From NCBI RefSeq assembly GCF_014451325.2, contig NZ_JACSCH020000010.1:104341-168340 (forward strand): DNA of 64,000 nucleotides, read 5' to 3'. Positions 1 to 64,000 of the stretch are shown here, piece by piece. Source of the DNA: Streptomyces sp. CB02980 (lineage in GTDB: Bacteria > Actinomycetota > Actinomycetes > Streptomycetales > Streptomycetaceae). A program made the translations under genes and the position numbers. Under the pieces are notes generated by a model. It was given only the letters and a program-made list of their open reading frames with translations. It had not been told where the DNA came from and ran no database searches. Each line of letters begins with the position of its first letter. Positions within the stretch are counted from its first letter, which is position 1.

Positions 1-336
1 CGTCCCGGCATCGGCCACCACCAGGACCGGATGCTCCTGGCCGGCCTCCTGCCGCAGCCAGAACACCCTGCCGCCGCGGACCTTGGGCGACCGGACACGA
101 TCGCCGGCGCCGAGCGCCGACACCTCCGCCTCCCACTGCTCCAGACCGGGCCAGGCCGCCCGCTCCGCCGCGTACAGGGCGTCCTGCCCGGCGCTCCAGC
201 GGCGCGTCTCGGCGGTCTCGGCGTTCTCGAGCCAGCGGTACGGGTCCGGGACGCGCACCCCGTGGAGTTCCTGGACGACGTCCTGCCGCTCGGCGTGCGG
301 GTACGGGCGCCGTGTCCGTCGGGCGTCGGTGGTCAC
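1..336 (-). CDS. S9 prolyl oligopeptidase family serine peptidase, N-terminal part (runs off left edge)
   Basis: The visible 112 codons read as the N-terminus of a prolyl oligopeptidase: a YPHAERQDVVQELHG stretch followed by VPDPYRWLEN, the entry motif of the S9A beta-propeller domain. The catalytic domain lies beyond the window. The start is GTG (334-336), whose GTGA overlaps the stop of the MFS gene, with GAGGGAG about 8 nt upstream, so it is translationally coupled as the last visible gene of the minus-strand peptide operon. S9 peptidases of this type remove leader peptides in some lanthipeptide and other RiPP pathways (known for the family). A leader-peptidase role here is inferred from context. 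It could also be a housekeeping oligopeptidase, though the tight overlap argues against an unrelated role. Confidence 0.85.
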   Translation of the reverse strand, partial: MTTDARRTRRPYPHAERQDVVQELHGVRVPDPYRWLENAETAETRRWSAGQDALYAAERAAWPGLEQWEAEVSALGAGDRVRSPKVRGGRVFWLRQEAGQEHPVLVVADAGT

Positions 337-1913
337 TCCGGTCTCCCTCGTTCGTGGTCGGGCGGACGGTGGCCGTGGGATCCGGCCGGAGAGGTGACGT
401 CGACCGTGAGCGCGCCGGCCTTCTCCGCGGTCTTCCCAGCGGCCTTCTCGGGCCCCGTTCGGGCATCCGGCCCGGCACCCGTCCCCGCGGCCTCCCCGGT
501 GCGCTCCGCATCGGTCTCCGCAGCGCCCTTCGCAGCAGCCTCCCCGGGGCCCCCGGCGACGTCCTCCCCCGCGCCCTTCCCCGCGTTCTCCGTGCCCGGC
601 AGGGCAAGCCACGCGAAGACGCCCGACAGGACGACGATCACCCCGGACACCGCGAAGACCGTGTCGATGGGTCCGAACCGGACACCGGCGACCGAGCCCG
701 CGACGTCCGTCAGCACCGAGCCGGCGAGCCAGCCGGACAGGACCGCGGCGAGCATCGACGCCAGCTTCGTCACCGGATAGAACACGGCCATCACCCGACC
801 CCGGAAGTCCGGGGGCGCCGCCGCGAGCAGCAGCGGCGCCATCGCGGTGTTGAGGACGGTCAGCGGAACAGTGAAGACGAAGAGCAGCGCGATGCCGCCG
901 AGGAAGGTGGTCTGCCGGGAGTAGGCGATCAGCAGAACACCGCTCACCAGCAGGCTGATCCAGGTGCTCCGGCGTGCCCCGAGCCACTGCACGACCCGGC
1001 CCCCGCTCAGCGCGCCCGTGATGCCGCCCACTCCCATCGCCATGCCGATGTATCCGTACAGATGGGCGTCGGCGTTGAGGTTGTCGGTGGTGAAGAAGAC
1101 GTTGAGGGTGCTGAGCGCCCCGATCCCGAACTGCCCGATGACGGCCAGCAGAAGAAGCACGACCAGGAACCTGCTGCGGGCGAAGAACCGCACGCCGTCC
1201 GCGAACTCACGGCCCAGGCTGGGCTTTTGGCCCGCCGGTTTCGAGTCGTTCGGAGTCGGCTGGGGAGTGGGCTTCCGGCTCTCCGACGTCGCTGCCGTCG
1301 CGGGTACCTCGATCGACCGGATCGCCACGTACGACACCGCGTAGGACAACGCGTTGAAGAGCAGCGCCCATTGGATGCCGGCGGCGAACAGCAGCGGCGC
1401 CGCGAGCGGAGGGCCGATGATCCAGGCGGTCTCGCCGGTCGCCTGACCGATGCCGGCGGCCCGGGCGCGGTTGGCGTCCCCCTTCACGAGGTCCGCCAGG
1501 ATCGCGAAGCGCGCCGGTGAGAAGAACTGGCCGGCCGCGTGCAGCAGGAGCACGGTCACATAGACGAGGGCGAGCCAGACGCCTGCCGGGAGCGCGTCGG
1601 TCGGCAGGAAGGAGACGGCGGTCAGGACCACCACGAGCACTCCGCGCACCACCTCGGTGCGGAGCAGAGTGGCGAGCTTGTCCCAGCGGTCGACGAACAC
1701 GCCCGCGAGGGGGCCGATGACCAGGACGGCGACGCTGGACGCCATCAGTACGCCGCTGACCGCCATCGGCGCCCACGACTCGCCCTTCGCCAGTACGGTC
1801 GCCACCCACAGCACCAGCGTCGTGCTGAAGACGGCGTCCCCGACGGACGAGACGGCCTGGCCGAACCAGAGGCGGGTGTAGTCGCGGTTGATCAGCGTGA
1901 GGCGCGGTGTCAT
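333..1913 (-). CDS. MFS transporter, probable exporter of the peptide operon
   Basis: A 526-aa major facilitator protein. The N-terminus (MTPRLTLINRDYTRLWFGQ) and repeated hydrophobic segments match the MFS_3/enterobactin-exporter-like group of drug and siderophore exporters. The last 90 or so residues form a low-complexity Ala/Gly/Glu-rich cytoplasmic tail, which is unusual. The ATG start (1911-1913) overlaps the stop of the preceding gene as ATGA, with GAGG 8 nt upstream. A longer open frame continues upstream to 3008 but is only read-through of another gene's antisense frame. Its place between tailoring enzymes and an S9 peptidase suggests export of, or self-protection against, the peptide product; the substrate cannot be read from the sequence. 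Confidence 0.9.
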   Translation of the reverse strand: MTPRLTLINRDYTRLWFGQAVSSVGDAVFSTTLVLWVATVLAKGESWAPMAVSGVLMASSVAVLVIGPLAGVFVDRWDKLATLLRTEVVRGVLVVVLTAVSFLPTDALPAGVWLALVYVTVLLLHAAGQFFSPARFAILADLVKGDANRARAAGIGQATGETAWIIGPPLAAPLLFAAGIQWALLFNALSYAVSYVAIRSIEVPATAATSESRKPTPQPTPNDSKPAGQKPSLGREFADGVRFFARSRFLVVLLLLAVIGQFGIGALSTLNVFFTTDNLNADAHLYGYIGMAMGVGGITGALSGGRVVQWLGARRSTWISLLVSGVLLIAYSRQTTFLGGIALLFVFTVPLTVLNTAMAPLLLAAAPPDFRGRVMAVFYPVTKLASMLAAVLSGWLAGSVLTDVAGSVAGVRFGPIDTVFAVSGVIVVLSGVFAWLALPGTENAGKGAGEDVAGGPGEAAAKGAAETDAERTGEAAGTGAGPDARTGPEKAAGKTAEKAGALTVDVTSPAGSHGHRPPDHERGRPE

Positions 1914-2881
1914 GAGGCCCACCTCGCCGACGAGACGATCGACGCCATGAGGGCCGTCACCAGGGTCGTGTGGTACGCCTTGCGGAAGAACTCCACGGCC
2001 GTGGCCCGCGGCGCGGCCTTGAGCTCCGCCGACCTCCCGGGGATCGCCCCGTCGGGCCGCTGGGCGCGCGCCAGGCACTCCACGGCCGCCGCTCCCGAGG
2101 GCGTGCCGAGCGGATCCTGCCGCAGGACGAACTGGGTGAGGACGAGCTCCGCCGCCAGGTCCCAGAGATCGTGCGCGACGCAGTGGAGCAGCATCCTGTG
2201 GGTGAGGTCCCGCGCGTGATCCAGGTCGGCCCCGGTGATCCGGGGGTCGGTGCGGCCGAAGTCGCCGAGGTAGAAGGCGGTGTGGGTCAGCGCGTACCCC
2301 TGCGGGACGGTGAGCGGCTCCACCGTGCTCCGAGCGGCCGCGTTCGCGGCCGCGGGGCCGGCGGCTCGGAGGGCGACGAGCGGGCTCTGCGGGAGGAGTT
2401 CTGCGTACGACTCGATGTCGTGGCGGACACCCGCCTTGTCCGCGTAGTAGCGGATCTCGATGCGTCGGTACGGTGACTTCCCGCCCGGTGACAGGAACTC
2501 GGGGTCCAGCCGCGCGAGCGCCTCCCGGCACTGCGTGTCGTCGATTCCGGCGGGGGCGAGCGCGGCGTAGACCAGCCGGTACGTGGAGGCGTACGCGGGA
2601 CTGTCGTCGAAGAGCCGCGGGAAGTCCGGGTCCTGCCAGAGCTTCCGCACGAGTGCGGTCGCCCCGCTCAAGGGGTCCGGGGCGGTGTCGTCCGGCCGCG
2701 CCGCGCGGTGACAGAGCAGCCCCAACTCCAGTGCGGCCTTGGCCTTTCCGTGCGCTGTCGATCGGGCTGCCGACCGGGTTCTCGACCCGGTGGTCGCGGA
2801 GAAGGGGTCGAAGTGGTCGAGGTGCCCGCCCAGCCAGTCCAGCGCGCCGGCGGAGAGCTGCTCCAGGAGTGAGGGCGGCAT
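1910..2881 (-). CDS. Helical protein of unknown function (DUF6895-like), paralogue 2 of the peptide operon
   Basis: A 323-aa protein with no recognisable catalytic domain. It is a clear paralogue of the product of 4122..5123: both share WQxPDFPRL, YAALAPAG, THTxFYLxDFG, DPLGTPSGAA, a PDGAIPG motif and a C-terminal FxKxYxxTLVTAL. The regular helix-pair spacing and the PDGAIPG motif recall alpha/alpha-toroid proteins. I associate this family with the label DUF6895 from memory and could not check it. The ATG start (2879-2881) lies 2 nt after the radical SAM stop and has no strong ribosome site, consistent with coupling. Two copies flanking one radical SAM gene suggest substrate-binding or cyclase-like partner proteins rather than transport components. 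Confidence 0.8.
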   Translation of the reverse strand: MPPSLLEQLSAGALDWLGGHLDHFDPFSATTGSRTRSAARSTAHGKAKAALELGLLCHRAARPDDTAPDPLSGATALVRKLWQDPDFPRLFDDSPAYASTYRLVYAALAPAGIDDTQCREALARLDPEFLSPGGKSPYRRIEIRYYADKAGVRHDIESYAELLPQSPLVALRAAGPAAANAAARSTVEPLTVPQGYALTHTAFYLGDFGRTDPRITGADLDHARDLTHRMLLHCVAHDLWDLAAELVLTQFVLRQDPLGTPSGAAAVECLARAQRPDGAIPGRSAELKAAPRATAVEFFRKAYHTTLVTALMASIVSSARWAS

Positions 2882-2883
2882 GG

Positions 2884-4125
2884 CTACAGGCGCCCCGTCT
2901 CGTGCAGATGGTCGAGCAGGGCCGTGTCGACGGTGTCGCGGAACCTGGCGAGCGTACGGGCGTCCTCGTCGTAGCTGTAGAGGTCCTGGCAGGCGATCCA
3001 CCGGTCACCGGTCTCCGCGCTGGGCAGGTAGCCGTCGGCGACCGTGCCGACCTCCCAGTCGGGTTTGCCTGCGGTCTCCCAGCAACTGGCCAGGGTTCCG
3101 TCCGCGCTCACGACCGCGCCGTACCGGCCGTTGGTGTGACCGCAGGTGACGCAGGTCTTCCGGCCGCCGGGGCGGTTCACGGTGAAGCCGAGGTCGAGGG
3201 CCCTGCGCTGCCACCGGGTGAAGGCGGCGGAGAGCTCCCCGGTGTGCAGGAGGCTGTTGGCGTATCCGACGCCGACATCGCCGATGCGGGCGAAGTACAG
3301 CGTGCAGCGCGTGGGGTCGAGCGCGGCCCCCAGCCGGTCGATCAGCGCGTCGACGCCGTGGAAGGTCTCCTGGGAGACGTTGACCCGCAGGGTCCACCGC
3401 AGCGGCGTGACCTCGGAGGCCTTGACGATATTGCGGACGATCCTGTCGAACGTGCCGCTGCCGTCCGCCCTGCCGACCCGGATCCGGTCGTGGTCGTCGC
3501 GGTCGCCGTCGAAGGTGACCTGGACGGAGGTCAGGCCGCGGTCGTGGAGCCGACGGGCGAGGGACGGGGTGAGCAGGGTGGCGTTGGAGATCATCCAGGC
3601 CGAGGTGGGAGCGATGTCCGCGGCCCGCTCCAGGAGTTCGAGACACCCGCGCGGGTTGAGGAGGGGCTCGCCGCCGAAGAGGAGAATCCTGAGCTTCTCC
3701 AAACCCACGGCGGCCATCTGGCGCTCGGTGAACCCGAGGATCGAGGTGATCGTCTCCGAGGTGAGCCGGGTCCGCGCGATCCGCGGCGGCCGGCTCCCGC
3801 CCGCCAGGTCCTGCGCGGTGTTCTGGAAGCAGTAGCCGCAGCCCAGGTTGCAGTGGGTGCTGGTGAGGACGGTCAGGGCGTAGGCGCGGACCGTGGCGGG
3901 GGTGAACATGCCGCTCTCGCGCAGCCGTTGCTCGGCCTCGGGACGCAGGCCTCCGCCGGGGGCGACATGGCGGTCGGCGAGCCGGGCGACGCCGCCCGGA
4001 CCGAGAAACCACCAGGTGCGCTCGCCCCGGAGGAGACGGGCGCCGGAGGAGGCCAGGTCGGTGCCGGCCGGCGGGGCGGAGTGCGCCGTCTGCCGGTCGA
4101 CACTCGTCGCTTGGTCGATGCTCAC
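2884..4125 (-). CDS. Radical SAM peptide-modifying enzyme with SPASM-like C-terminus
   Basis: A 413-aa protein. Residues 92-99 carry the canonical CxxxCxxC motif (C92, C96, C99) that binds the [4Fe-4S]/SAM cluster, followed by GGEP at 151-154. The C-terminal third has C325, C328, C348 and C379 in a layout like a short SPASM/twitch domain, which in peptide maturases binds auxiliary clusters. An N-terminal extension of about 80 residues (RGERTWWFLGPGG) precedes the barrel and could bind the leader peptide. The GTG start (4123-4125) overlaps the stop of the upstream gene as GTGA. With a small peptide gene at the head of the same operon, it is probably a RiPP maturase; the bond it forms is unknown. 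Confidence 0.88.
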   Translation of the reverse strand: MSIDQATSVDRQTAHSAPPAGTDLASSGARLLRGERTWWFLGPGGVARLADRHVAPGGGLRPEAEQRLRESGMFTPATVRAYALTVLTSTHCNLGCGYCFQNTAQDLAGGSRPPRIARTRLTSETITSILGFTERQMAAVGLEKLRILLFGGEPLLNPRGCLELLERAADIAPTSAWMISNATLLTPSLARRLHDRGLTSVQVTFDGDRDDHDRIRVGRADGSGTFDRIVRNIVKASEVTPLRWTLRVNVSQETFHGVDALIDRLGAALDPTRCTLYFARIGDVGVGYANSLLHTGELSAAFTRWQRRALDLGFTVNRPGGRKTCVTCGHTNGRYGAVVSADGTLASCWETAGKPDWEVGTVADGYLPSAETGDRWIACQDLYSYDEDARTLARFRDTVDTALLDHLHETGRL

Positions 4126-5123
4126 CGTGTCGCCTCCTGTACGGCCGTTGCTCCTGCGGCTCCCGCGGCTCCAGTGGCTTCTGTGGTGGAGCGACCGACG
4201 GGTGCGGCCTGCCGGCCGTTGCCGACGATCAGCGTCGTGAGCGCGGTGACGAGGGTCGCCTGGTACGACTTCCGGAAGTACTGCACGGGCGTCGCGTCCG
4301 CCGGGGCACGCCTGACGACGGACTTCCCGGGGATCGCTCCGTCCGGCGCCTGGACCTCGGCGAGCATCCGGATGCCGGCCGCCCCGGAGGGCGTGCCGAG
4401 GGGATCCGCGCCGAGGCAGTACTGCGCGAGCACGAGCTTGCCGACGAGGTCCCATTCGCCGAGGCCCAGGCAGTGGTGGGTGAGCCGCTCCACGACCTGG
4501 AGGGCCTGCTCGCGGGCCTCGTCGGTCAGTCCGGGATCGCGGAGGCCGAAGTCGCTGAGGTAGAAGACGGTGTGGGTGACCACGCAGGCGTCCAGGTCGG
4601 CCACGGGCAGAGTGGCGGCCCGGGCCGGCAGGCTGGCCGCGTACAGCTCGTCGTACGAGGCGAACTCGTGGTCGGCGCCCGCGAGATCGGCGTAGAACCT
4701 CGCCTCCAGGTGGAGGTAGGGGGCCTTGCGCCGCGGCGCGAGGTAACCGACGTCCTTCAGCCGGGCCAGGACGGCGCGGGGGGCGTCGGTGACGGTCCCG
4801 GCGGGTGCCAGTGCCGCGTACATCAGCTCGAACTGCCGGGCGTACCTGCCGTCGAGGGTGAGGAGTCGCGGGAAGTCCGGGCGCTGCCACGCCTGTTCGA
4901 CGATCGAGGTCGCCTCGCGCAGGGCGGTCTCCGCCGGCGCGGACTCTCCCCAGTAGCGGCAGAGCAGCGCGAGCTGCAGGAGGGCCTTGACGCGGGGTGT
5001 CACCGGCAGTTCGGCGTGTCCGGCGGGGGAGTCGAGGTACCCCGCGTGTCGCGCGATCCAGTGCCGCGTACCCATGGACAGACTCGCCACGGCCTCATCG
5101 AGGCCGACTGATCGCGTACTCAT
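4122..5123 (-). CDS. Helical protein of unknown function (DUF6895-like), paralogue 1 of the peptide operon
   Basis: A 333-aa paralogue of the protein at 1910..2881, with the same motif ladder (WQRPDFPRL, MYAALAPAG, THTVFYLSDFG, WDLVGKLVLAQ, DPLGTPSGAAG, PDGAIPGKS, YFRKSYQATLVTAL). It adds an Ala/Gly/Thr-rich tail of about 35 residues. The ATG start (5121-5123) has a very good ribosome site (AAGGAG, 5 nt spacing) and lies 29 nt inside the end of the glycosyltransferase gene. Its GTGA stop overlap couples it to the radical SAM gene. The function is unknown. The paired copies around a radical SAM enzyme, and the conserved HTxFYLxDFG and QxPDGAIPG motifs, are worth structural modelling. Confidence 0.8.
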   Translation of the reverse strand: MSTRSVGLDEAVASLSMGTRHWIARHAGYLDSPAGHAELPVTPRVKALLQLALLCRYWGESAPAETALREATSIVEQAWQRPDFPRLLTLDGRYARQFELMYAALAPAGTVTDAPRAVLARLKDVGYLAPRRKAPYLHLEARFYADLAGADHEFASYDELYAASLPARAATLPVADLDACVVTHTVFYLSDFGLRDPGLTDEAREQALQVVERLTHHCLGLGEWDLVGKLVLAQYCLGADPLGTPSGAAGIRMLAEVQAPDGAIPGKSVVRRAPADATPVQYFRKSYQATLVTALTTLIVGNGRQAAPVGRSTTEATGAAGAAGATAVQEATR

Positions 5124-6300
5124 GGTTCTCCTTCGGGGTCGCGGATGCCTGAGCCGCCCGCTTGACGATGTCGGCCGCGCGGGCCGCGCCGTCCACCGCG
5201 GCCAGCCTGTCGCCGAGCGCGCGGGCTCGGGTCCGCAGTCCTTCGTCGCGCGACACGCACTCCAGCAGCGCCGACAGGTCCACGGACGGGGTCTTCGGGT
5301 CGCGCACGGCCACGCCGGCCCGTACGCAGGCGCCGGTGAGCAGCGGCTGTTCGGACCCGTTGGGCGAGAGCACCAGGGGGCGGCCGCGCAGGAGGGCCGA
5401 CAGGACCGGTGCCGAGGTGCCGTTGGCCAGCACCAGGTCGGCCGCGTCGACGAACGGTCCCATCCAGGGCTTCCGTACGAGCAGGATGTCGGCCTCCGGA
5501 GCGGGCCTGGGGTCGGTGGACCTGCCCTGCTCGACCACCGCCTGGAACGGTCCGCCGGTGAACGCCTCGTTGAGCCGCGGCCAGAGGGTCCGGCCGCCGA
5601 AGAAGCGGCCGAGGTGGACGTAGACGACGGGCTTCCCCGTGCCCGTCCGCTCCAGGTGGTCCTCGACGGCCTCCCACTCGCCCTGCTCGGGAGCTGGTTC
5701 CCAGGCCAGTGGTCCCACGTACCGCACCCGCTCGGGGAGTTCCGCGTCCGGGTACTCGAGTGCCCTGTCCCCGCGGAGCAGCAGCGCGTCACCGAGAAGG
5801 GGATCGTCTTCCCAACGGGAGGCGCGCCCGGCCAGGCCGACCTCCTCCCGCGTGGCGGCGTGGAGCTCCAGGCTGTCGCGGGTCCGGCTCTCCCGGGTCC
5901 TGCCCAGGTGCGGCTCCCCGTCGCCGCCGCTCCGGTAGTCCCACAGATGAACCGAGAGCCCGACCACGACCACCGGAATGTCCAGGGTCTCGGCGGCGAG
6001 CAGGGCGCCGTTGCACAGCACCGAGGTGACGAGAAGATCGGCCCGCGCCGCCCGGGCCGCGCGCAGGATCGCCCGGTACTGCGCGGCACCCGTCTTCCCC
6101 CACCACGTGGCGGAGAACGCCCGGTGACCGCCGAAGTCCTCGGCCACCGCGCACGGCAGCCCGGCCTCGGCGACGACGGGGCCGGCGGAGGACCTGGCGA
6201 GGACGCTGACGTGGTGGCCGCGGCGACGCAGCTCGCGGCCGGCCGCGAGCGCCGGGTAGAGGTAGCCGCCGTCGCTGAGCGGGCAGAGCAGGATCTTCAC
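5095..6300 (-). CDS. MGT/GT1-like glycosyltransferase
   Basis: A 401-aa GT-B fold protein. The N-terminus MKILLCPLSDGGYLYPALAAG is the acceptor-side first strand and loop of the MGT/UGT family. Around residues 300-345 the donor-binding segment reads ANGTSAPVLSALLRGRPLVLSP..SEQPLLTGACVRAGV, matching the usual HGG..EAL..GvP.v..P...DQ..nA motif. The diphosphate-binding His of HGG is replaced by Asn. The start is GTG (6298-6300) with GAGGGAG about 11 nt upstream, 150 nt after the peptide gene. In this operon it may glycosylate the peptide core (a Cys, Ser or Asn is available); that is inference. Macrolide-type detoxification is an alternative but fits the neighbours poorly. Confidence 0.85.
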   Translation of the reverse strand: MKILLCPLSDGGYLYPALAAGRELRRRGHHVSVLARSSAGPVVAEAGLPCAVAEDFGGHRAFSATWWGKTGAAQYRAILRAARAARADLLVTSVLCNGALLAAETLDIPVVVVGLSVHLWDYRSGGDGEPHLGRTRESRTRDSLELHAATREEVGLAGRASRWEDDPLLGDALLLRGDRALEYPDAELPERVRYVGPLAWEPAPEQGEWEAVEDHLERTGTGKPVVYVHLGRFFGGRTLWPRLNEAFTGGPFQAVVEQGRSTDPRPAPEADILLVRKPWMGPFVDAADLVLANGTSAPVLSALLRGRPLVLSPNGSEQPLLTGACVRAGVAVRDPKTPSVDLSALLECVSRDEGLRTRARALGDRLAAVDGAARAADIVKRAAQASATPKENHEYAISRPR

Positions 6301-6373
6301 GACGTGCGCGCTCCCTCGGGGTCGGGCGGGTGGTGGAAGGGCGGAGGGTGATGGCGGTCGGACCGTGAGTGGC

Positions 6374-6424
6374 CGCGGGCCCCCCGGTTCCTGGCGTGAT
6401 GCGCCGAGAACCGGGCGGCCCGCG
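6374..6424 (-). terminator. Strong hairpin between peptide gene and enzyme genes (probable attenuator)
   Basis: Two 17-nt arms (6374-6390 and 6408-6424) pair at 16 of 17 positions around a 17-nt loop. The structure starts 27 nt after the peptide-gene stop and ends about 75 nt before the glycosyltransferase start. There is no long U-tract. In RiPP operons, a partial terminator after the precursor gene commonly makes precursor mRNA exceed enzyme mRNA; that role here is inferred. Confidence 0.6.
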
Positions 6425-6450
6425 AGGTACTCAGGACGAGACGAGTCGCG

Positions 6451-6570
6451 TCAGGAGATGTCGCTGGAGTTGTTGATGATGCAGCCGGCCTCGTCCTCCT
6501 CGGCCTCCCCGTGCGCCACGACCTCGATGTCCTCGTCCTCGACCGGCTTCGGGTTCGTGTTCTCGGGCAT
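6451..6570 (-). CDS. Small acidic peptide, candidate RiPP precursor (39 aa)
   Basis: Forty codons, ATG (6568-6570) to TGA (6451-6453), preceded by a near-ideal ribosome site (GAGGAGGA, about 5 nt spacing). The N-terminal 28 residues begin MPENTNPKPVEDEDIEVVAHG and hold 11 Asp/Glu, with prolines at 2, 7 and 9, which is typical of a RiPP leader. The C-terminal segment is GCIINNSSDIS, with a single Cys, two Asn and three Ser, a plausible modified core. There is no signal peptide. It heads a minus-strand block with a glycosyltransferase, radical SAM enzyme, exporter and S9 peptidase. I recognise no precursor family; the gene call rests on ribosome site, composition and position. Confidence 0.75.
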   Translation of the reverse strand: MPENTNPKPVEDEDIEVVAHGEAEEDEAGCIINNSSDIS

Positions 6571-6987
6571 GTTCGTCCTCCTCGTTTGACGGCGTCGCTG
6601 CGCCGGCTGAGAAGAACGTACGAACGACGGGTATGGGAACGCCTGGTCGTCGGTTCGACGCCGGTATGCGTCGAAGGGACGGACCCGGTACGACTCCGTG
6701 ACGTGGGCCGATGCCCGCGCCGGGCAGCGGCGCCCGGCCGTCCGCAGGACGCCCGCACGCTCCCCCAGGCCCGTTCCGAAGCCTTCCGCACCCCTCCGGA
6801 CCTGGGACTTAACCGTTCACCAGGCGTTCGTGAACCGGAAGTCTGCCGCCCGGGGCCACCATCCAGGAATGCTCCGCGCGCGGTACGAGTGCGGCCGACG
6901 GCGTCCTGACGGCGAGCCGGCAGCGACCTCCGGGAGAACTCGCCGGGGGACCGGGCGCGGCGCGAACTCAAGGAGGAGGAGACGGAC
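6571..6987. promoter_or_regulatory. Divergent control region of the peptide/signalling locus with two inverted repeats
   Basis: A 417-bp non-coding region between the peptide gene and the second radical SAM gene. It holds TTCGACG-8-CGTCGAA at 6654-6675 (perfect 7-bp arms) and GTTCAC-9-GTGAAC at 6815-6835 (perfect 6-bp arms). Both look like dimeric regulator sites. On the minus side the first repeat contains a CATACC-like -10. No clear SigA -35/-10 pair was found for the plus strand. The plus-strand gene has an AGGAGGAGG ribosome site just before 6988. Confidence 0.5.
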
Positions 6988-8169
6988 ATGGACCTGGCGG
7001 AGCTCATCGGCCTGCGGCCGGTGCCCTGCGGTGGTCTCCTCGTGGCACTCACCCGCCGCTGCCCCATGAGCTGCGCGCACTGCTCCACGGGCTCGTCCAT
7101 GGCGGCCTCGGAGGAGCCCGACCAGCGGCAACTCCTCGACTTCATCGGCTCGTTCGGTGCCGAGGACCGCCCAGAGGTGGTCATGCTGACCGGCGGCGAA
7201 CCGCTGCTGCTCCCCGAGCTGGCCGCCCGCGTGGCCGGAATCGCACAGGCCAAGGGGTCCCGGGTGGCACTGCTCAGCGGGATGTTCTTCGCCCGTGGGG
7301 GACGCGTCCCCGACCGGATCATGCGGACGATCACCGCCCTGGACCACTTCTCGGCGAGCCTGGACGTCCACCACGAGCGAGAGGTCCCGCGCGCGGACGT
7401 CCTGCGCGCCCTCCGCGCCGTACTCGACGCCGGGGTCCCCGCCAGCATCCACCTCACGGGCACCGGTACCGGCTCCGGCGCAGGTCCCGGTACAGGCACT
7501 GGCGCGGACGTCGACGACCCGTACCTGGTCGACGTCGTCGCGGACGTGCGCCGTGTCTTCGGAGCCGGGATGCCCATGCTGGTCAACGAGGTGCGGCCGC
7601 TCGGCCGCGCCGCCGGCCTCGTCCGGCCGACGCCGCCGGGACCGGACGACGGCCTGGCGGCGCCCTGCGCCCTCGCGGCCTGGCCCGTGGTCGCCTTCGA
7701 CGGGACGGTGGCGGCCTGCTGCAACCAGTGGACGGTCGACCGGCGCCCCGTTCCCCCGCACCTGCGGCTCGGACACATCGCCGAGGACGACTGGCCGACC
7801 GTCCGCGAGCGTTCCCTCGGCTCCCCGGTGCTGCGGATGCTGCGCGCGGTCGGCCCAAGGCGGCTGCACGCCCGGTACGAGACCGAGCAAGCCCCGGCCG
7901 GCTACTGCCGCAGCTGTCACGCGCTCGCCGACCGCCCGAGCGTCCTGGAGGGCGCGGCCAGGGACGCCGGCGGTCGCGTCGGCGAACTCCTCGACCGGCT
8001 CACCACGGCGCAGCAGCGCGCGGCAGGACCCGCCGCCCTGGTGCGGCGCATGGGCTGCGCGCGCTATGCGCACCTGGTCGAGCCGACGTCCGGAGAGGAA
8101 CGCGTGTCCACGAACGAGCCCCGACCCAACCAGGCGTCGCCAACCGCAGAGGCGAGGAGCAGCCGATGA
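6988..8169 (+). CDS. Second radical SAM enzyme of the locus
   Basis: A 393-aa protein with CxxxCxxC at C25, C29, C32 (LTRRCPMSCAHCS), GGEP at 69-72, and late cysteines C227, C244, C245, C307 and C310 that could ligate an auxiliary cluster, as in peptide or small-molecule maturases. The barrel is interrupted at about residues 158-172 by a Gly/Thr/Ser run (GTGTGSGAGPGTGTG) not expected in this fold. AGGAGGAGG precedes the ATG. It ends in an ATGA overlap with the diiron-protein gene, so the two are co-translated and may act in sequence. Its substrate could be the divergent 39-aa peptide, the 72-aa product two genes downstream, or something else; the sequence does not decide. Confidence 0.88.
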   Translation: MDLAELIGLRPVPCGGLLVALTRRCPMSCAHCSTGSSMAASEEPDQRQLLDFIGSFGAEDRPEVVMLTGGEPLLLPELAARVAGIAQAKGSRVALLSGMFFARGGRVPDRIMRTITALDHFSASLDVHHEREVPRADVLRALRAVLDAGVPASIHLTGTGTGSGAGPGTGTGADVDDPYLVDVVADVRRVFGAGMPMLVNEVRPLGRAAGLVRPTPPGPDDGLAAPCALAAWPVVAFDGTVAACCNQWTVDRRPVPPHLRLGHIAEDDWPTVRERSLGSPVLRMLRAVGPRRLHARYETEQAPAGYCRSCHALADRPSVLEGAARDAGGRVGELLDRLTTAQQRAAGPAALVRRMGCARYAHLVEPTSGEERVSTNEPRPNQASPTAEARSSR

Positions 8170-8909
8170 ACGCCACAACCACAGCGCCCACCGTCACAGC
8201 CCCGACCGCCGCAGCCGCAGCGGCAAGCACCGCCACCGGCGCCGCCACGGTCACGGCATCCCTGGCGCTCCGCACCAAACTCACGCCCACCGCACCCGTC
8301 CTGAGGGCCGCGACCGCCGCGCTCTGGCGACCGGACGGACTGCGGCAGCGGTACGTGCGCTATCTGGCCGCCATGCATCCGCTCGTACGGGCCTCGGTGC
8401 CGCTTCTCGTACGGGCGGCCGAGCGGTGCGCCGCCGAGCGCCACGACCCGGCCGCGCGCCGCCTGGCCGCGTACTACCTCCGCCATGCCGAGGAGGAGCG
8501 GGACCACGACGTCTGGCTGCTCGACGACCTGGCCGCCGCCGGTGCAGGTCCGGCGGCCGTGGCGCACCCGATCGTCGTGGAACTGGCCGGGGCGCAGTAC
8601 TACCGGATCGAACACGAGCACCCCGTGGCCCTGCTCGGCTACATCGCGGTCCTGGAGGGCAACGCCCCCGGGCCGCGGCTCGCGGACCGCCTCGCCGAGG
8701 TCACCGGGCTGCCGGGCGGCGCGTTCCGCACGCTCAGGGAGCATGCGGAGCTCGACGGCGGGCACCTGGACGACCTCTACCGGGTGTACGACGCGCTCGC
8801 GCCGAGCCCGGCCCGGCAGACGGCCGTCTCCGTCAGCGCGCTCCACACGGCGAACCTGCTCACCCGCCTGTTCCTTTCCCTCGCCGAGGACAACGGAGGA
8901 CACCCATGA
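8166..8909 (+). CDS. Heme-oxygenase-like diiron (HDO/TenA-PqqC fold) protein
   Basis: A 247-aa protein. The first 40 residues are an Ala/Thr-rich extension. The rest is an all-helical domain with a candidate metal-ligand set: H107, E109/E110 and H114 in RHAEEERDHD; E164 in LEGN; H193, D197 and H200 in HAELDGGHLDDL. This EExxxHD...E...HxxxDxxH pattern fits HDO-type oxidases and oxygenases, which use two irons and O2 for oxidative cleavage or desaturation. The start ATGA overlaps the radical SAM stop and the end ATGA overlaps the next gene. Metal content and substrate are inferred; a non-metal TenA-like fold is possible but the ligand pattern argues against it. Confidence 0.8.
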   Translation: MNATTTAPTVTAPTAAAAAASTATGAATVTASLALRTKLTPTAPVLRAATAALWRPDGLRQRYVRYLAAMHPLVRASVPLLVRAAERCAAERHDPAARRLAAYYLRHAEEERDHDVWLLDDLAAAGAGPAAVAHPIVVELAGAQYYRIEHEHPVALLGYIAVLEGNAPGPRLADRLAEVTGLPGGAFRTLREHAELDGGHLDDLYRVYDALAPSPARQTAVSVSALHTANLLTRLFLSLAEDNGGHP

Positions 8910-9124
8910 CCGACAACGCCGCCCCGCACGGCACGGAGCCCACCCTGGAGGCACTCGCCGCCGCGGGCTTCGACGTGGACGCGCTGAGTGATGAACAGCA
9001 GGACGTCGTACGGGCGTTGACGCCGGACGAGCTGGCTCTGCTGGTCGACATCAGGGGGCGTCTCGACGCGGCGGCCCCCGAGGTCCAGGCCCACGCGGAC
9101 GTGGCGGGCGGCGCGCTGTTCTGA
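8906..9124 (+). CDS. 72-aa protein, resembles 'aroma-sacti cluster' small proteins
   Basis: A small acidic, Cys-free protein. Its centre (EALAAAGFDVDALSDEQ and LTPDELALLVDIRGRL) looks like a two-helix domain, and it ends DVAGGALF. From memory it resembles small actinobacterial proteins labelled 'aroma-sacti cluster domain' found beside radical SAM genes; I could not verify this. The start ATG overlaps the previous stop as ATGA, and GGAGGA lies just upstream. It could be a substrate or leader-like peptide for the upstream enzymes (the helical region and GG recall NHLP-type leaders) or an adaptor. Only three residues follow the GG, so a normal precursor role is doubtful. Confidence 0.75.
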   Translation: MTDNAAPHGTEPTLEALAAAGFDVDALSDEQQDVVRALTPDELALLVDIRGRLDAAAPEVQAHADVAGGALF

Positions 9125-9200
9125 CGCGGGGCGCACCGCCGCCCCGGCAGTCGAGTGGTCCCCGTCGAACCCCCCGTCCCCCCGTCCACCGGAGGAATCC

Positions 9201-12200
9201 ATGCCCTGCGCTTCGTGCGGGAGTGCTCTGCCGCCCGGAGCCCGGTTCTGCCCGTCCTGCGGCAGCCCGTGCGCTCCCGGGCCGGTCACGGCCAGGCCGA
9301 CGGGCCGCAAGGTGGTGACGGTCCTCTTCTGCGACCTGGTGGGCTCCACCGCGCTCTCCGGGGCGCTGGACGCGGAGACGCTGCGGTCGGTCACGCTCCG
9401 CTGGTTCGACCTGATGCGGCTGCGGATCGAGGAGCAGGGCGGCACGGTGGAGAAGTTCATCGGGGACGCGGTGATGGCGGTGTTCGGTGTGCCGACGGTC
9501 CGGGAGGACGACGCACGGAGGGCGGCCTCCGCGGCCCTGGCGATGAGGGAGGCGCTCGCCGGGTTCAACGCGCGCCTTGAGGAGGCCGTGGGGGTACGGC
9601 TCGAGATGAGGATCGGAATCAACACCGGTCAGGCGGTGACGGGTTCGGCCACGCAGCGGCAGGCGATGGTCTCGGGCGAGGTGGTGAACGTGGCCGCCCG
9701 CCTGGAACAGAACGCGGCGGCCGGCGAGATCCTGCTCGGTCCCGGCACCCTCGCGGCCGCCGGGCCGGGCATCCGGACGACGGAGACGGGCCCCCTGCTC
9801 CTCAAGGGCAAGAGCGACCGGGTGGCGGCGCACCGTCTGGTGGCGCTGGACGAGGAGGACGGCCCGGAAGCCCTACGCCGCTTCGACGTCGGCTTCGTCG
9901 GCCGTATGCACGAACTGACGCTGATGAACGAGGTGTTGACCCGGGTGGTGCGAAGGGGAAGCGCCGACCGCCTGGTGGTGGTCGGAGAGGCGGGCCAGGG
10001 AAAGACCCGCCTGATACGGGAGTGGCTGCACCACGCGACAGCCACGGGCCGGAGGGACGGACGCACGCCGCCGCTCCCCACGCCCCACGCGCCGGCGAAG
10101 GGCCCGGACCCGGCCTCAGGGCCCGCCCCGCTCCCGGGTCCCGCCCCCCGTCACGGCGTCGGGCGTTGTCGGGCTCGGGGTGAGCAGCCCAGTCTCGGGC
10201 CGCTTGCCGATGCGGTGGCCGGGCTGCTGAAGAGCCTTGGCGCGGTCGTGCCTTCGCCCGAACTGGACCTGCTCCGTCAGGGCCTGCTCCTCGACGGGAC
10301 TCCCCATCCGTCCCCGGCGGACACCTGTGCCGCGCTCGCCAAGGTTCTCGCCGAGCTGTCCGAGGAACAGCCCCTCGTGCTGGTGATCGACGACTGTCAC
10401 TGGGCGGCGCAGCCGCTCTTCGACGCCCTCGACCGGCTCCTGCGCGCCCTCACCGACGCGGCCGTCCTGATCGTCCTGCTCACCCGACCCCAACTGTTCG
10501 ACGTGCGGCCCGAACTCGCCCCGGGCGCCGTCCTGCTCGGCGGCCTCTCCGATGCCGAGGCGCAGCTCCTCGCGGCCGAGCTGACGGGGCAGGCGGCCGA
10601 CGGCGCGCCGCTCGCACCGCAGGTCCTGGCGCGGGTCGGCGGGAATCCGCTGCACCTGGAGCAGCTGCTCGTGGCGGGGAACCCCGTCGACGCGGACAGC
10701 GTCCCGCTGCCCCTCCAGGCCCTGATCGGGGCTCGGATCGACGCGCTCGAACCGCCCGAACAGCGGGCCCTCGGCCTGGCGTCCGTCCTCGGCGGCGACT
10801 TCACCGCCGACGAACTCACGGAGCTCGCCGGACCTCCCGCCGAGACGTGGACCGAGTCCGAGCTCCGGACCACCCTCCACCGGCTCGTCCGTCACCGTCT
10901 CATCAGGCCGGACGGCAGGGCGTTCCGCTTCGCCGGAGGGCTGATCCAGGAGGTCGTCCACACCAGCCAGTCCAAGCAGGACCGCGCCGACCGGCACGAA
11001 CGCGCGGCACGCCTCGACACGGTCCGGCACCGCGGCAGTGCCGCGGTCGGGGCGCATCTGGAGCAGGCGTACCGCTATCGCGTCGAGCTCGGCGCCCAGG
11101 ACGCGCACACCGACGGGCTCCGGCGACGCGCCGCCGACGCCCTGGCGGAGGGCGGTCGTCTCGCGCTGGCCCACGCCGACCCCGTATGGGCCGCCGACCT
11201 GCTGGGCAGGGCCACGGACCGGTACGCGGCGGGCGAGCCGGGCCGTGCGGCCACGCGACGGCGGCTCGGCCAGACGCTGCTCGACCTCGGCCGCGTGACG
11301 GAAGGCCGGGCACTGCTCGAAGAGGTCCTGGCGGAGGTTCCGGCGGACGGCTGCGGGACCGATGCGGTGGAGGCCGCGCACGCCCGACTGGGCCTGGCGT
11401 CCGCCGGCCTGGCGTCCGCAGGCCGGTCGGCAGCCGGCCGGTCGGACAGCCGCCGGGCCGGGACGACGAGCCGTACGGAGGAAGCGTGCGGCGCCGGGGA
11501 CGCCCGGTCCGAGGACAGCCTCCCCGAGGCGAGTCCGGCGGCGGACGGTACGTCGACCGGGGAGCCGCGGACCGACGACGACAGCCCGTCCGGGGGCAGT
11601 CGGTTCGCTGCCGCCCCCGGTGCCCACGCTCGGTTCCCCACGCGCCCGGCCGTGCGCCGTATCGCCCCCGGCGGTGAGTCGCCGGCCGAGGCCGCAGCCG
11701 TCACCCTGCCCGTCTTTGCCGCCGCCGGTGACGAGTTCGGCCAGGCCCGGGCCTGTCTGCGGCTCGCCCAGCAGGCCCAGGAGCAGGGCCGGCACCGGGA
11801 AGCCGAGCGCCTGCTCGACCGGGCCCTCGGACATGCCGTACGGGCCGATGCCGAGCCCGAGCGGGCCGCCGCCCTCGGGGCCATGGGGGTGTCCCTCTGG
11901 CGCGGGCCTCTCCCCGTCGTGGACGCCGTGACCCGCTGCCGCGCCCTGCTCGCCGAGCAGGGGGCCGGCCGCCGCGCCGTGCGGCTGACGCTCAACTGCC
12001 CGCTGGCCGTTGTTCTCGCCCTGCACGACGACAGGGACGGCGCGCTGGCCTGCCTCGCGGAGGCCGGACAACTCGCCCAGCGGCTCGGCTACGCCGAGAC
12101 CGACGCCTTCCTGCCCCTCTTCACCGCCACCGTCGACGACCTGGCCGGCCGCCGCGAGGAGGCCCTCCTCAACCTGGAGCGGGCCGCCGCCGCCGCGCGG

Positions 12201-12698
12201 GCGCTCGGCGCCACCGGGCTCCTGCGCAGCGCCCTCCTGGACGCCACCCGCATCCGCCTCGACCTCGGCGACTGGCGTACCGCACACGACACCCTCGCCG
12301 AACTCGAACCGCCGGGAGGGCGGTCCGAGGCGGCCCGGCCACGCGCCGAATCGGCCGACCTCGACGGTCTGCGCGCCCGGATCGCCGCGGTACGAGGGGA
12401 GGCCGCGACCGCCACCCGCCTGGCCGACCGGGCGCTCGCCACCGCCGTCCGTACCGACTCGCCCATCGTCCAGGGTCTCGCCGCACTCGACGCTGCCCGC
12501 ACCGCTCTGGCGTTGGGACACACGAAGGACGCGGCCGAGGCGGCGGTGCGCGCCCGGTGGAGCTTCGCCGCCAAGGGCCACCTCCCCGCGGCACGCGAGG
12601 CCGAGGCCGTCGCCCTGCGCTGCCGGGGCCGCCGGGCCTTCGGGCCCGGCTCCGTCGGCCCGGCGGTCAGCGGAACCGGAAAGGACGCCCAGCGATGA
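9201..12698 (+). CDS. Adenylate/guanylate cyclase fused to AAA/NACHT-like ATPase and TPR-type repeats
   Basis: A 1165-aa multidomain signalling protein. Residues 3-25 form a zinc ribbon (CASCG...CPSCG). Residues 38-205 are a class III nucleotide cyclase with VLFCDLVGST (metal Asp), KFIGDAVMAVFG, RIGINTGQAVTG and SGEVVNVAARLE. Then comes an ATPase with Walker A GEAGQGKTRLI and Walker B LVLVIDDCHWA, followed by long helical repeats resembling TPRs. Two low-complexity inserts interrupt it, one soon after Walker A and one of about 110 residues in the repeat region. GGAGGAATCC precedes the ATG, and the stop overlaps the protease start (ATGA). Such proteins sense a signal through their repeats; cAMP or cGMP production is inferred. 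Confidence 0.9.
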   Translation: MPCASCGSALPPGARFCPSCGSPCAPGPVTARPTGRKVVTVLFCDLVGSTALSGALDAETLRSVTLRWFDLMRLRIEEQGGTVEKFIGDAVMAVFGVPTVREDDARRAASAALAMREALAGFNARLEEAVGVRLEMRIGINTGQAVTGSATQRQAMVSGEVVNVAARLEQNAAAGEILLGPGTLAAAGPGIRTTETGPLLLKGKSDRVAAHRLVALDEEDGPEALRRFDVGFVGRMHELTLMNEVLTRVVRRGSADRLVVVGEAGQGKTRLIREWLHHATATGRRDGRTPPLPTPHAPAKGPDPASGPAPLPGPAPRHGVGRCRARGEQPSLGPLADAVAGLLKSLGAVVPSPELDLLRQGLLLDGTPHPSPADTCAALAKVLAELSEEQPLVLVIDDCHWAAQPLFDALDRLLRALTDAAVLIVLLTRPQLFDVRPELAPGAVLLGGLSDAEAQLLAAELTGQAADGAPLAPQVLARVGGNPLHLEQLLVAGNPVDADSVPLPLQALIGARIDALEPPEQRALGLASVLGGDFTADELTELAGPPAETWTESELRTTLHRLVRHRLIRPDGRAFRFAGGLIQEVVHTSQSKQDRADRHERAARLDTVRHRGSAAVGAHLEQAYRYRVELGAQDAHTDGLRRRAADALAEGGRLALAHADPVWAADLLGRATDRYAAGEPGRAATRRRLGQTLLDLGRVTEGRALLEEVLAEVPADGCGTDAVEAAHARLGLASAGLASAGRSAAGRSDSRRAGTTSRTEEACGAGDARSEDSLPEASPAADGTSTGEPRTDDDSPSGGSRFAAAPGAHARFPTRPAVRRIAPGGESPAEAAAVTLPVFAAAGDEFGQARACLRLAQQAQEQGRHREAERLLDRALGHAVRADAEPERAAALGAMGVSLWRGPLPVVDAVTRCRALLAEQGAGRRAVRLTLNCPLAVVLALHDDRDGALACLAEAGQLAQRLGYAETDAFLPLFTATVDDLAGRREEALLNLERAAAAARALGATGLLRSALLDATRIRLDLGDWRTAHDTLAELEPPGGRSEAARPRAESADLDGLRARIAAVRGEAATATRLADRALATAVRTDSPIVQGLAALDAARTALALGHTKDAAEAAVRARWSFAAKGHLPAAREAEAVALRCRGRRAFGPGSVGPAVSGTGKDAQR

Positions 12699-13621
12699 CC
12701 ACCGGCCGGAGGCCGGACAAGGCCTCCACCCCCACCACGCCGGGCCCGGCGCCGACAGGCCGACCCGACGGGGCCGAGACCCGGACCCGGACCTCGGCCC
12801 GGACTTCGGCCCCCGGACTCACCTGGGGCCTCCGAGGCCGTGGCCCCGACGACGTACCCGTGGAGGCCGACCATCCGCCGGAGCCGCCCGAGGGCGGTCT
12901 GCTCGGTGGGACCGGGCGCGGCGTTCGCGTCTGCGTGGTCGACTCCGGGGTCGAACGCGACCACCCCATGGTCGGCCCCGTCGACCAGTCCTGGCGCGTC
13001 TTCAAGGACGACGACGGTGTCCACGTCGAGGAGACCGACGAGGGCGACGCCTGCGGTCACGGCACCGCCTGCGCCGGGATCATCCGCCGCACCGCCCCGG
13101 ACTGCGAGCTGTCCAGCGTCCGCGTGCTCGGCGAGCGGTTCTCCGGCAGCGGCGACATCCTCCTCGAAGGGATCCGCTGGGCCGTCCGCCAGCGCTTCGA
13201 CGTCGTGAACCTCAGCCTCTCCACCAGCCGCGACCGCTTCGTGGAGGAACTGCGCCGGCTGGCCGACGAGGCGTACTTCCAGCAGACCGTGATCGTCGCC
13301 TCCGCGCACAACACCCACGTGGAGAGCTTCCCCTGGCGTTTCTCCTCGGTGATCTCGGTCGGCAGCCACCAGGAGGACGACCCCGACCTCCACCTCTACA
13401 ACCCCGAGCCACCGGTGGAGTTCTTCGCCCCCGGCCAGCGGGTGCAGGTGGCCTGGCTCGGCGGTACGTCGATCCGTACCTCCGGCAACAGCTTCGCCAC
13501 CCCGTTCGTCGCCGGCCTCTGCGCGCGGATCCTGTCGAGCCGACCGCGGCTGACGCCGTTCCAGCTGAAGAACGCCCTGTACCTGTCCGCCGCCAACGTC
13601 CGTGTCCACGGCAGCCGGTAA
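12695..13621 (+). CDS. S8 (subtilisin-like) serine peptidase, probably cytoplasmic
   Basis: A 308-aa protein with all three catalytic motifs: Asp in VCVVDSGVERDHP, His in CGHGTACAG, and Ser in GNSFATPFVAG (the usual GTSMATP). The oxyanion Asn is present in VASAHNTH. There is no signal peptide and no I9 prodomain; a disordered segment of about 55 residues precedes the catalytic domain, so it probably works inside the cell. ATGA coupling to the cyclase/ATPase gene suggests a cyclase-controlled or complex-bound protease. Processing of the peptide from the divergent operon is an alternative. Confidence 0.9.
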   Translation: MTTGRRPDKASTPTTPGPAPTGRPDGAETRTRTSARTSAPGLTWGLRGRGPDDVPVEADHPPEPPEGGLLGGTGRGVRVCVVDSGVERDHPMVGPVDQSWRVFKDDDGVHVEETDEGDACGHGTACAGIIRRTAPDCELSSVRVLGERFSGSGDILLEGIRWAVRQRFDVVNLSLSTSRDRFVEELRRLADEAYFQQTVIVASAHNTHVESFPWRFSSVISVGSHQEDDPDLHLYNPEPPVEFFAPGQRVQVAWLGGTSIRTSGNSFATPFVAGLCARILSSRPRLTPFQLKNALYLSAANVRVHGSR

Positions 13622-13646
13622 CGACCGGCGCCGGAAGGGAACCCCC

Positions 13647-14231
13647 ATGGCTCAGACGATCGCCCCCGCCGTCCCCTCCGCGCCCCGGCCCGATCCGGCC
13701 ATGGCGGAGCTTCTGCAGTCGGTCGTGGACACCGCGCGCGCCATCTTCGGCGCCGAGGCGAGCTCCATCCTGCTCCTGGAGGAGGCAGCGGACGAGCTCG
13801 TCTTCGAGGCCGTCTCCGGACAGGGGCAGGAGTTCCTGGTGGGCCGGCGCTTCCCGGCGGGCCGGGGGATCGCCGGCTGGGTCGCCGCCTCGGGCGAGCC
13901 GATGGTCGTCGACGACCTGCACGACAGCACGTCCTTCGACCGGGACGTCGCCCGGTCCACCGGCTTCGTGCCGAACGCCCTGATGGCCGCGCCGCTCGTG
14001 CACGGAGACCGTGTCCTCGGCGTACTCGAGGTCCTCGACCCGTCTCCGCAGGCCCGGTCCAGCCTGTCCGAGCTCGACCTGCTGAGCCTCTTCGCCCGGC
14101 AGGCCGCCGTCGCCCTGCACGTCCTCACCACCCACGCACCTCGCGGGGCGGAACCCGCCGCCCCCGAGGACCCCGCGCGGGCCGAACTCCTGCGCCTCCT
14201 CGCGGAGGCCCGCCGTCTCCTGGAGGAGTGA
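13647..14231 (+). CDS. GAF-domain sensor protein
   Basis: A 194-aa protein that is essentially one GAF domain (residues 15-160: ILLLEEAADELVFEAVSGQG, RGIAGWVAASGEPMVVDDL, MAAPLVHGDRVLGVLEVLD) plus a short helical tail. It has no kinase, phosphatase or cyclase output domain, so it probably acts by binding a ligand and a partner. It lies 25 nt after the S8 peptidase stop, with GGAAGGGAA before the ATG. As the last gene of the plus-strand block it may give cyclic-nucleotide or small-molecule input to the cyclase/ATPase. The assignment to this operon rests on spacing only. Confidence 0.88.
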   Translation: MAQTIAPAVPSAPRPDPAMAELLQSVVDTARAIFGAEASSILLLEEAADELVFEAVSGQGQEFLVGRRFPAGRGIAGWVAASGEPMVVDDLHDSTSFDRDVARSTGFVPNALMAAPLVHGDRVLGVLEVLDPSPQARSSLSELDLLSLFARQAAVALHVLTTHAPRGAEPAAPEDPARAELLRLLAEARRLLEE

Positions 14232-14264
14232 GGACCCGAGACACCCAGAGGTACCCAGAGATGC

Positions 14265-14319
14265 CCCGGCCTGCCCCGGCCTGCCCGGGCCGGTCGTCGG
14301 GCGGCCGGGGCAGGCCGGG
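14265..14319. terminator. Bidirectional terminator hairpin
   Basis: A perfect 17-bp inverted repeat (14265-14281 and 14303-14319) with a 21-nt loop lies between the convergent ends of the GAF and katG genes. Very GC-rich stems without a U-tract are common terminators in Streptomyces. Confidence 0.75.
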
Positions 14320-14325
14320 TGCGGG

Positions 14326-16581
<2,256 letters not shown>

Positions 16582-16763
16582 TCAGGTGTCGAGCACGGCG
16601 ACTCGGCGTCCGTATGGTCGCGCACTGGGGACCGCACTGCTAAGAGAACACGCAGGGCGCCACCGCGTAACAAGCGGGCGGAATCCGAAAAGGCGCCGGC
16701 GGCCCGGTTCGGGCGGCCGGCGACATTCCCGGACCGGAATTCATGCGAGAAAGGTGAAATCCT

Positions 16764-17219
16764 ATGAGCGACCTGTTGGAGCGGCTGCGCGGGCGTGGCT
16801 GGCGGATGACCTCCCAGCGGCGTGTCGTCGCCGAGGTCCTCGACGGCGAGCACGTCCACCTCACGGCCGACGAGGTGCACTCCCGCGCGGCGGAGCGGCT
16901 GCCGGAGATCTCCCGGGCGACCGTCTACAACATCCTGGGTGAACTGGGCCGGCTCGGCGAGGTCGTGGAGGTCTCCGTCCACGGCCGCGCGAAGAGGTAC
17001 GACCCGAACGCGCGCCACCCGCACCAGCACCTGGTGTGCTCCGTCTGCGGCACCGTCCGGGACGTCCACCCGACCGGCGACCCGGTGGCCGCGCTGGCCG
17101 CCCTCCCGGCCGAGGACCGGTTCGGCTTCACGGTGGCCGAGGCGGAGGTCACCTACTGGGGGCTGTGCCCGGAGTGCGCTCCGCTCCGGGCACCGGGCGC
17201 GCCGAACCCCCCACGGTGA
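16764..17219 (+). CDS. Fur-family peroxide/metal regulator (FurA/CatR-like)
   Basis: A 151-aa Fur superfamily repressor. The N-terminal winged helix (RMTSQRRVVAEVL...ISRATVYNILGEL) is followed by the metal-sensing HPHQHLVCSVCG segment and a second CPEC pair, giving two CxxC motifs for structural zinc. Position beside katG suggests it represses katG until iron- or manganese-dependent oxidation by peroxide releases it (known for FurA, CatR and PerR types). AAAGGTGA precedes the ATG. The divergent arrangement differs from the furA-katG tandem of mycobacteria. Fur versus PerR/CatR sensing cannot be fixed from sequence alone. Confidence 0.93.
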   Translation: MSDLLERLRGRGWRMTSQRRVVAEVLDGEHVHLTADEVHSRAAERLPEISRATVYNILGELGRLGEVVEVSVHGRAKRYDPNARHPHQHLVCSVCGTVRDVHPTGDPVAALAALPAEDRFGFTVAEAEVTYWGLCPECAPLRAPGAPNPPR

Positions 17220-17273
17220 CCTCGGCCTTCGGCTTCGATCCTCGGCCCTCGACCCTTCGTCGTCGGCCCTCCG

Positions 17274-18896
17274 TCAGAGCCCGGCGACCTTGGAGCTCGC
17301 CGACAGCTCGTAGACCAGCGTGACCGTGCGCCGGCCGCCGGGCGGCAGCGGGACGTCCCAGCGGGCGATGCCCTCGGCGTCGACCGCGTCGGGCGCCGGG
17401 GAGCAGGCCTCCTTGCGGAGCCGCACCTCCACCGCCGAGACCTCCGAGACCGGGATCCGCTCCCGGAGCACGACCACCCGGTCGTCCGTCTCCCCGGGAG
17501 CCGAGAACCGGGAGACGTGCAGCCGGACCGTGCGGGTGACCACCGTCCGCTGGGTGAGCCCGGTGGTGTCCCGGGTCTCCTCCGTCTCCCGCACCACCCG
17601 GTGGTCGTCACGGCTGCCGAAGGCGAGTTCGACCGGGGCGCCGGGGGTGGTGAACTCGAGAGTGCCCCGGCCGCCGAAGCCGCTGCCGCGGATCAGGTCG
17701 ACGGGTCCGGCGAGCAGCACGTGCCCGGACCGGTTGTCGAACCGCACCACCTGGGTGACCAGCGGAGACACCTCGGGCGAGCTGGCGTACTCGCTGCCGG
17801 CCGCCGTACTGAAGACGGAGAGCGGCACCCGGTGCGCGCGGCCGTCCGAGGGCACGGAGACCGGCGTGGGGGAGTGCAGCACCCGCGTCTCGCCGCCGTC
17901 GTCCACACCGGGCAGCCCGAGGACCGGAACGGGCCCCAGGTCGCTGATGTCCTCCTCGCGGAGCTCGACGTCGACCGTGCGCCGCTCCGCCGCCGTACGG
18001 TCCTTGAGCGTCAGCCGGTCCTCGCCCAGCGACGGCGGGTCGGTGGCCAGCGCCGACCTGGCGGTCGACAGCGTCAGCTCGACGCCGGTCCAGTCCTCGC
18101 CCGTGCGCTGCCAGACCATCGCGTCGGTCTCGAGGGTCACGGAGCCGCCGTCGAGCACGGCCCGGTAGGCGGGCCGCCACAGCGCGCACGGGACGAGGTG
18201 GCTCAGGCGCAGCCCGACCGGACCGGCGGCCGTGGCCTCCACGGTCAGCTCGACATGGGCCACCAGCTCGGCGGGTTCCTCCTCGGTGGCGTCCATGGCC
18301 CACCGGACCTCGCCGAGTTCGGCGGCCAGCGCGGACAACCGGGCGTCAGCGGTACGGAGCTGCTCGCCGTACCTGTCGCGCTCGGCGTCCACCCGGTCCA
18401 GTTCGCGGATCCAGCGGGGCCCTTCGGCCTCCCCCGAGCCGGCTCCCTCACCGATGTCCCGCAGGACATCGGTGGCGAGGCGGCCGAGCACGTCGAGGCG
18501 GGTCCGGAGCCGGTCGCGCCGCTGCTCCATGGCCCGTCGCTCCTCGTCGAGGGCGTGGACGCGGTGGCGCAGCGCGGAGTCGTCGGCGGCCGGCCGCCGA
18601 GGCGCGCGCGGCTCCCAGCTGCGGACGACGCGCACGTCGAGCACGGTGGCCGGGTGACCGGAGGTCAACTCGGCATGGAGGGTACGGTCGACGGCCAGCG
18701 CGCTGACCGGTCCGAGCCGCAGCCGCTGGACCCCGCCCGCCAGGTCCAGCTCGACGGCGCGATCGATGTGGGCGCGGTCCTCCAGGCAGGTGACGGCGGT
18801 GACAGGGGCGGGGGTGACGGGGACGGGGGCCGCGGGCACGCGGGTCGACGGCACGGCCGTGCCGTCGCCGGCGCTCGTCTTCGAGGCGGTGGACAT
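17274..18896 (-). CDS. DUF4139 (mucoidy-inhibitor MuiA-like) protein, downstream copy
   Basis: A 540-aa protein. A short Pro/Ala leader is followed by a DUF4140-like N-terminal region, a coiled-coil-rich segment (residues about 110-200, with EERRAMEQRRDRLRTRL) and a C-terminal DUF4139 beta domain ending in SYELSA-like strands. No catalytic motif is recognisable. ATG start at 18894-18896, 8 nt after the stop of the second DUF4139 gene, so the two form an operon. The family is widespread and poorly understood; a cell-surface or assembly role is often proposed, but this copy has no signal peptide. Confidence 0.88.
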   Translation of the reverse strand: MSTASKTSAGDGTAVPSTRVPAAPVPVTPAPVTAVTCLEDRAHIDRAVELDLAGGVQRLRLGPVSALAVDRTLHAELTSGHPATVLDVRVVRSWEPRAPRRPAADDSALRHRVHALDEERRAMEQRRDRLRTRLDVLGRLATDVLRDIGEGAGSGEAEGPRWIRELDRVDAERDRYGEQLRTADARLSALAAELGEVRWAMDATEEEPAELVAHVELTVEATAAGPVGLRLSHLVPCALWRPAYRAVLDGGSVTLETDAMVWQRTGEDWTGVELTLSTARSALATDPPSLGEDRLTLKDRTAAERRTVDVELREEDISDLGPVPVLGLPGVDDGGETRVLHSPTPVSVPSDGRAHRVPLSVFSTAAGSEYASSPEVSPLVTQVVRFDNRSGHVLLAGPVDLIRGSGFGGRGTLEFTTPGAPVELAFGSRDDHRVVRETEETRDTTGLTQRTVVTRTVRLHVSRFSAPGETDDRVVVLRERIPVSEVSAVEVRLRKEACSPAPDAVDAEGIARWDVPLPPGGRRTVTLVYELSASSKVAGL

Positions 18897-18904
18897 GGTG
18901 TGTC

Positions 18905-21205
18905 TCAGCTCCTGCGGTTGCCGCCGACCAGGGCTTTGCCGGCCGGGATGCGAATCTCGTAACCGCCGTCGAGGGCGGCGGTGCCACCGGCGGGCAGGTC
19001 CACCCGCCAGACGCGGGTGCCCGGGGCGTGCTGCTCGGACGTTCCGCCGTCCTCGGGCGCCGTCCAGCCGGCCCGCTCCTCGATGCGCACGTCGGCCTCG
19101 GAGGTGACCGGCACGCGCTCGCGGATCTCGACCGTGGCGGGCCTCGCGAGCCCGTTGGCCAGCTCGACGTGGACGCGGTGGTCGAGCACGGTGATGTTGT
19201 TGCGCAGGCCTGCGGTCGACTCGTTCAGGTGCGTGCGGCGCGTGACCCGGATGCCCTCGGCCGGCCCGAGTCCCACCCGGCGTACGCCGCCGGGGGCGAG
19301 GGTGGGCAGTGCGGTGGTCAGCAGGAAGTCGTCGTCGACGGTGACCTCCACCGGGCCGGCGAGCAGCGCCTGGTCCGTGGCGTTGGAGAGGACCAGCGTC
19401 GCGTACACGGTCTGCTCCACGGACGGCACGCAGAGGTACTCGGTGCGCAGACCGACCGGAATCTCCCCGACGGTGACGGTGTGCCAGGTGCCGTCCGACG
19501 GCACGTCGGCGCGGGCGGCGGCATCGAAGCGGTGGTCGAAGGAACCGGCCGACTCGCGGGGCCGAACGGCATGCCCGGGCAGCGGCAGCGAGGCCACGGC
19601 ATCGGCGCGACGCCGGTGTTCGGCCGCCACCGCGTCGAAGGGCGAGGCGGGGAACAGCCGGCCTCTGCGCGCACTCGGCTCGTCCGGGCCGGACAGCACC
19701 AGGGCGGCGTAGTCGAGCTCGTCGCCGCTCGGCCGCGGCGGCCCGGGCGGTGGGGGAGGAGGCGGCGGTGCCGGGGCAGCGCCGAGCGGTGCCGGAGCAG
19801 CGGGGGCCATCGCGGCGGGGGCGGGAGCGCCCGCGAAGGACTGACCGCCGCCGCGTGGCATGCCGCCGGGCTGAGCCGGCGACCGCCGGGCGAAGTCGGG
19901 GGAAGCCTCGCGGCGGAAGGCCTCGGGGGCGGAGCCGTATCCGCCTCCCGGCGCCGGTGGCGGCGGCGGTGCGCCGTAGGCCTGTGGTGCCGGCGGGGGG
20001 ATCGGCGGCCCACCGGAGGTCAGTGGCGCCGGCAGCGGTACGGGATCGGGTACGAAGCCTCCCCCGGCCGCGACGGGCAGGGGGGAGCCGCTCCCGGCCG
20101 CGGGTGCCGCGGCCCCGGGTGCGCGGGGCGCGAGAGGTCGCGGGCCCGCCGCCGCGTAGCCGGCGAACAGGTCGGCGAGCCCCGCCGGAGGCTCGCGCCA
20201 GCCGGAAGGAGCGGGGGCCGCCTGACGGCGTCCGATCCGGATCGAGCGGAGCTTCGGCAGGTCGGTACGGCGCCGCAGATCGGCGGTGGCCAGGGCGATC
20301 CGTACCCCGGTCCAGTCCTCGCCGGTGCGCTGGGCGACCGAGGCGCGCAGCACCAGGCGGCCGGTGCCGTCGCCCTGACGGTGGGTGAGGCGGTAGGCCG
20401 GCACCCAGACGGCGCCGGGCACCCCGTACTCCAGCTCCAGCTCCACTTCGGGACGCGGCGCCGCCTCGCCCTGCGCCCCGCCCTCCACCTCGGCGTCACC
20501 GTCCGCTTCCACCAGGGTCAGGACCGCGGACACCGTGGTCTCCACGTGCGTCGACGGAGTGGCGCTGGAAGCACGGGCGAGCCGGTCCGTGGCGACGGAC
20601 AGCTCGTGCTCGGCCCGGAGCAGCTCCTCCTCCAGCTCGGCGAGCCGGGCGTGCAGTCCGGTGAGCCGGGCGTCCACGAAGTCGGCGAGCTCCAGCCACG
20701 CGTCGACAGGGGTACGGCGGTGCGGGTCGTCGCGCTTGCGGGCCGGCGGCACCGGGCGCAGCCCACCGACCTCCGCGATCAGTCGCTGCTGCCGGTCCCG
20801 GCGTCCCTCCGCCGCCGCGTACGCGTCGCGCAGCCGCTCGACCTCGCGTCGCAGCCCCTCCGGCACGCCGGAGGCGGTGCCCAGCGGCTCGGCCTCGACC
20901 TCCACCCGGGCCTCGGTGACCCGTATCCCGGAGGCGCCGAGGACCCGGGCCCGCAGCGAGCCGGGGTCCAGCGAACGCGGCAGCCCCGTGACGCGGACCC
21001 GGCCGTCCGAGGGCACGGGCCCCCGGGCCAGGCGGCGGCAGAGCGCCCCCTGCGCGTACACGACGACCGAGTCGAGGGCCGATCCCCACGTCGATGCCGT
21101 CCCGCTCGTGCCGGTCGACCCAGTCGTCCCGGCCACCCCGGCCACCCCGGTCGACCCGCTCGTCCCGGCCACCCCGGTCGTCGTTCCAGCTGCGTCAGCC
21201 GTCAT
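18905..21205 (-). CDS. DUF4139 protein with long Pro/Gly/Ala-rich insert, upstream copy
   Basis: A 766-aa relative of the protein at 17274..18896. After a Gly/Thr/Ser repeat of about 40 residues (GVAG/TSGSTG pattern), a DUF4140-like domain begins at DSVVVYAQGALC. A coiled coil (LHARLAELEEELLRAEHEL) follows, then DUF4139. An insert of about 220 residues near the middle is extremely rich in Pro, Ala and Gly, including a run of ten prolines, and splits the DUF4139 domain. ATG at 21203-21205; a longer open frame upstream is antisense read-through. Two unequal copies side by side suggest a heteromeric pair. No function can be assigned. Confidence 0.87.
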   Translation of the reverse strand: MTADAAGTTTGVAGTSGSTGVAGVAGTTGSTGTSGTASTWGSALDSVVVYAQGALCRRLARGPVPSDGRVRVTGLPRSLDPGSLRARVLGASGIRVTEARVEVEAEPLGTASGVPEGLRREVERLRDAYAAAEGRRDRQQRLIAEVGGLRPVPPARKRDDPHRRTPVDAWLELADFVDARLTGLHARLAELEEELLRAEHELSVATDRLARASSATPSTHVETTVSAVLTLVEADGDAEVEGGAQGEAAPRPEVELELEYGVPGAVWVPAYRLTHRQGDGTGRLVLRASVAQRTGEDWTGVRIALATADLRRRTDLPKLRSIRIGRRQAAPAPSGWREPPAGLADLFAGYAAAGPRPLAPRAPGAAAPAAGSGSPLPVAAGGGFVPDPVPLPAPLTSGGPPIPPPAPQAYGAPPPPPAPGGGYGSAPEAFRREASPDFARRSPAQPGGMPRGGGQSFAGAPAPAAMAPAAPAPLGAAPAPPPPPPPPGPPRPSGDELDYAALVLSGPDEPSARRGRLFPASPFDAVAAEHRRRADAVASLPLPGHAVRPRESAGSFDHRFDAAARADVPSDGTWHTVTVGEIPVGLRTEYLCVPSVEQTVYATLVLSNATDQALLAGPVEVTVDDDFLLTTALPTLAPGGVRRVGLGPAEGIRVTRRTHLNESTAGLRNNITVLDHRVHVELANGLARPATVEIRERVPVTSEADVRIEERAGWTAPEDGGTSEQHAPGTRVWRVDLPAGGTAALDGGYEIRIPAGKALVGGNRRS

Positions 21206-21224
21206 GCGCCCCCGCCCCCGTCCT

Positions 21225-21256
21225 GTCACGCTGTCCTGCTCCGTCAGCGGCGTGAC
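21225..21256. promoter_or_regulatory. Inverted repeat in divergent promoter region
   Basis: GTCACGC (21225-21231) and GCGTGAC (21250-21256) form perfect 7-bp arms 18 nt apart in the 220-bp region between the DUF4139 operon and the GCS2-family gene. A regulator site is possible; no regulator is adjacent. Confidence 0.3.
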
Positions 21257-21425
21257 GAAGCCTACGCCCGGGCACTGACACGCACCGAGGGCTTTCCGGA
21301 GTACCGCCGGTCGGGTGCGCGCGTGCGCCCGGGGAGGGCTTCCGATCCGCTTCGGTGGTTGGCCGGCCCCGGGAGTGGGACGCTGGAGGGTGGAGGTCCG
21401 TGCCGACGAGACTCGGGAGGGCCCG

Positions 21426-22907
21426 ATGGGACGTGACGTTCCGGCGCTGGAGTTCACCCGTGAAGACCGTCGCCGGTTCCGGAACAAGGTGCACACGTGC
21501 CTCGACGTGTTCGCGCGGATGCTGCGCGAGTCGCGGTTCGACTTCGAACGGCCGCAGGTCGGTCTGGAGATCGAGCTGAACCTCGTGGACGCCACCGGCG
21601 AACCGGCCATGCGCAGCACCGACGTGCTGGAGGCGATCGCGGATCCCGCCTGGTCGACCGAGCTGGGCCGGTTCAACCTGGAGATCAACCTCGAACCGAG
21701 GCGGCTCAGCGCGGGCGGCGGTCCCGACTCCTGGGAGCAGGAGATCCGAGACGCGCTCAACCACGCCGAGCAGCAGGCGGCGGGGATCGGCGCGCATCTG
21801 GTCATGATCGGCATCCTGCCGACCCTCGAACTCAAGGACGCGGGCCCCGAGTCGCTCTCCGAGAACCCCCGCTACCACCTCCTGAACGAGCAGATCTTCG
21901 CCGCCCGCGGCGAGGACCTGCTGATCTCCGTGGACGGCGTGGAACGGCTGCGTACCCACGCGGAGACGATCACGCCGGAGGCGGCGTGCACCAGCACCCA
22001 GTTCCACCTCCAGGTGTCGCCGGACGAGTTCGCGGACTACTGGAACGCCGCGCAGGCCGTGGCGGGCGTGCAGGTGGCACTGGCGGCGAACTCGCCGTTC
22101 CTGTTCTCCAAGGAGCTGTGGCGCGAGACGCGCATCCCCCTCTTCGAGCAGGCCACCGACACCCGGCCCGACGAGCTGAAGGTGCAGGGCGTGCGGCCGC
22201 GGGTCTGGTTCGGCGAGCGGTGGATCACCTCCGTCTTCGACCTCTTCGAGGAGAACGCGCGCTACTTCCCGGCCCTGCTGCCCCTGTGCGACGACGAGGA
22301 CCCGGAGGAGACGCTCGGCCGCGGCGCAACGCCGGGACTGTCCGAGCTCACCCTCCACAACGGCACCGTCTACCGCTGGAACCGCCCCGTCTACGACGTG
22401 GCCGACGGCGTCCCGCACCTCCGCGTGGAGAACAGGGTGCTCCCCGCGGGCCCCACCGTCGCCGACACGCTGGCGAACGGCGCGTTCTACTACGGGCTGA
22501 TCCGGGCCCTGGTCGACGAGGACCGGCCCGTCTGGTCACGGATGTCCTTCGCGGCCGCCGAGGACAACCTGCACACCGCCGCCCGCCACGGCATCGACGC
22601 GCAGGTGTACTGGCCCGGGATGGGCGAGGTCCCGGTGACCGAACTGGTCCTGCGGCGGCTGCTGCCGCTCGCGGACCGAGGCCTCGAACGGATGGGCCTG
22701 GAGGCGTCCCGGCGGGAGCCGCTCCTCGGAGTCATCGAGCAGCGGTGCGTCAGCGGTCGCAACGGCGCGCAGTGGCAGTCCGAGATGTTCCATCACATCC
22801 ATGACATCGACCACGCGGGCCGGCATCAGGCGCTGCGGCGGATGACACAGCAGTACATCGAGTACATGCATCTGAACGCGCCGGCCCACACCTGGCCGGT
22901 CGACTGA
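21426..22907 (+). CDS. Glutamate-cysteine ligase (GCS2)-family carboxylate-amine ligase
   Basis: A 493-aa protein. QVGLEIELNLVD, near residue 40, is the GCS2 entry strand with metal-binding glutamates. TSTQFHLQVS and LANGAFYYGL-type motifs follow in the expected order. The family ligates glutamate or another carboxylate to an amine using ATP. Streptomyces make mycothiol rather than glutathione, so the true product is probably not gamma-glutamylcysteine for glutathione; ergothioneine-type or unknown amides are possible. The chosen ATG at 21426 begins MGRDVPALEF, the usual start region of this protein. No neighbour clarifies the substrate. Confidence 0.85.
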   Translation: MGRDVPALEFTREDRRRFRNKVHTCLDVFARMLRESRFDFERPQVGLEIELNLVDATGEPAMRSTDVLEAIADPAWSTELGRFNLEINLEPRRLSAGGGPDSWEQEIRDALNHAEQQAAGIGAHLVMIGILPTLELKDAGPESLSENPRYHLLNEQIFAARGEDLLISVDGVERLRTHAETITPEAACTSTQFHLQVSPDEFADYWNAAQAVAGVQVALAANSPFLFSKELWRETRIPLFEQATDTRPDELKVQGVRPRVWFGERWITSVFDLFEENARYFPALLPLCDDEDPEETLGRGATPGLSELTLHNGTVYRWNRPVYDVADGVPHLRVENRVLPAGPTVADTLANGAFYYGLIRALVDEDRPVWSRMSFAAAEDNLHTAARHGIDAQVYWPGMGEVPVTELVLRRLLPLADRGLERMGLEASRREPLLGVIEQRCVSGRNGAQWQSEMFHHIHDIDHAGRHQALRRMTQQYIEYMHLNAPAHTWPVD

Positions 22908-22944
22908 AGCGTATGGCGGGGTGAGTCGGGGCAGGGGCGTGATC

Positions 22945-24294
22945 ATGACCGACACGCCGCCTCCCGGGCGCCACGACGCGACCTCCCGTGCCACCACGAC
23001 AACCTCCTTCGATCCCGCGGCCCCGCCACAACCTCCCTCCTCCCGCCGTCCGTTACGTCAGCTCCTCGCGGCGTCCGTCGGCAACGCGGTGGAGTGGTAC
23101 GACTGGTACGCGTACACCTTCCTGGCCGCCTACCTCGCGAACCAGGTCTTCCCCAAGAGCTCGGGGAACTCCCTCGTCCCCCTCCTGTCGACCTTCGCCG
23201 TCTTCGCCGTCGGCTTCTTCATGCGCCCCGTCGGCGGACTCCTCATGGGCGCACTGGCCGACCGGCGCGGACGGCGGACCGCCCTCACCGCGACGATCCT
23301 GCTCATGGGCGGCAGCAGCCTGCTGGTCGGACTCACCCCGACGTACGCCGCGGCCGGCGTCCTCGCCCCCGTCGTGCTCGTGATCGCCCGACTCCTTCAA
23401 GGGCTGTCCGTGGGAGGCGAGTTCGCGGCCTCGACGACCTTCCTCGTCGAGTCGGCGGGACCCGGCCGACGCGGTCTGTTCTCCTCCTTCCAGTACGTCT
23501 CCACCTCCGCCGGACAGCTCGCCGCCTCCGGCATCGCCGCCCTGCTGGTCAGCCTGCTCGGTGAGGACCGGATGAACGGCTGGGGCTGGCGGATCCCCTT
23601 CCTGCTCGGTGCGGTGTTCAGCCTCGCCGGCTTCTGGATCCGCCGGGGCGCCGAGGAGACCCGGAGCGTCGCCCAGCGCGAGGCTCCCCGCCCGGGGCTC
23701 TTCGAGGCCCTGCGCCACCACCCCCGCGCCTCGCTGCTGATCGGCGGCATCACGGCCGGCGGCACCCTCGCGTACTACACGTGGACCTCCTACCTCCCGA
23801 CGTACGCGGAGCTCAACACCGGCATCGACAAGGCGGACGCGCTGCTGGCCGGAACCCTCTCCCTGGCGTTCTTCGCGCTGCTGCAACCGGTCGGCGGACT
23901 GCTCTCCGACCGCTTCGGCCGCAAGCCGTCCCTGCTGTTCTTCGGCATCGGTTTCGCGGTGCTCGCCGTGCCGCTGCTGCGCGCGCTCGACGGCTCGTTC
24001 CTCTCCCTCCTCCTGGTGCAGTGCGCGGGCATGGTGCTGCTGACCGGCTTCACCTCGATCTCCGCCGCGGTGAACGCGGAGATGTTCCCCGCGCGCGTGC
24101 GGGCGGCCGGGATCGGCTTCCCGTACTCGCTGACGGTGGCGCTCTTCGGCGGCACGGCACCGTATGTCGGAACGCTCCTGAAGGAGTGGGACGTGCCCGG
24201 TCTCTTCCCCTGGTACGTGGCCGCCCTGTGCGTCGTCTCCTCGGCGGTGTACCTCCGGCTTCCGGAGACCGCCCACAAGGAACTGGATCGCTGA
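22945..24294 (+). CDS. MHS-family MFS proton symporter for a small carboxylate or osmolyte
   Basis: A 449-aa 12-TM transporter of the metabolite:H+ symporter group (KgtP, ProP, ShiA). Diagnostic are AASVGNAVEWYDWYAY at TM1, RPVGGLLMGALADRRGRR at loop 2-3, and LLQGLSVGGEFAASTTFLVE in TM4-5. DRFGRKPSL marks the symmetry-related loop 8-9. ATG at 22945 is chosen over an upstream GTG (22921) because the extension is unlike the family. It lies 37 nt after the GCS2-family gene and could be co-transcribed. The substrate (for example alpha-ketoglutarate, shikimate or proline) is not readable. Confidence 0.9.
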   Translation: MTDTPPPGRHDATSRATTTTSFDPAAPPQPPSSRRPLRQLLAASVGNAVEWYDWYAYTFLAAYLANQVFPKSSGNSLVPLLSTFAVFAVGFFMRPVGGLLMGALADRRGRRTALTATILLMGGSSLLVGLTPTYAAAGVLAPVVLVIARLLQGLSVGGEFAASTTFLVESAGPGRRGLFSSFQYVSTSAGQLAASGIAALLVSLLGEDRMNGWGWRIPFLLGAVFSLAGFWIRRGAEETRSVAQREAPRPGLFEALRHHPRASLLIGGITAGGTLAYYTWTSYLPTYAELNTGIDKADALLAGTLSLAFFALLQPVGGLLSDRFGRKPSLLFFGIGFAVLAVPLLRALDGSFLSLLLVQCAGMVLLTGFTSISAAVNAEMFPARVRAAGIGFPYSLTVALFGGTAPYVGTLLKEWDVPGLFPWYVAALCVVSSAVYLRLPETAHKELDR

Positions 24295-24373
24295 CTCGGC
24301 GGCCGGACGACGGCGGGACTCGACCACCGGGGGCGGGTCCGAGGGTGGTGGCGAGCGGTGCGGGGCCTACGGC

Positions 24374-24826
24374 CTACTCCGGCAGCGGACGGTCGTCGAT
24401 GACGTTCTTCATGACGAGGGTCGACGTCAGCCGCTGGACCCCCGGCAGCTTGGCCAGCTTCTCGTCGTAGAGCTGCTGGTAGGCGACCAGGTCGGTGGTG
24501 GCGACGCGCAGGAGGTAGTCGGGCTCGCCGAAGAGGCGCTGGGCCTGGATGACGTGCGGGATGGCCGTCACGGCCTCTTCGAAGGCCGTGACGGTGTCGC
24601 GGTCCTCCCAGCGCAGGGTGGCGAAGACGAGCGCTTCGAAGTGCAGACCGACGGCCGCCGGGTCGACGACGGCGCGGTAGCCGCGGATGGCGCCCTCCCG
24701 TTCGAGGTCGCGCAGCCGCCGGTGGCAGGGCGAGACGCTCAGCTGTACGCGGGCGGCCAGCTCGGTCACGGTCAGACGACCGTCCATCTGCAGCTCGGTG
24801 AGAATCTTCCGGTCCAGGGCATCCAT
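24374..24826 (-). CDS. Lrp/AsnC-family regulator
   Basis: A 150-aa protein with the N-terminal HTH (MDALDRKILTELQMDGRLT...LSVSPCHRRLRDLEREGAI) and the C-terminal RAM ligand domain (FGEPDYLLRVATTDLVAYQQL). It is divergent from a LysE-type exporter, the classic pairing in which an Lrp protein binds an amino acid and switches on its export. A perfect 14-bp palindrome abuts the start codon, suggesting autoregulation. The ATG at 24824-24826 is the family start; the open frame further upstream is not protein-like. Confidence 0.95.
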   Translation of the reverse strand: MDALDRKILTELQMDGRLTVTELAARVQLSVSPCHRRLRDLEREGAIRGYRAVVDPAAVGLHFEALVFATLRWEDRDTVTAFEEAVTAIPHVIQAQRLFGEPDYLLRVATTDLVAYQQLYDEKLAKLPGVQRLTSTLVMKNVIDDRPLPE

Positions 24827-24840
24827 GGAGAATATTCTCC
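24827..24840. promoter_or_regulatory. Palindromic operator at the Lrp gene start
   Basis: GGAGAATATTCTCC, a perfect 14-bp palindrome, ends directly at the ATG of the Lrp gene on the minus strand; its GGAG half also serves as the ribosome site. Binding by the Lrp protein would block its own expression; this is inferred. Confidence 0.65.
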
Positions 24841-24938
24841 CCCTCCAGCGCCGATCATGGGGTAAGTGCGCAAACACTTTCGGGCATATCAGGCCTAATC
24901 TTCCCTCTCGAAGCACGAAGCGCGAGAGGGATCGATCG

Positions 24939-25568
24939 ATGGACACGACGACGGTGGCGGCATTCCTGGCAGTGGATCTGCTGCTGGTGTTCACGCCGGG
25001 CGCGGACTGGGCCTACGCGATCTCGGCCGGGCTGCGGGACCGGTCGGTCGTTCCGGCGGTCGCCGGGCTGATAGCCGGATACGCCGGGTACACGCTGCTC
25101 GCCGTGGCCGGCCTGGTGGTGATCGTGGCGAGCTCGGCGACCGCCCTCACCGCGCTGACCGTCGCCGGGGCCGGCTACCTGATGTGGCTGGGCTGGGGCG
25201 TGCTGCGCCGGCCGGCCGTGCTCGCCGCGTCCACGCAGACCATGGCCTCCTCGCGGGGGCGGATCATGCTGAAGGGCGCGGGGATCAGTGGCCTGAATCC
25301 CAAGGCGTTGATCCTGTACTTCTCGTTGTTCCCGCAGTTCATCGACAGCGCGGGCGGCTGGCCGGTCGCCGCCCAGACGGGGCTGCTCGGCACGCTCCAC
25401 ATGACGGCCTGCGCAGTGGTCTACCTCGCCGTCGGGGTGCTCGCCCGCACGGTCCTGAGCACCAGGCCCTCCGCGGCCCGGGTCGTCACCCGGGTGTCCG
25501 GTGCCATGATGATCGCCATCGGCGGATTCCTGCTGGTGGAACGCCTGATGGATCGCCTGATCGCCTGA
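24939..25568 (+). CDS. LysE-family amino-acid exporter
   Basis: A 209-aa membrane protein with about six hydrophobic segments. It has the family N-terminus with the conserved LLLVFTPGADWAYA motif in TM1 and the GISGLNPKALILYFSLFPQF motif of the LysE/RhtB family. It exports amino acids or homoserine-like compounds. ATG at 24939 with GAGAGGG about 9 nt upstream. The divergent Lrp gene is the likely regulator. A GATCGGCTGA tandem lies around the stop codon. Confidence 0.93.
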   Translation: MDTTTVAAFLAVDLLLVFTPGADWAYAISAGLRDRSVVPAVAGLIAGYAGYTLLAVAGLVVIVASSATALTALTVAGAGYLMWLGWGVLRRPAVLAASTQTMASSRGRIMLKGAGISGLNPKALILYFSLFPQFIDSAGGWPVAAQTGLLGTLHMTACAVVYLAVGVLARTVLSTRPSAARVVTRVSGAMMIAIGGFLLVERLMDRLIA

Positions 25569-25624
25569 TCGGCTGATCGGCTGAGGAGGACGGGCGGCGC
25601 GCGCGGGCGCCGTGAGCGCGGCGG

Positions 25625-25653
25625 GGCCGGCGGCCCCGAGGGGGCCGCCGGCC
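25625..25653. terminator. Bidirectional terminator hairpin
   Basis: A perfect 13-bp stem (25625-25637 with 25641-25653) and GAG loop between the convergent lysE-type and protease genes. Confidence 0.65.
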
Positions 25654-25721
25654 TGTGTGCGCGGGTGCGGACCGAGAGGTCAGAAGACTTTCACGCCTTG
25701 CCGGAAGCGCTCACGCCGTTG

Positions 25722-26639
25722 TCAGAAGACGCTGACGCCGTACGCGCTCAGCGCCTCCGTCACCGGCTGGAAGAACGTCGTGCCGCCGCTGGAGCAGTTG
25801 CCGCTGCCGCCGGAGGTGAGGCCGAGCGCCGTCGTGCCGGAGAAGAGCGCGCCGCCGCTGTCGCCGGGCTCGGCGCAGACGTTGGTCTGGATCAGGCCGT
25901 AGACGATGTCGCCGCCGCCGTAGTTGACGGTCGCGTTGAGGCCGGTGACCGTTCCGCCGTGCAGACCGGTGGTGCTGCCGCTGCGCTGCACGGACTGACC
26001 GACGGAGGCGTTGCCCGCGCCGGTGATGTCGCGGTAGGTGCCGTTGTAGAGGTAGACGCGGCCGTCCGCCGCCGAGGCGTTGGAGTGCCGGATGATGCCG
26101 TAGTCGTTGGTCGGGAAGCTGGTGCCGGCCCGGGTGCCGAGCACCGTGGTGCTGGACGAGTTGGTGTACCAGGTGCTGCCGATGTTGGTGCAGTGACCGG
26201 CGGTCAGGGCGTAGTAGGTGGAGCCGCTGCGGACGTTGAAGCCGAGCGAGCAGCGCCCGCCGCCCGCGTAGATGGCCTGGCCGCCCGCGATGAGCTTGTT
26301 GAACGTGCCGGGCGTCCGCTTGATCTCCAGGCTGGCGGCGCGGTCGCCCGCCGCCTTCTTGATCTCGGCGATCTCGGCGGCGGAGACCGTGGAGTCGGCG
26401 GTGAGGACGATCTTCCCGGTCGCCTGGTCGGTGTACCACGCGGTGCCGGGAACGTCGGCTCCGCGTACCGCCTGGTCGGCGACGGCGAGCTGGGCGGCGG
26501 TGGCCCGGCCTTCCCCGGTCGTGGCGGCGGACGAGGCGGGGACGGCAAGCGCTGAGGCGGCGAGCAGGGCGGAGGTCACGGCGATCAGCCGTGCGCCCTT
26601 GGCCGCGCCGCCGAGGGGGGACAGACGCTTGAGGTTCAC
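25722..26639 (-). CDS. Secreted streptogrisin B-like serine protease (S1, alpha-lytic type)
   Basis: A 305-aa preproprotein: signal peptide about 1-38, propeptide about 39-116 (alpha-lytic pro domain, [21 protein letters not shown]), and mature protease from I117 ([19 protein letters not shown]), closely like streptogrisins A and B. The triad is H149 (LTAGHC), D179 (NDYGIIR) and S261 (EPGDSGG), with disulfide cysteines 130/150 and 255/282. The mature part is 189 residues, matching the family. GTG start at 26637-26639 with CGGAGGATCC upstream. A partial copy of the 3' end (TCAGAAGAC...CACGCC) lies just downstream. Confidence 0.95.
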
Positions 26640-27235
26640 TGGATCCTCCGGTGGGGGAGTGGGGGGAACCGCTGGGTGGGCGATCCCTTCGGCGCCGAGC
26701 GGGCGGGTCCCCGGCGAGGGAGTTCGACTCGCCATGAACCTGTCAATCTCGACAAGGGAATCCTCGAATCCGGGCGGCCCGGCGGCAAGAACGCCTTTCG
26801 GCCCATCTACGCGCGTCCATGTGGTTCAAGCGACGAGGGGTGTCCCTCGGGTCGGGACGGGCGCGGCGGCGGGAGCGGCGAGTGAGGGTGTGCAAGTGCT
26901 TACGGAAATTTACTGATGTTCTTTTAGGGGCCCTTGTTCAAGAGGGGAGTCGAGCCTGATCGGATCGGCATGGGAAGCGGAAGGGGCGGTACCGATTCCC
27001 CAGTTCAGCCCCTTCGGAGCCTCTCGATCCGGCGCCTCCCGCTACGCCGCCATCGTGGCCCGGTGGTCGGAGCGCCGGACGCTCGCCCGGGGAGTAGCAC
27101 CCGCACAGATCCGGCCGCGCTCTCGGCCGGGCGGCAGGGTGCCGGCGGGCTCTGTGGTGGCGGCGAGACGGGCGTCCACGGGTGAGTGGTCCAGCCGTGG
27201 ACGCCCCTCAATGCCGGAATCATGCCCTCCGTCCC
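26640..27235. other. Intergenic region with no convincing gene
   Basis: About 600 bp upstream of the protease. On the minus strand a TTGACA (26741-26746) could be the protease -35, but no good -10 follows. An AT-rich patch lies near 26895-26935. A perfect 10-bp inverted repeat, GGCGTCCACG...CGTGGACGCC (27171-27180 with 27196-27205), stands alone. Open frames here lack ribosome sites and codon bias. Confidence 0.5.
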
Positions 27236-27255
27236 AGCCGGCCGAATGGCCGGTT
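27236..27255 (-). terminator. Short terminator hairpin after serine hydrolase gene
   Basis: CCGGCC-GAAT-GGCCGG, extended to 8 bp by flanking pairs, located 18 nt downstream of the minus-strand stop codon. Confidence 0.5.
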
Positions 27256-27272
27256 CCCGTCGTAGCCGGGTG

Positions 27273-28499
27273 TCAGAGTGCCGTGTACAGCGCCTCGACC
27301 AGGGCCATCTTCCGGGGGTCGTCGGCGATGTGCGGACCCATGCGGTTCATCACGTAACCCAGTGAGACTCCCGACTCGGGGTCCGCCAGGCCGCAGGACC
27401 CGCCGAAGCCGTCGTGGCCGAAGGCGCGTGGATTCGGGCCGTACGAGGCGTTGGGGCCGCTCAGCCACAGGCCGAGGGCGCACTCCGTGTCGTGGGCGAA
27501 GCCCGCGCCAAGGACCAGGTCCCGGCAGGCCCCCTGGCCTTCGCGGGCCCTCTCGACGGCCGCCGCGGAGAGGATCCTGCGCTCGCCGACCCCGCCGACC
27601 CCGCCGACCCCGCCGACCCCGCCGACCCCGCCGACCCCGCCGTGCCCGCCGACCCCGCCGTGCCCGGCGAGGAAGCCGTATAGCCGGGCGACCGCGCGCG
27701 CCGTCCCGTGGCCGTTGGCCGCGGGCAGCTCGGCGGCGCGCCACTCGGGGCTGTTGGCCTCGGTGACGCCGACGAGCGGGTTGGCCAGGGCGGCCTGCGC
27801 CGCGGGCTCCAACTGGGCGAAGATCGCGGCCTGTGCGCTCGCGGACGAGGTGCGGGGGTGGACGAGCTCGGCGGCCCGGCCCGCCTCCTTCTCCGGCAGC
27901 CCGATCGTGAAGTCGATGCCGAGGGGGCCCGTGATCTCGTCGTGGAGGAAGGCTCCCGGCAGCCGTCCCGTGATGCGCCGGATCACCTCGCCGACCAGGA
28001 AGCCGTACGTCATCGCGTGGTAGCCGGACCGGGTGCCGGGCTCCCACCAGGGCTCCGTCGCCGCGAGCCGGGCCGTCGTCACCTCCCAGTCGTAGAACTC
28101 GGCGAGCGTGAGCGGCTCGCGCAGGCCGGACAGCCCTGCGCGGTGCGAGAGGAGATGGCGTACGGGAAGCCCCTCCTTGCCGGCGGCGGCGAACTCCGGC
28201 CAGTAGGTGGCGACAGGCGCGTCCAGGTCGAGCAGTCCCCGGTCCGCGAGCAGATGGGCGCAGAGCGCGGTCACGCCCTTGGTCGTGGACCAGACGTTCA
28301 CCACGGTGTCGCGTTCCCACGGGCGCGTGCGGGCCGCGTCCGCCCAGCCGGCCCACAGGTCGACCACGGTCTCGCCGTGGACCTGGACCGTCACGGCGGC
28401 CCCGAGCTCGTCCCTCGTACGGAAGTTGTCCTCGAAGGCCTCTCGTACGGCGGCGAAGCGGGGGTCGCAGTGCCCCTCGGTCGACGGGGTCTCTTGCAT
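27273..28499 (-). CDS. Serine hydrolase of the class C beta-lactamase/esterase (EstB) family
   Basis: A 408-aa cytoplasmic protein with the nucleophile motif SxxK as STTK (VNVWSTTKGVTAL), the general-base region WxxPGTRSGYHAMTYG, and an HxG-like HDGFGGS near the C-terminus. This family covers esterases and transpeptidase-like enzymes more often than true beta-lactamases. Most distinctive is a VGG/HGG repeat (about 25 residues) encoded by nine 9-bp units between the catalytic halves. ATG at 28497-28499 is preferred to one four codons upstream. The substrate is unknown. Confidence 0.87.
   Translation of the reverse strand: MQETPSTEGHCDPRFAAVREAFEDNFRTRDELGAAVTVQVHGETVVDLWAGWADAARTRPWERDTVVNVWSTTKGVTALCAHLLADRGLLDLDAPVATYWPEFAAAGKEGLPVRHLLSHRAGLSGLREPLTLAEFYDWEVTTARLAATEPWWEPGTRSGYHAMTYGFLVGEVIRRITGRLPGAFLHDEITGPLGIDFTIGLPEKEAGRAAELVHPRTSSASAQAAIFAQLEPAAQAALANPLVGVTEANSPEWRAAELPAANGHGTARAVARLYGFLAGHGGVGGHGGVGGVGGVGGVGGVGGVGERRILSAAAVERAREGQGACRDLVLGAGFAHDTECALGLWLSGPNASYGPNPRAFGHDGFGGSCGLADPESGVSLGYVMNRMGPHIADDPRKMALVEALYTAL
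27585..27665 (-). repeat. Coding 9-bp minisatellite (nine units)
   Basis: Nine consecutive copies of GCCGACCCC on the plus strand, the seventh and ninth changed to GCCGTGCCC. On the coding strand each unit adds Val-Gly-Gly or His-Gly-Gly. Unit length is a multiple of three, so slippage changes linker length without breaking the frame. Confidence 0.9.
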
Positions 28500-28550
28500 G
28501 GCGTCCTCCACGAGAACTCGGCAGTCGCGAGCAGCGACACCGGCAACATA

Positions 28551-28562
28551 CCGACCGGTCGG
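28551..28562. promoter_or_regulatory. Palindrome CCGACCGGTCGG upstream of the serine hydrolase
   Basis: A perfect 12-bp palindrome, flanked by TA and AC, 51 nt upstream of the serine hydrolase start. It has the look of a TetR-family operator; no TetR gene is adjacent. Confidence 0.4.
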
Positions 28563-28779
28563 ACAGCAGGGAAGGGAGTGCGCACGGAGGCGTCCGGAGA
28601 CACGGCGGGGTTCGCCCGGTCGGTCCCTCCGCGTTGCCGGGACGCCCGGCTACCGGTTGCGTGGACCCGAGGAGTGGCACCGAGCAGCGGCGCCGAGGTG
28701 TCGCCGAGGTGTCGCCGAGGAGTGGCGCCGAGGTGGCACCGAAGGCTGCCCGGAGCCGCGGGAGAAATCGAGGTCGCTC

Positions 28780-30606
28780 GTGCCCGAGTACCCCCCGATC
28801 GCCAACCACGGTCTGATCGGCGACCTGCAGAGCGCCGCCCTGATCTCCGCCGACGGCGCCGTCGACTGGTTCTGTGCGCCCCGATTCGACTCGCCGAGCA
28901 TCTTCGCCTCACTGCTCGACCAGGAGCGCGGCGGCCACTTCACCATCGCCCCCGCGCACGACGAGGTCACCGTCCGCCAGCTCTACCTGCCCGACACGGC
29001 CGTCCTGATCACCCGGTTCCTCACCCCGGAGGGGGTGGGCGAGGTCGTCGACTTCATGCCGGTGAGCGACCGGCCGGACGTACCCACCGACCGGCACCGC
29101 CTCGTGCGGGCCCTGCGCGTCGTGCGCGGCACCCTCACCTTCGACGTCGCGTGCCGGCCGCGCTTCGACTACGGGCGCGCGCCGCACACCCTCATGCTCG
29201 ACGGCGCCGCCGCCACCTTCCACGGCCCCGACCTCGACGTCCACCTGCGGAGCAGCGTCCCCCTGGAAGCGGACGGGCAGGACGTGCGCGCCACCGTCAC
29301 CCTCCGGCACGGCCAGACCGCCGGAATCGTCCTGGAGACCTCCGCCCCGGGAGCCGTCGCCCCCGAGCCGATCACCGAGGAGGCCGTCCAGGCGGCGCTG
29401 GAGGAGACCCGCGTCTTCTGGCACGGATGGATGCGCCGGTGCCGCTATCGCGGCCGCTGGCAGAGCATGGTCAACCGCTCGGCCATCACGCTCAAGCTGC
29501 TCATCTACGCTCCCTCCGGCGCCCCGATCGCCGCCCCCACCATGGGGCTCCCCGAGCAGATCGGCGGGGAGCGGAACTGGGACTACCGCTACACCTGGAT
29601 CCGTGACGCGTCGTTCTCGGTGCGGGTCCTGCTCGACCTCGGATACATCGAGGAGGCCGACGCCTTCCGTCGCTGGCTCGGCGGCCGCGGCCGCGCCGCC
29701 CGCCCGCCGGGCGCCGAGCCGATGCAGATCATGTACCGGGTCGACGGCGACCCCCGGCTGTCCGAGGAGGTCCTGCCGCACCTGTCCGGCTACCGCGACT
29801 CCTACCCCGTACGGGCCGGGAACGGCGCCGCCGACCAGCTCCAGCTCGACATCTACGGCGAGTTCGCCTACGCGATGACCCACTCGCCGGATCTGGCCGA
29901 ACTCGCAGGCTACGAGGGGTGGAAGGGGTTCGCCGCGCTCCTCGACTGGCTCTGCGACAACTGGGACCGACCCGACGAGGGCATCTGGGAGACGCGCGGC
30001 GGACGCAAGGACTTCACGTACAGCCGGATGATGTGCTGGGTGGCCCTGGACCGCGGCATCCGTCTCGCCCACGAGTACGCCCGTCCCGCCGACCTTTCGC
30101 GCTGGACCGCGCAGCGCGACGCGATCCTGGTCCAGGTCATGGAACGCGGCTGGAATCCGGAGCGCAAGGCCTTCGTCCAGCACTACGACAGCGAGGTGCT
30201 CGACGCGTCCCTGCTGCTCATGCCGCTCGTCGGCTTCATCTCGCCGAAGGCGCCCTCGTGGCTCTCCACGCTCGACGCCATGGACCGCGAACTCGTCACC
30301 GACAGCCTCGTCTACCGCTACAACCCCGAGGCGTCCCCCGACGGACTGCGCGGCTCCGAGGGCACCTTCTCGCTCTGCAGCTTCCTCTACGTGGAGGCCC
30401 TCGCCCGGGCCGGCCGCCTCGACCAGGCCCGCTACGCGATGGACAAGATGCTCACATACGCCAACCACGTCGGCCTCTTCGCGGAGGAGATCGGCCGCAC
30501 CGGTGAGCAACTCGGTAACTTCCCCCAGGCGTTCACCCACCTCGCCCTCATCACCGCCGCGATGGCCCTCGACGAGGAACTCGACAAGGCCGCCGACCTG
30601 AGGTGA
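28780..30606 (+). CDS. Glycoside hydrolase family 15 protein (glucoamylase/trehalase-like)
   Basis: A 608-aa cytoplasmic protein. The N-terminal beta-sandwich begins IANHGLIGDLQSAALISADGA-like, then VDWFCAPRFDSPS. The (alpha/alpha)6 catalytic barrel contains MGLPEQIGGERNWDYRYTWIRDAS and AEEIGRTGEQLGNFPQAFTH; the second holds the Glu residue typical of the catalytic base. Actinobacterial relatives include trehalases and alpha-glucan hydrolases, and sequence alone does not separate these. GTG start at 28780 with GAGG 8 nt upstream; upstream sequence is a low-complexity repeat (28667-28740), not coding. Confidence 0.9.
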   Translation: MPEYPPIANHGLIGDLQSAALISADGAVDWFCAPRFDSPSIFASLLDQERGGHFTIAPAHDEVTVRQLYLPDTAVLITRFLTPEGVGEVVDFMPVSDRPDVPTDRHRLVRALRVVRGTLTFDVACRPRFDYGRAPHTLMLDGAAATFHGPDLDVHLRSSVPLEADGQDVRATVTLRHGQTAGIVLETSAPGAVAPEPITEEAVQAALEETRVFWHGWMRRCRYRGRWQSMVNRSAITLKLLIYAPSGAPIAAPTMGLPEQIGGERNWDYRYTWIRDASFSVRVLLDLGYIEEADAFRRWLGGRGRAARPPGAEPMQIMYRVDGDPRLSEEVLPHLSGYRDSYPVRAGNGAADQLQLDIYGEFAYAMTHSPDLAELAGYEGWKGFAALLDWLCDNWDRPDEGIWETRGGRKDFTYSRMMCWVALDRGIRLAHEYARPADLSRWTAQRDAILVQVMERGWNPERKAFVQHYDSEVLDASLLLMPLVGFISPKAPSWLSTLDAMDRELVTDSLVYRYNPEASPDGLRGSEGTFSLCSFLYVEALARAGRLDQARYAMDKMLTYANHVGLFAEEIGRTGEQLGNFPQAFTHLALITAAMALDEELDKAADLR

Positions 30607-30730
30607 GCCCGACGGCCGTGCTCGCCGAGCGTTTCGGCACACCCTGGATCTTGAGGGCGTACCCCCGTCGGCCCCGGGTGTCTCCGCGCCGCGCGGGTGA
30701 GCCGCGTCTCACCCGGGCGGTCGCGCTTGC

Positions 30731-30750
30731 CTATGCAACGAGTTGCATAG
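30731..30750. promoter_or_regulatory. Perfect PadR-type operator
   Basis: CTATGCAACGAGTTGCATAG: 9-bp arms with a 2-bp centre, 14 nt before the GTG start of the PadR gene. ATGCAAC...GTTGCAT palindromes are typical PadR-family sites, so this is probably an autoregulatory operator. Confidence 0.8.
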
Positions 30751-30763
30751 AAGGATTCCGGGT

Positions 30764-31339
30764 GTGGCGATCGAACACGCGATTCTCGTGTCCCTCCTTG
30801 AGAAGCCCGGATCCGGCTACGAGCTGGCCCGGCGCTTCGAGCGGTCCATCGGGTACTTCTGGACCGCCAGCCATCAGCAGATCTACCGCGTGCTCAAGCG
30901 GATGCAGAGCGACGGCTGGGTCGACGTCCGGGACGTGCCGCAGCAGGGCCGTCCGGACAAGAAGGAGTACACCGTCGCGGACCTCGGTCAGGCCGTGCTG
31001 TCCAGCTGGATCCACGAACCCATCGAGCCCGAGAGCATCCGGCACGACCTCGCCGTGAAGATCCGGGGCGCGGCCTTCGACGACCCGGCCGCGCTGATCC
31101 ACGAGGTCGAGCGGCACCGGAGCGCGCACACCGAGCGCCTCGCCCACTACCTCGCGGGCGAGGAACGCGATTTCCCGGGGCCGGAAGCCGACGAGGACTC
31201 GCCCGCCGCCGGCCCGCTCGACGCCGGCCGGGAGCTCCAGCACGTCGTACTGCGCGGGGGCATCGCGTACGAACGGATGACGCTGGCCTGGCTCGACGAC
31301 GTCCTCGCCACCCTCCACCGGCTCGCCGCGGCGCGCTGA
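30764..31339 (+). CDS. PadR-family repressor
   Basis: A 191-aa protein. The N-terminal winged helix reads VAIEHAILVSLLEKPGSGYELARRFERSIGYFWTASHQQIYRVLKRM, the PadR signature, and a C-terminal dimerisation region follows (Vir_Cterm-like). GTG at 30764 places the family start at residue 1, with AGAAGGA about 10 nt upstream; an ATG seven codons upstream would run into the operator. The acyl-CoA dehydrogenase gene begins 92 nt downstream on the same strand and is the likely co-regulated target. The inducing ligand is unknown. Confidence 0.93.
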   Translation: MAIEHAILVSLLEKPGSGYELARRFERSIGYFWTASHQQIYRVLKRMQSDGWVDVRDVPQQGRPDKKEYTVADLGQAVLSSWIHEPIEPESIRHDLAVKIRGAAFDDPAALIHEVERHRSAHTERLAHYLAGEERDFPGPEADEDSPAAGPLDAGRELQHVVLRGGIAYERMTLAWLDDVLATLHRLAAAR

Positions 31340-31431
31340 GACGCGCCCCGAACCGCCACGACCACCGCGTCCACCGCACTCCACCACTCCACCCCACTTC
31401 ACCGCACCCCACCGGACCGAAAGACGGAGCC

Positions 31432-33168
31432 ATGGCCGACTCGCTGCTGTTCAACCCGCACACCTACGACCCGGCGCACTTCGACCCCGAGACCCGGCGG
31501 CTGCTCCGCGCCACCGTCGACTGGTTCGAGGCGCGCGGCAAGCGCCGGATCATCGAGGACTACCGCACCCGGGCCTGGCTGGGCGACTTCCTCGCCTTCT
31601 CCGCCAAGGAGGGCCTGTTCGAGACCTTCCTGACGCCGTCCGCCGAGGCGGGGGGCGACGCCTCCGAGGGCGGGCAGGACAAGCGCTGGGACACCGCCCG
31701 TATCGCCGCCCTCAACGAGATCCTCGGCTTCTACGGACTCGACTACTGGTACGCCTGGCAGGTCACCATCCTCGGCCTCGGCCCGGTCTGGCAGAGCGAC
31801 AACGCCGCCGCCCGCGCCCGCGCCGCCGAACTCCTCGCCCAGGGCGAGGTGTTCGCCTTCGGTCTCTCCGAGAAGACCCACGGCGCCGACATCTACTCCA
31901 CCGACATGCTTCTGGAGCCTGAGGCCGACGGCGGCTTCCGCGCCACCGGTTCCAAGTACTACATCGGCAACGGCAACGCCGCCGGACTCGTCTCCGTCTT
32001 CGGCCGCCGTACCGACGTCGAGGGCCCCGACGGCTACGTGTTCTTCGCCGCCGACAGCCGCCACCCGGCGTACCACCTCGTCAAGAACGTCGTCGACTCC
32101 TCGAAGTTCGTCAGCGAGTTCCGTCTGGAGGACTACCCGGTCGCCGCCGAGGACGTCCTGCACACCGGCCGCGCCGCCTTCGACGCCGCCCTCAACACCG
32201 TCAACGTCGGCAAGTTCAACCTGTGCACCGCCTCGATCGGCATCTGCGAGCACGCGATGTACGAGGCCGTCACCCACGCCCAGAACCGCATCCTCTACGG
32301 CCGCCCCGTCACCGCCTTCCCGCACGTGCGGCGCGAGCTCGCCGACGCGTACGTCCGTCTCGTCGGCATGAAGATGTTCAGCGACCGCGCCGTCGACTAC
32401 TTCCGCTCCGCCGGTCCCGACGACCGCCGCTACCTCCTCTTCAACCCGATGACGAAGATGAAGGTGACCACGGAGGGCGAGAAGGTCATCGACCTGATGT
32501 GGGACGTCATCGCCGCCAAGGGCTTCGAGAAGGACAACTACTTCGCCCAGGCGGCCGTCGAGATCCGCGGCCTGCCGAAGCTGGAGGGCACGGTCCACGT
32601 CAACCTGGCGCTGATCCTGAAGTTCATGCGCAACCACCTCCTCGCGCCGGCCGACTACGAGCCCGTACCCACCCGGCTGGACGCGGCCGACGACACCTTC
32701 CTCTTCCGTCAGGGACCGGCCCGCGGTCTGGGCTCCGTCCGCTTCCACGACTGGCGCCCGGCGTACGACACGTACGCCGGAGTGCCGAACGTCGCCCGCT
32801 TCCGCGAACAGGCCGACGCACTCTGCGAGTTCGTCCGCACCGCCGCGCCCGACGAGGAGCAGAGCCGCGACCTCGACCTCCTCCTCGCCGTCGGCCAGCT
32901 CTTCGCGCTCGTCGTGCACGGCCAGCTGGTCCTGGAGCAGGCCCGCCTGACGGAACTCGACGAGGACGTCCTCGACGAGCTGTTCGCCGTGCTCGTACGG
33001 GACTTCTCCGCCCATGCGGTCGAGCTGCACGGCAAGGACTCCGCCAGCGAGCAGCAGCAGGCGTGGGCCCTGGGAGCCGTCCGGCGCCCGGTCGTCGACG
33101 AGGCCCGCTCGGGCCGGGTCTGGCAGCGCGTCGAGGCGCTGTCCGGCACGTACGAGATGGCACCGTAG
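31432..33168 (+). CDS. Large acyl-CoA dehydrogenase-family flavoprotein
   Basis: A 578-aa protein, longer than the usual 380-residue acyl-CoA dehydrogenase. The FAD/acyl-binding middle region has GLSEKTHGADIYSTD and ATGSKYYIGNGNAAGLVSVFGR. The C-terminal helical part has NRILYGRPVTAFPHVRRELADAYVRLV and an IAAKGFEKDN motif. An extra C-terminal helical domain of about 150 residues follows. It oxidises an acyl-CoA or acyl-carrier thioester at the alpha-beta bond with FAD. Ribosome site GACGGAGCC. Its location after a PadR gene with a strong operator suggests induction by a fatty or aromatic acid signal. Confidence 0.92.
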   Translation: MADSLLFNPHTYDPAHFDPETRRLLRATVDWFEARGKRRIIEDYRTRAWLGDFLAFSAKEGLFETFLTPSAEAGGDASEGGQDKRWDTARIAALNEILGFYGLDYWYAWQVTILGLGPVWQSDNAAARARAAELLAQGEVFAFGLSEKTHGADIYSTDMLLEPEADGGFRATGSKYYIGNGNAAGLVSVFGRRTDVEGPDGYVFFAADSRHPAYHLVKNVVDSSKFVSEFRLEDYPVAAEDVLHTGRAAFDAALNTVNVGKFNLCTASIGICEHAMYEAVTHAQNRILYGRPVTAFPHVRRELADAYVRLVGMKMFSDRAVDYFRSAGPDDRRYLLFNPMTKMKVTTEGEKVIDLMWDVIAAKGFEKDNYFAQAAVEIRGLPKLEGTVHVNLALILKFMRNHLLAPADYEPVPTRLDAADDTFLFRQGPARGLGSVRFHDWRPAYDTYAGVPNVARFREQADALCEFVRTAAPDEEQSRDLDLLLAVGQLFALVVHGQLVLEQARLTELDEDVLDELFAVLVRDFSAHAVELHGKDSASEQQQAWALGAVRRPVVDEARSGRVWQRVEALSGTYEMAP

Positions 33169-33176
33169 GGTCCCGT

Positions 33177-33214
33177 CGAACGGGGCCGGGGCATGCTCGC
33201 CCCGGCCCCGTTCG
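33177..33214. terminator. Bidirectional terminator hairpin
   Basis: A perfect 16-bp stem (33177-33192 with 33199-33214) and 6-nt loop ATGCTC between the convergent acyl-CoA dehydrogenase and DUF2278 genes. Confidence 0.8.
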
Positions 33215-33232
33215 GTGCGCGACCGGCCCTGG

Positions 33233-33904
33233 TCAGGCGACCGGGTGCCCCGCGCTGTCCGTCCGCGCCGCCTGGCTGGAGAACTTGTTCAGGAAGACGT
33301 CGTACCGGCCGTCCGGGCGCCGGGTGAGCGTCGCGCCGTCCTGCCAGATGCCGTTCTCCGGCCACCACTGGGAGCCGATCGGGTCTCCCTGGTTCTGGTG
33401 GATGTTGTGCATGCCGAGGCGTCCCTCGGCGTCGTCGACGAACGGTTCGCCGAAGACGAGCGTGTGCCGCCCCCGCACGAGCATCGGCTCCAGCGCGTCT
33501 GCGGCGTCCTCGTTGGAGCCCGCCTGCCACGGTCGCGAGCCCAGCAGGTCCAGGAGTTCCTGGAGCCAGGACGGGGGACGGCGTTCGAAGAGGACCCCGG
33601 TGTGGTCCACCAGTTCCGGGTGGCGCAGGTAGTCCATGGCGCCGGAGTCGGGGGTGGGCGCGAGGTCGAGGTAGCCGGGGGAGAGGGCGGCGGCGGGCCC
33701 GACGAGGGAGGCCTTCAGGGTGAAGGTCTTCCACTGCACCCCCACGTTGGACTTGTGACTGTCGACGTCGATGGCGCAGTGGTACTGCCCGGCGGGCGCG
33801 TCCACCTTCAGATTGACGTGGAACCAGCGCCCCTGGTCGTCCTCGTCGTCCCGGAAGTGGTCGTCGAGGGTCCCCACGAGCACGCCGTAGTTCTGGAATG
33901 GCAT
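33233..33904 (-). CDS. DUF2278 (YukJ-like) protein
   Basis: A 223-aa soluble protein beginning MPFQNYGVLVGTLDDHF, with HVNLKV and the central LRHPELVDHTGVLFERRP region typical of the YukJ/DUF2278 family. The C-terminal half carries HNIHQNQGDPIGSQWWPENGIWQDG, the most conserved stretch. No biochemical role is established for the family. ATG at 33902-33904. It stands alone, convergent to the acyl-CoA dehydrogenase and upstream of tRNA-Leu on the other strand, so context adds nothing. Confidence 0.9.
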   Translation of the reverse strand: MPFQNYGVLVGTLDDHFRDDEDDQGRWFHVNLKVDAPAGQYHCAIDVDSHKSNVGVQWKTFTLKASLVGPAAALSPGYLDLAPTPDSGAMDYLRHPELVDHTGVLFERRPPSWLQELLDLLGSRPWQAGSNEDAADALEPMLVRGRHTLVFGEPFVDDAEGRLGMHNIHQNQGDPIGSQWWPENGIWQDGATLTRRPDGRYDVFLNKFSSQAARTDSAGHPVA

Positions 33905-34059
33905 GCCGCCAGTGAATCACCGGTGATCACGCTGCGTACAGCACCCATTGCGGTACGTGTGGCGGGATTCCGGGGAAACGGAGGTGAAGTGCAGGTCAGA
34001 GCCCTGATATATTCATCTTGTCGCTGCGGGTGATCATCACTCACCGCGACGCACACCTT

Positions 34060-34144
34060 GTCCGGGTGGCGGAATGGCAGACGCGCTAGCTTGAGGTGCT
34101 AGTGCCCTTTATCGGGCGTGGGGGTTCAAGTCCCCCCTCGGACA
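34060..34144 (+). tRNA. tRNA-Leu (anticodon GAG)
   Basis: An 85-nt class II tRNA. Acceptor arms are GTCCGGG and CTCGGAC, discriminator A (34144). The anticodon loop TTGAGGT sits in the CTAGC/GCTAG stem (anticodon GAG). There is a long variable arm (CCC...GGG), and the T-arm is GGGGG-TTCAAGT-CCCCC. CCA is not encoded. It reads CUC and CUU leucine codons. Confidence 0.97.
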
Positions 34145-34227
34145 CGACGACTCGTCGTACGAAGTGGTGGTCGAGAGCGATCTCGGCCACCACTTCGTCG
34201 TTTCCGGGTGCGGAGCCCGCACCCGGA

Positions 34228-34977
34228 TCACATCAGCAGCGAGCCCGGATCCCTCACCAGTGGCGCCGTCCCCACCGAGTTGCTCACGTTGAAGGTCACG
34301 CTGCCCGCGCGGTAGCGGTCCTCGGTCCATTCGATCGGGCGGCCGTCCGGATTGCTGGTCAGGTGCCGCTGGCGCAGTAGCGGGCTTCCCCGGCGGACCC
34401 GGAGCAGCCGGGCGTCGTCGCTGCCGGCCGGGACGGCGTCGATGAGGTGCTCGCCGTAGTGCGCGATGATCCCGGCCTCCTCCGCCATGCTGTCCATGAT
34501 CGAGGCACAGTCGACGGGCAGCGCCTCGACCGTCGGGGCGACCCAGCCCGCGTACGCCGTACGTTCCACCATGACGGGTTCGCCGTCCAGGAGCCGCAGG
34601 CGCAGGACGTCCAGGACCCCCGCCCCCTCCGGCAGGACGAGCCGGCGTGCCTCCTCGGGGGTGGCCGTACGGCGTTCCCGGTGGAGGAAGTGGCTGGTCG
34701 CCTGGTAGCCCATGGCCCGCGCCCACTGGGCGAAGCTGTGGAGCTCGGCGAAGCTGTGCCGGCGCTCCCTGCGGAGGACGATGCGGCGGGCGCCCTGGCG
34801 TGAGCCGATGAGCCCTTCGGAGGTGAGCAGGGCGACGGCCTGGCGTACCGTGCCGCGCGACGCCGCCCAGCGGGTGGCGAGGTCGCTCTCGGAGGGCAGG
34901 CGGGCACCGACGGCGTACTCGCCGCTGAGGATCGAGCGGCGGAGTCCCTCCGCGATCTCCACGTAGAGCGCCGTCAC
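34228..34977 (-). CDS. GntR-family (HutC/UTRA) regulator
   Basis: A 249-aa repressor with the GntR winged helix (LYVEIAEGLRRSILSGEYAVGARLPSE, then RGTVRQAVALLTSEGLI) and a UTRA effector domain ending in RYRAGSVTFNVS. GTG start at 34975-34977 with AAGAAGGGGG upstream. It is divergent from an ABC importer/HAD operon, which it probably controls. The same class (PhnR) controls the 2-aminoethylphosphonate importer of enterobacteria, so a phosphonate or phosphorylated ligand is plausible; that is by analogy. Confidence 0.92.
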   Translation of the reverse strand: MTALYVEIAEGLRRSILSGEYAVGARLPSESDLATRWAASRGTVRQAVALLTSEGLIGSRQGARRIVLRRERRHSFAELHSFAQWARAMGYQATSHFLHRERRTATPEEARRLVLPEGAGVLDVLRLRLLDGEPVMVERTAYAGWVAPTVEALPVDCASIMDSMAEEAGIIAHYGEHLIDAVPAGSDDARLLRVRRGSPLLRQRHLTSNPDGRPIEWTEDRYRAGSVTFNVSNSVGTAPLVRDPGSLLM

Positions 34978-35250
34978 GGCATCCCCCTTCTTGCGTGTGG
35001 TTGCGTATCGCTGTGCACAGCTGGTCACAGCGTGTGTTGTGCAGGGGGCAGCCTAACCCGACCGGACGGCCCCGCGGTGAGTTCCCCGATAGGTCCAAGT
35101 TCACTGCATTCACCTGGTGTTCACCGCACCCGGCTCTTCCGGGAGGCGCCCGGAGCCGGTCATGTTCCGTTCATTTTGCGGACAGGATGTAAGGGCGAAC
35201 TAAGGGCGGCTTGTTCAGACAAGTTCCTTCACTCGCTTCTGGGAGAACCC

Positions 35251-36402
35251 GTGCGCAGAACCCCCCTCCGCGGTGCCGCCGTGCTGCTCGGCGCCGCCGT
35301 CCTGACCACCGTCACCGCCTGTGGCGCCGCACCCGAGGGTGAGGCCGGAGCCAACGGCGACGGTGCCAAGGCGGCCACCGCGGCGTCGGCCAAGGACTTC
35401 GGCGGCATGGACGCCCTCGTCAAGGCGGCCAAGCAGGAAGGCGCCCTCCACGTCATCGCGCTCCCGCCGGACTGGGCCAACTACGGCGAACTGATCAAGA
35501 CCTTCGAGACCAGGTACGGCATCAAGATCGAGAGCGAGAACCCGGACGCCGCGAGCGCCGACGAGATCGCCGCCGTCAAGTCCCGCAAGGGCCAGAAGCG
35601 CGCCCCCGACGTCCTCGACCTCGGCATCGCCTTCGCCCGCAGCGGCGCCGAGGAGGGCCTGTTCGCCCCGTACAAGGTCGAGGCCTGGGACAAGATCCCC
35701 GCCGCCCAGAAGGACGAGGCCGGCCGCTGGTACAACGACTACGGCGGCTACGTCTCCATCGGCTGCGACGCCAAGCGCATCCCCAACTGCCCGAAGACCT
35801 TCGCCGACCTGCTCAAGCCGGAGTACAAGGGCAAGGTCGCCCTCAACGGCAACCCGACCAAGTCCGGCTCCGCCTTCGGCGGTGTGTACGCGGCGGCCCT
35901 CGCCGACAAGGGCTCCTTCGCCGACATCCAGCCCGGCATCGACTTCTTCGGCAAGCTGAAGAAGAGCGGCAACTTCATCCCCGTCGAGTCCACCCCGGCC
36001 ACGGTCGAGAAGGGCGAGACGCCCATCAGCATCGACTGGGACTACCTGAACGCCGGCTACGCCGACCAGTTCAAGGACAAGGGCGTCGACTGGCAGGTCG
36101 CCGTGCCCACCGACGGCGTCTACGCCCAGTTCTACTCGCAGGCCGTCAACAAGGACGCCCCGCACCCCGCGGCCGCCCGCCTGTGGATGGAGTACCTCTA
36201 CAGCGCCGAGGGCCAGAACCTCTGGCTCAAGGGCTACGCCCGCCCGGTGCTCCTCCCGGCCATGACCGCCGACGGCACCGCCGACAAGACCTTCGTCGCC
36301 AAGCTGCCCGCCGTCACCGGCACCCCCGCCTTCCCGGCCTCCGCCGAGCTCGACAAGGCCAAGGCCACCCTCGCCGAGAAGTGGGACAAGGCCGTCTCCT
36401 GA
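35251..36402 (+). CDS. ABC importer substrate-binding lipoprotein
   Basis: A 383-aa lipoprotein: basic start, hydrophobic core and lipobox VTAC give a lipidated Cys at about residue 25. The mature domain (ANYGELIKTFETRYGIKI, DVLDLGIAFARSG) belongs to the iron/polyamine/2-aminoethylphosphonate-type binding proteins. GTG start with GGGAG upstream; an alternative ATG start upstream would bury the signal peptide. It is the first gene of a five-gene operon. The ligand is not certain; the HutC regulator and the HAD phosphatase favour a phosphorylated organic compound over iron. Confidence 0.9.
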   Translation: MRRTPLRGAAVLLGAAVLTTVTACGAAPEGEAGANGDGAKAATAASAKDFGGMDALVKAAKQEGALHVIALPPDWANYGELIKTFETRYGIKIESENPDAASADEIAAVKSRKGQKRAPDVLDLGIAFARSGAEEGLFAPYKVEAWDKIPAAQKDEAGRWYNDYGGYVSIGCDAKRIPNCPKTFADLLKPEYKGKVALNGNPTKSGSAFGGVYAAALADKGSFADIQPGIDFFGKLKKSGNFIPVESTPATVEKGETPISIDWDYLNAGYADQFKDKGVDWQVAVPTDGVYAQFYSQAVNKDAPHPAAARLWMEYLYSAEGQNLWLKGYARPVLLPAMTADGTADKTFVAKLPAVTGTPAFPASAELDKAKATLAEKWDKAVS

Positions 36403-37301
36403 TGTCCTCCGCCTCCTCCACCCCCACCGGGGGAACCGCCGGCGGCACCCGCCGCCGGCGGCGCGGCCCGCGCACGTGGCTCGCCGCCCTCCCCCTCATC
36501 GCCTTCACCGGGCTGTGCTTCGGCCTGCCGCTCGGCGCCCTCCTGTACGGCGCCGTGACCCGCACCGACCCCGGCACCGGCGCCACCGCCCTGACCGGCG
36601 AGCACCTGAGCCGCTCCCTCCAGGGGCCCTACCTGGGCTCCCTCGTCGGCAGCGTCCAGCTCTCCGCCCTCACCGCGCTCATCGCCTCGGTCCTCGGTGT
36701 CCTCATCGCCCAGGCCGTCGTCACCTCCCGCTCCCAGGCGCTGCGCAACGCCGTACTCACCGCCTCCGGAGTCCTCGCCAACTTCGGCGGCGTCCCCCTC
36801 GCGTTCGCGTTCATCGCGACCGTCGGCATCTCCGGCGTCGTCACCCAGCTCGCCGACCTGAGCAGCCTCGGCTGGAACCTGTACTCGTTCACCGGCCTCG
36901 CCGTGGTCTACCTGTACTTCCTCATCCCGCTCATGGTCCTGGTGATCCTCCCCGCGCTCGACGGGCTGCGCCCCCAGTGGCGCGAGGCCGCGCAGAACGC
37001 GGGCGCCGGCGGGTGGCAGTACTGGCGCCACGTCGGCATCCCCGTCCTCGCGCCGTCCCTGCTCGGCGGGTTCGTGCTGCTCTTCGGCAGCGCCTTCGCC
37101 GCGCACGCCACCGCGGCGGCGCTCGTCGGCGGATCCGTCCCCCTGGTCACCCTCAAGATCGCGGACGCCCTCTCCGGGAACGTCCTCGTCGGCCAGGAGA
37201 ACGTCGCCCTCGCCCTCGGCCTCGACATGATCCTCATCGCCGGACTCGTCATGGCCGTCTACCTCCCCCTCCAGCGCAGGAGCGCCCGATGGCTGCGATG
37301 A
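36402..37301 (+). CDS. ABC importer permease 1
   Basis: A 299-aa inner-membrane permease with about six TM segments. The EAA-loop motif (EAAQNAGAGGWQYWRHVGIPVLAPS) contacts the ATPase. ATG overlaps the upstream stop by one base (TGATG). The N-terminus carries a basic GTRRRRRG run. It is paired with the next gene as the heteromeric channel of a spermidine/phosphonate-type importer. Confidence 0.93.
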   Translation: MSSASSTPTGGTAGGTRRRRRGPRTWLAALPLIAFTGLCFGLPLGALLYGAVTRTDPGTGATALTGEHLSRSLQGPYLGSLVGSVQLSALTALIASVLGVLIAQAVVTSRSQALRNAVLTASGVLANFGGVPLAFAFIATVGISGVVTQLADLSSLGWNLYSFTGLAVVYLYFLIPLMVLVILPALDGLRPQWREAAQNAGAGGWQYWRHVGIPVLAPSLLGGFVLLFGSAFAAHATAAALVGGSVPLVTLKIADALSGNVLVGQENVALALGLDMILIAGLVMAVYLPLQRRSARWLR

Positions 37302-38263
37302 CCCCCACCGCCCGGGAGGCCGCACCGAGGCCCGGCACGGACGACGCGGACACGGTCCCACCCGCCGCACCCACGCGGACCCGGACCCGGCGTCGGCCCC
37401 GCGTCTGGCGCGGAGTCGTCCTCGGCCTCGGCGGCGCCTACTTCCTCGTCCCGCTGATCGCCTCGTTCGTCTTCACCGTGCACACGCCCGGCCAGGGCGT
37501 CTCCTTCGAGGCGTACACCGCGCTGCTCGCCGCCGACGGCTTCACCGAGAGCCTGCTGCTCTCCCTGGGCCTGGCGGCCGCGACGATCGTCCTCGCGCTG
37601 CTGCTCGCCGTACCCGCCCTGGTGGCCGTACGGATCGGGGCGCCCCGGCTGCGGCCGGTCGTCGAGGTGATGTGCATGCTGCCGCTGGTGGTGCCGCCCA
37701 TCGCGCTCGTCACCGGCATCAGCACCGTCCTGCGCTGGGGCCCCGACCACCTCTCGCGGACCCCGCTCTACCAGACCTTCCTCGCGGTGCAGAACGAGAG
37801 CTTCCCGTTCGTCCTGGTCCTCGCGTACACGGTGATGGCCCTGCCGTTCGTGTACCGGTCCCTCGACGCCGGACTGCGCGCCGTCGACGTCCCCACGCTC
37901 GTCGAGGCCGCGCGCAGCTGCGGGGCGAGCTGGCCGTACGTGATGTTCCGCGTCATCCTGCCCAACCTGCGCTCCTCGCTCGCGGGCGCCGCGTTCCTCA
38001 CCCTGGCCCTGGTCCTCGGCGAGTTCACCATCGCCTCGCTGCTCGGCTTCCGGCCCTTCGCGGTGTGGATCGTGTCCATCTCCGGAGCCCACGCCCGGAT
38101 GTCGGTGGCCGTGTCCCTGCTCAGCCTCGTCATCACCTGGGTCCTGCTGCTCGCCCTCTCCAGGGCGGGAACGGCGCCGACCAGCACACCCGGCGCTCCG
38201 AGCTCCGCCCGCAAGGCCCGCAGTTCCCGTACGCCGTCCCGCACTTCGCCCAAGGAGTCCTGA
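37289..38263 (+). CDS. ABC importer permease 2
   Basis: A 324-aa permease, about six TM segments after a cytoplasmic N-terminus of 35 residues. The EAA-loop reads VEAARSCGASWPYVMFRVILPNLRSS. ATG at 37289 has GGAG 6 nt upstream and overlaps the preceding gene by 13 nt. A second ATG at 37298 makes an ATGA overlap but is 15 nt from that site, so the first is preferred. The C-terminus ends in a Ser/Thr/Arg-rich tail. Confidence 0.93.
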   Translation: MAAMTPTAREAAPRPGTDDADTVPPAAPTRTRTRRRPRVWRGVVLGLGGAYFLVPLIASFVFTVHTPGQGVSFEAYTALLAADGFTESLLLSLGLAAATIVLALLLAVPALVAVRIGAPRLRPVVEVMCMLPLVVPPIALVTGISTVLRWGPDHLSRTPLYQTFLAVQNESFPFVLVLAYTVMALPFVYRSLDAGLRAVDVPTLVEAARSCGASWPYVMFRVILPNLRSSLAGAAFLTLALVLGEFTIASLLGFRPFAVWIVSISGAHARMSVAVSLLSLVITWVLLLALSRAGTAPTSTPGAPSSARKARSSRTPSRTSPKES

Positions 38264-38266
38264 CCC

Positions 38267-39358
38267 ATGTCCTCGTCCACAGCAACAGCGGAGCGGACCG
38301 AGCCGGTCGCGGTCGGCGGGGCGCGCGTCGAATTCCGGGGCCTGCGCCGCACGTTCGGCACCACCATCGCACTCGACGGACTCGACCTGACCGTCGAGCC
38401 CGGCAAACTCCTCGCCCTGCTCGGCCCGTCGGGCTGCGGCAAGACCACCGCGCTCCGCGTCCTCGCCGGCTTCGAGCGACCCGACGCGGGCGAAGTCCTC
38501 GTCGACGGCGCCGACATCACCCAGGTCCCGGCCAACCGCCGCGACGCGGGCATGGTGTTCCAGTCGTACAGCCTCTTCCCCAACCTCACGGCCGCCGACA
38601 ACGTCGCCTTCGGCCTGCGCGTACGGAAGGTGAAGGCGGCCGAACGGCGCGCCCGGGCCGCCGAACTCCTCGACCTCGTCGGCCTGCCCCAGCACGGGGA
38701 CCGCTACCCGCACCAGATGTCGGGCGGCCAGCAGCAGCGCGTGGCACTCGCCCGGGCACTCGCCCTGCGGCCCCGCGTCCTGCTCCTCGACGAGCCGCTG
38801 TCCGCGCTCGACGCCAAGGTCCGGCTCAGCCTGCGGGAGGAGATCCGCCGCCTCCAGCTCTCCCTCGGCATCACCACGGTCTTCGTCACCCACGACCAGG
38901 AGGAGGCGCTGTCCATGGCGGACCGCGTCGCCGTCCTCAACGCCGGAAAGCTGGAGCAGTGCGCCGCCCCGGCCGAGCTCTACCGCCGCCCGGCGACCCC
39001 CTTCGTCGCCGAGTTCGTCGGCACCATGAACCGGCTCCCGGGCGTCCTGACGGACTCCGGCGAGGTCGAGGTGGCGGGCATCCGCCTGCCCGTCGACGGC
39101 GAGGCCCCGAAGCTCCGCGAGGTCGACGTCCTGGTCCGCCCCGAGAACGTCACCGTGACCGAGGCCGCCGACGGCGACGCCACCGTCGTCTCCACCTCCT
39201 TCCTCGGCTCCGTCACCCGCGTCCACCTCGACCACGCCGGTACGCGCGTCAAGGCGGACCTCTCCTCCCGGGAGGCGACCGGGCTCACCCCCGGCGCGCG
39301 CGTCACCCTCGGCCTCGCCCCGCACCCCGCGCTCGTCGCGCCGAGGGCGGAGCGGTGA
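38267..39358 (+). CDS. ABC importer ATPase (PotA/FbpC/PhnT-like)
   Basis: A 363-aa nucleotide-binding subunit with Walker A GPSGCGKTTALR, Q-loop FQSYSLFPN, signature MSGGQQQRVALARAL, Walker B VLLLDEPLSALD and H-loop FVTHDQEEA. The C-terminal TOBE domain (residues about 260-355) is typical of the spermidine/iron/phosphonate group. It sits 3 nt after permease 2 and ends in a GTGA overlap with the HAD gene. It powers uptake through the two permeases. Confidence 0.95.
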   Translation: MSSSTATAERTEPVAVGGARVEFRGLRRTFGTTIALDGLDLTVEPGKLLALLGPSGCGKTTALRVLAGFERPDAGEVLVDGADITQVPANRRDAGMVFQSYSLFPNLTAADNVAFGLRVRKVKAAERRARAAELLDLVGLPQHGDRYPHQMSGGQQQRVALARALALRPRVLLLDEPLSALDAKVRLSLREEIRRLQLSLGITTVFVTHDQEEALSMADRVAVLNAGKLEQCAAPAELYRRPATPFVAEFVGTMNRLPGVLTDSGEVEVAGIRLPVDGEAPKLREVDVLVRPENVTVTEAADGDATVVSTSFLGSVTRVHLDHAGTRVKADLSSREATGLTPGARVTLGLAPHPALVAPRAER

Positions 39359-40065
39359 CCGAACTCGCCGCCGTCCTCTTCGACATGGACGGCACCCTGG
39401 TCGACACCGAGGTCCTCTGGTGGGAGGCCACGGTGGAGATCGCCGCACGGATCGGCCACCGGCTGACGGACGCGGACGCCCCCGAGGTCGTCGGACGCGC
39501 CGTCGAGGACACCGCCGCCCACCTCGTACGCGTGACGGGAAACCCGGACGCCGACGGCGTGGCGACGGCACTCACCGCCGCCTTCCAGGAGCGGGTCGAC
39601 CGGGGTGCGCCGCTGCGTCCAGGCGCGGGCCGGCTCCTGGCCGAACTCGTCGCGGAGGGCGTGCCGTTCGCCCTGGTGAGTGCGTCGCCGCGGTCGGTGG
39701 TGGACTCGGTCATCGGGGGCGCGCTCGCGCACGTCCCCTTCGCGTTCACCCTCTCGGCCGACGACACCGTACGGACGAAGCCGCATCCCGACCCGTACCG
39801 CGCGGCCGCCCGCCGGTTCGGCGTACCGGACGCGGCGTGCGTCGCCGTCGAGGACTCCCCGGACGGGGCGGCCTCGGCCGACGCGGCGGGCTGCACGGTC
39901 CTCGTCGTCCCGTCCATGCTGCCCGTGCCGGCACGACCGGGGCGGATCTTCGCGGAGAGCCTGGAGGAGGTGTCGGTCGCGGGGCTGCGCCGTTACGTGG
40001 CGGGCGGCGGCGAGGGCGGCGACGGCCCCGCCACGGGGGACGAGGTGACGGCGACCGGCGCGTGA
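39355..40065 (+). CDS. HAD-family phosphatase (subfamily IA)
   Basis: A 236-aa hydrolase with all four HAD motifs: FDMDGTLVDT, SASPRS, KPHPDPY and VEDSPDG. GTG start overlaps the ATPase stop as GTGA, with GAGGGCGGAG as ribosome site, so it belongs to the importer operon. It would dephosphorylate a small phospho-compound, possibly the imported substrate or its breakdown product. The phosphonatase-specific Lys cap motif was not recognised, so a beta-phosphoglucomutase/phosphatase-like role is as likely. Confidence 0.88.
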   Translation: MTELAAVLFDMDGTLVDTEVLWWEATVEIAARIGHRLTDADAPEVVGRAVEDTAAHLVRVTGNPDADGVATALTAAFQERVDRGAPLRPGAGRLLAELVAEGVPFALVSASPRSVVDSVIGGALAHVPFAFTLSADDTVRTKPHPDPYRAAARRFGVPDAACVAVEDSPDGAASADAAGCTVLVVPSMLPVPARPGRIFAESLEEVSVAGLRRYVAGGGEGGDGPATGDEVTATGA

Positions 40066-40108
40066 GTGGGCCCGTGGCCCGTGGTCCGTGTCCTCGGAGG
40101 CCGAGGTC

Positions 40109-40858
40109 TCAGCCGCGCTCCCGCTCGCGCAGATACGCCTCCAGCGCCGCGGCCCCCGCCAGCATCGACCGGCCGCGCGCGGACAGCCGGTCGCGCCAGT
40201 CCCCGAGCGCGGCCTCCAGCGGCTGGAGACCACCGGCCGCCCGCACCTGCGTGATCAGCGGGGCGATCTGCTCCAACAGGTAGCCGCCACGCCTGAGTTG
40301 GTGGACAAGACGGGCGTCCCGCACGTCGGCCTCGTCGTAGACGCGGTACCCGGTGAGCGGATCGCGGCGCGGGCGCACCAGCCCGGCGCGCTCCCAGGCG
40401 CGCAGTGTCGCGGGCCGGATGCCGAGCTTCTCCGCGAGGGGGCCGATGAACGTGTCGCCCGGCACGACGAGCGTGCCGCCGGGCTCGGTCGCGGTGGTGG
40501 CGGCGGTGGGCTCCAGGTCGCGGAGGGCGTTCTCGACGGCCCGGAGGGTCCGGCGGTCGTCGAGGAGCAGGGCGTGGCTCTCGTCGACGAGACGGAACGC
40601 CTCCTCGGCCGCGCCCTCGTTCACCGCCCGCATGATCGCCGTCGCCGTCCGGTGGCCGTGGCCGGGCAGCAGGGCGAGGAAGGCGCGGAGCGCGCCCGCG
40701 TGGAGCGAGGTGTAGCTGCGGTATCCGGAGGGGGTGCGGGCGGCGGCCGGCAGCGCGCCGGCCTCCTCGTAATTCCGGATCGCCTGCGTGGACAGACCGT
40801 GCTCGCGCGCCAGATCGACGGGCCGAAGCTGTCCATTGCTTTGAAGGTTTCGCCCCAT
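40109..40858 (-). CDS. MerR-family regulator with two HTH domains (TioE-like)
   Basis: A 249-aa protein with one MerR-type helix-turn-helix at residues about 8-75 (RPVDLAREHGLSTQAIRNYEEAG) and a second, complete one at about 130-200 (IGPLAEKLGIRPATLRAWERAGLV...GYRVYDEADVRDARLV). One polypeptide could thus bind two half-sites. It resembles the TioE-type regulators from thiocoraline producers. It diverges from an erythromycin-esterase-family gene with a strong palindrome between them. ATG at 40856-40858. Confidence 0.88.
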   Translation of the reverse strand: MGRNLQSNGQLRPVDLAREHGLSTQAIRNYEEAGALPAAARTPSGYRSYTSLHAGALRAFLALLPGHGHRTATAIMRAVNEGAAEEAFRLVDESHALLLDDRRTLRAVENALRDLEPTAATTATEPGGTLVVPGDTFIGPLAEKLGIRPATLRAWERAGLVRPRRDPLTGYRVYDEADVRDARLVHQLRRGGYLLEQIAPLITQVRAAGGLQPLEAALGDWRDRLSARGRSMLAGAAALEAYLRERERG

Positions 40859-40895
40859 GATGCCGCCGATTTCGCGCAAAAGTCTCAACCGAGTG

Positions 40896-40913
40896 TTCAA
40901 CGATACCGTTGAA
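40896..40913. promoter_or_regulatory. Inverted repeat between MerR and erythromycin-esterase genes
   Basis: TTCAACG-ATAC-CGTTGAA, perfect 7-bp arms. It ends 3 nt before the ATG at 40917 and starts 37 nt from the MerR start. A likely MerR operator; its position means repression or a leaderless transcript. Confidence 0.6.
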
Positions 40914-40916
40914 GGC

Positions 40917-42170
40917 ATGGCTACCGACATCAAGGACGTCACCCATGCCGTCGACGCCGCCGCTGTCATGGCCCTGCTCCGGGGCAGGCCGAGGCTGCTC
41001 GCCCTGGGCGAGCCCACGCACGGCGAGGACGCGCTGCTCGACGTACGCAACGAACTGTTCCGGCAGCTCGTCGAGCAGGAGGGCTACCGGACGATCACCA
41101 TCGAGAGCGACTGCATGCGGGGTCTGCTCGTGGACGACTACGTCACCACGGGTGCCGGCACCCTCGACCAGGTCATGGAGCAGGGATTCAGCCACGGTTG
41201 GGGCGCGTCGGCCGCCAACCGCGAGCTCGTCCGCTGGATGCGTACCTTCAACGACGGCCGCCCGGCGGCCGACCGGCTCCGCTTCGCGGGCTTCGACGGC
41301 CCGCTGGAGATCACCGGCGCCGAGAGCCCCCGAGAGGCCCTCACCGCACTCCACGGCTACCTCTCCGCCCGGGTGGAAACGGACCTGCTCGACGCCACCT
41401 GCACCCTGGACACGCTCGACCGCCTGCTCGGCCCCGACGACCGGTGGACGAATCCCGCCGCGATGACGGACCCGTCCCGGTCCGTGGGGCAGTCGGCCGA
41501 TGCCACGGAACTGCGCCTGCTCGCCGACGACCTGGTGGCGCTGCTCGACGCGCAGGGGCCGCACCTGATCGCGACGAGCTCGCCGGACGACGGGGACCGG
41601 GCACGTCTGTACGGCCGCACGGCCACCGGTCTGCTCCGCTACCACTACTGGATGGCCGACACCTCGCCGAGCCGCATGACGCGGCTGGTGAGCCTGCGGG
41701 ACCGGATGATGGCCGACAACCTCCTGGCTGTCGCGGGTGCCGACGCCGACGCCGCTGCCGTCGGGGCCGTCGACCCTGCGGCCCCCGTCGACCGGGCCCC
41801 GGTACTGGTCCACGCCCACAACGGCCATCTCCAGCGGAACAAGAGCACGATGCGGATGGGCGGCCTGCCGGTCGAGTGGTGGAGCGCGGGCGCGATCGTG
41901 AGCGCCCAACTGGGCGAGGAGTACGCCTTCCTGGCGACGGCACTCGGCACGATCCGGCACAAGGGAGTGGACAGCCCGCCGCGGGACACCGTCGAGGGAC
42001 TCCTGTACGCGGGACCGGAGGGGTGCTCGGTCATCGACGCCCGCGGTCTGGCCGCCGCCCTCGGCGACTCCCCGCCCGCGCCGCGGGTATCTCCTTGGTT
42101 CGGCTACGCGCCGCTCGCCCCGGCGCACCTGGCCGACATCGAAGGCATCGTGTTCGTGAAGGACGTCTAG
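40917..42170 (+). CDS. Erythromycin-esterase family protein
   Basis: A 417-aa protein with the family's active-site motifs: LLALGEPTHGEDALLDVR (catalytic His and Glu), TITIESD and VHAHNGHLQRNKSTM (second His). Ere enzymes hydrolyse macrolide lactones, but many relatives (for example SmcR/SmaC-like) have other esterase roles, so resistance is not proven. ATG at 40917 is 60 nt inside the raw open frame; the region between holds the operator and is not coding. The divergent TioE-like regulator would make it drug-inducible. Confidence 0.88.
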   Translation: MATDIKDVTHAVDAAAVMALLRGRPRLLALGEPTHGEDALLDVRNELFRQLVEQEGYRTITIESDCMRGLLVDDYVTTGAGTLDQVMEQGFSHGWGASAANRELVRWMRTFNDGRPAADRLRFAGFDGPLEITGAESPREALTALHGYLSARVETDLLDATCTLDTLDRLLGPDDRWTNPAAMTDPSRSVGQSADATELRLLADDLVALLDAQGPHLIATSSPDDGDRARLYGRTATGLLRYHYWMADTSPSRMTRLVSLRDRMMADNLLAVAGADADAAAVGAVDPAAPVDRAPVLVHAHNGHLQRNKSTMRMGGLPVEWWSAGAIVSAQLGEEYAFLATALGTIRHKGVDSPPRDTVEGLLYAGPEGCSVIDARGLAAALGDSPPAPRVSPWFGYAPLAPAHLADIEGIVFVKDV

Positions 42171-42377
42171 GCCTTCTCTTTTTGACTTCACGGTGATTGG
42201 GCCACGTGCGAGTGTGGTGAATATGCCGCAGCTCGGTCACCGCCTCCGATCCTTCAGATTCACGTTCGGGCTTGCCCCGACGGCCTTCACCGCATGCCGG
42301 GAGACGGCTGTCGACGTCACGTCGAGGTTCTGAGCCACCGGGTGAGGCCGCCGCCGCTGCTGCTACGGTCCAGCGCC

Positions 42378-43049
42378 ATGAACACTGACGACTGGACGGC
42401 GCTCAGCGCCATTGCTGCCGCGGTCGGGGTGGTGGTCACCGCGGTCATGGCGTACTGGACGACCCGCAAAGCGGCGGCGGCCGCCGCGGACTCGGCTGAC
42501 ACCGCGCGAGAGGTGGCGAAGATCGAACGCGACCGCTGGCACCGCGAGTTGACTCCTGAGCTGACCTTCAGCCTGATCCGCGTGGGCCCCAACCGTCTGA
42601 GGCTCACCACCACACTCGACGGCCCGGTCGGCCTGGATCACCTCGACACGATCACCCTCACGGTGCGCGACGAGGCCGGACGGGATCACTCAGCCAGACC
42701 GCACTACGACGAAGCAATGCGTACGGAGCTGGCGTCGGTGATCTGGGGGGCCGCCCGATTCAGCCCCGGGGTCGACGGGGTTGCCGCGCCCGGCCGCAAG
42801 AGCACTATCCGGAGCCTGGAGCGCGGCGACTTCGTGTACCGGCAGATGGACAACTCCGAGCCGCCGAGCTGGTTCCAGGACCCGGGAGATTGGGTGGACG
42901 GGTATGGGGACGCGAAACTGCGCCTGCACGCGGTCTGCGAGGTGGAGGGGCATAGACCCTGGATCGTCGTTGCCGAGGTCGAGAACCCGGGGATGGAGTA
43001 CGTCTCCGACGGCTCAGACGAGAGGGAGATTCCGGAGCAGTACCGCTGA
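42378..43049 (+). CDS. Uncharacterised membrane-anchored protein
   Basis: A 223-aa protein. Residues 7-28 (ALSAIAAAVGVVVTAVMAYW) form one TM segment, then an Ala-rich helix; the rest is a soluble beta-rich domain with an LTFSLIRVGPNRLRLTTTLDGP start. No family recognised. ATG at 42378. Isolated by 200 nt upstream and more than 300 nt downstream, so context is uninformative. Confidence 0.75.
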   Translation: MNTDDWTALSAIAAAVGVVVTAVMAYWTTRKAAAAAADSADTAREVAKIERDRWHRELTPELTFSLIRVGPNRLRLTTTLDGPVGLDHLDTITLTVRDEAGRDHSARPHYDEAMRTELASVIWGAARFSPGVDGVAAPGRKSTIRSLERGDFVYRQMDNSEPPSWFQDPGDWVDGYGDAKLRLHAVCEVEGHRPWIVVAEVENPGMEYVSDGSDEREIPEQYR

Positions 43050-43059
43050 ATCACGGCTG

Positions 43060-43079
43060 GCCGGGGTCGAGGCCCCGGC
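43060..43079 (+). terminator. Terminator-like hairpin; the rest of 43050-43374 is empty
   Basis: GCCGGGG (43060-43066) pairs with CCCCGGC (43073-43079), 11 nt after the stop of the membrane-anchored gene. I see no convincing gene, regulator site or repeat in the remaining 295 nt up to 43374. Confidence 0.45.
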
Positions 43080-43374
43080 GACCCCAGCCGCGCCGGAGGA
43101 CCCCGGCGGCAGGCCCGCGGGTCGGATGCTGCGCTCTGCGAGGGTCGGCCCTCGAGCTCCGTGCCGACTCACGGCGAGCCGTCCTCGGGTGTGACCGAGA
43201 TGCGCGCCGAAGGGGCAGCGGGATGTTCTTGAAGTCCTGATGCGCTCGGACTCGCCTGCGACGGCGGGTGGCAGGGTCGCGCTCGGCGACGTGCCGGGCG
43301 GCCGCGTCGACGCCGGGGCGGGCGTACCGCTCCAGGGGACGGACGGAGGCCCGGCGCCAGCGTGCGTACCTGGG

Positions 43375-44112
43375 TCATGCCCCCGGATCCTCCGTCACGG
43401 GCAGGCACTCGGCGAGCAGGTCGACGACGTCGCGCCAGGCTCGCTGCGCGTGCCGTGGGTGGTAGCCGACGCCGGGGACCACGGGGTGGTCGACCGGCGG
43501 GTGGTGGAAGGCGTGCAAGGCGCCGCCGTAGACCGTGAGGCGCCAGTCGACGCCCGCGGCCTGCATCTCGGCGGTGAACGCGTTCCGTTGCGCGGGCGGC
43601 ATGATCGGGTCTTCCGACCCGACCCCGGCCCACACCGGGCAGCGAATGCGCGCCGCCTCGCCCGGTCGGCCCGTGGTCAGTCCGTTGACCGTTCCGATCG
43701 CGCGCAGGCTGACGCCGCCGCGCCCGAGTTCCAGCCCGACGGCGCCCCCGGTGCCGTAGCCGACGGCGGCGATCCGGTCGGGGTCGGTCCGCGGTTCGGC
43801 GCGCAACACGTCGAGCGCCGCTTGGCCGATGCCCCGCATCCGGTCGGGATCAGCGAGCAGCGGCAGGCAACGGGCCAGCATCTCCTCGGGGTCGCCCAGA
43901 TAGCGCCCGCCGTGAAGGTCGAAGGCCAGCGCTATGTACCCCAGTTCGGCGAGAGCGTCGGCCCGGCGGCGCTCGACGTCGCTGAGCCCCGTGCCCTCTG
44001 GTCCGAGCAGCACCGCGGGCCGGCGGTCGACACCGGCCGGGAGCGCGAGGTGCCCGATCATCGTCAAACCGTCGGCCGGGTACTCGACCGTACGCGTCGT
44101 CATGGTCGTCAT
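43375..44112 (-). CDS. Dienelactone-hydrolase-family protein lacking the catalytic nucleophile
   Basis: A 245-aa alpha/beta-hydrolase fold of the dienelactone hydrolase type (LGPEGTGLSDVERRRADALAELGYIALAFDLHGG; GSEDPIMPP; GALHAFHHP). At the nucleophile elbow, where the family has G-Y-C-F-G-G or a Ser variant, the sequence is GYGTGG: Gly (codon GGC) occupies the nucleophile position. Asp and His partners appear intact. One base change would restore Cys or Ser. It may be inactive, or have a non-hydrolytic or new role. ATG at 44112 or three codons later; neither has a strong ribosome site. Confidence 0.82.
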   Translation of the reverse strand: MTTMTTRTVEYPADGLTMIGHLALPAGVDRRPAVLLGPEGTGLSDVERRRADALAELGYIALAFDLHGGRYLGDPEEMLARCLPLLADPDRMRGIGQAALDVLRAEPRTDPDRIAAVGYGTGGAVGLELGRGGVSLRAIGTVNGLTTGRPGEAARIRCPVWAGVGSEDPIMPPAQRNAFTAEMQAAGVDWRLTVYGGALHAFHHPPVDHPVVPGVGYHPRHAQRAWRDVVDLLAECLPVTEDPGA

Positions 44113-44150
44113 GAGACTGGACTGTAGTGATCGTCGAGCCCGGTCCGGCT

Positions 44151-44175
44151 GCTGTTCTGCCGCTGGCAGAACAGC
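44151..44175. promoter_or_regulatory. Perfect hairpin between two minus-strand genes
   Basis: GCTGTTCTGCC-GCT-GGCAGAACAGC: 11-bp arms, 3-nt centre. It lies 39 nt upstream of the dienelactone-hydrolase-like gene and 150 nt after the previous gene's stop, so it may be a regulator site or a terminator; the spacing favours a site. Confidence 0.5.
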
Positions 44176-44325
44176 GGGTAGCCCTCTGAAATACGGCGAG
44201 GGCTCACAAGAACCGTCACAAGCCCCGTCCCCACGGCAGCGCTGGCGACACGTGCCGAATGGGTGACAGTCGAGGTGTGCTCAGGGCGTCGAGATCATCT
44301 CGTTGCCCCTTGGCGCGTATCTCGG

Positions 44326-44787
44326 TCACACCCCGTCCTGACTCGCGGGCGTCGTCGCCTCGTGGAGATGCGTCTCGACCGGGCCCAGGTGCTGGTCATG
44401 AGCCAGGACGATCTCGTCCGCGAGGTTGAGGATGCGGATGGTGCCGGTAGGAAACCGGACGGTGATGCCGACGGCGAAGTCGTACGTGCCGTGCTGGTAG
44501 CGGATCTCTCGGGCGGCGAGGATCTGCCGGCCGACGAACCGGGTCACGGGGAAGTCGGGCAGGTCGTCCTCGACCGCGGTGTGGCCGCATTCGTCCATGT
44601 CGTAGGGGCCGTGGGGCTGGTTGATCTCCATGGACAGCCTGTCGCCCGGCGTGTGGAACCGCACGGGACCGAGGCCGTCCATGTGCAACCACATGTGGAG
44701 GAGAGAGGGCTCGGTCTCCGGGTAGTGGTGCCAGGACGTCGTCACCTTCAGCAGGCGTTTGCCGACAAGGTCCTCAGCGTTGATCAT
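44326..44787 (-). CDS. Uncharacterised small protein
   Basis: A 153-aa soluble acidic protein (LVGKRLLKVTTSWHHYPETEPSLL; DDLPDFPVTRFVGRQILAAREIRYQHG; VGITVRFPTGTIRILNLADE). No family recognised; alternating strands suggest a beta barrel or ubiquitin-like fold. ATG at 44787. A palindrome just upstream suggests its own regulation. Confidence 0.7.
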   Translation of the reverse strand: MINAEDLVGKRLLKVTTSWHHYPETEPSLLHMWLHMDGLGPVRFHTPGDRLSMEINQPHGPYDMDECGHTAVEDDLPDFPVTRFVGRQILAAREIRYQHGTYDFAVGITVRFPTGTIRILNLADEIVLAHDQHLGPVETHLHEATTPASQDGV

Positions 44788-44797
44788 CTGCCGATGC

Positions 44798-44812
44798 TTT
44801 CACGGCGTGAAA
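44798..44812. promoter_or_regulatory. Palindrome TTTCACGGCGTGAAA
   Basis: 7-bp arms around one base, 11-25 nt upstream of the start at 44787, overlapping the ribosome-site zone. Good operator candidate. Confidence 0.45.
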
Positions 44813-45135
44813 CGACTCGGCACTGATTTCCAGGGGGTGCCGGGCCGAGTCCGCGCAGCACATGGCGGTCTTCTCATCGAGCCCGAGGACCTCGGCGAGG
44901 TGAAGTGGGTCCGTTCCTTGGGCCAGGGCTGTTACGTCACTGGTCGGGCGAACACTCGAAGGAGGGAGAAGCCCCTGGCCACGGCCTCGGTCACTGAGCG
45001 AGGCTCAGGGGAACTCACGGGACGTCGCACAATCGCCTCCGGCGAGGGGTGCGGCCAGCGCGCGGGAGATGATCATGATCATGGCGTGGTGCCCTCCGCT
45101 GGGTGATCAGGGGAGGGCGCCGTGCCAGAGACCGT
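44813..45135. other. Intergenic region with terminator-like repeat
   Basis: No convincing gene. GCCCTCC (45091-45097) and GGAGGGC (45112-45118) could terminate the minus-strand gene ending at 45136. An ATGATCATGATCAT self-complementary run lies at about 45069-45082. Confidence 0.4.
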
Positions 45136-45729
45136 CTACAGGCCGGGGAGTTGCGGGTGTTCCATGGTGGTGCCGTCAGGATTCCGCCCAAGGGCGGCCT
45201 CTAGAACGGCGGGGAGGTCCTCCTCGGGGACCGCGGTGCGCACGTCCGCCAGAACCTGGGGAAAGTCGTCATCGTCGATGACGCCCATGTGCTCCTGACG
45301 GAGTCGGTAGATGATCTCGACGAGCTCCGGTCGCAGCCGCATCCAGGCACGGGAGCTACGGATCTCTTCATCGACCTCATGCATGAACCACCGCATGACC
45401 TCGTACGGAACGTCAGCGTGCCCTGCATTCGGGTTGAGGCACACCGTCGGCTCCCGTGCCGGATCCTCGTCAGGGACGATGGCGATCACGAGAGTCCGTT
45501 GCCCAGCCACGTGATCCAGTTCCAGATACCAGGCGTCATCGGGCACGGAGTACATCGCGGTGATCGCGTAGTCGCCGTCGGGGTGTCGAAAGACCATTGC
45601 CGCATGCTTCCACGCGACGGCCCCCAGGGTGCGACGGTGATCGGCCCAACGCCGACCGCGGACCGGATCGGCCGGCATCAACGGCCCGATCGGCATTAAA
45701 TCGGTGGTGTCCGGCAGGGCGGCCCGCAT
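45136..45729 (-). CDS. Uncharacterised acidic protein
   Basis: A 197-aa soluble protein. The middle (AAMVFRHPDGDYAITAMYSVPDDAWYLELD) looks like a compact beta domain and the C-terminus (EVMRWFMHEVDEEIRSSRAWMRLRPELVEIIYRL) is helical. No family recognised. Start at 45729 (MRAALPDTTDLMPIG); a second Met at residue 12 is possible. Flanked by sparse non-coding DNA on both sides. Confidence 0.7.
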   Translation of the reverse strand: MRAALPDTTDLMPIGPLMPADPVRGRRWADHRRTLGAVAWKHAAMVFRHPDGDYAITAMYSVPDDAWYLELDHVAGQRTLVIAIVPDEDPAREPTVCLNPNAGHADVPYEVMRWFMHEVDEEIRSSRAWMRLRPELVEIIYRLRQEHMGVIDDDDFPQVLADVRTAVPEEDLPAVLEAALGRNPDGTTMEHPQLPGL

Positions 45730-45941
45730 AAGTTGGTCCCGCGACCGCGTCTCCGATGCGCTCGGCTGCGGCTACTTCTTCCGAAACCAAGTGACGCCGC
45801 CGCCACCTCTGATCTCGGTGGGCGTGGTCGCCTCGGCCCCGGTGGACCTTTCCCGGGGCCGTCCGTTCCTTTCCTTTCCTTTGGATCCGGGGGGATTCAC
45901 TGCCTCGCTACACCCGACGCGTCTCGAAAGTCTGGTCCGAG

Positions 45942-47591
45942 ATGCTCGTGGCCCCGCACGTTTCGGCGGCGGCCCGCGCGATGCCTCAGCAGCCGCAGAT
46001 CCACCATCAGCCCACCCCGCAGCAGTTCCACACGTACGAGGGCGGACCGGCCTTCGTCCGGGAACCCCGTGACGAGCTCTTCCTGTTGGCCGTCGCCAAC
46101 TTCGTCGCGCAGCGGACCTTCTACGAGAGCGGCACGGAGCGCGACGAACGGTACGTCCGGCTCGTCGGGCGGCTCGCTGTCGAGGACCCCGCATGGACTG
46201 CGGGCCTGCTGCGCTGGCTGCGCGGCGAGGGCAACATGCGTACGGCGTCCCTGGTGGGCGCCGCCGCGTACGTACGGGCCCGGCTGGAGGCGGGCGCGTC
46301 CGACGGCCCCTCCAACCGTTCCGTGATCGACGCGGTGCTCCAACGGGCCGACGAGCCCGGCGAGTTGCTCGCCCACTGGACCGCGACGTACGGACGGAAC
46401 GTGCCGCAACCCGTGAAGCGGGGCATCGCCGACGCCGTACGCAGGCTGTACTCGTCGCGGTCCCTGCTGAAGTACGACACCGCGTCCCACGAGTTCCGCT
46501 TCGGTGACGTGCTCAACCTGGTGCACGCTTCCCCCGACCCGGACAAGCCGTGGCAGGGCGCGCTCTTCCGGTACGCCCTGGACCGCCGTCACCACCCGGA
46601 GACGGCGCTTCCGCCGGCCTCCGACACCGTGCTGACGGCGCACCGGGCCCTCATGGAACTGCCCGTGGACGAGAGGCGGTCCGTGGTGACCGGGCCGGAC
46701 GGCAGCGAGCGGCTGGCCGCGGCCGGCATGACGTGGGAGGCCCTGGCGGGCTGGCTCCACGGGCCACTGGACGCCGCGGTGTGGGAGGCCGTGATCCCCG
46801 CGATGGGCCCGATGGCACTGCTGCGGAATTTGCGGAACTTCGACGCCGCGAAGATCTCGGCAGAGGCCACGGGCAGGGTCGCGGCCAGGATCTCGGACGT
46901 CGACGAGGTCGCCAGGTCCCGGCAGTTCCCCATGCGCTATCTGGCCGCGCGCAAGCACGCGCCGAAGCGGTGCTGGGCGGACGCGCTGGAACAGGCACTG
47001 GGCCACTCCCTGGCCAACGTACCGGCGCTGCCCGGCCGGACGCTGATCCTGGTGGACCGGTCGGACTCCATGTTCTGGGACACCGTCTCGGAACGATCCA
47101 CACTGACCCGGGCGGCAGCGGCGGCCGTCTTCGGCTGCGCGCTGGCCCTGCGGGCCGAGCAGGCGGACCTGGTGGAGTTCGGCTGGTCCACCAAGGAGGT
47201 CCCGTTCACGCCGGGCGAACCGGTGCTCGACGTGGAGAAACGCTTCCACCGCCTCGGCGGCACCCACACCACGAAGGCCCTGCGGGACCGCTACCGGGAC
47301 CACGACCGAGTAGTGATCGTCACCGACGAACAGGTCGCCCCGTACCACTCCGGAGGCCCGTCCGAACCGGTCCCACCGGAGATCCCGGTCTACACCTGGA
47401 ACCTGGCGGGCTACCACCCCGCCCACGCCCCCACGGGCCCCCACCGCCACACCTTCGGCGGCCTGACGGACGCGGCCTTCCGCATGATCCCCCTCATCGA
47501 ATCCGGTCTCCAGGCGAGGTGGCCCTGGACGGCACACGACGAGGCGGGAACGTCTGCCGGCGCTCAGGGACTGCCTCTTGGAACGGACTAG
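45942..47591 (+). CDS. TROVE-domain (Ro60/Rsr-type) RNA-binding protein
   Basis: A 549-aa protein. Residues about 30-350 form the HEAT-like TROVE ring (TYEGGPAFVREPRDELFLLAVANFVAQRTFYESG). The C-terminal vWA-like domain has a MIDAS LVDRSDSM and VVIVTDEQ. Ro proteins bind small structured RNAs (Y RNAs) and help RNA quality control under stress. ATG at 45942 has no ribosome site. A possible CTG 39 nt upstream, preceded by GGGGGGA, would give the start PRYTRRVSKVW, closer to family N-termini. Its stop overlaps the convergent DUF6891 gene by 4 nt. No clear Y RNA was found nearby. Confidence 0.9.
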   Translation: MLVAPHVSAAARAMPQQPQIHHQPTPQQFHTYEGGPAFVREPRDELFLLAVANFVAQRTFYESGTERDERYVRLVGRLAVEDPAWTAGLLRWLRGEGNMRTASLVGAAAYVRARLEAGASDGPSNRSVIDAVLQRADEPGELLAHWTATYGRNVPQPVKRGIADAVRRLYSSRSLLKYDTASHEFRFGDVLNLVHASPDPDKPWQGALFRYALDRRHHPETALPPASDTVLTAHRALMELPVDERRSVVTGPDGSERLAAAGMTWEALAGWLHGPLDAAVWEAVIPAMGPMALLRNLRNFDAAKISAEATGRVAARISDVDEVARSRQFPMRYLAARKHAPKRCWADALEQALGHSLANVPALPGRTLILVDRSDSMFWDTVSERSTLTRAAAAAVFGCALALRAEQADLVEFGWSTKEVPFTPGEPVLDVEKRFHRLGGTHTTKALRDRYRDHDRVVIVTDEQVAPYHSGGPSEPVPPEIPVYTWNLAGYHPAHAPTGPHRHTFGGLTDAAFRMIPLIESGLQARWPWTAHDEAGTSAGAQGLPLGTD

Positions 47592-48505
47592 CCGACCAGG
47601 CGCCGGCGCCAGTTCAGAGGAGTGAGGGTGATGGCTCGGTCGGGGGTCCCGTCCCACTCGGTGGGGAGGCCGGTCGCCTCCAGGGCGGCCACGACCTCGT
47701 GGCCGATGGCCGTCGTCGTCTCGCGTGAGCCGTCGAAGCCGCCGTACAGGAGCGTCAGTCCGTGGCCCGCCGCGGCGGAGTCCGTGCACTGGGTGTGGAA
47801 GTAGACGAAGCCGCGGGCGTCGGGCTCGCCCTCGGCACCGATCTCCGACTCGCCACAGGTGCGGCAGCAGGTGAAGTGCTCGCGGGCCGTGATGCCGGCC
47901 TCCCGCAGGGACTCGAACGCGCGGGTCAGGCGCTCGGGGTCCGTCTCGCCCTGCCAGCTCGACTGCTCCTCGACCCGCTCCAGCCACATCCGGTCGACCA
48001 GCGCCTCGGCCTGCTCGGGCGAGACGGGGCGGCGGCCCTCGGTGACCAGGTAGTACTCCGCGATCTCGGCCAGTTCGGCGCGGGAGGCGTAGCCGCCCGC
48101 CAGCACCTCCCGGACGCGCCGCTCCAGCTCCTCGCCCTCTCCCTCGTCCAGGTCGAGCGGCGGCACCTCGCGGGCCGGGCCCATGTCCAGCGGCGACCAG
48201 TCGAGCCCCGCGTCCCAGCCCGCATCCTGGTGCGCCCAGCCGGCCATCGCCGCGATCACGGCCTCGGGCCCGTCGGTCGTCACCTGGAAGTGGCGGGTGG
48301 CGGCACCGTCCCGGTGCTCAAGCGTGTAGTCACCACCCGTCTTGTGCCAGACCTGGGCGAAGACATCAGGCAGGTCCGGAATCCGCTGGACCACCAGGAA
48401 GCGGTCCCCTTCATCGCCGACACGCCGGACGAGACCGGCCAGCTCCTCGGCGGACACACGGACGTGCCGCTCCCCGTTCTCCGTCTTCACCACGATCTCG
48501 AGCAT
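47588..48505 (-). CDS. DUF6891-family protein
   Basis: A 305-aa soluble acidic protein. The N-terminal part (MLEIVVKTENGERHVRVSAE) and the C-terminal half, with FTCCRTCGESEIG, RGFVYFHTQCTDSAAAGHGLTLLYGG and GLPTEWDGTPDRAI, match proteins I know as DUF6891, found across actinobacteria without a known activity. The clustered cysteines (CCRTC) could bind zinc. ATG at 48503-48505; the longer open frame above is not coding. Confidence 0.85.
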   Translation of the reverse strand: MLEIVVKTENGERHVRVSAEELAGLVRRVGDEGDRFLVVQRIPDLPDVFAQVWHKTGGDYTLEHRDGAATRHFQVTTDGPEAVIAAMAGWAHQDAGWDAGLDWSPLDMGPAREVPPLDLDEGEGEELERRVREVLAGGYASRAELAEIAEYYLVTEGRRPVSPEQAEALVDRMWLERVEEQSSWQGETDPERLTRAFESLREAGITAREHFTCCRTCGESEIGAEGEPDARGFVYFHTQCTDSAAAGHGLTLLYGGFDGSRETTTAIGHEVVAALEATGLPTEWDGTPDRAITLTPLNWRRRLVG

Positions 48506-48614
48506 GCGCAGACTCTGACACACGCGTCTGACAGACGTTCTCCGGCAGACGTTCCTCGGCGCCCTGGGCGCCCCAGAGTCTCCCGATCCGCGAGACACCC
48601 CCTAGCCTGGAGGC

Positions 48615-49403
48615 ATGGCAGTGGTGCGGGTCGGTGGCGTCGACGTGGCCTATACGCGGAAGGGGCGGGGGCCGGTCGTGGTGCTCGCTCACGGGGCCGG
48701 GCTCGACGGGCGGATGTGGCAACCGCAGGTCGAAGCGCTGGCGGACGAGTTCACGGTGGTGGCCTGGGACGAGCCGGGGTCCGGGCGGTCCGGCGCGCTG
48801 CCCGCGGACTTCGGGCTCGCGGACTTCGCGCGCGCTCTCGCCGCCGTGATCGAGGACGTGGGGCTGGGGCCTGCGCAGGTCGCGGGGCTGTCCTGGGGCG
48901 GGACGGTGGTCCTGGAGCTGTACCGGTGGCGGCCGGACCTGGTGCGGTCGCTGCTGATGGTGGACACGTACGCCGGCTGGAAGGGCTCGCTGCCGCCGGA
49001 GGAGGTCGCGGCGCGCGTCGAGGGGGCACAGCGGATGCTCGCGGCGCCCCGGGAGGAGTTCGACCCGACGTTGCCCGGGCTCTTCGCCGCCGGCCCGCCG
49101 GAGCGCTTCACGGTGATGCTGGACGCCATGAGCCGGGAAGTCCGGCCGGAGAGCATGGCCGTGCAGCTGTCCCTGATGGCCGAGGCCGACGAGACGGACC
49201 TGCTGCCCCGGATCACGGTGCCGACCCTGCTCCTGTGGGGCGAGCGAGATGCCCGCTCCCCGCTGGACGTCGCCTACGCCTTCCAGGACGCCATCCCGCA
49301 CGCAGAGCTGGTGGTGATCCCCGCAGTGGGCCACATGAGCAACCTGGAGGCGCCGGAGGCCTGCACGGCGGCGGTTCGCACCTTCTGCCGCGCGCACGCC
49401 TAG
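48615..49403 (+). CDS. Alpha/beta hydrolase
   Basis: A 262-aa single-domain hydrolase: oxyanion HGAGLDGRMW, nucleophile Ser in GLSWGG, Asp in WGERDARSP, His in VGHMSNLE. ATG at 48615, no signal peptide. The substrate cannot be predicted. Neighbours are unrelated. Confidence 0.92.
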   Translation: MAVVRVGGVDVAYTRKGRGPVVVLAHGAGLDGRMWQPQVEALADEFTVVAWDEPGSGRSGALPADFGLADFARALAAVIEDVGLGPAQVAGLSWGGTVVLELYRWRPDLVRSLLMVDTYAGWKGSLPPEEVAARVEGAQRMLAAPREEFDPTLPGLFAAGPPERFTVMLDAMSREVRPESMAVQLSLMAEADETDLLPRITVPTLLLWGERDARSPLDVAYAFQDAIPHAELVVIPAVGHMSNLEAPEACTAAVRTFCRAHA

Positions 49404-49564
49404 GAATCGCCCTGTCGAGCACCGCACCGGTCACCGCACCGGTGGAGCCGATCGCGACCAGCCAGCCCACCTCCGCCCCCGACCGACGGTGCGGCTGCCA
49501 CGGGCCGAACCGCTCGGGCAGGTCCCGCCGGGGCAGGCCGGTGCGGAACTCGAGCAGGATGCCC

Positions 49565-50590
49565 TCAAGGACCTGACGGCCCCCGGCGCTTCTCCCGCAG
49601 CGTCAGGACGTACGTCGCCGTCAGCGCCACCGCGCGGTCCTCGTCGTGCGACAGCCTCTCCAGAGCGCGTGACGCCTTGACTCCCGGGATGTCCGCCAGC
49701 GCCTGCGTCAGCCGGCGGCGCGCCGACGAGTCCACCGCGTCGTGCGTCAGGCGGGCGACGAGGTCGGTGGCGATCCGGTCCGCCCACTCGGGGCGACCCG
49801 CCAGTGCGCCCAGCGTGTCCGCCGCGTCGACGTCGTTCGTCTCCTCCACGACCACGTCGAGGAGCGCCGGGATCGCGTCGGCCACTCCGCGCGCCCCCAG
49901 CGCGAGCGCCGCGTGCCTGCGGACCGCGGTGTCGCCGATCGCGAGCGCCTCGCGCAGGAGCGCCGTCGCCTCGTCGCCCGTGATCTCGGCGACGGCCTGC
50001 ACGGCGCGTTCCCGTACCTCGGCCGCCGGTGAGCGCAGGCCCTCCGCCAGCAGGGCGATCGATCCGCCGTCGCCCGACTGCGCCAAGGCCCAGCGCAGGG
50101 CTCCTGCGACGTTCGGGTCCGTCTCGCTCAAGGCCGCCTCGACCAGCGCCTCCACCGGTACGGAGACCTCCTCGACCGAGGACAGCGCCGCGCGCTGCCG
50201 CTTGCCCGCGCTCTCCGACCCCAACGCGTGGAGGAGCGCCACGATCTGGAGGACCTCCTCCCAGCCCGCGGGTTCCGCGGCGCCGATCCGCCGGAGTCGT
50301 GTGAGCAGCGCCGTCTCGGCCGCGATGCGCTCCCGTGTCCCGCGGATGAGGTCCTCGACGAGCTCCGTCGGCGCGAAGCCGGGATCGTCGAGCGCACTCC
50401 CCACGTCACGCAGCGAAAGCCCCAGGGACCTCAGGCTCTCGATGTGGAAGATCCGCCGGATGTCCTCGCTGGAGTACTCCCGGTAGCCGGACCCGGTACG
50501 GCCCGTCGGCCGCACCAGGCCCAGCGACTCGTAATGCCGGAGCATGCGGGCGCTGACCCCGGAACGTCGTGCCACCTCACCGATCAGCAT
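49565..50590 (-). CDS. MerR-HEAT repeat regulator
   Basis: A 341-aa protein. The N-terminal MerR domain (LIGEVARRSGVSARMLRHYESLGLV, RIFHIESLRSLGLSLRDV) is fused to about six HEAT/Armadillo-like repeats (AVQAVAEITGDEATALLREAL, ALALGARGVADAIPALLDV). The HEAT arm is probably a protein-interaction or sensing surface. It lies just after the HEAT protein 50679..51347 in the same operon. The ATG used here (50588-50590) lacks a ribosome site because the start region is tandemly repeated (see 50568..50677). Confidence 0.9.
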   Translation of the reverse strand: MLIGEVARRSGVSARMLRHYESLGLVRPTGRTGSGYREYSSEDIRRIFHIESLRSLGLSLRDVGSALDDPGFAPTELVEDLIRGTRERIAAETALLTRLRRIGAAEPAGWEEVLQIVALLHALGSESAGKRQRAALSSVEEVSVPVEALVEAALSETDPNVAGALRWALAQSGDGGSIALLAEGLRSPAAEVRERAVQAVAEITGDEATALLREALAIGDTAVRRHAALALGARGVADAIPALLDVVVEETNDVDAADTLGALAGRPEWADRIATDLVARLTHDAVDSSARRRLTQALADIPGVKASRALERLSHDEDRAVALTATYVLTLREKRRGPSGP

Positions 50591-50677
50591 GCGCCGACCC
50601 CGTAGCGCCGTGCCATCTCACCGATCGGCATGCGCCGACCCCGTAGCGCCGTGCCACCTCACCGATCGGCATGCGTT
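50568..50677 (-). repeat. 41-bp tandem repeat of the MerR-HEAT start region (about 2.7 copies)
   Basis: Units begin at 50568, 50609 and 50650, each holding the start codon and first codons of the MerR-HEAT gene. The period is exactly 41, not a multiple of three, so only the innermost ATG (50590) is in frame. Confidence 0.9.
50577..50672 (-). CDS. 31-codon upstream leader ORF made by the repeat
   Basis: It starts at the outermost ATG (50670-50672), which keeps the good ribosome site (GGAGGGG, 9 nt spacing) and lies 6 nt after the HEAT-gene stop. It begins MPIGEVARRYGVGACRS, then loses the frame and stops (TGA at 50577-50579), overlapping the true MerR ATG by 14 nt. It could allow reinitiation on the MerR gene; it may be only a by-product. 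Confidence 0.5.
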   Translation of the reverse strand: MPIGEVARRYGVGACRSVRWHGATGSAHADR

Positions 50678-50678
50678 G

Positions 50679-51347
50679 CTACCCCTCCTGGCTGGTCGTT
50701 CCGAGGGCGACGACACGCTTCGCCTCCTCGATCGCGAACTCGAATCCGGCATCCGGGTCGTGCAGCAGTCGTTCCGTGGCGATCGCATGCCGGCGCGCGC
50801 CGGGGGCGCCGTCCGTCGTCGCGGCGCCGAGCATCGGCAGGATCACCTCGCCGAGGGCGATCAGCGCCCTGCTGAGGCTCAACTGCGTCTCCCGCCCGCC
50901 ACGCCCGAGTTGTGTCGCCAGCACCTCCGCGAGCTCGGCCCGCTCCTCCTCGGGCACCAGCACGACCGCCGCCCGCCACGCGCTCCGCGCCACCTCGTCG
51001 TCGGCGTCGGACAGCAGCTCCCGCGAGATCGCCGGCCACGCCCGCCGGTCCCCGATCTTGGACAGCGTGTGCAACGCCTGACTCCGAGCCTGCGCCCGCT
51101 CGGAGCGGACCTCGCCGAGAAGACCCGGAAGGGTGAGGGACGGCGCGTGCCGGGTGAGTGCCCACGTGAGCATCTCGCGCACGGAGAAGTCGGGCTCGAT
51201 CGCGCACCGCTCGACGAGCTCGTCGACGAACCGCGGATCCGGGGCCGTACCGGCCGCCAGCGCCGCCCGCAGCCGTACCGACGAGCTGCCGTCCGCCAGG
51301 CCCTGGAGGGCGCGCGGCGTGTCCTTGTCGTGGGTCGCCATGGTCAT
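50679..51347 (-). CDS. HEAT-repeat protein
   Basis: A 222-aa protein of about five HEAT repeats (VRLRAALAAGTAPDPRFVDEL; REMLTWALTRHAPSLTLPGLL; RSQALHTLSKIGDRRAWPAI), with no enzyme motif. ATG at 51345-51347 has GGAGG 8 nt upstream; a GTG three codons earlier overlaps that site and is rejected. It is followed at once by the MerR-HEAT gene, so the two HEAT proteins may form a sensing pair. Confidence 0.88.
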   Translation of the reverse strand: MTMATHDKDTPRALQGLADGSSSVRLRAALAAGTAPDPRFVDELVERCAIEPDFSVREMLTWALTRHAPSLTLPGLLGEVRSERAQARSQALHTLSKIGDRRAWPAISRELLSDADDEVARSAWRAAVVLVPEEERAELAEVLATQLGRGGRETQLSLSRALIALGEVILPMLGAATTDGAPGARRHAIATERLLHDPDAGFEFAIEEAKRVVALGTTSQEG

Positions 51348-51441
51348 CGGGACCACCTCCTTGCCCGGCAGTCAAGACCTTGTCATCGTGTCAAGGTCAA
51401 GCCCGGCGCCACGCCGGTGGCGGTGACGTGGTGCGGCCGCT

Positions 51442-52137
51442 CTACCGCTGTGCGACCGCCACCGCCGCGGCATACGACGGCGCGACCCGTACGTCGGCGA
51501 GCGACCAGCCCGGTACGGCGGCCGGCTCGGCGCCCATGCCCGTGTACGTACGGTCGAGGCCCCCGGCCAGCCCTTCTCCCGTGCCCTTGAGGTACGCCTC
51601 CTTGCGCGCCCAGCACTGCGCGAACGCGGCCGGCCGAGCCTCCGCGGGCAGCCGCGCGAACTCCTCCCGCTCCCGCGGGTGCAGGCTGTCCGCCACGAGG
51701 GCCGACACCTCGGCCTCCGGATGCGCCTCGACGTCCACGCCCACGGGCGCAGCGGCGATTCCGACCAGCGCCAGATCCCCGCTGTGGGAGAGCGAGAAGT
51801 GGAACCCGGCGTCCCGCACCGCCGGCCGGCCGTGCGGTCCTCCGCAGACCGGGCAGTCCTCCCTGACGAACACCACCTCGTCCGCCCGTATCCCCAGGTA
51901 GTGCCCGAGGAGACGCCGAAGCCCCCCGTGCGCGGCGAGGTACCGCGCCCGGTGATCCGCCCGTATCAAGGCCTTCCACCGGCGGCGTTCCTCGGCGTCC
52001 AGGAGGGCGGGCGCACCGGGGTCCTCCGCCATGGGCAGCAGCCAGAGCGCCACCGTTCCGTCGGCGGCGGGCAGTACGGCCGACTCCGGCGTGTCGCCGG
52101 TGCGCAACACCCGTACGGGGGTGATCTCCATGGTCAT
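51442..52137 (-). CDS. Sfp-type 4'-phosphopantetheinyl transferase
   Basis: A 231-aa enzyme that transfers phosphopantetheine from CoA to Ser of carrier proteins of NRPS/PKS or siderophore systems. Sfp motifs are present: FHFSLSHSGDLALVGI, GVDVEAH and WARKEAYLKGTGEGL (Mg/CoA-binding Asp/Glu). ATG at 52135-52137. No NRPS, PKS or ACP lies in the window, so it acts at a distance. Confidence 0.95.
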   Translation of the reverse strand: MTMEITPVRVLRTGDTPESAVLPAADGTVALWLLPMAEDPGAPALLDAEERRRWKALIRADHRARYLAAHGGLRRLLGHYLGIRADEVVFVREDCPVCGGPHGRPAVRDAGFHFSLSHSGDLALVGIAAAPVGVDVEAHPEAEVSALVADSLHPREREEFARLPAEARPAAFAQCWARKEAYLKGTGEGLAGGLDRTYTGMGAEPAAVPGWSLADVRVAPSYAAAVAVAQR

Positions 52138-52227
52138 GCCACCATTCTGCACCGACCTGTCCGCGGGGGAGTTCGGACGCCCGGCCCGGGGCTGCGCCGG
52201 GCGCCGAATCACCACCGCATCACGTGA

Positions 52228-53766
<1,539 letters not shown>

Positions 53767-53793
53767 CTACGGCTGGAGATTCTGCACCACGAC

Positions 53794-53816
53794 GGGGGCC
53801 TTGCCGCAAGGCCCCC
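53794..53816. promoter_or_regulatory. Rifamycin-associated element (RAE)
   Basis: GGGGGCCTTG-CCG-CAAGGCCCCC: a perfect 10-bp inverted repeat with 3-bp centre. Read on the minus strand its core is TTGCGGCAAGGCCCC, the core of the known RAE found before rox, rgt and rph genes. Confidence 0.9.
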
Positions 53817-53829
53817 TGTGCGCTATACC
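53801..53829 (+). promoter_or_regulatory. Plus-strand promoter inside the RAE
   Basis: -35 TTGCCG (53801-53806) lies in the RAE centre; 17-nt spacer; -10 TATACC (53824-53829). Close to the SigA consensus. Predicted start is near 53836, reading toward the amidase. Confidence 0.6.
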
Positions 53830-53841
53830 TTGAGAGTGGCG

Positions 53842-53874
53842 AGGAGATGTTTCATCTCCTTGCCTTTTTCTTTT
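53842..53874 (+). terminator. Intrinsic terminator just after the RAE promoter
   Basis: AGGAGATG-TTT-CATCTCCT (53842-53860) followed by a T-rich tail TGCCTTTTTCTTTT (53861-53874), only about 6 nt after the predicted start. A classic Rho-independent form, rare in Streptomyces. Confidence 0.7.
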
Positions 53875-54007
53875 GCGCCGGCGATGGCGGCCCCGCCCTG
53901 CTTCCGGACCAGGGGTGAGCCCTTGTCGGACCCGACCCCTCGCGAGTTACTGGTTGGTAGGGCATGCTGGCGGCCAACCATTCACACGGCCGGGGGCTGA
54001 GGTAGCG

Positions 54008-55426
54008 GTGACGACTTTCGAGGAACAGGCCACGGTGCACGCCTTCCGGGACGACGCACTGGGCGAGCACGATGCCGTCGGGCTCGCCGCGGCGATACGG
54101 CGGGGCGAGGTCGGCGCCGCCGAGGTCGCACGGGACGCGGCCGAGCGCGTACGGGACGTCGAGGACCGGCTCCACGCGGTCCAGGTCCACATCGACGCCC
54201 CCTCGTACGCCACCGGGCCGGGCCACGGCGCCTTCGCCGGAGTGCCGACCTTCGTCAAGGACAACACCGACTACCTGGGCCTGCCCACCGGCCACGGCAG
54301 CGCGGCCTTCACCCCGCGTGTCGCCCGGCGCCACGCGCCCTTCGCCCGGCAGCTCCTGAGCAGCGGCGTCACGGTCCTCGGCAAGACCCGGCTGCCCGAG
54401 TTCGGATTCAGCCCCACCACGGAGTACGAGGCGGCCGAACCGGTCCGCAACCCCTGGAACACCGGCTACTCGGCAGGCGGTTCGTCGGGCGGCAGCGCCG
54501 CGCTCGTCGCCGCCGGGGCGGTGCCGATCGCCCACGCCAACGACGGCGGCGGATCGATCCGCATACCCGCCGCCTGCTGCGGGCTGGTCGGTCTCAAGCC
54601 GACCCGCGGCCGGGTCGTGACGAACGCCCAGAGCCGCCAACTGCCCCTGGACATCGTCTCCGACGGCATCGTGAGCCGTTCGGTACGGGACACCGCCGCG
54701 TTCCTCGCCGCCGCCGAGACCCACTGGCGCAACCCGAAGCTGCCGCCCCTCGGTCTGGTCGAGGGACCCTCCGAACGGCGCCTGCGCATCGGGTTCCTGG
54801 CCGACTCGCCGAACGGTGTCCACGCCGACACCGCGACCCGGGCCGCCGTCATGGACACCGTCGCGACGCTCGAACGGCTCGGCCACACCGTGGAGCCGGT
54901 CGAGCTGTACCTCGACCCCCGCTTCACCGACGACTTCCTCACGTACTGGGGCATGCTGTCGTTCCTTCTCGGCGTCACGGGCCGGACCTTCGGTCCGGAC
55001 TTCGACCGGCACCGGATGGACGGCCTCAGCCGGGGGTTGCGCGAGGAGTACCTGAAGAGCTGGCGGCGCACGCCCGGCGTGCTGCGGAGGCTGAAGCGGA
55101 CGCGGGAGGCGTACGCGGCGGCGTTCCGCGGACTCGACCTCGTCCTCACCCCCGTGCTCGCGCACACCACGCCGCGGATCGGTCACCTCAGCCCGACCGT
55201 GCCGTACGCGACGCTGGTCGAGCGGATCCTCGCGTACGTCGCCTTCACGCCGGTCAACAACGTCGTCGGGACACCGTCGATCTCGGTTCCCGCCGCCGGC
55301 GCGACGGAGGACGGGCTGCCCATCGGCGTCATGTTCTCGGGCCGCCCCGGGAGCGAACGGACGCTGCTCGACGTGGCCTACGCACTGGAGGCGGACCGCC
55401 CGTTCCGGCGCATCCAGGACGCCTGA
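54008..55426 (+). CDS. Amidase-signature family enzyme
   Basis: A 472-aa amidase with the Ser-Ser-Lys triad: Lys in FVKDNTDYLG, cis-Ser in GGSSGG, nucleophile Ser in DGGGSIRIPAACCGLVGLKPT. It hydrolyses a small amide (peptide, drug or acyl amide). GTG start at 54008 with GAGG 5 nt upstream; an ATG earlier in the frame has none. It is reached by the RAE promoter and terminator described above, so it may be rifamycin-responsive. The substrate is unknown. Confidence 0.92.
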   Translation: MTTFEEQATVHAFRDDALGEHDAVGLAAAIRRGEVGAAEVARDAAERVRDVEDRLHAVQVHIDAPSYATGPGHGAFAGVPTFVKDNTDYLGLPTGHGSAAFTPRVARRHAPFARQLLSSGVTVLGKTRLPEFGFSPTTEYEAAEPVRNPWNTGYSAGGSSGGSAALVAAGAVPIAHANDGGGSIRIPAACCGLVGLKPTRGRVVTNAQSRQLPLDIVSDGIVSRSVRDTAAFLAAAETHWRNPKLPPLGLVEGPSERRLRIGFLADSPNGVHADTATRAAVMDTVATLERLGHTVEPVELYLDPRFTDDFLTYWGMLSFLLGVTGRTFGPDFDRHRMDGLSRGLREEYLKSWRRTPGVLRRLKRTREAYAAAFRGLDLVLTPVLAHTTPRIGHLSPTVPYATLVERILAYVAFTPVNNVVGTPSISVPAAGATEDGLPIGVMFSGRPGSERTLLDVAYALEADRPFRRIQDA

Positions 55427-55461
55427 CCGGCCGGCGTCTCCGAGCGCTCCCCGGAGTCCCC

Positions 55462-56019
55462 TCACTCCCTCATCTTCGCGGTGTGCCGGCTGCGGGCCCA
55501 CAGCGGCAGGGCGAACCAGCACAGCAGGTACCAGGCGAGGACCCCGGCCACGAGCCACGGAACGATCGCGTTGTCGGTGGCCACGCGGAGGATGAGGACG
55601 AGCGCGGTCGTGAGGGTGGCGAGCAGGAGCAGGATCCCGATGAAGGTCAGCCGGGACGCCCACGCGACCGTCTCGGGTTTGATCCGCCGGCCCGCCACGA
55701 GGCGGTGGAAGGAGACGGGGCCGATCAGCGCGCCGGTGGCCAGCGAGCCGAGGACCACCGTCAGGATGTAGATCCCCTTGTCGGCCGAGCCGAGGCTCTC
55801 GTACCGGGGAGTGAAGACGACCGTCAGGAGGAAGCCGAGGAGGATCTGGACGCCGGTCTGGACCACTCGGATCTCCTGCATGAGGTCCTGCCACTGCCGG
55901 TCGGCGCGCTCTTCCGCGGTCTCGGTGCGCCCGCGCGCGAGCGCACCGTCCCCGCGCACGCCCTCCTGCCCCTCCGGTCGCTCGGTGTCGCGTCCCCGCC
56001 CGGTCTCGCGGTCAGTCAT
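55462..56019 (-). CDS. DUF6328 four-TM membrane protein
   Basis: A 185-aa protein. A charged cytoplasmic segment of 45 residues is followed by about four TM helices (VQTGVQILLGFLLTVVFTPRY; ILTVVLGSLATGALIGPVSFHRL; WASRLTFIGILLLLATL; WLVAGVLAWYLLCWFALPLW). I know this as DUF6328 of actinobacteria; its function is unknown. ATG at 56017-56019 with AAGGTGAG upstream; a GTG inside that site is rejected. A SigB-type promoter consensus lies about 110 nt upstream, which fits stress induction. Confidence 0.87.
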   Translation of the reverse strand: MTDRETGRGRDTERPEGQEGVRGDGALARGRTETAEERADRQWQDLMQEIRVVQTGVQILLGFLLTVVFTPRYESLGSADKGIYILTVVLGSLATGALIGPVSFHRLVAGRRIKPETVAWASRLTFIGILLLLATLTTALVLILRVATDNAIVPWLVAGVLAWYLLCWFALPLWARSRHTAKMRE

Positions 56020-56132
56020 CCGTCTCACCTTCCGGTTCGAGGGGCCCGCGCGGGGCGGAGGCCGTACGCCGCGTCTTCCCTGCCCGGCCCGGTCGCAGCC
56101 GTTCCACCGCGGCTCTTCGTCCCATCACACGA

Positions 56133-56157
56133 GTACCCGGTCGAGAGCGGGTCAGAC
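56133..56157 (-). promoter_or_regulatory. SigB-type stress promoter for DUF6328 gene
   Basis: On the minus strand: -35 GTCT (56154-56157), 15 nt, -10 GGGTAC (56133-56138), which fits the Streptomyces SigB consensus GNNT-N14-16-GGGTA(C/T). Confidence 0.55.
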
Positions 56158-56272
56158 CGACCGGGGCGGGTGATCCACGCGGCCGGAGGACTTCCGCTCG
56201 CCGCTCCGGCAGCCCTCGGCGTATCGTCGGCCTCAGCTCGGAATTCTGCGCCGACGGGAACCGGAGTGCCGG

Positions 56273-56665
56273 ATGCCAAGGGATGCGACGGGGACGGGTG
56301 ATGCCGGGCTCATCGGCCCACGTCTGACGGCCGAGGCCCGATGGCACGGCGCCACGGTCGTCGTCACGGTGGCGGGGGAGCTCGACCGCGACACCCAGGA
56401 GCCCCTGCGCACGGCGCTGACCGGGGTCCTGGACGGGGGCCCCGAACGGATCGTCGTGGACTGCGGACGACTGACGTTCTGTGACTCGACCGGACTCAAT
56501 CTGCTGCTGACGACGAGGCTGGACGCGCTGGAGGCCGGAAGCCGGCTGGAGCTGGCCGCGCTGCGTCCGCCCGTCGACCGGGTCTTCGACGTCACCGGCG
56601 TCGTGGCGGTCTTCACGGTGTACGACGAGCTGCCCGCCGAACTGGCCGAGGGAGAGTACTCGTGA
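56273..56665 (+). CDS. STAS anti-sigma factor antagonist (RsbV-like)
   Basis: A 130-aa protein: short N-tail, then a STAS domain (VVVTVAGELDRDTQEPLRTAL; RIVVDCGRLTFCDSTGLNLLLTTRLDALEAG). The phospho-acceptor Ser is present in CDSTGLN. In partner switching it binds an RsbW-like kinase to free a sigma factor, unless phosphorylated. It is followed by a HATPase gene 34 nt downstream and a SigB-type sigma gene on the other strand, so the three form a stress-signalling unit. Confidence 0.92.
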   Translation: MPRDATGTGDAGLIGPRLTAEARWHGATVVVTVAGELDRDTQEPLRTALTGVLDGGPERIVVDCGRLTFCDSTGLNLLLTTRLDALEAGSRLELAALRPPVDRVFDVTGVVAVFTVYDELPAELAEGEYS

Positions 56666-56699
56666 ACGCGGCGCGACACCGGGCACGGTGGAGGCAGGG

Positions 56700-57374
56700 A
56701 TGAGTGAACCGGTCCGGTCCAGGGGCCAGATCAGACGGCTCGTCCTGCGGAGCGGCGAGTCGGTGGTCGCGCGGTGCCGTGACTTCTGTCGGGTCGCGCT
56801 CACCGACTGGGACTGGCCCGGCTCGCCGGAGGACACCGGGCTCACCGAGGAGGAGCGGGACCTCGCGATCGAGGACGTGCTCCTGGTCGTGTCGGAGGCC
56901 GTGACCAACGCCTGTCTGCACGCCGGCGGCCCCACGGAGCTGGTCATCCGGCTCGCCCCCGCCGAGCCGGCGGAGAACGGTGCGGAGAGCGGCGCGCCGA
57001 CCCGCGCGGCCCCCGGGACGGCCGGGGACCTGCGGATCGAGGTGGGTGACCGGAGCAGCCGGATTCCCGAGTTCCGGCCACGGGGAGCGCCGGGGCAACC
57101 GGGGGGCAACGGCCTGCGAGTGATCGACCGGCTCGCGCGCGCGTGGGGAGCCGTCCCCGGGGAGACGGGCAAGTCCTTCTGGATGGAGGTGGCGACCCCG
57201 GTCCCGGCGTACGGGCCGCCGGCTGCCCCGCAGCCACCGCTGCCTCCCGCGACGCCACCGTCGCCCGCTCCGGATTCACCGCGGGCGGCGTCGGGCCGGG
57301 GCGGCTCGTCATGGCCGGTTCCGGAGGGCCCTTCACACACCCGTGGCGGGGCGGCCCCGGGCGGCGGCCTGTGA
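56700..57374 (+). CDS. HATPase/RsbW-like anti-sigma kinase with disordered tail
   Basis: A 224-aa protein. The N-box (VLLVVSEAVTNACLHAGG) and G-box (GGNGLRVIDRLARAWG) are those of RsbW/SpoIIAB-type kinases, which phosphorylate STAS proteins and bind sigma factors. The last 60 residues are Pro/Ser/Gly-rich. ATG at 56700-56702 with a GGAGG upstream; a GTG earlier lies in that site. Its 3' end overlaps the convergent sigma-factor gene by 42 bp, so the two mRNAs are complementary there. Confidence 0.9.
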   Translation: MSEPVRSRGQIRRLVLRSGESVVARCRDFCRVALTDWDWPGSPEDTGLTEEERDLAIEDVLLVVSEAVTNACLHAGGPTELVIRLAPAEPAENGAESGAPTRAAPGTAGDLRIEVGDRSSRIPEFRPRGAPGQPGGNGLRVIDRLARAWGAVPGETGKSFWMEVATPVPAYGPPAAPQPPLPPATPPSPAPDSPRAASGRGGSSWPVPEGPSHTRGGAAPGGGL

Positions 57375-58361
57375 CGTGCCGTCGCCGTGCGGCTCAAGGG
57401 CCGATCGGCCCGTTGCGGTCGCGGTCGCGGTCGTGTCGGTCGCCTTCGGAGGCTCTTCCGCCGTCAGCGCCGTACGCAGACCGCCCAGGATGCGGCTGAG
57501 GAGACGGGACACGTGCATCTGGGAGAGGCCGAGGCGCTCGCCTATCTCCGACTGGGTCAGCTCGTCGCCGAACCGCAGCGCCAGGATCGTCCGGTCGCGC
57601 GCGGAGAGGTCGGCGACGAGCGGCTTGAGCGCCTCCAGGTTCTCGATCTTCTCGAAGGAGTCGTCGTCGCTGCCGAGGCGGCGCGCGAGCAAGCCGGGAC
57701 CACCGTCCTCGTCGTCGACGGGAACGTCGAGCGAGCGACTGGTGAATCCGTTCGCGGCGATCCGGCCCTCGCGCAGTTCGGCCTCGGTGATGTGGAGGCG
57801 GACGCCGAGCTCGGCGGCCGTCGGCGGGCGGCCGAGCTCCTGTTCGAGGGCGTCGTTCGCCTTGGCCAGGTTCAGGCGCAGTTCCTGCAGGCGGCGCGGT
57901 ACGTGCACGCTCCAGCAGGTGTCCCGCAGATGCCGCCGTATCTCGCCGAGCACGGTCGGCAGGGCGAAGGACATGAACTCGTTGCCCCGCTCGGGGTCGA
58001 ACCGGTTGATCGCCTTGATCAGACCGACGGTGCCGACCTGGACGATGTCCTCCCAGGACTCGTTGGAGCGGCGGAAGCGGGTCGCTGCGTACTTGACCAG
58101 GCTGAGGTTCAGCTCGACGAGGGTGTTGCGTACGTACGAGTAGTCCGCCGTGCCCTCCTCGAGTGAGCGCAGCCGCTCGAACAGGGAGGTCGAGAGCGTG
58201 CGGGCGTCGGCGGTGCTCACCGTCAGGGGATCCGCGATCTCCGGAAGCCCGGCCGGGGGCTCGGGAGCGTGACGGACAGGGCGGCGGTCGCTCGGGGCGG
58301 ACCGGCGGTTACTGGGGACGGGCCCGCCGCGGCCCCGGACGGTGGTGCGGTCGTTCGACAT
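57333..58361 (-). CDS. SigB/SigF-family RNA polymerase sigma factor
   Basis: A 342-aa group 3 sigma factor: region 2 (WEDIVQVGTVGLIKAINRFDPERG, FALPTVLGEIRRHLRD), region 3 (RRLQELRLNLAKANDALEQELGRPPT) and region 4 HTH (LTQSEIGERLGLSQMHVSRLLSRI). It has N-terminal and C-terminal extensions rich in Arg and Thr. ATG at 58359-58361 with GAGGAG upstream. A GGGTAT on the minus strand at 58394-58399 could be its own -10. Flanked by STAS and HATPase genes, it is probably controlled by partner switching and directs osmotic, oxidative or developmental responses. Confidence 0.95.
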   Translation of the reverse strand: MSNDRTTVRGRGGPVPSNRRSAPSDRRPVRHAPEPPAGLPEIADPLTVSTADARTLSTSLFERLRSLEEGTADYSYVRNTLVELNLSLVKYAATRFRRSNESWEDIVQVGTVGLIKAINRFDPERGNEFMSFALPTVLGEIRRHLRDTCWSVHVPRRLQELRLNLAKANDALEQELGRPPTAAELGVRLHITEAELREGRIAANGFTSRSLDVPVDDEDGGPGLLARRLGSDDDSFEKIENLEALKPLVADLSARDRTILALRFGDELTQSEIGERLGLSQMHVSRLLSRILGGLRTALTAEEPPKATDTTATATATGRSALEPHGDGTSQAAARGRPATGV

Positions 58362-58610
58362 CAAGGCTCCTCGTGAGAGCCCCCTCTTGCCTCATACCCA
58401 CTCCCGCCCCACACGAGCAGTGTGCCGTGGGTGACAGGAAGGGAGAAGGCAGGGGAATACAGGGGCATGCTGTGATATTCGGGGGCATGCGAACGGATCG
58501 TCGGGGCAGGGGCCTGCTGAACGCCCGAAGGGGATCGTCCCGGAGGGGGTGGGGACGGGGCTGGGGCGGACAGTGTGCGGGGGACGAGCGGAGACCGGGT
58601 AGGAAGAACA

Positions 58611-59048
58611 GTGGTCACACGGCATCGCACGGGACGTCCCACGCCGGGTGGGAAGCAGCCCCTCGTTCCGCATGACGCGGCCGAGGCGCGCGCCCGGGTG
58701 GCGGAAGCACTGCGGATGGCCGCGACGGGGACGGGCGGCCCGCCGTCCACCACCGCCGTCGGGGACGCGCTGCTCGTGACGTCCGAGCTGGTGACCAACG
58801 CGCTGCGTCATGGGGGAGGCCTCACGGGGTTCAGTGTGGAACTCGCCCCGGGCGCGGTGACGATCACCGTCGCGGACACGAGCGTCGAGCTGCCGCATCT
58901 CACGGACGGCCGAGGGGTGGAACGCGCCTCCGGCCCGGCGGAGGGCGGCTTCGGATGGCCCCTGGTCAGGCTGCTCGCCCTGGAGATCAGGCTGACCCTG
59001 CCGCCGGAGGGCGGCAAGACGATCGAGGTACGGCTGCCGCTTCATTGA
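58611..59048 (+). CDS. Second HATPase/RsbW-like anti-sigma kinase
   Basis: A 145-aa single-domain kinase with N-box LLVTSELVTNALRHGGG, G1 VADTS and G2 GGFGWPLVRLLA. GTG at 58611 with AGGAAG upstream; a GTG/ATG earlier in the frame is rejected. It is convergent with, and overlaps by 7 nt, the second STAS gene. It may switch between the two STAS proteins or control the sigma factor at 57333..58361. Confidence 0.9.
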   Translation: MVTRHRTGRPTPGGKQPLVPHDAAEARARVAEALRMAATGTGGPPSTTAVGDALLVTSELVTNALRHGGGLTGFSVELAPGAVTITVADTSVELPHLTDGRGVERASGPAEGGFGWPLVRLLALEIRLTLPPEGGKTIEVRLPLH

Positions 59049-59452
59049 GGCTGTCCCGTCTTCGGCGGCGCGAAGAGTCGTCCCGTGCCGGTCAGCTGAA
59101 GCAGGCGGGTCATCCGTGGGCTCACGGGGCCGAAGGTGAGGGGAGGGGGGCGGCGCTCGCCGTCGAGGCGAGGACGCGGGGCGGCCGATGCGGCTCGTGC
59201 GGTCAGGAAGGCACGCAGACCGGCGCAGTCGCAGAAGGTGACGGCCGTGAGGTCGAGCGTGACGCCCTCCGGGTGCGCGTCCAGCGCGGCGAGGAGGCTC
59301 CGTCGCAGGTGCGGGGCGGTGGCGCTGTCGATCTCGCCGCTGACGACGACGGTGCCGTCCGGCGTGACCTTCACGGTCATCTGCGCGTCCGGGCCGGTCG
59401 CGTCCGGCTCGATGTCGGTGTGACCGGCGGAGCGGTCTGGAAGGGGATGCAT
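59042..59452 (-). CDS. STAS protein lacking the phosphorylatable Ser
   Basis: A 136-aa STAS protein (KVTPDGTVVVSGEIDSATAPHLRRSLLAAL; VTLDLTAVTFCDCAGLRAFLTARAA). At the site of the phospho-Ser (CDS in the paralogue at 56273..56665) it has CDC: Ser is replaced by Cys (codon TGC). It could be a constitutive antagonist, or one switched by thiol oxidation. ATG at 59450-59452 with GGGAG upstream. Confidence 0.88.
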   Translation of the reverse strand: MHPLPDRSAGHTDIEPDATGPDAQMTVKVTPDGTVVVSGEIDSATAPHLRRSLLAALDAHPEGVTLDLTAVTFCDCAGLRAFLTARAASAAPRPRLDGERRPPPLTFGPVSPRMTRLLQLTGTGRLFAPPKTGQPQ

Positions 59453-59550
59453 GGTGTGCTCCCATGGGCCAGCCAAACCTGGTCTTTCGTCCCTATAGTC
59501 CCCTTTCATTGCGTAATGCGTCAATAATCACATGAGATAAATTTCGGGTC

Positions 59551-59580
59551 TTGCGACTCGTGAGTAATCCGCCACATAAT
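59551..59580 (+). promoter_or_regulatory. Promoter of a leaderless transcript
   Basis: -35 TTGCGA (59551-59556), 18 nt, -10 CATAAT (59575-59580); the ATG at 59587 is 7 nt after the -10, so transcription would start at or near the A of the ATG. AT-rich flanks support a promoter. Confidence 0.5.
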
Positions 59581-59586
59581 GGGCCC

Positions 59587-60069
59587 ATGGGTGACAGTTC
59601 AGGCGATCGTCAGTCATGGACCTTCCTGACGAATCACGCCCGAGTGCTGGTGGTGATCGCCCGAGATCCCGGCGTGCGCCTGCGTGATGTCGCCGCCGCG
59701 TGCGGGGTGACCGAGCGAACGGTGCAGGCGATCGTCGCCGACCTGGAGGACGCCGGATACCTCACGCACGCCCGGGAGGGCCGGCGCAACCGCTACCGCC
59801 TGGCCCGGGGCAAGCGTTTCCGGCATCCGCTGGAGGGCGACTACGAGATCACCGGCCTCCTCGACCTGCTCAAGGCGGCCCCCGGCGACGGCCGCCCGGT
59901 GCCCCGCGTCGGGGTCGGCGACGCCGGCCCGTCGCCCCATCCCGGGAGCACCGACCCGGGCGCCGCGCCCCACCCCGTCGCCGTGCCCCACCCCGGGAGC
60001 ACCGACCCGGGCGCCGTGCCCCACCCCGGGACGAGTGACGCCGCCCCTCTGCCGGGCGCCGACTCCTGA
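59587..60069 (+). CDS. MarR/ArsR-type winged-helix protein with repeat tail
   Basis: A 160-aa protein. The HTH domain (SWTFLTNHARVLVVIARDPG, LRDVAAACGVTERTVQAIVADLEDAGYL, REGRRNRYRLARG) covers residues 8-90. The tail from about 118 is Pro/Gly-rich, with a duplicated PHPGSTDPGA block encoded by two near-identical 31-bp DNA segments. ATG at 59587, no ribosome site, matching a leaderless transcript. The DNA target is unknown. Confidence 0.9.
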   Translation: MGDSSGDRQSWTFLTNHARVLVVIARDPGVRLRDVAAACGVTERTVQAIVADLEDAGYLTHAREGRRNRYRLARGKRFRHPLEGDYEITGLLDLLKAAPGDGRPVPRVGVGDAGPSPHPGSTDPGAAPHPVAVPHPGSTDPGAVPHPGTSDAAPLPGADS

Positions 60070-60102
60070 GGGCCCTCGTCCGAAGACTTCGGACGAGGGC
60101 CC
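60070..60102. terminator. Bidirectional terminator hairpin
   Basis: GGGCCCTCGTCCGAAG and its exact reverse complement (60070-60085 with 60087-60102) separated by one base, between the convergent HTH and secreted-protein genes. A 16-bp perfect palindrome this long is also a possible cruciform. Confidence 0.8.
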
Positions 60103-60139
60103 TTCCGGATCCGGCGCCGTGCGGCCCTCCGTGGGGCGA

Positions 60140-60499
60140 TCAGCAGCGGATGTAGCTCATGGAGATGCTGGTGATGCTCTGCCCGGAGGGCGCGGAGACG
60201 TTGACCGGTGAAGAGTCGCCCTTCGGGCCGGCCCAGTCGCTGTCCCGCCAGCCGCCCCCGGACATGTAGGCGCGGACGAAGGGGCAGCGGCCGTCCGACT
60301 TGGTGTCGTGCACGTTGCCGGAGATCCGTGTGTTGTAGTCGCACCACTTCCCGTTGGCGTAGCCCTCTCCGGAGGAGATGGAGAAGTTGACGGTGCAGTC
60401 GAGCGCGCCGGATCCGCCGGCGCTGGCCGACGGCGCGGTCACCGCGAGAGCGGCGGCGACCAGCGCACCGGCGGCGAGAACGCGCGATATGTGCTTCAT
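60140..60499 (-). CDS. Small secreted protein with four cysteines
   Basis: A 119-aa protein: signal peptide with cleavage after ASA at about residue 27, then a 92-aa mature domain with four Cys (ALDC, KWC, GRC, IRC) suited to two disulfides, rich in Ser, Gly and Asn. No family recognised. ATG at 60497-60499 with a strong GGAGGTG. Possibly a protease inhibitor or surface protein; no evidence for either. Confidence 0.85.
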   Translation of the reverse strand: MKHISRVLAAGALVAAALAVTAPSASAGGSGALDCTVNFSISSGEGYANGKWCDYNTRISGNVHDTKSDGRCPFVRAYMSGGGWRDSDWAGPKGDSSPVNVSAPSGQSITSISMSYIRC

Positions 60500-60788
60500 G
60501 ACGACACCTCCGTGGTTCCAGACGCCGCCGATCGGCGCCTGACGGAAGGTCAACGTAATGTCCGACATCTGCGGAATGGCCTGCTCCACGGCGAACTCCC
60601 CCCGTGGCCCCGCCGGATTGACGCGGAAGCACCTCGCACCCCCGTCACACCCCACACCGCAACCACGCAGCGTGCCGCCACTCACCCCGCACGGAGCGAG
60701 TCCGTCCACCGGTGCCGTCGGCCGGACCGCCGTTGGCTCGTTCGTTGCCGCGCCCCCGCGACCGCCTGCCCCGGCCGGGTTCCTCGTG
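60500..60788. other. Intergenic, no gene seen
   Basis: A CGCCGATCGGCG palindrome (60526-60537) lies 27 nt upstream of the secreted-protein start and a TTGACC (minus strand) nearby may be its -35. The rest is featureless. Confidence 0.4.
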
Positions 60789-61283
60789 CTAGCCGTTGAG
60801 GAACTCGGCGCACCGGTAGGGGCCGAGGGACGGGCCCTCCGGCTGGCGCAGCGTGACCTCCACGTCATCCGTCCTGACCTTCGGGTCGAGTACGGACTGG
60901 GCGCGGGCCAGTGTGCACACCAGCTGCCCCGTTCCCTGGTCGCGGCCCGTCCCCGCGTACGGGCTCTCCAGGCGCACCGTGACCTGGGAGCCCCGGCCCG
61001 TCACCGTGTAGCCGCCGAGCTCCACGAGGTTGGTGAGGCCGTCACGCTGTTCGGCGGGCGGCGGGCCGCTCGCGAGCAGCTTCACCACCGAGCCGAGGTT
61101 CTCGATCTCCCTGTCGAGCACGGGCACACCCCGCAGCCCGCTGTCCGACGCGTAGTACAGCCGGATCCCGCGCGTCGGCCCGGTCGCCGGCTCACCCGCC
61201 CCTATCACCCCCGTCGGCTGCACACCGCACCCCACCAGGACGGTCCCGAGGAGGGAGACCAGCACGCGTGCCCTTACCTTCAC
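60789..61283 (-). CDS. Lipoprotein of the two-component operon
   Basis: A 164-aa lipoprotein with lipobox LVGC and a hydrophobic N-terminus. The mature domain (GIRLYYASDSGLRGVPVLDREIENL) looks beta-rich, with two Cys for a disulfide. GTG start overlaps the kinase stop as GTGA. Such lipoproteins beside kinases (CseA, or the one after AfsQ2) modulate sensing at the membrane; this one is similar in position but I cannot name it. Confidence 0.88.
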   Translation of the reverse strand: MKVRARVLVSLLGTVLVGCGVQPTGVIGAGEPATGPTRGIRLYYASDSGLRGVPVLDREIENLGSVVKLLASGPPPAEQRDGLTNLVELGGYTVTGRGSQVTVRLESPYAGTGRDQGTGQLVCTLARAQSVLDPKVRTDDVEVTLRQPEGPSLGPYRCAEFLNG

Positions 61284-62890
61284 TCCGCGTCCTCTCCCGT
61301 ACGCCGCAGGGGCAGCCACAGGGTGAACACCGCGCCACCCTCCGGTCCTTCGGCGACGATCGTGCCGCCGTGCAGCCGCGCGTTCTCCAGGGCGATCGCC
61401 GTCCCGAGGCCGCTGCCCTGGCCGCCGGTGTCGGCCGCGCTCCGCGTACGGGCCGCGTCCGCCTTGTAGAAGCGGTCGAAGACCCGCTCCCGGGCCTCCG
61501 GGGGCAGCCCCGGGCCGTGGTCGGCGACCTCCACCGTCACCCACTCCTCGCCCGCGTCGGCGCGCGTGCCCGGCGGCGTGCTCGTCGCCCCCGTCGTCCT
61601 CGGCGTCGTGCTCGTGCTCGTGCCGAGGGTCACGATGACCGGCGGCGCTCCGTGCCGCAGCGCGTTGCCCACCAGGTTCGCCACGATCACATCGACGCGC
61701 CGCCGGTCGACCACCGCCCGTACGCCTTCGTCGAGATGGACCTCCACCCGGTCGGTCCACCCGCGCAGCGCCAGGGACGCCCGTACCGTGTCGGCGAGAT
61801 CGGTCTCGGCCGCGTTGAGCCGGATCGCGTTCGCGTCGAAACGGGAGATCTCCATCAGGTCCTCGACGAGCCGCGAGAGCCGCGCCGTCTCCGCGCCCAC
61901 CGTGCGCGCCGCCCGCGCCGCGTCCGGCGGCAGCTGGTCGGCGTCCTCCTCCAGGACGGTCGCGACCATCGTCATCGCCGCCAGCGGCGTGCGCAGCTCG
62001 TGCGACACGTCCGCGACGAAGCGGCGCGCCTTCGCCTCCTGCTCGCGCAGCCGCGCGTCCGAGGCCTGCAGGGCGTCCGCCGTCTCGTTGAACGTCCGTG
62101 CCAGATCGGCGAGTTCGTCGTGCCCCTTGACCGCGACCCGGCTCCCGAGGTCGCCCTCCGCGAGCTCACGTGTGGCCCGCCCCAGCTTCCGTACGGGACG
62201 CAGGACCGTTCCGGCGGCGAGCAGCGCCAGGATCGCGGCCAGCACGACCACCGGCAGGATGCCGGCCCGTACGGAGTCCAACAGGGCGGCGGTGTCGTCG
62301 CGTTCGGCGCGGAGATCGGTGATCGCGAAGACCTCGAGGCCGGAGAAACGGCGGTCCCCGTCCGCGTACGTCACGGGCATGCCGACCACGAGGTACGGCT
62401 CGTCCCGCCACATCACCCGCTGGAACCGGGTCCCGTCCCCGGCCCGTACGGCGCTCCGCAGCTCGACGGTGATCCGGCCCTCCGTGTCGGCGAGCGGGTC
62501 GGACACCGCGACGAGGTCCTGGTAGCGGGCGACGACGATCCGGGCGCCGAGGCCGTCCGAGACCTTCGCCGCGAACCGGGCCAGCGACCGCTGGTCGGGC
62601 GGCAGGTCGAAGTCGGCCGCCACCGCGGTGACGCGCGTCCGTACGTCGTTCACCGCGGCGTCCTGGGTACGCCGGAGGACGGCGGTCCGCGCGTCCCGGT
62701 AGGCGAGCGCGGTCGCGGTCACCGCGCTGATGAGCGCGACGACGACGAAGGTCACGACGAGCCGGGTCCGCAGCCCGCCGACGAGCCGCCGGGAGCGTCG
62801 CTTCGGGGAGCCTCCGACGGGGTGGGCACCACCCGCACCACCCGCACCGCCCGCACCGCCCGCACCACCCGTACCTCCGGTCCCGCTCAC
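61280..62890 (-). CDS. Sensor histidine kinase (MtrB/AfsQ2-like)
   Basis: A 536-aa membrane kinase. A Gly/Ala repeat leader of about 20 residues is encoded by five 9-bp units (62826-62870). TM1 (VVTFVVVALISAVTATALAY), an extracytoplasmic sensor of about 150 residues, TM2 (ILPVVVLAAILALLAAGTVL), HAMP, H-box FVADVSHELRTPL, N-box NLVGNALRH, G-boxes VADHGPGL and GQGSGLGTAIA. GTG start (62888-62890) overlaps the regulator stop as GTGA. It phosphorylates the neighbouring regulator in response to an envelope signal. Confidence 0.95.
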   Translation of the reverse strand: MSGTGGTGGAGGAGGAGGAGGAHPVGGSPKRRSRRLVGGLRTRLVVTFVVVALISAVTATALAYRDARTAVLRRTQDAAVNDVRTRVTAVAADFDLPPDQRSLARFAAKVSDGLGARIVVARYQDLVAVSDPLADTEGRITVELRSAVRAGDGTRFQRVMWRDEPYLVVGMPVTYADGDRRFSGLEVFAITDLRAERDDTAALLDSVRAGILPVVVLAAILALLAAGTVLRPVRKLGRATRELAEGDLGSRVAVKGHDELADLARTFNETADALQASDARLREQEAKARRFVADVSHELRTPLAAMTMVATVLEEDADQLPPDAARAARTVGAETARLSRLVEDLMEISRFDANAIRLNAAETDLADTVRASLALRGWTDRVEVHLDEGVRAVVDRRRVDVIVANLVGNALRHGAPPVIVTLGTSTSTTPRTTGATSTPPGTRADAGEEWVTVEVADHGPGLPPEARERVFDRFYKADAARTRSAADTGGQGSGLGTAIALENARLHGGTIVAEGPEGGAVFTLWLPLRRTGEDAE

Positions 62891-63609
62891 AGCGGCCCGA
62901 AGCGGTAGCCGAAGCCCCGCACGGTCTGGACGTACCGAGGCTTCGCCGGTACGTCCTCCAGCTTCGCCCGCAGGCGGCCGACCGCCGCGTCCACCAGCCG
63001 GGAGTCACCGAGGAAGGAGTGGTCCCAGACCGAGGCGAGGAGCTGCTCGCGGCTGAAGACCCGGCCGGGTGAGGCGGACAGTTCGAGGAGCAGCCGCAGC
63101 TCGGTGGGCGGCAACGGGATCAGCACGCCGTGCTTGGTGACGGTGAGACCGGCGCGGTCGATCGCCAGGCCGGCGAACTCGGCGCCGGCCGAGGTCTGAG
63201 CGCCCGCCGGTCCCGCCAGCCCCGCAGGCCCCGACGGCTCCACGCGGCGCAGCGCGGCCCGGATGCGGGCCTCCAGGACGGGTGCGGTGACCGGCTTGAC
63301 CACGTAGTCGTCGGCACCGGCCTCCAGACCCGTCACGATGTCGTGGTCGTCCCCGCGCGCGGTCAGCATGATGACCGGAAGCGTGGTCGTACGGGCGCGG
63401 ATGCGGCGGCACACCTCGAACCCGTCCATCCCCGGCAGCATCAGGTCGAGGACGGCCAGCTCGATCTTCGCGCCGGCCGGTGCGTCGAGCAGCGCGAGCG
63501 CCTCCTCGCCGGTGGCCGCCGTGTCGACGTCGTACCCGTGCCGGCGCAGCACGAGCTCCATTCCGTCCCGTACGGACGCGTCGTCCTCGATGAGCAGTAC
63601 ATGCGGCAT
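62887..63609 (-). CDS. OmpR/MtrA-family response regulator
   Basis: A 240-aa regulator: receiver domain (IEDDASVRDGMELVL; phospho-Asp in VLDLMLPGMDG; Lys in VVKPVTAPVL), an Ala/Gly linker, and a winged-helix trans_reg_C domain (LPPTELRLLLELSASPGRVFSREQLL, VRGFGYRFGPL). ATG at 63607-63609; a CATAAT lies 8 nt upstream, so the transcript may be leaderless. It resembles AfsQ1, but the neighbour at its 5' end is not sigQ, so the AfsQ name is not used. Confidence 0.94.
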   Translation of the reverse strand: MPHVLLIEDDASVRDGMELVLRRHGYDVDTAATGEEALALLDAPAGAKIELAVLDLMLPGMDGFEVCRRIRARTTTLPVIMLTARGDDHDIVTGLEAGADDYVVKPVTAPVLEARIRAALRRVEPSGPAGLAGPAGAQTSAGAEFAGLAIDRAGLTVTKHGVLIPLPPTELRLLLELSASPGRVFSREQLLASVWDHSFLGDSRLVDAAVGRLRAKLEDVPAKPRYVQTVRGFGYRFGPL

Positions 63610-63743
63610 GCCGTCGATTATGGGTGCCGCGCGGGCCCGTCCAGTGCCCCGGCAGGGGCTCGATGCGCAGGTCGGGGGCATTGTTACGTTCTCATCATGT
63701 CGCCATGGAATCGCCATCACGTGGCGTGACGAGGGTGGTGGCC

Positions 63744-64000
63744 ATGACCCCGAAGACAAGCTCCCGAGTCATGGCCCGTGCCCTTCCCGGTGACCTCCGC
63801 CGTGCCGTCCCCGGCGTGACCGCCCGGCTGTGCCTGACCGCCCTCGCCGTGCTCCCCGTCCTCGCCTTCTCCGCGGCGTGCGGCAGCGGCGACGACAGCG
63901 CCGGCGGCGGCAAGAAGAACGACGAGATCGCCTCGCTGCCGGAGACCGCCACCGCCTCGCCGTCCGCGCGGACCGACACCACCCCGAGCACCCGGCCCGC
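63744..64000 (+). CDS. Lipoprotein, N-terminal part (runs off right edge)
   Basis: The visible 85 codons begin with a long basic N-terminus, a hydrophobic segment (LCLTALAVLPVLAFSAA) and a lipobox SAAC followed by GSGDDSAGGGKK, typical of Streptomyces lipoproteins. The Ser/Thr/Pro-rich linker follows; the functional domain is outside the window. ATG at 63744 with GAGGGTGG upstream. It is divergent from the response regulator, a likely regulator of it. Confidence 0.82.
   Translation, partial: MTPKTSSRVMARALPGDLRRAVPGVTARLCLTALAVLPVLAFSAACGSGDDSAGGGKKNDEIASLPETATASPSARTDTTPSTRP

Follow-up and report, generated by a model that had tools for sequence, protein, structure and literature searches.

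What is made by an operon in which a 39-aa peptide gene stands ahead of a radical SAM enzyme, a glycosyltransferase and two related helical proteins? The genes lie at the start of the window (the whole 64,000-nucleotide stretch of Streptomyces sp. CB02980 DNA analyzed here, contig positions 104,341 to 168,340) in the order precursor, glycosyltransferase (GT), DUF6895 protein #1, radical SAM enzyme, DUF6895 protein #2, MFS exporter and prolyl oligopeptidase (Table 1). A first-pass annotation, made from the sequence alone, had described seven packed minus-strand genes headed by the peptide gene, and every part was located with the overlaps as claimed: GTGA at 4122-4125 (DUF6895/radical SAM) and 333-336 (MFS/S9), and ATGA at 1910-1913 (DUF6895/MFS). 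The GT gene additionally overlaps DUF6895 #1 by 29 nt, and the S9 gene is complete as a 778-aa frame crossing the window edge (locus L003). That inventory was correct for the operon but overlooked a second radical SAM gene (rSAM2) and the adjacent, often linked aroma-sacti module on the other strand. Lanthipeptide, lasso, YcaO (TOMM) and B12-dependent classes are ruled out, as the operon has no such gene, and so is a glycocin, there being no GT2-family (SunS-like) glycosyltransferase.

Table 1. Features of the operon and the adjacent module, in window coordinates.
Feature	Position	Strand	Evidence or remark
S9A prolyl oligopeptidase, N-terminal part	1..336	-	PF02897; ~2.0 kb more outside window
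MFS exporter	333..1913	-	PF07690 E 4.4e-31
DUF6895 protein #2	1910..2881	-	PF21836 E 7.4e-70
Radical SAM peptide maturase, CteB-like	2884..4125	-	PF04055
DUF6895 protein #1, (alpha/alpha) barrel	4122..5123	-	PF21836 E 4.6e-77
MGT-like glycosyltransferase, GT-B fold type	5095..6300	-	TIGR01426 57.3 bits, below cut-off of 260
Conserved hairpin (21 bp) in precursor-GT intergenic region	6374..6424	-	z -4.6
Precursor peptide gene, 39 aa	6451..6570	-	MPENTNPKPVEDEDIEVVAHGEAEEDEAGCIINNSSDIS; VVAH motif, single Cys30, Cys-X-X-Asn
Shine-Dalgarno GAGGAGG, precursor gene	6577..6583	-	read directly
rSAM2, second radical SAM enzyme	6988..8169	+	divergent from precursor; part of linked aroma-sacti module
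Haem-oxygenase-like iron redox enzyme, start approximate	8187..8909	+	PF14518
72-aa aroma-sacti domain peptide	8906..9124	+	NF045560 80.2 bits, cut-off 30
Class III nucleotide cyclase / AAA ATPase regulator-like protein	9201..12698	+	same cluster in 45 loci
S8 (subtilisin-like) peptidase	12860..13621	+	same cluster in 33 loci
GAF-domain protein	13701..14231	+	same cluster in 32 loci

The first question is whether so short a frame is a gene at all. It is no chance frame, because it follows a ribosome-binding site, because four other Streptomyces loci have exactly the same DNA for it and yet are only 55-82% identical in the intergenic stretch directly downstream, and because a family motif recurs with it, namely (E/D)VVAH, an acidic spacer and Cys-X-X-[Asn/His/Gln]. 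A genome scan for the radical SAM enzyme gave 61 homologous loci, 48 of which contain the strict precursor pattern (81 matches, against 2 in codon-shuffled control loci); with four variant precursors, a VVAH-type precursor occurs in 52 of the 61, nearly always immediately upstream. None was recognized in six loci (L081, L083, L084, L085, L089 and L090), and three more (L033, L043 and L080) are truncated by contig ends. Several relatives are multicore, with two to six core repeats that each have their own VVAH-type motif, and L041 and L052 have two separate precursor genes apiece. The core contains one Cys, conserved in essentially every core of the family, and the third position after it is occupied by Asn, His or Gln, except in L068 and L074, which have Phe there. 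No curated precursor model, including those for aroma-sacti and StsA, matches the 39-aa peptide. The earlier reading had been made to depend, among other things, on the peptide being conserved and encoded near these enzymes, and it has survived on these two counts. With a precursor gene conserved beside maturation enzymes across genomes, as in RiPP systems, the operon very probably represents a RiPP family that uses a 39-aa VVAH-type precursor.

It is well supported that the window cluster belongs to a widespread actinobacterial cluster family. Common to this family are the precursor and one radical SAM enzyme family, usually with an MFS exporter (54 of the 61 loci) and mostly with a prolyl oligopeptidase (43), to which the window's subfamily adds a GT (43) and two DUF6895 barrels (DUF6895 in 32). 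A P450 is found nearby in 16/61 loci and a second radical SAM enzyme in 21/61. The family has no curated precursor model, and the exact gene set of the window is only one of several variants within it.

Which reaction does the radical SAM enzyme carry out? CteB (thermocellin) and PapB (freyrasin) are ranthipeptide radical SAM enzymes that form Cys thioethers. PapB joins Cys to Asp/Glu, making Cys-Xn-acid thioethers (PMC9413430). The window's enzyme shares with them the radical SAM fold, an N-terminal leader-binding-like region, the CX3CX2C motif (as an invariant CNLGCGYC) and a Cys-containing precursor nearby; in this motif and in its thioether-maturase-type fold it agrees with ranthipeptide/sactipeptide maturases. 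It differs from both in that conservation of cysteines in the C-terminal part is limited to C274, C325, C328, C348 and C379; conservation of CxxC-x14-G-x4-C and C379 suggests one auxiliary cluster. The annotation as radical SAM/SPASM-like holds for CX3CX2C and for a partly SPASM-like C terminus, but the Pfam SPASM domain has no match in the protein. All NCBIfam radical SAM equivalogs score far below cut-off (best 116.5 bits vs 525), so no known family reveals which reaction it catalyzes. We consider the odds even that the enzyme forms a Cys thioether in the core. The same RiPP family might instead undergo other chemistry at Cys-X-X-[N/H/Q], such as a C-C cross-link, an alpha-carbon (sactipeptide) thioether, epimerization or oxidation, which would agree with the lack of a full SPASM domain by Pfam, with core residues unlike the Cys-X3-Asp/Glu sites of PapB type, and with the likeness of the enzyme model to SkfB, ChlB and sulfatase maturases (Z 21-23). 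However, the thioether-former CteB leads in both structure (nearest fold, Z 24.1 over 343-346 residues) and sequence, a likeness that takes in the N-terminal region, and the lone Cys is retained almost throughout the family; we regard these other chemistries as unlikely.

The two paralogous proteins (42% identical) had been recorded as of unknown function. Their paralogy stands, but they are not unassigned, since both belong to Pfam DUF6895 (PF21836; 259.7 and 236 bits vs a gathering cut-off of 23.8). The AF2 model of DUF6895 #1 (pLDDT 91) had no significant Foldseek match (best E 0.02), and a PDB sequence search returned no relative; VIA-align retrieved (alpha/alpha) barrels at Z 15-18. This fold is common to 2-epimerases and terpene cyclases, and glycosidases also fit, so the fold by itself is not diagnostic of an epimerase. 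Residues K46, E140, R142, Y144, H152, H184, D191, W224 and Y287 are conserved. One DUF6895 protein is reported to epimerize a lasso peptide (Shi et al., ACS Catal. 2026, 10.1021/acscatal.5c08590); the window's proteins are of the same Pfam family and differ in occurring as a paralogous pair, in an operon that has a radical SAM enzyme and is not of the lasso type. DUF6895 is present in 30/30 loci with Cys-X-X-Asn-X-Ser cores versus 0/22 with other cores, which do not amount to 30 independent events because the DUF6895-carrying loci are largely one clade. An epimerase function for the pair is tentative, at slightly less than even odds.

The GT is only a distant relative of the MGT family; its nearest solved structures are CalG2 and YjiC, and Pfam gave weak GT4/GT28-type matches only. 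Glycosylation of the final peptide, which the first-pass annotation also proposed, is probable. The full oligopeptidase aligns with prolyl endopeptidase 2bkl (E 3.4e-118), including the GGSNGG Ser, D and H, and is thus an S9A enzyme. Some RiPPs, for example class III lanthipeptides (FlaP), lose their leader to a prolyl oligopeptidase; the window likewise has an S9A enzyme in the cluster, but its operon contains no lanthionine synthetase. Prolyl oligopeptidases favor cutting after Pro. In 32 of 37 loci that have the oligopeptidase, each core Cys is preceded by Pro or Ala at a distance of at most three residues; among loci lacking the enzyme the count is 3 of 10 (p 0.001). These loci are largely related by clade and are not independent events. 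The residue preceding the window core is Ala, not Pro, and a cut at EA|GC is possible rather than probable.

Our main reading, to which we assign a probability of roughly 0.55, is that the operon's product is a small, secreted RiPP, which would be cross-linked at Cys, tailored by the DUF6895 proteins and the GT, released by the oligopeptidase and exported by the MFS protein. The radical SAM enzyme would recognize the leader, probably through the DVVAH segment, which multicore relatives repeat ahead of every core. It would link the sulfur of the lone Cys to a residue close by in the core, with position +3 (Cys30 to Asn33) the likeliest, giving a four-residue thioether ring. The two DUF6895 proteins may epimerize at least one residue in the N-X-S-X-X-L/S tail, and the GT would add a sugar onto the core. 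Cleavage beside the core, after Pro or Ala (EA|GC here), would then yield approximately GCIINNSSDIS for export by the MFS protein.

How does the neighboring module relate to this pathway? The score of its 72-aa peptide against the aroma-sacti model makes a second precursor likely. The operon and this divergent module could be parts of a single two-peptide system, with rSAM2 acting on the VVAH precursor as well, and rSAM2 and the first radical SAM gene are indeed no more than 15 kb apart in 18 of the 39 genomes with the first and 18 of the 23 with both, rSAM2 often being on the far side of the precursor. Yet 30 genomes have rSAM2 without the first radical SAM enzyme, rSAM2 usually accompanies its own aroma-sacti peptide, and many VVAH loci lack it, and a single system is accordingly rather improbable. 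Likeness of the operon to aroma-sacti/StsA-type clusters is confined to this module, with its NF045560 peptide and radical SAM enzyme.

Mycofactocin is a ribosomal peptide processed by a radical SAM enzyme, a peptidase and a glycosyltransferase, a combination of genes that the operon recalls. The product may by analogy with mycofactocin or PQQ be a small redox cofactor or signal cut from the C terminus, with the GT acting on a small molecule; the short cores with one invariant Cys and the linked nucleotide cyclase and GAF protein would suit this. The chance is slim, however: multicore precursors (up to six cores) and the frequency of the MFS exporter fit a secreted product, and the patchy distribution of the first radical SAM enzyme (39/298 family genomes at E 1e-60) fits specialized metabolism. 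Unlike mycofactocin, the window system has an unrelated precursor with multicore relatives, MFS and DUF6895 proteins, and an MGT-like GT without a GT2 match. A rival view, in which the enzymes do not act on the 39-aa peptide and the operon serves another purpose, is hardly credible, given family-wide conservation, multicore relatives and the ribosome-binding site.

Does the secreted, cross-linked peptide that we favor belong to a new class, as had been proposed? The RiPP assignment holds, with the precursor conserved beside its enzymes, but a wholly new class is not established, and the cluster is better termed a new family within radical-SAM RiPPs because its maturase resembles thioether maturases of the CteB kind. 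Compared with the CteB and PapB systems, it is actinobacterial, has one Cys per core in Cys-X2-[N/H/Q] rather than Cys-X3-[D/E], and adds a GT, DUF6895 proteins, an oligopeptidase and an MFS exporter. It is doubtful that these amount to an undescribed class, in which a CteB-like enzyme would make an unprecedented Cys-X2-[Asn/His/Gln] cross-link, with glycosylation, D-residues from the DUF6895 pair, and multicore relatives swapping in a P450 or second radical SAM enzyme. A literature search, with most subscription journals outside its reach, found no description of the window cluster. The decRiPPter study reports 42 candidate Streptomyces RiPP families (PMC7794033), and the window family possibly coincides with one of them.

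The family defines, by sequence, a substrate for an uncharacterized radical SAM enzyme, and Cys-X-X-[N/H/Q] predicts the modified site. DUF6895 gains a second, non-lasso peptide context together with a matching substrate motif. The multicore relatives, some with as many as six cores, lend themselves well to in vitro work on the chemistry. A product that proved both cross-linked and glycosylated would show a rare combination among radical SAM peptides. A search of window positions 1-15000 against Rfam matched no family, the hairpin included. Among 11 loci, two base pairs of this hairpin have changes on both sides of the stem, and it is probably an attenuator or an mRNA-stabilizing stem.

The first-pass annotation had proposed a RiPP-like operon headed by a gene for a 39-aa peptide, and this operon is real: all seven genes were located on the minus strand of the window, and the overlaps described between them are borne out at four junctions that share at least 4 nt.

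Genes of the operon and the adjoining module, in window coordinates (window placement G000:C2:104341-168340)
Feature	Position	Strand	Remark
39-aa peptide gene	6451-6570	minus	
Glycosyltransferase	5095-6300	minus	
DUF6895 protein, first	4122-5123	minus	
Radical SAM enzyme	2884-4125	minus	
DUF6895 protein, second	1910-2881	minus	
MFS transporter	333-1913	minus	
S9 peptidase	starts 336, continues ~2 kb outside the window	minus	778 aa in L003, the locus holding the full gene
Aroma-sacti module	6988-14231	plus	complete, adjoins the operon

The 39-aa peptide is a genuine precursor. When one genome per prokaryote species was scanned with the radical SAM enzyme, relatives turned up at 61 loci, spread over Streptomyces, Kitasatospora, Actinacidiphila, Streptosporangiaceae, Pseudonocardiaceae, Catenulispora and Micromonosporaceae, among other taxa. 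A strict precursor motif ([VI][VIL]AH, 3-24 residues, C-X-X-[NHQ]) was matched in 48 of them, with 81 matches in total versus 2 in the codon-shuffled copies used as control, and nearly all lie directly upstream of the radical SAM gene on the same strand. Variant precursors in L055, L068, L074 and L093 bring the total to 52 of 61 loci, and three of the remaining nine are cut by contig ends. Multicore precursors are common among relatives, with a VVAH-type motif preceding every core: the count is two or three for most of L062-L073 and L078, four or more in L079, and six in L076. A separate second precursor gene occurs within the same operon in L041 and L052. The six-core precursor (L076 7369-7872, Kitasatospora sp. 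MAP5-34) is a handy substrate for biochemistry. The Planobispora precursors, which lie immediately upstream of position 8001 in L068 and L074, show an aberrant two-cysteine core, CLWFSGQCA[LV]YYADS.

The 120-nt precursor gene is identical in four other genomes (L034-L037), all synonymous sites included, and the 30 nt upstream (window 6451-6600 compared) show at most one difference across the five; the intergenic DNA directly 3' is only 55-82% identical, and the encoded enzymes differ by 5-15%. Identical precursor DNA beside diverged enzymes suggests gene exchange or constraint at the DNA level. The ribosome-binding site is GAGGAGG. A strong hairpin between the precursor and glycosyltransferase genes (6374-6424, z -4.6) is kept in 11 loci, with two pairs changed on both sides, and probably sets the precursor:enzyme ratio.

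The radical SAM enzyme, closest to that of Streptomyces aureus NRRL B-2808 (97%, tree columns), carries the invariant motif CNLGCGYCFQN and five more conserved cysteines (274, 325, 328, 348, which is Ser in three rows, and 379). Its top NCBIfam scores are RiPP maturases, yet far under cut-off. The nearest solved structure by sequence is 5wgg, and the AlphaFold model (pLDDT 84) best matches the fold of CteB (Z 24.1 over 343-346 residues; Foldseek E 7e-15). CteB and PapB produce Cys thioethers, PapB linking Cys to Asp/Glu at Cys-X3 with other spacings tolerated (PMC9413430).

Counted over the 61 loci, as lower bounds since some are truncated, the glycosyltransferase occurs in 43, DUF6895 in 32, the MFS transporter in 54, the oligopeptidase in 43, a P450 in 16 and the second radical SAM in 21. 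The glycosyltransferase is distantly related to MGT and lies closest to CalG2 and YjiC; homology to 2bkl (E 3.4e-118) identifies the S9 protein as a prolyl oligopeptidase. The two helical proteins noted earlier are both present, and the identity now assigned to both is DUF6895 (Pfam). The first is confidently modelled (pLDDT 91) as an (alpha/alpha) barrel resembling squalene-hopene cyclase, cellobiose 2-epimerase and GlcNAc 2-epimerase (Z 15-18), and a title in the references of PMC13352647 reports one DUF6895 member to be a lasso peptide epimerase. A Cys-X-X-Asn-X-Ser core is present in 30/30 DUF6895 loci with a readable precursor versus 0/22 other loci, which suggests that DUF6895 works on this tail; in the tree the DUF6895 loci are largely one clade, and the association therefore represents one or few events. 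Of 37 loci with the oligopeptidase, 32 place Pro or Ala within the three residues ahead of each core Cys, as do 3 of 10 loci without it (p 0.001, under the same clade caveat), a bias that fits a cut immediately before the core.

Precursor and enzyme genes form an observed family; each chemical step is an inference. In the favoured reading, the leader would be recognised at DVVAH, and a radical cross-link formed at Cys30, most likely with Asn33; the DUF6895 proteins would epimerise the core, which would also be glycosylated, released by the oligopeptidase around EA|GC and exported by the MFS transporter.

The 39-aa precursor matches no curated Pfam or NCBIfam model, three of its relatives gave no convincing NCBIfam match, and a literature search, with most subscription journals outside its scope, found no published description of the operon. 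It is rated as belonging to the radical SAM RiPPs and not as a categorically new system, because the subscription literature may already include the family, as could one of decRiPPter's 42 candidate families.

The neighbouring aroma-sacti module comprises the second radical SAM (rSAM2), a haem-oxygenase-like enzyme, an aroma-sacti peptide (NF045560, C-terminal VAGGALF), a nucleotide cyclase/AAA protein, an S8 peptidase and a GAF protein. Among 298 family genomes, 39 have the first radical SAM, 53 rSAM2 and 23 both, 18 of these within 15 kb; since others hold only one, operon and module are linked but separable, and rSAM2 is read as belonging mainly to the module. Some relatives without rSAM2 (L050, L053-L056, L058, L060, L068, L074) have an ATP-grasp-like gene instead, the aroma-sacti peptide not always alongside.

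DUF6895 also occurs elsewhere. In another conserved small operon (L110, L112-L119) it is encoded once or twice alongside a ~235-aa protein and a beta-lactamase-like hydrolase of ~356 aa; a 60-62-aa peptide (e.g. MTNEYELRDSTKVSDTDIEEALNPGESQGFYRDSRECAALALAGGQGGVLLSPPTPRPKKR) often heads this operon, which is possibly an unrelated DUF6895 RiPP. In L104-L107, L109 and L111 the domain is part of proteins as long as 520-596 aa, with a 65-83-aa ORF resembling a carrier protein ahead of them.
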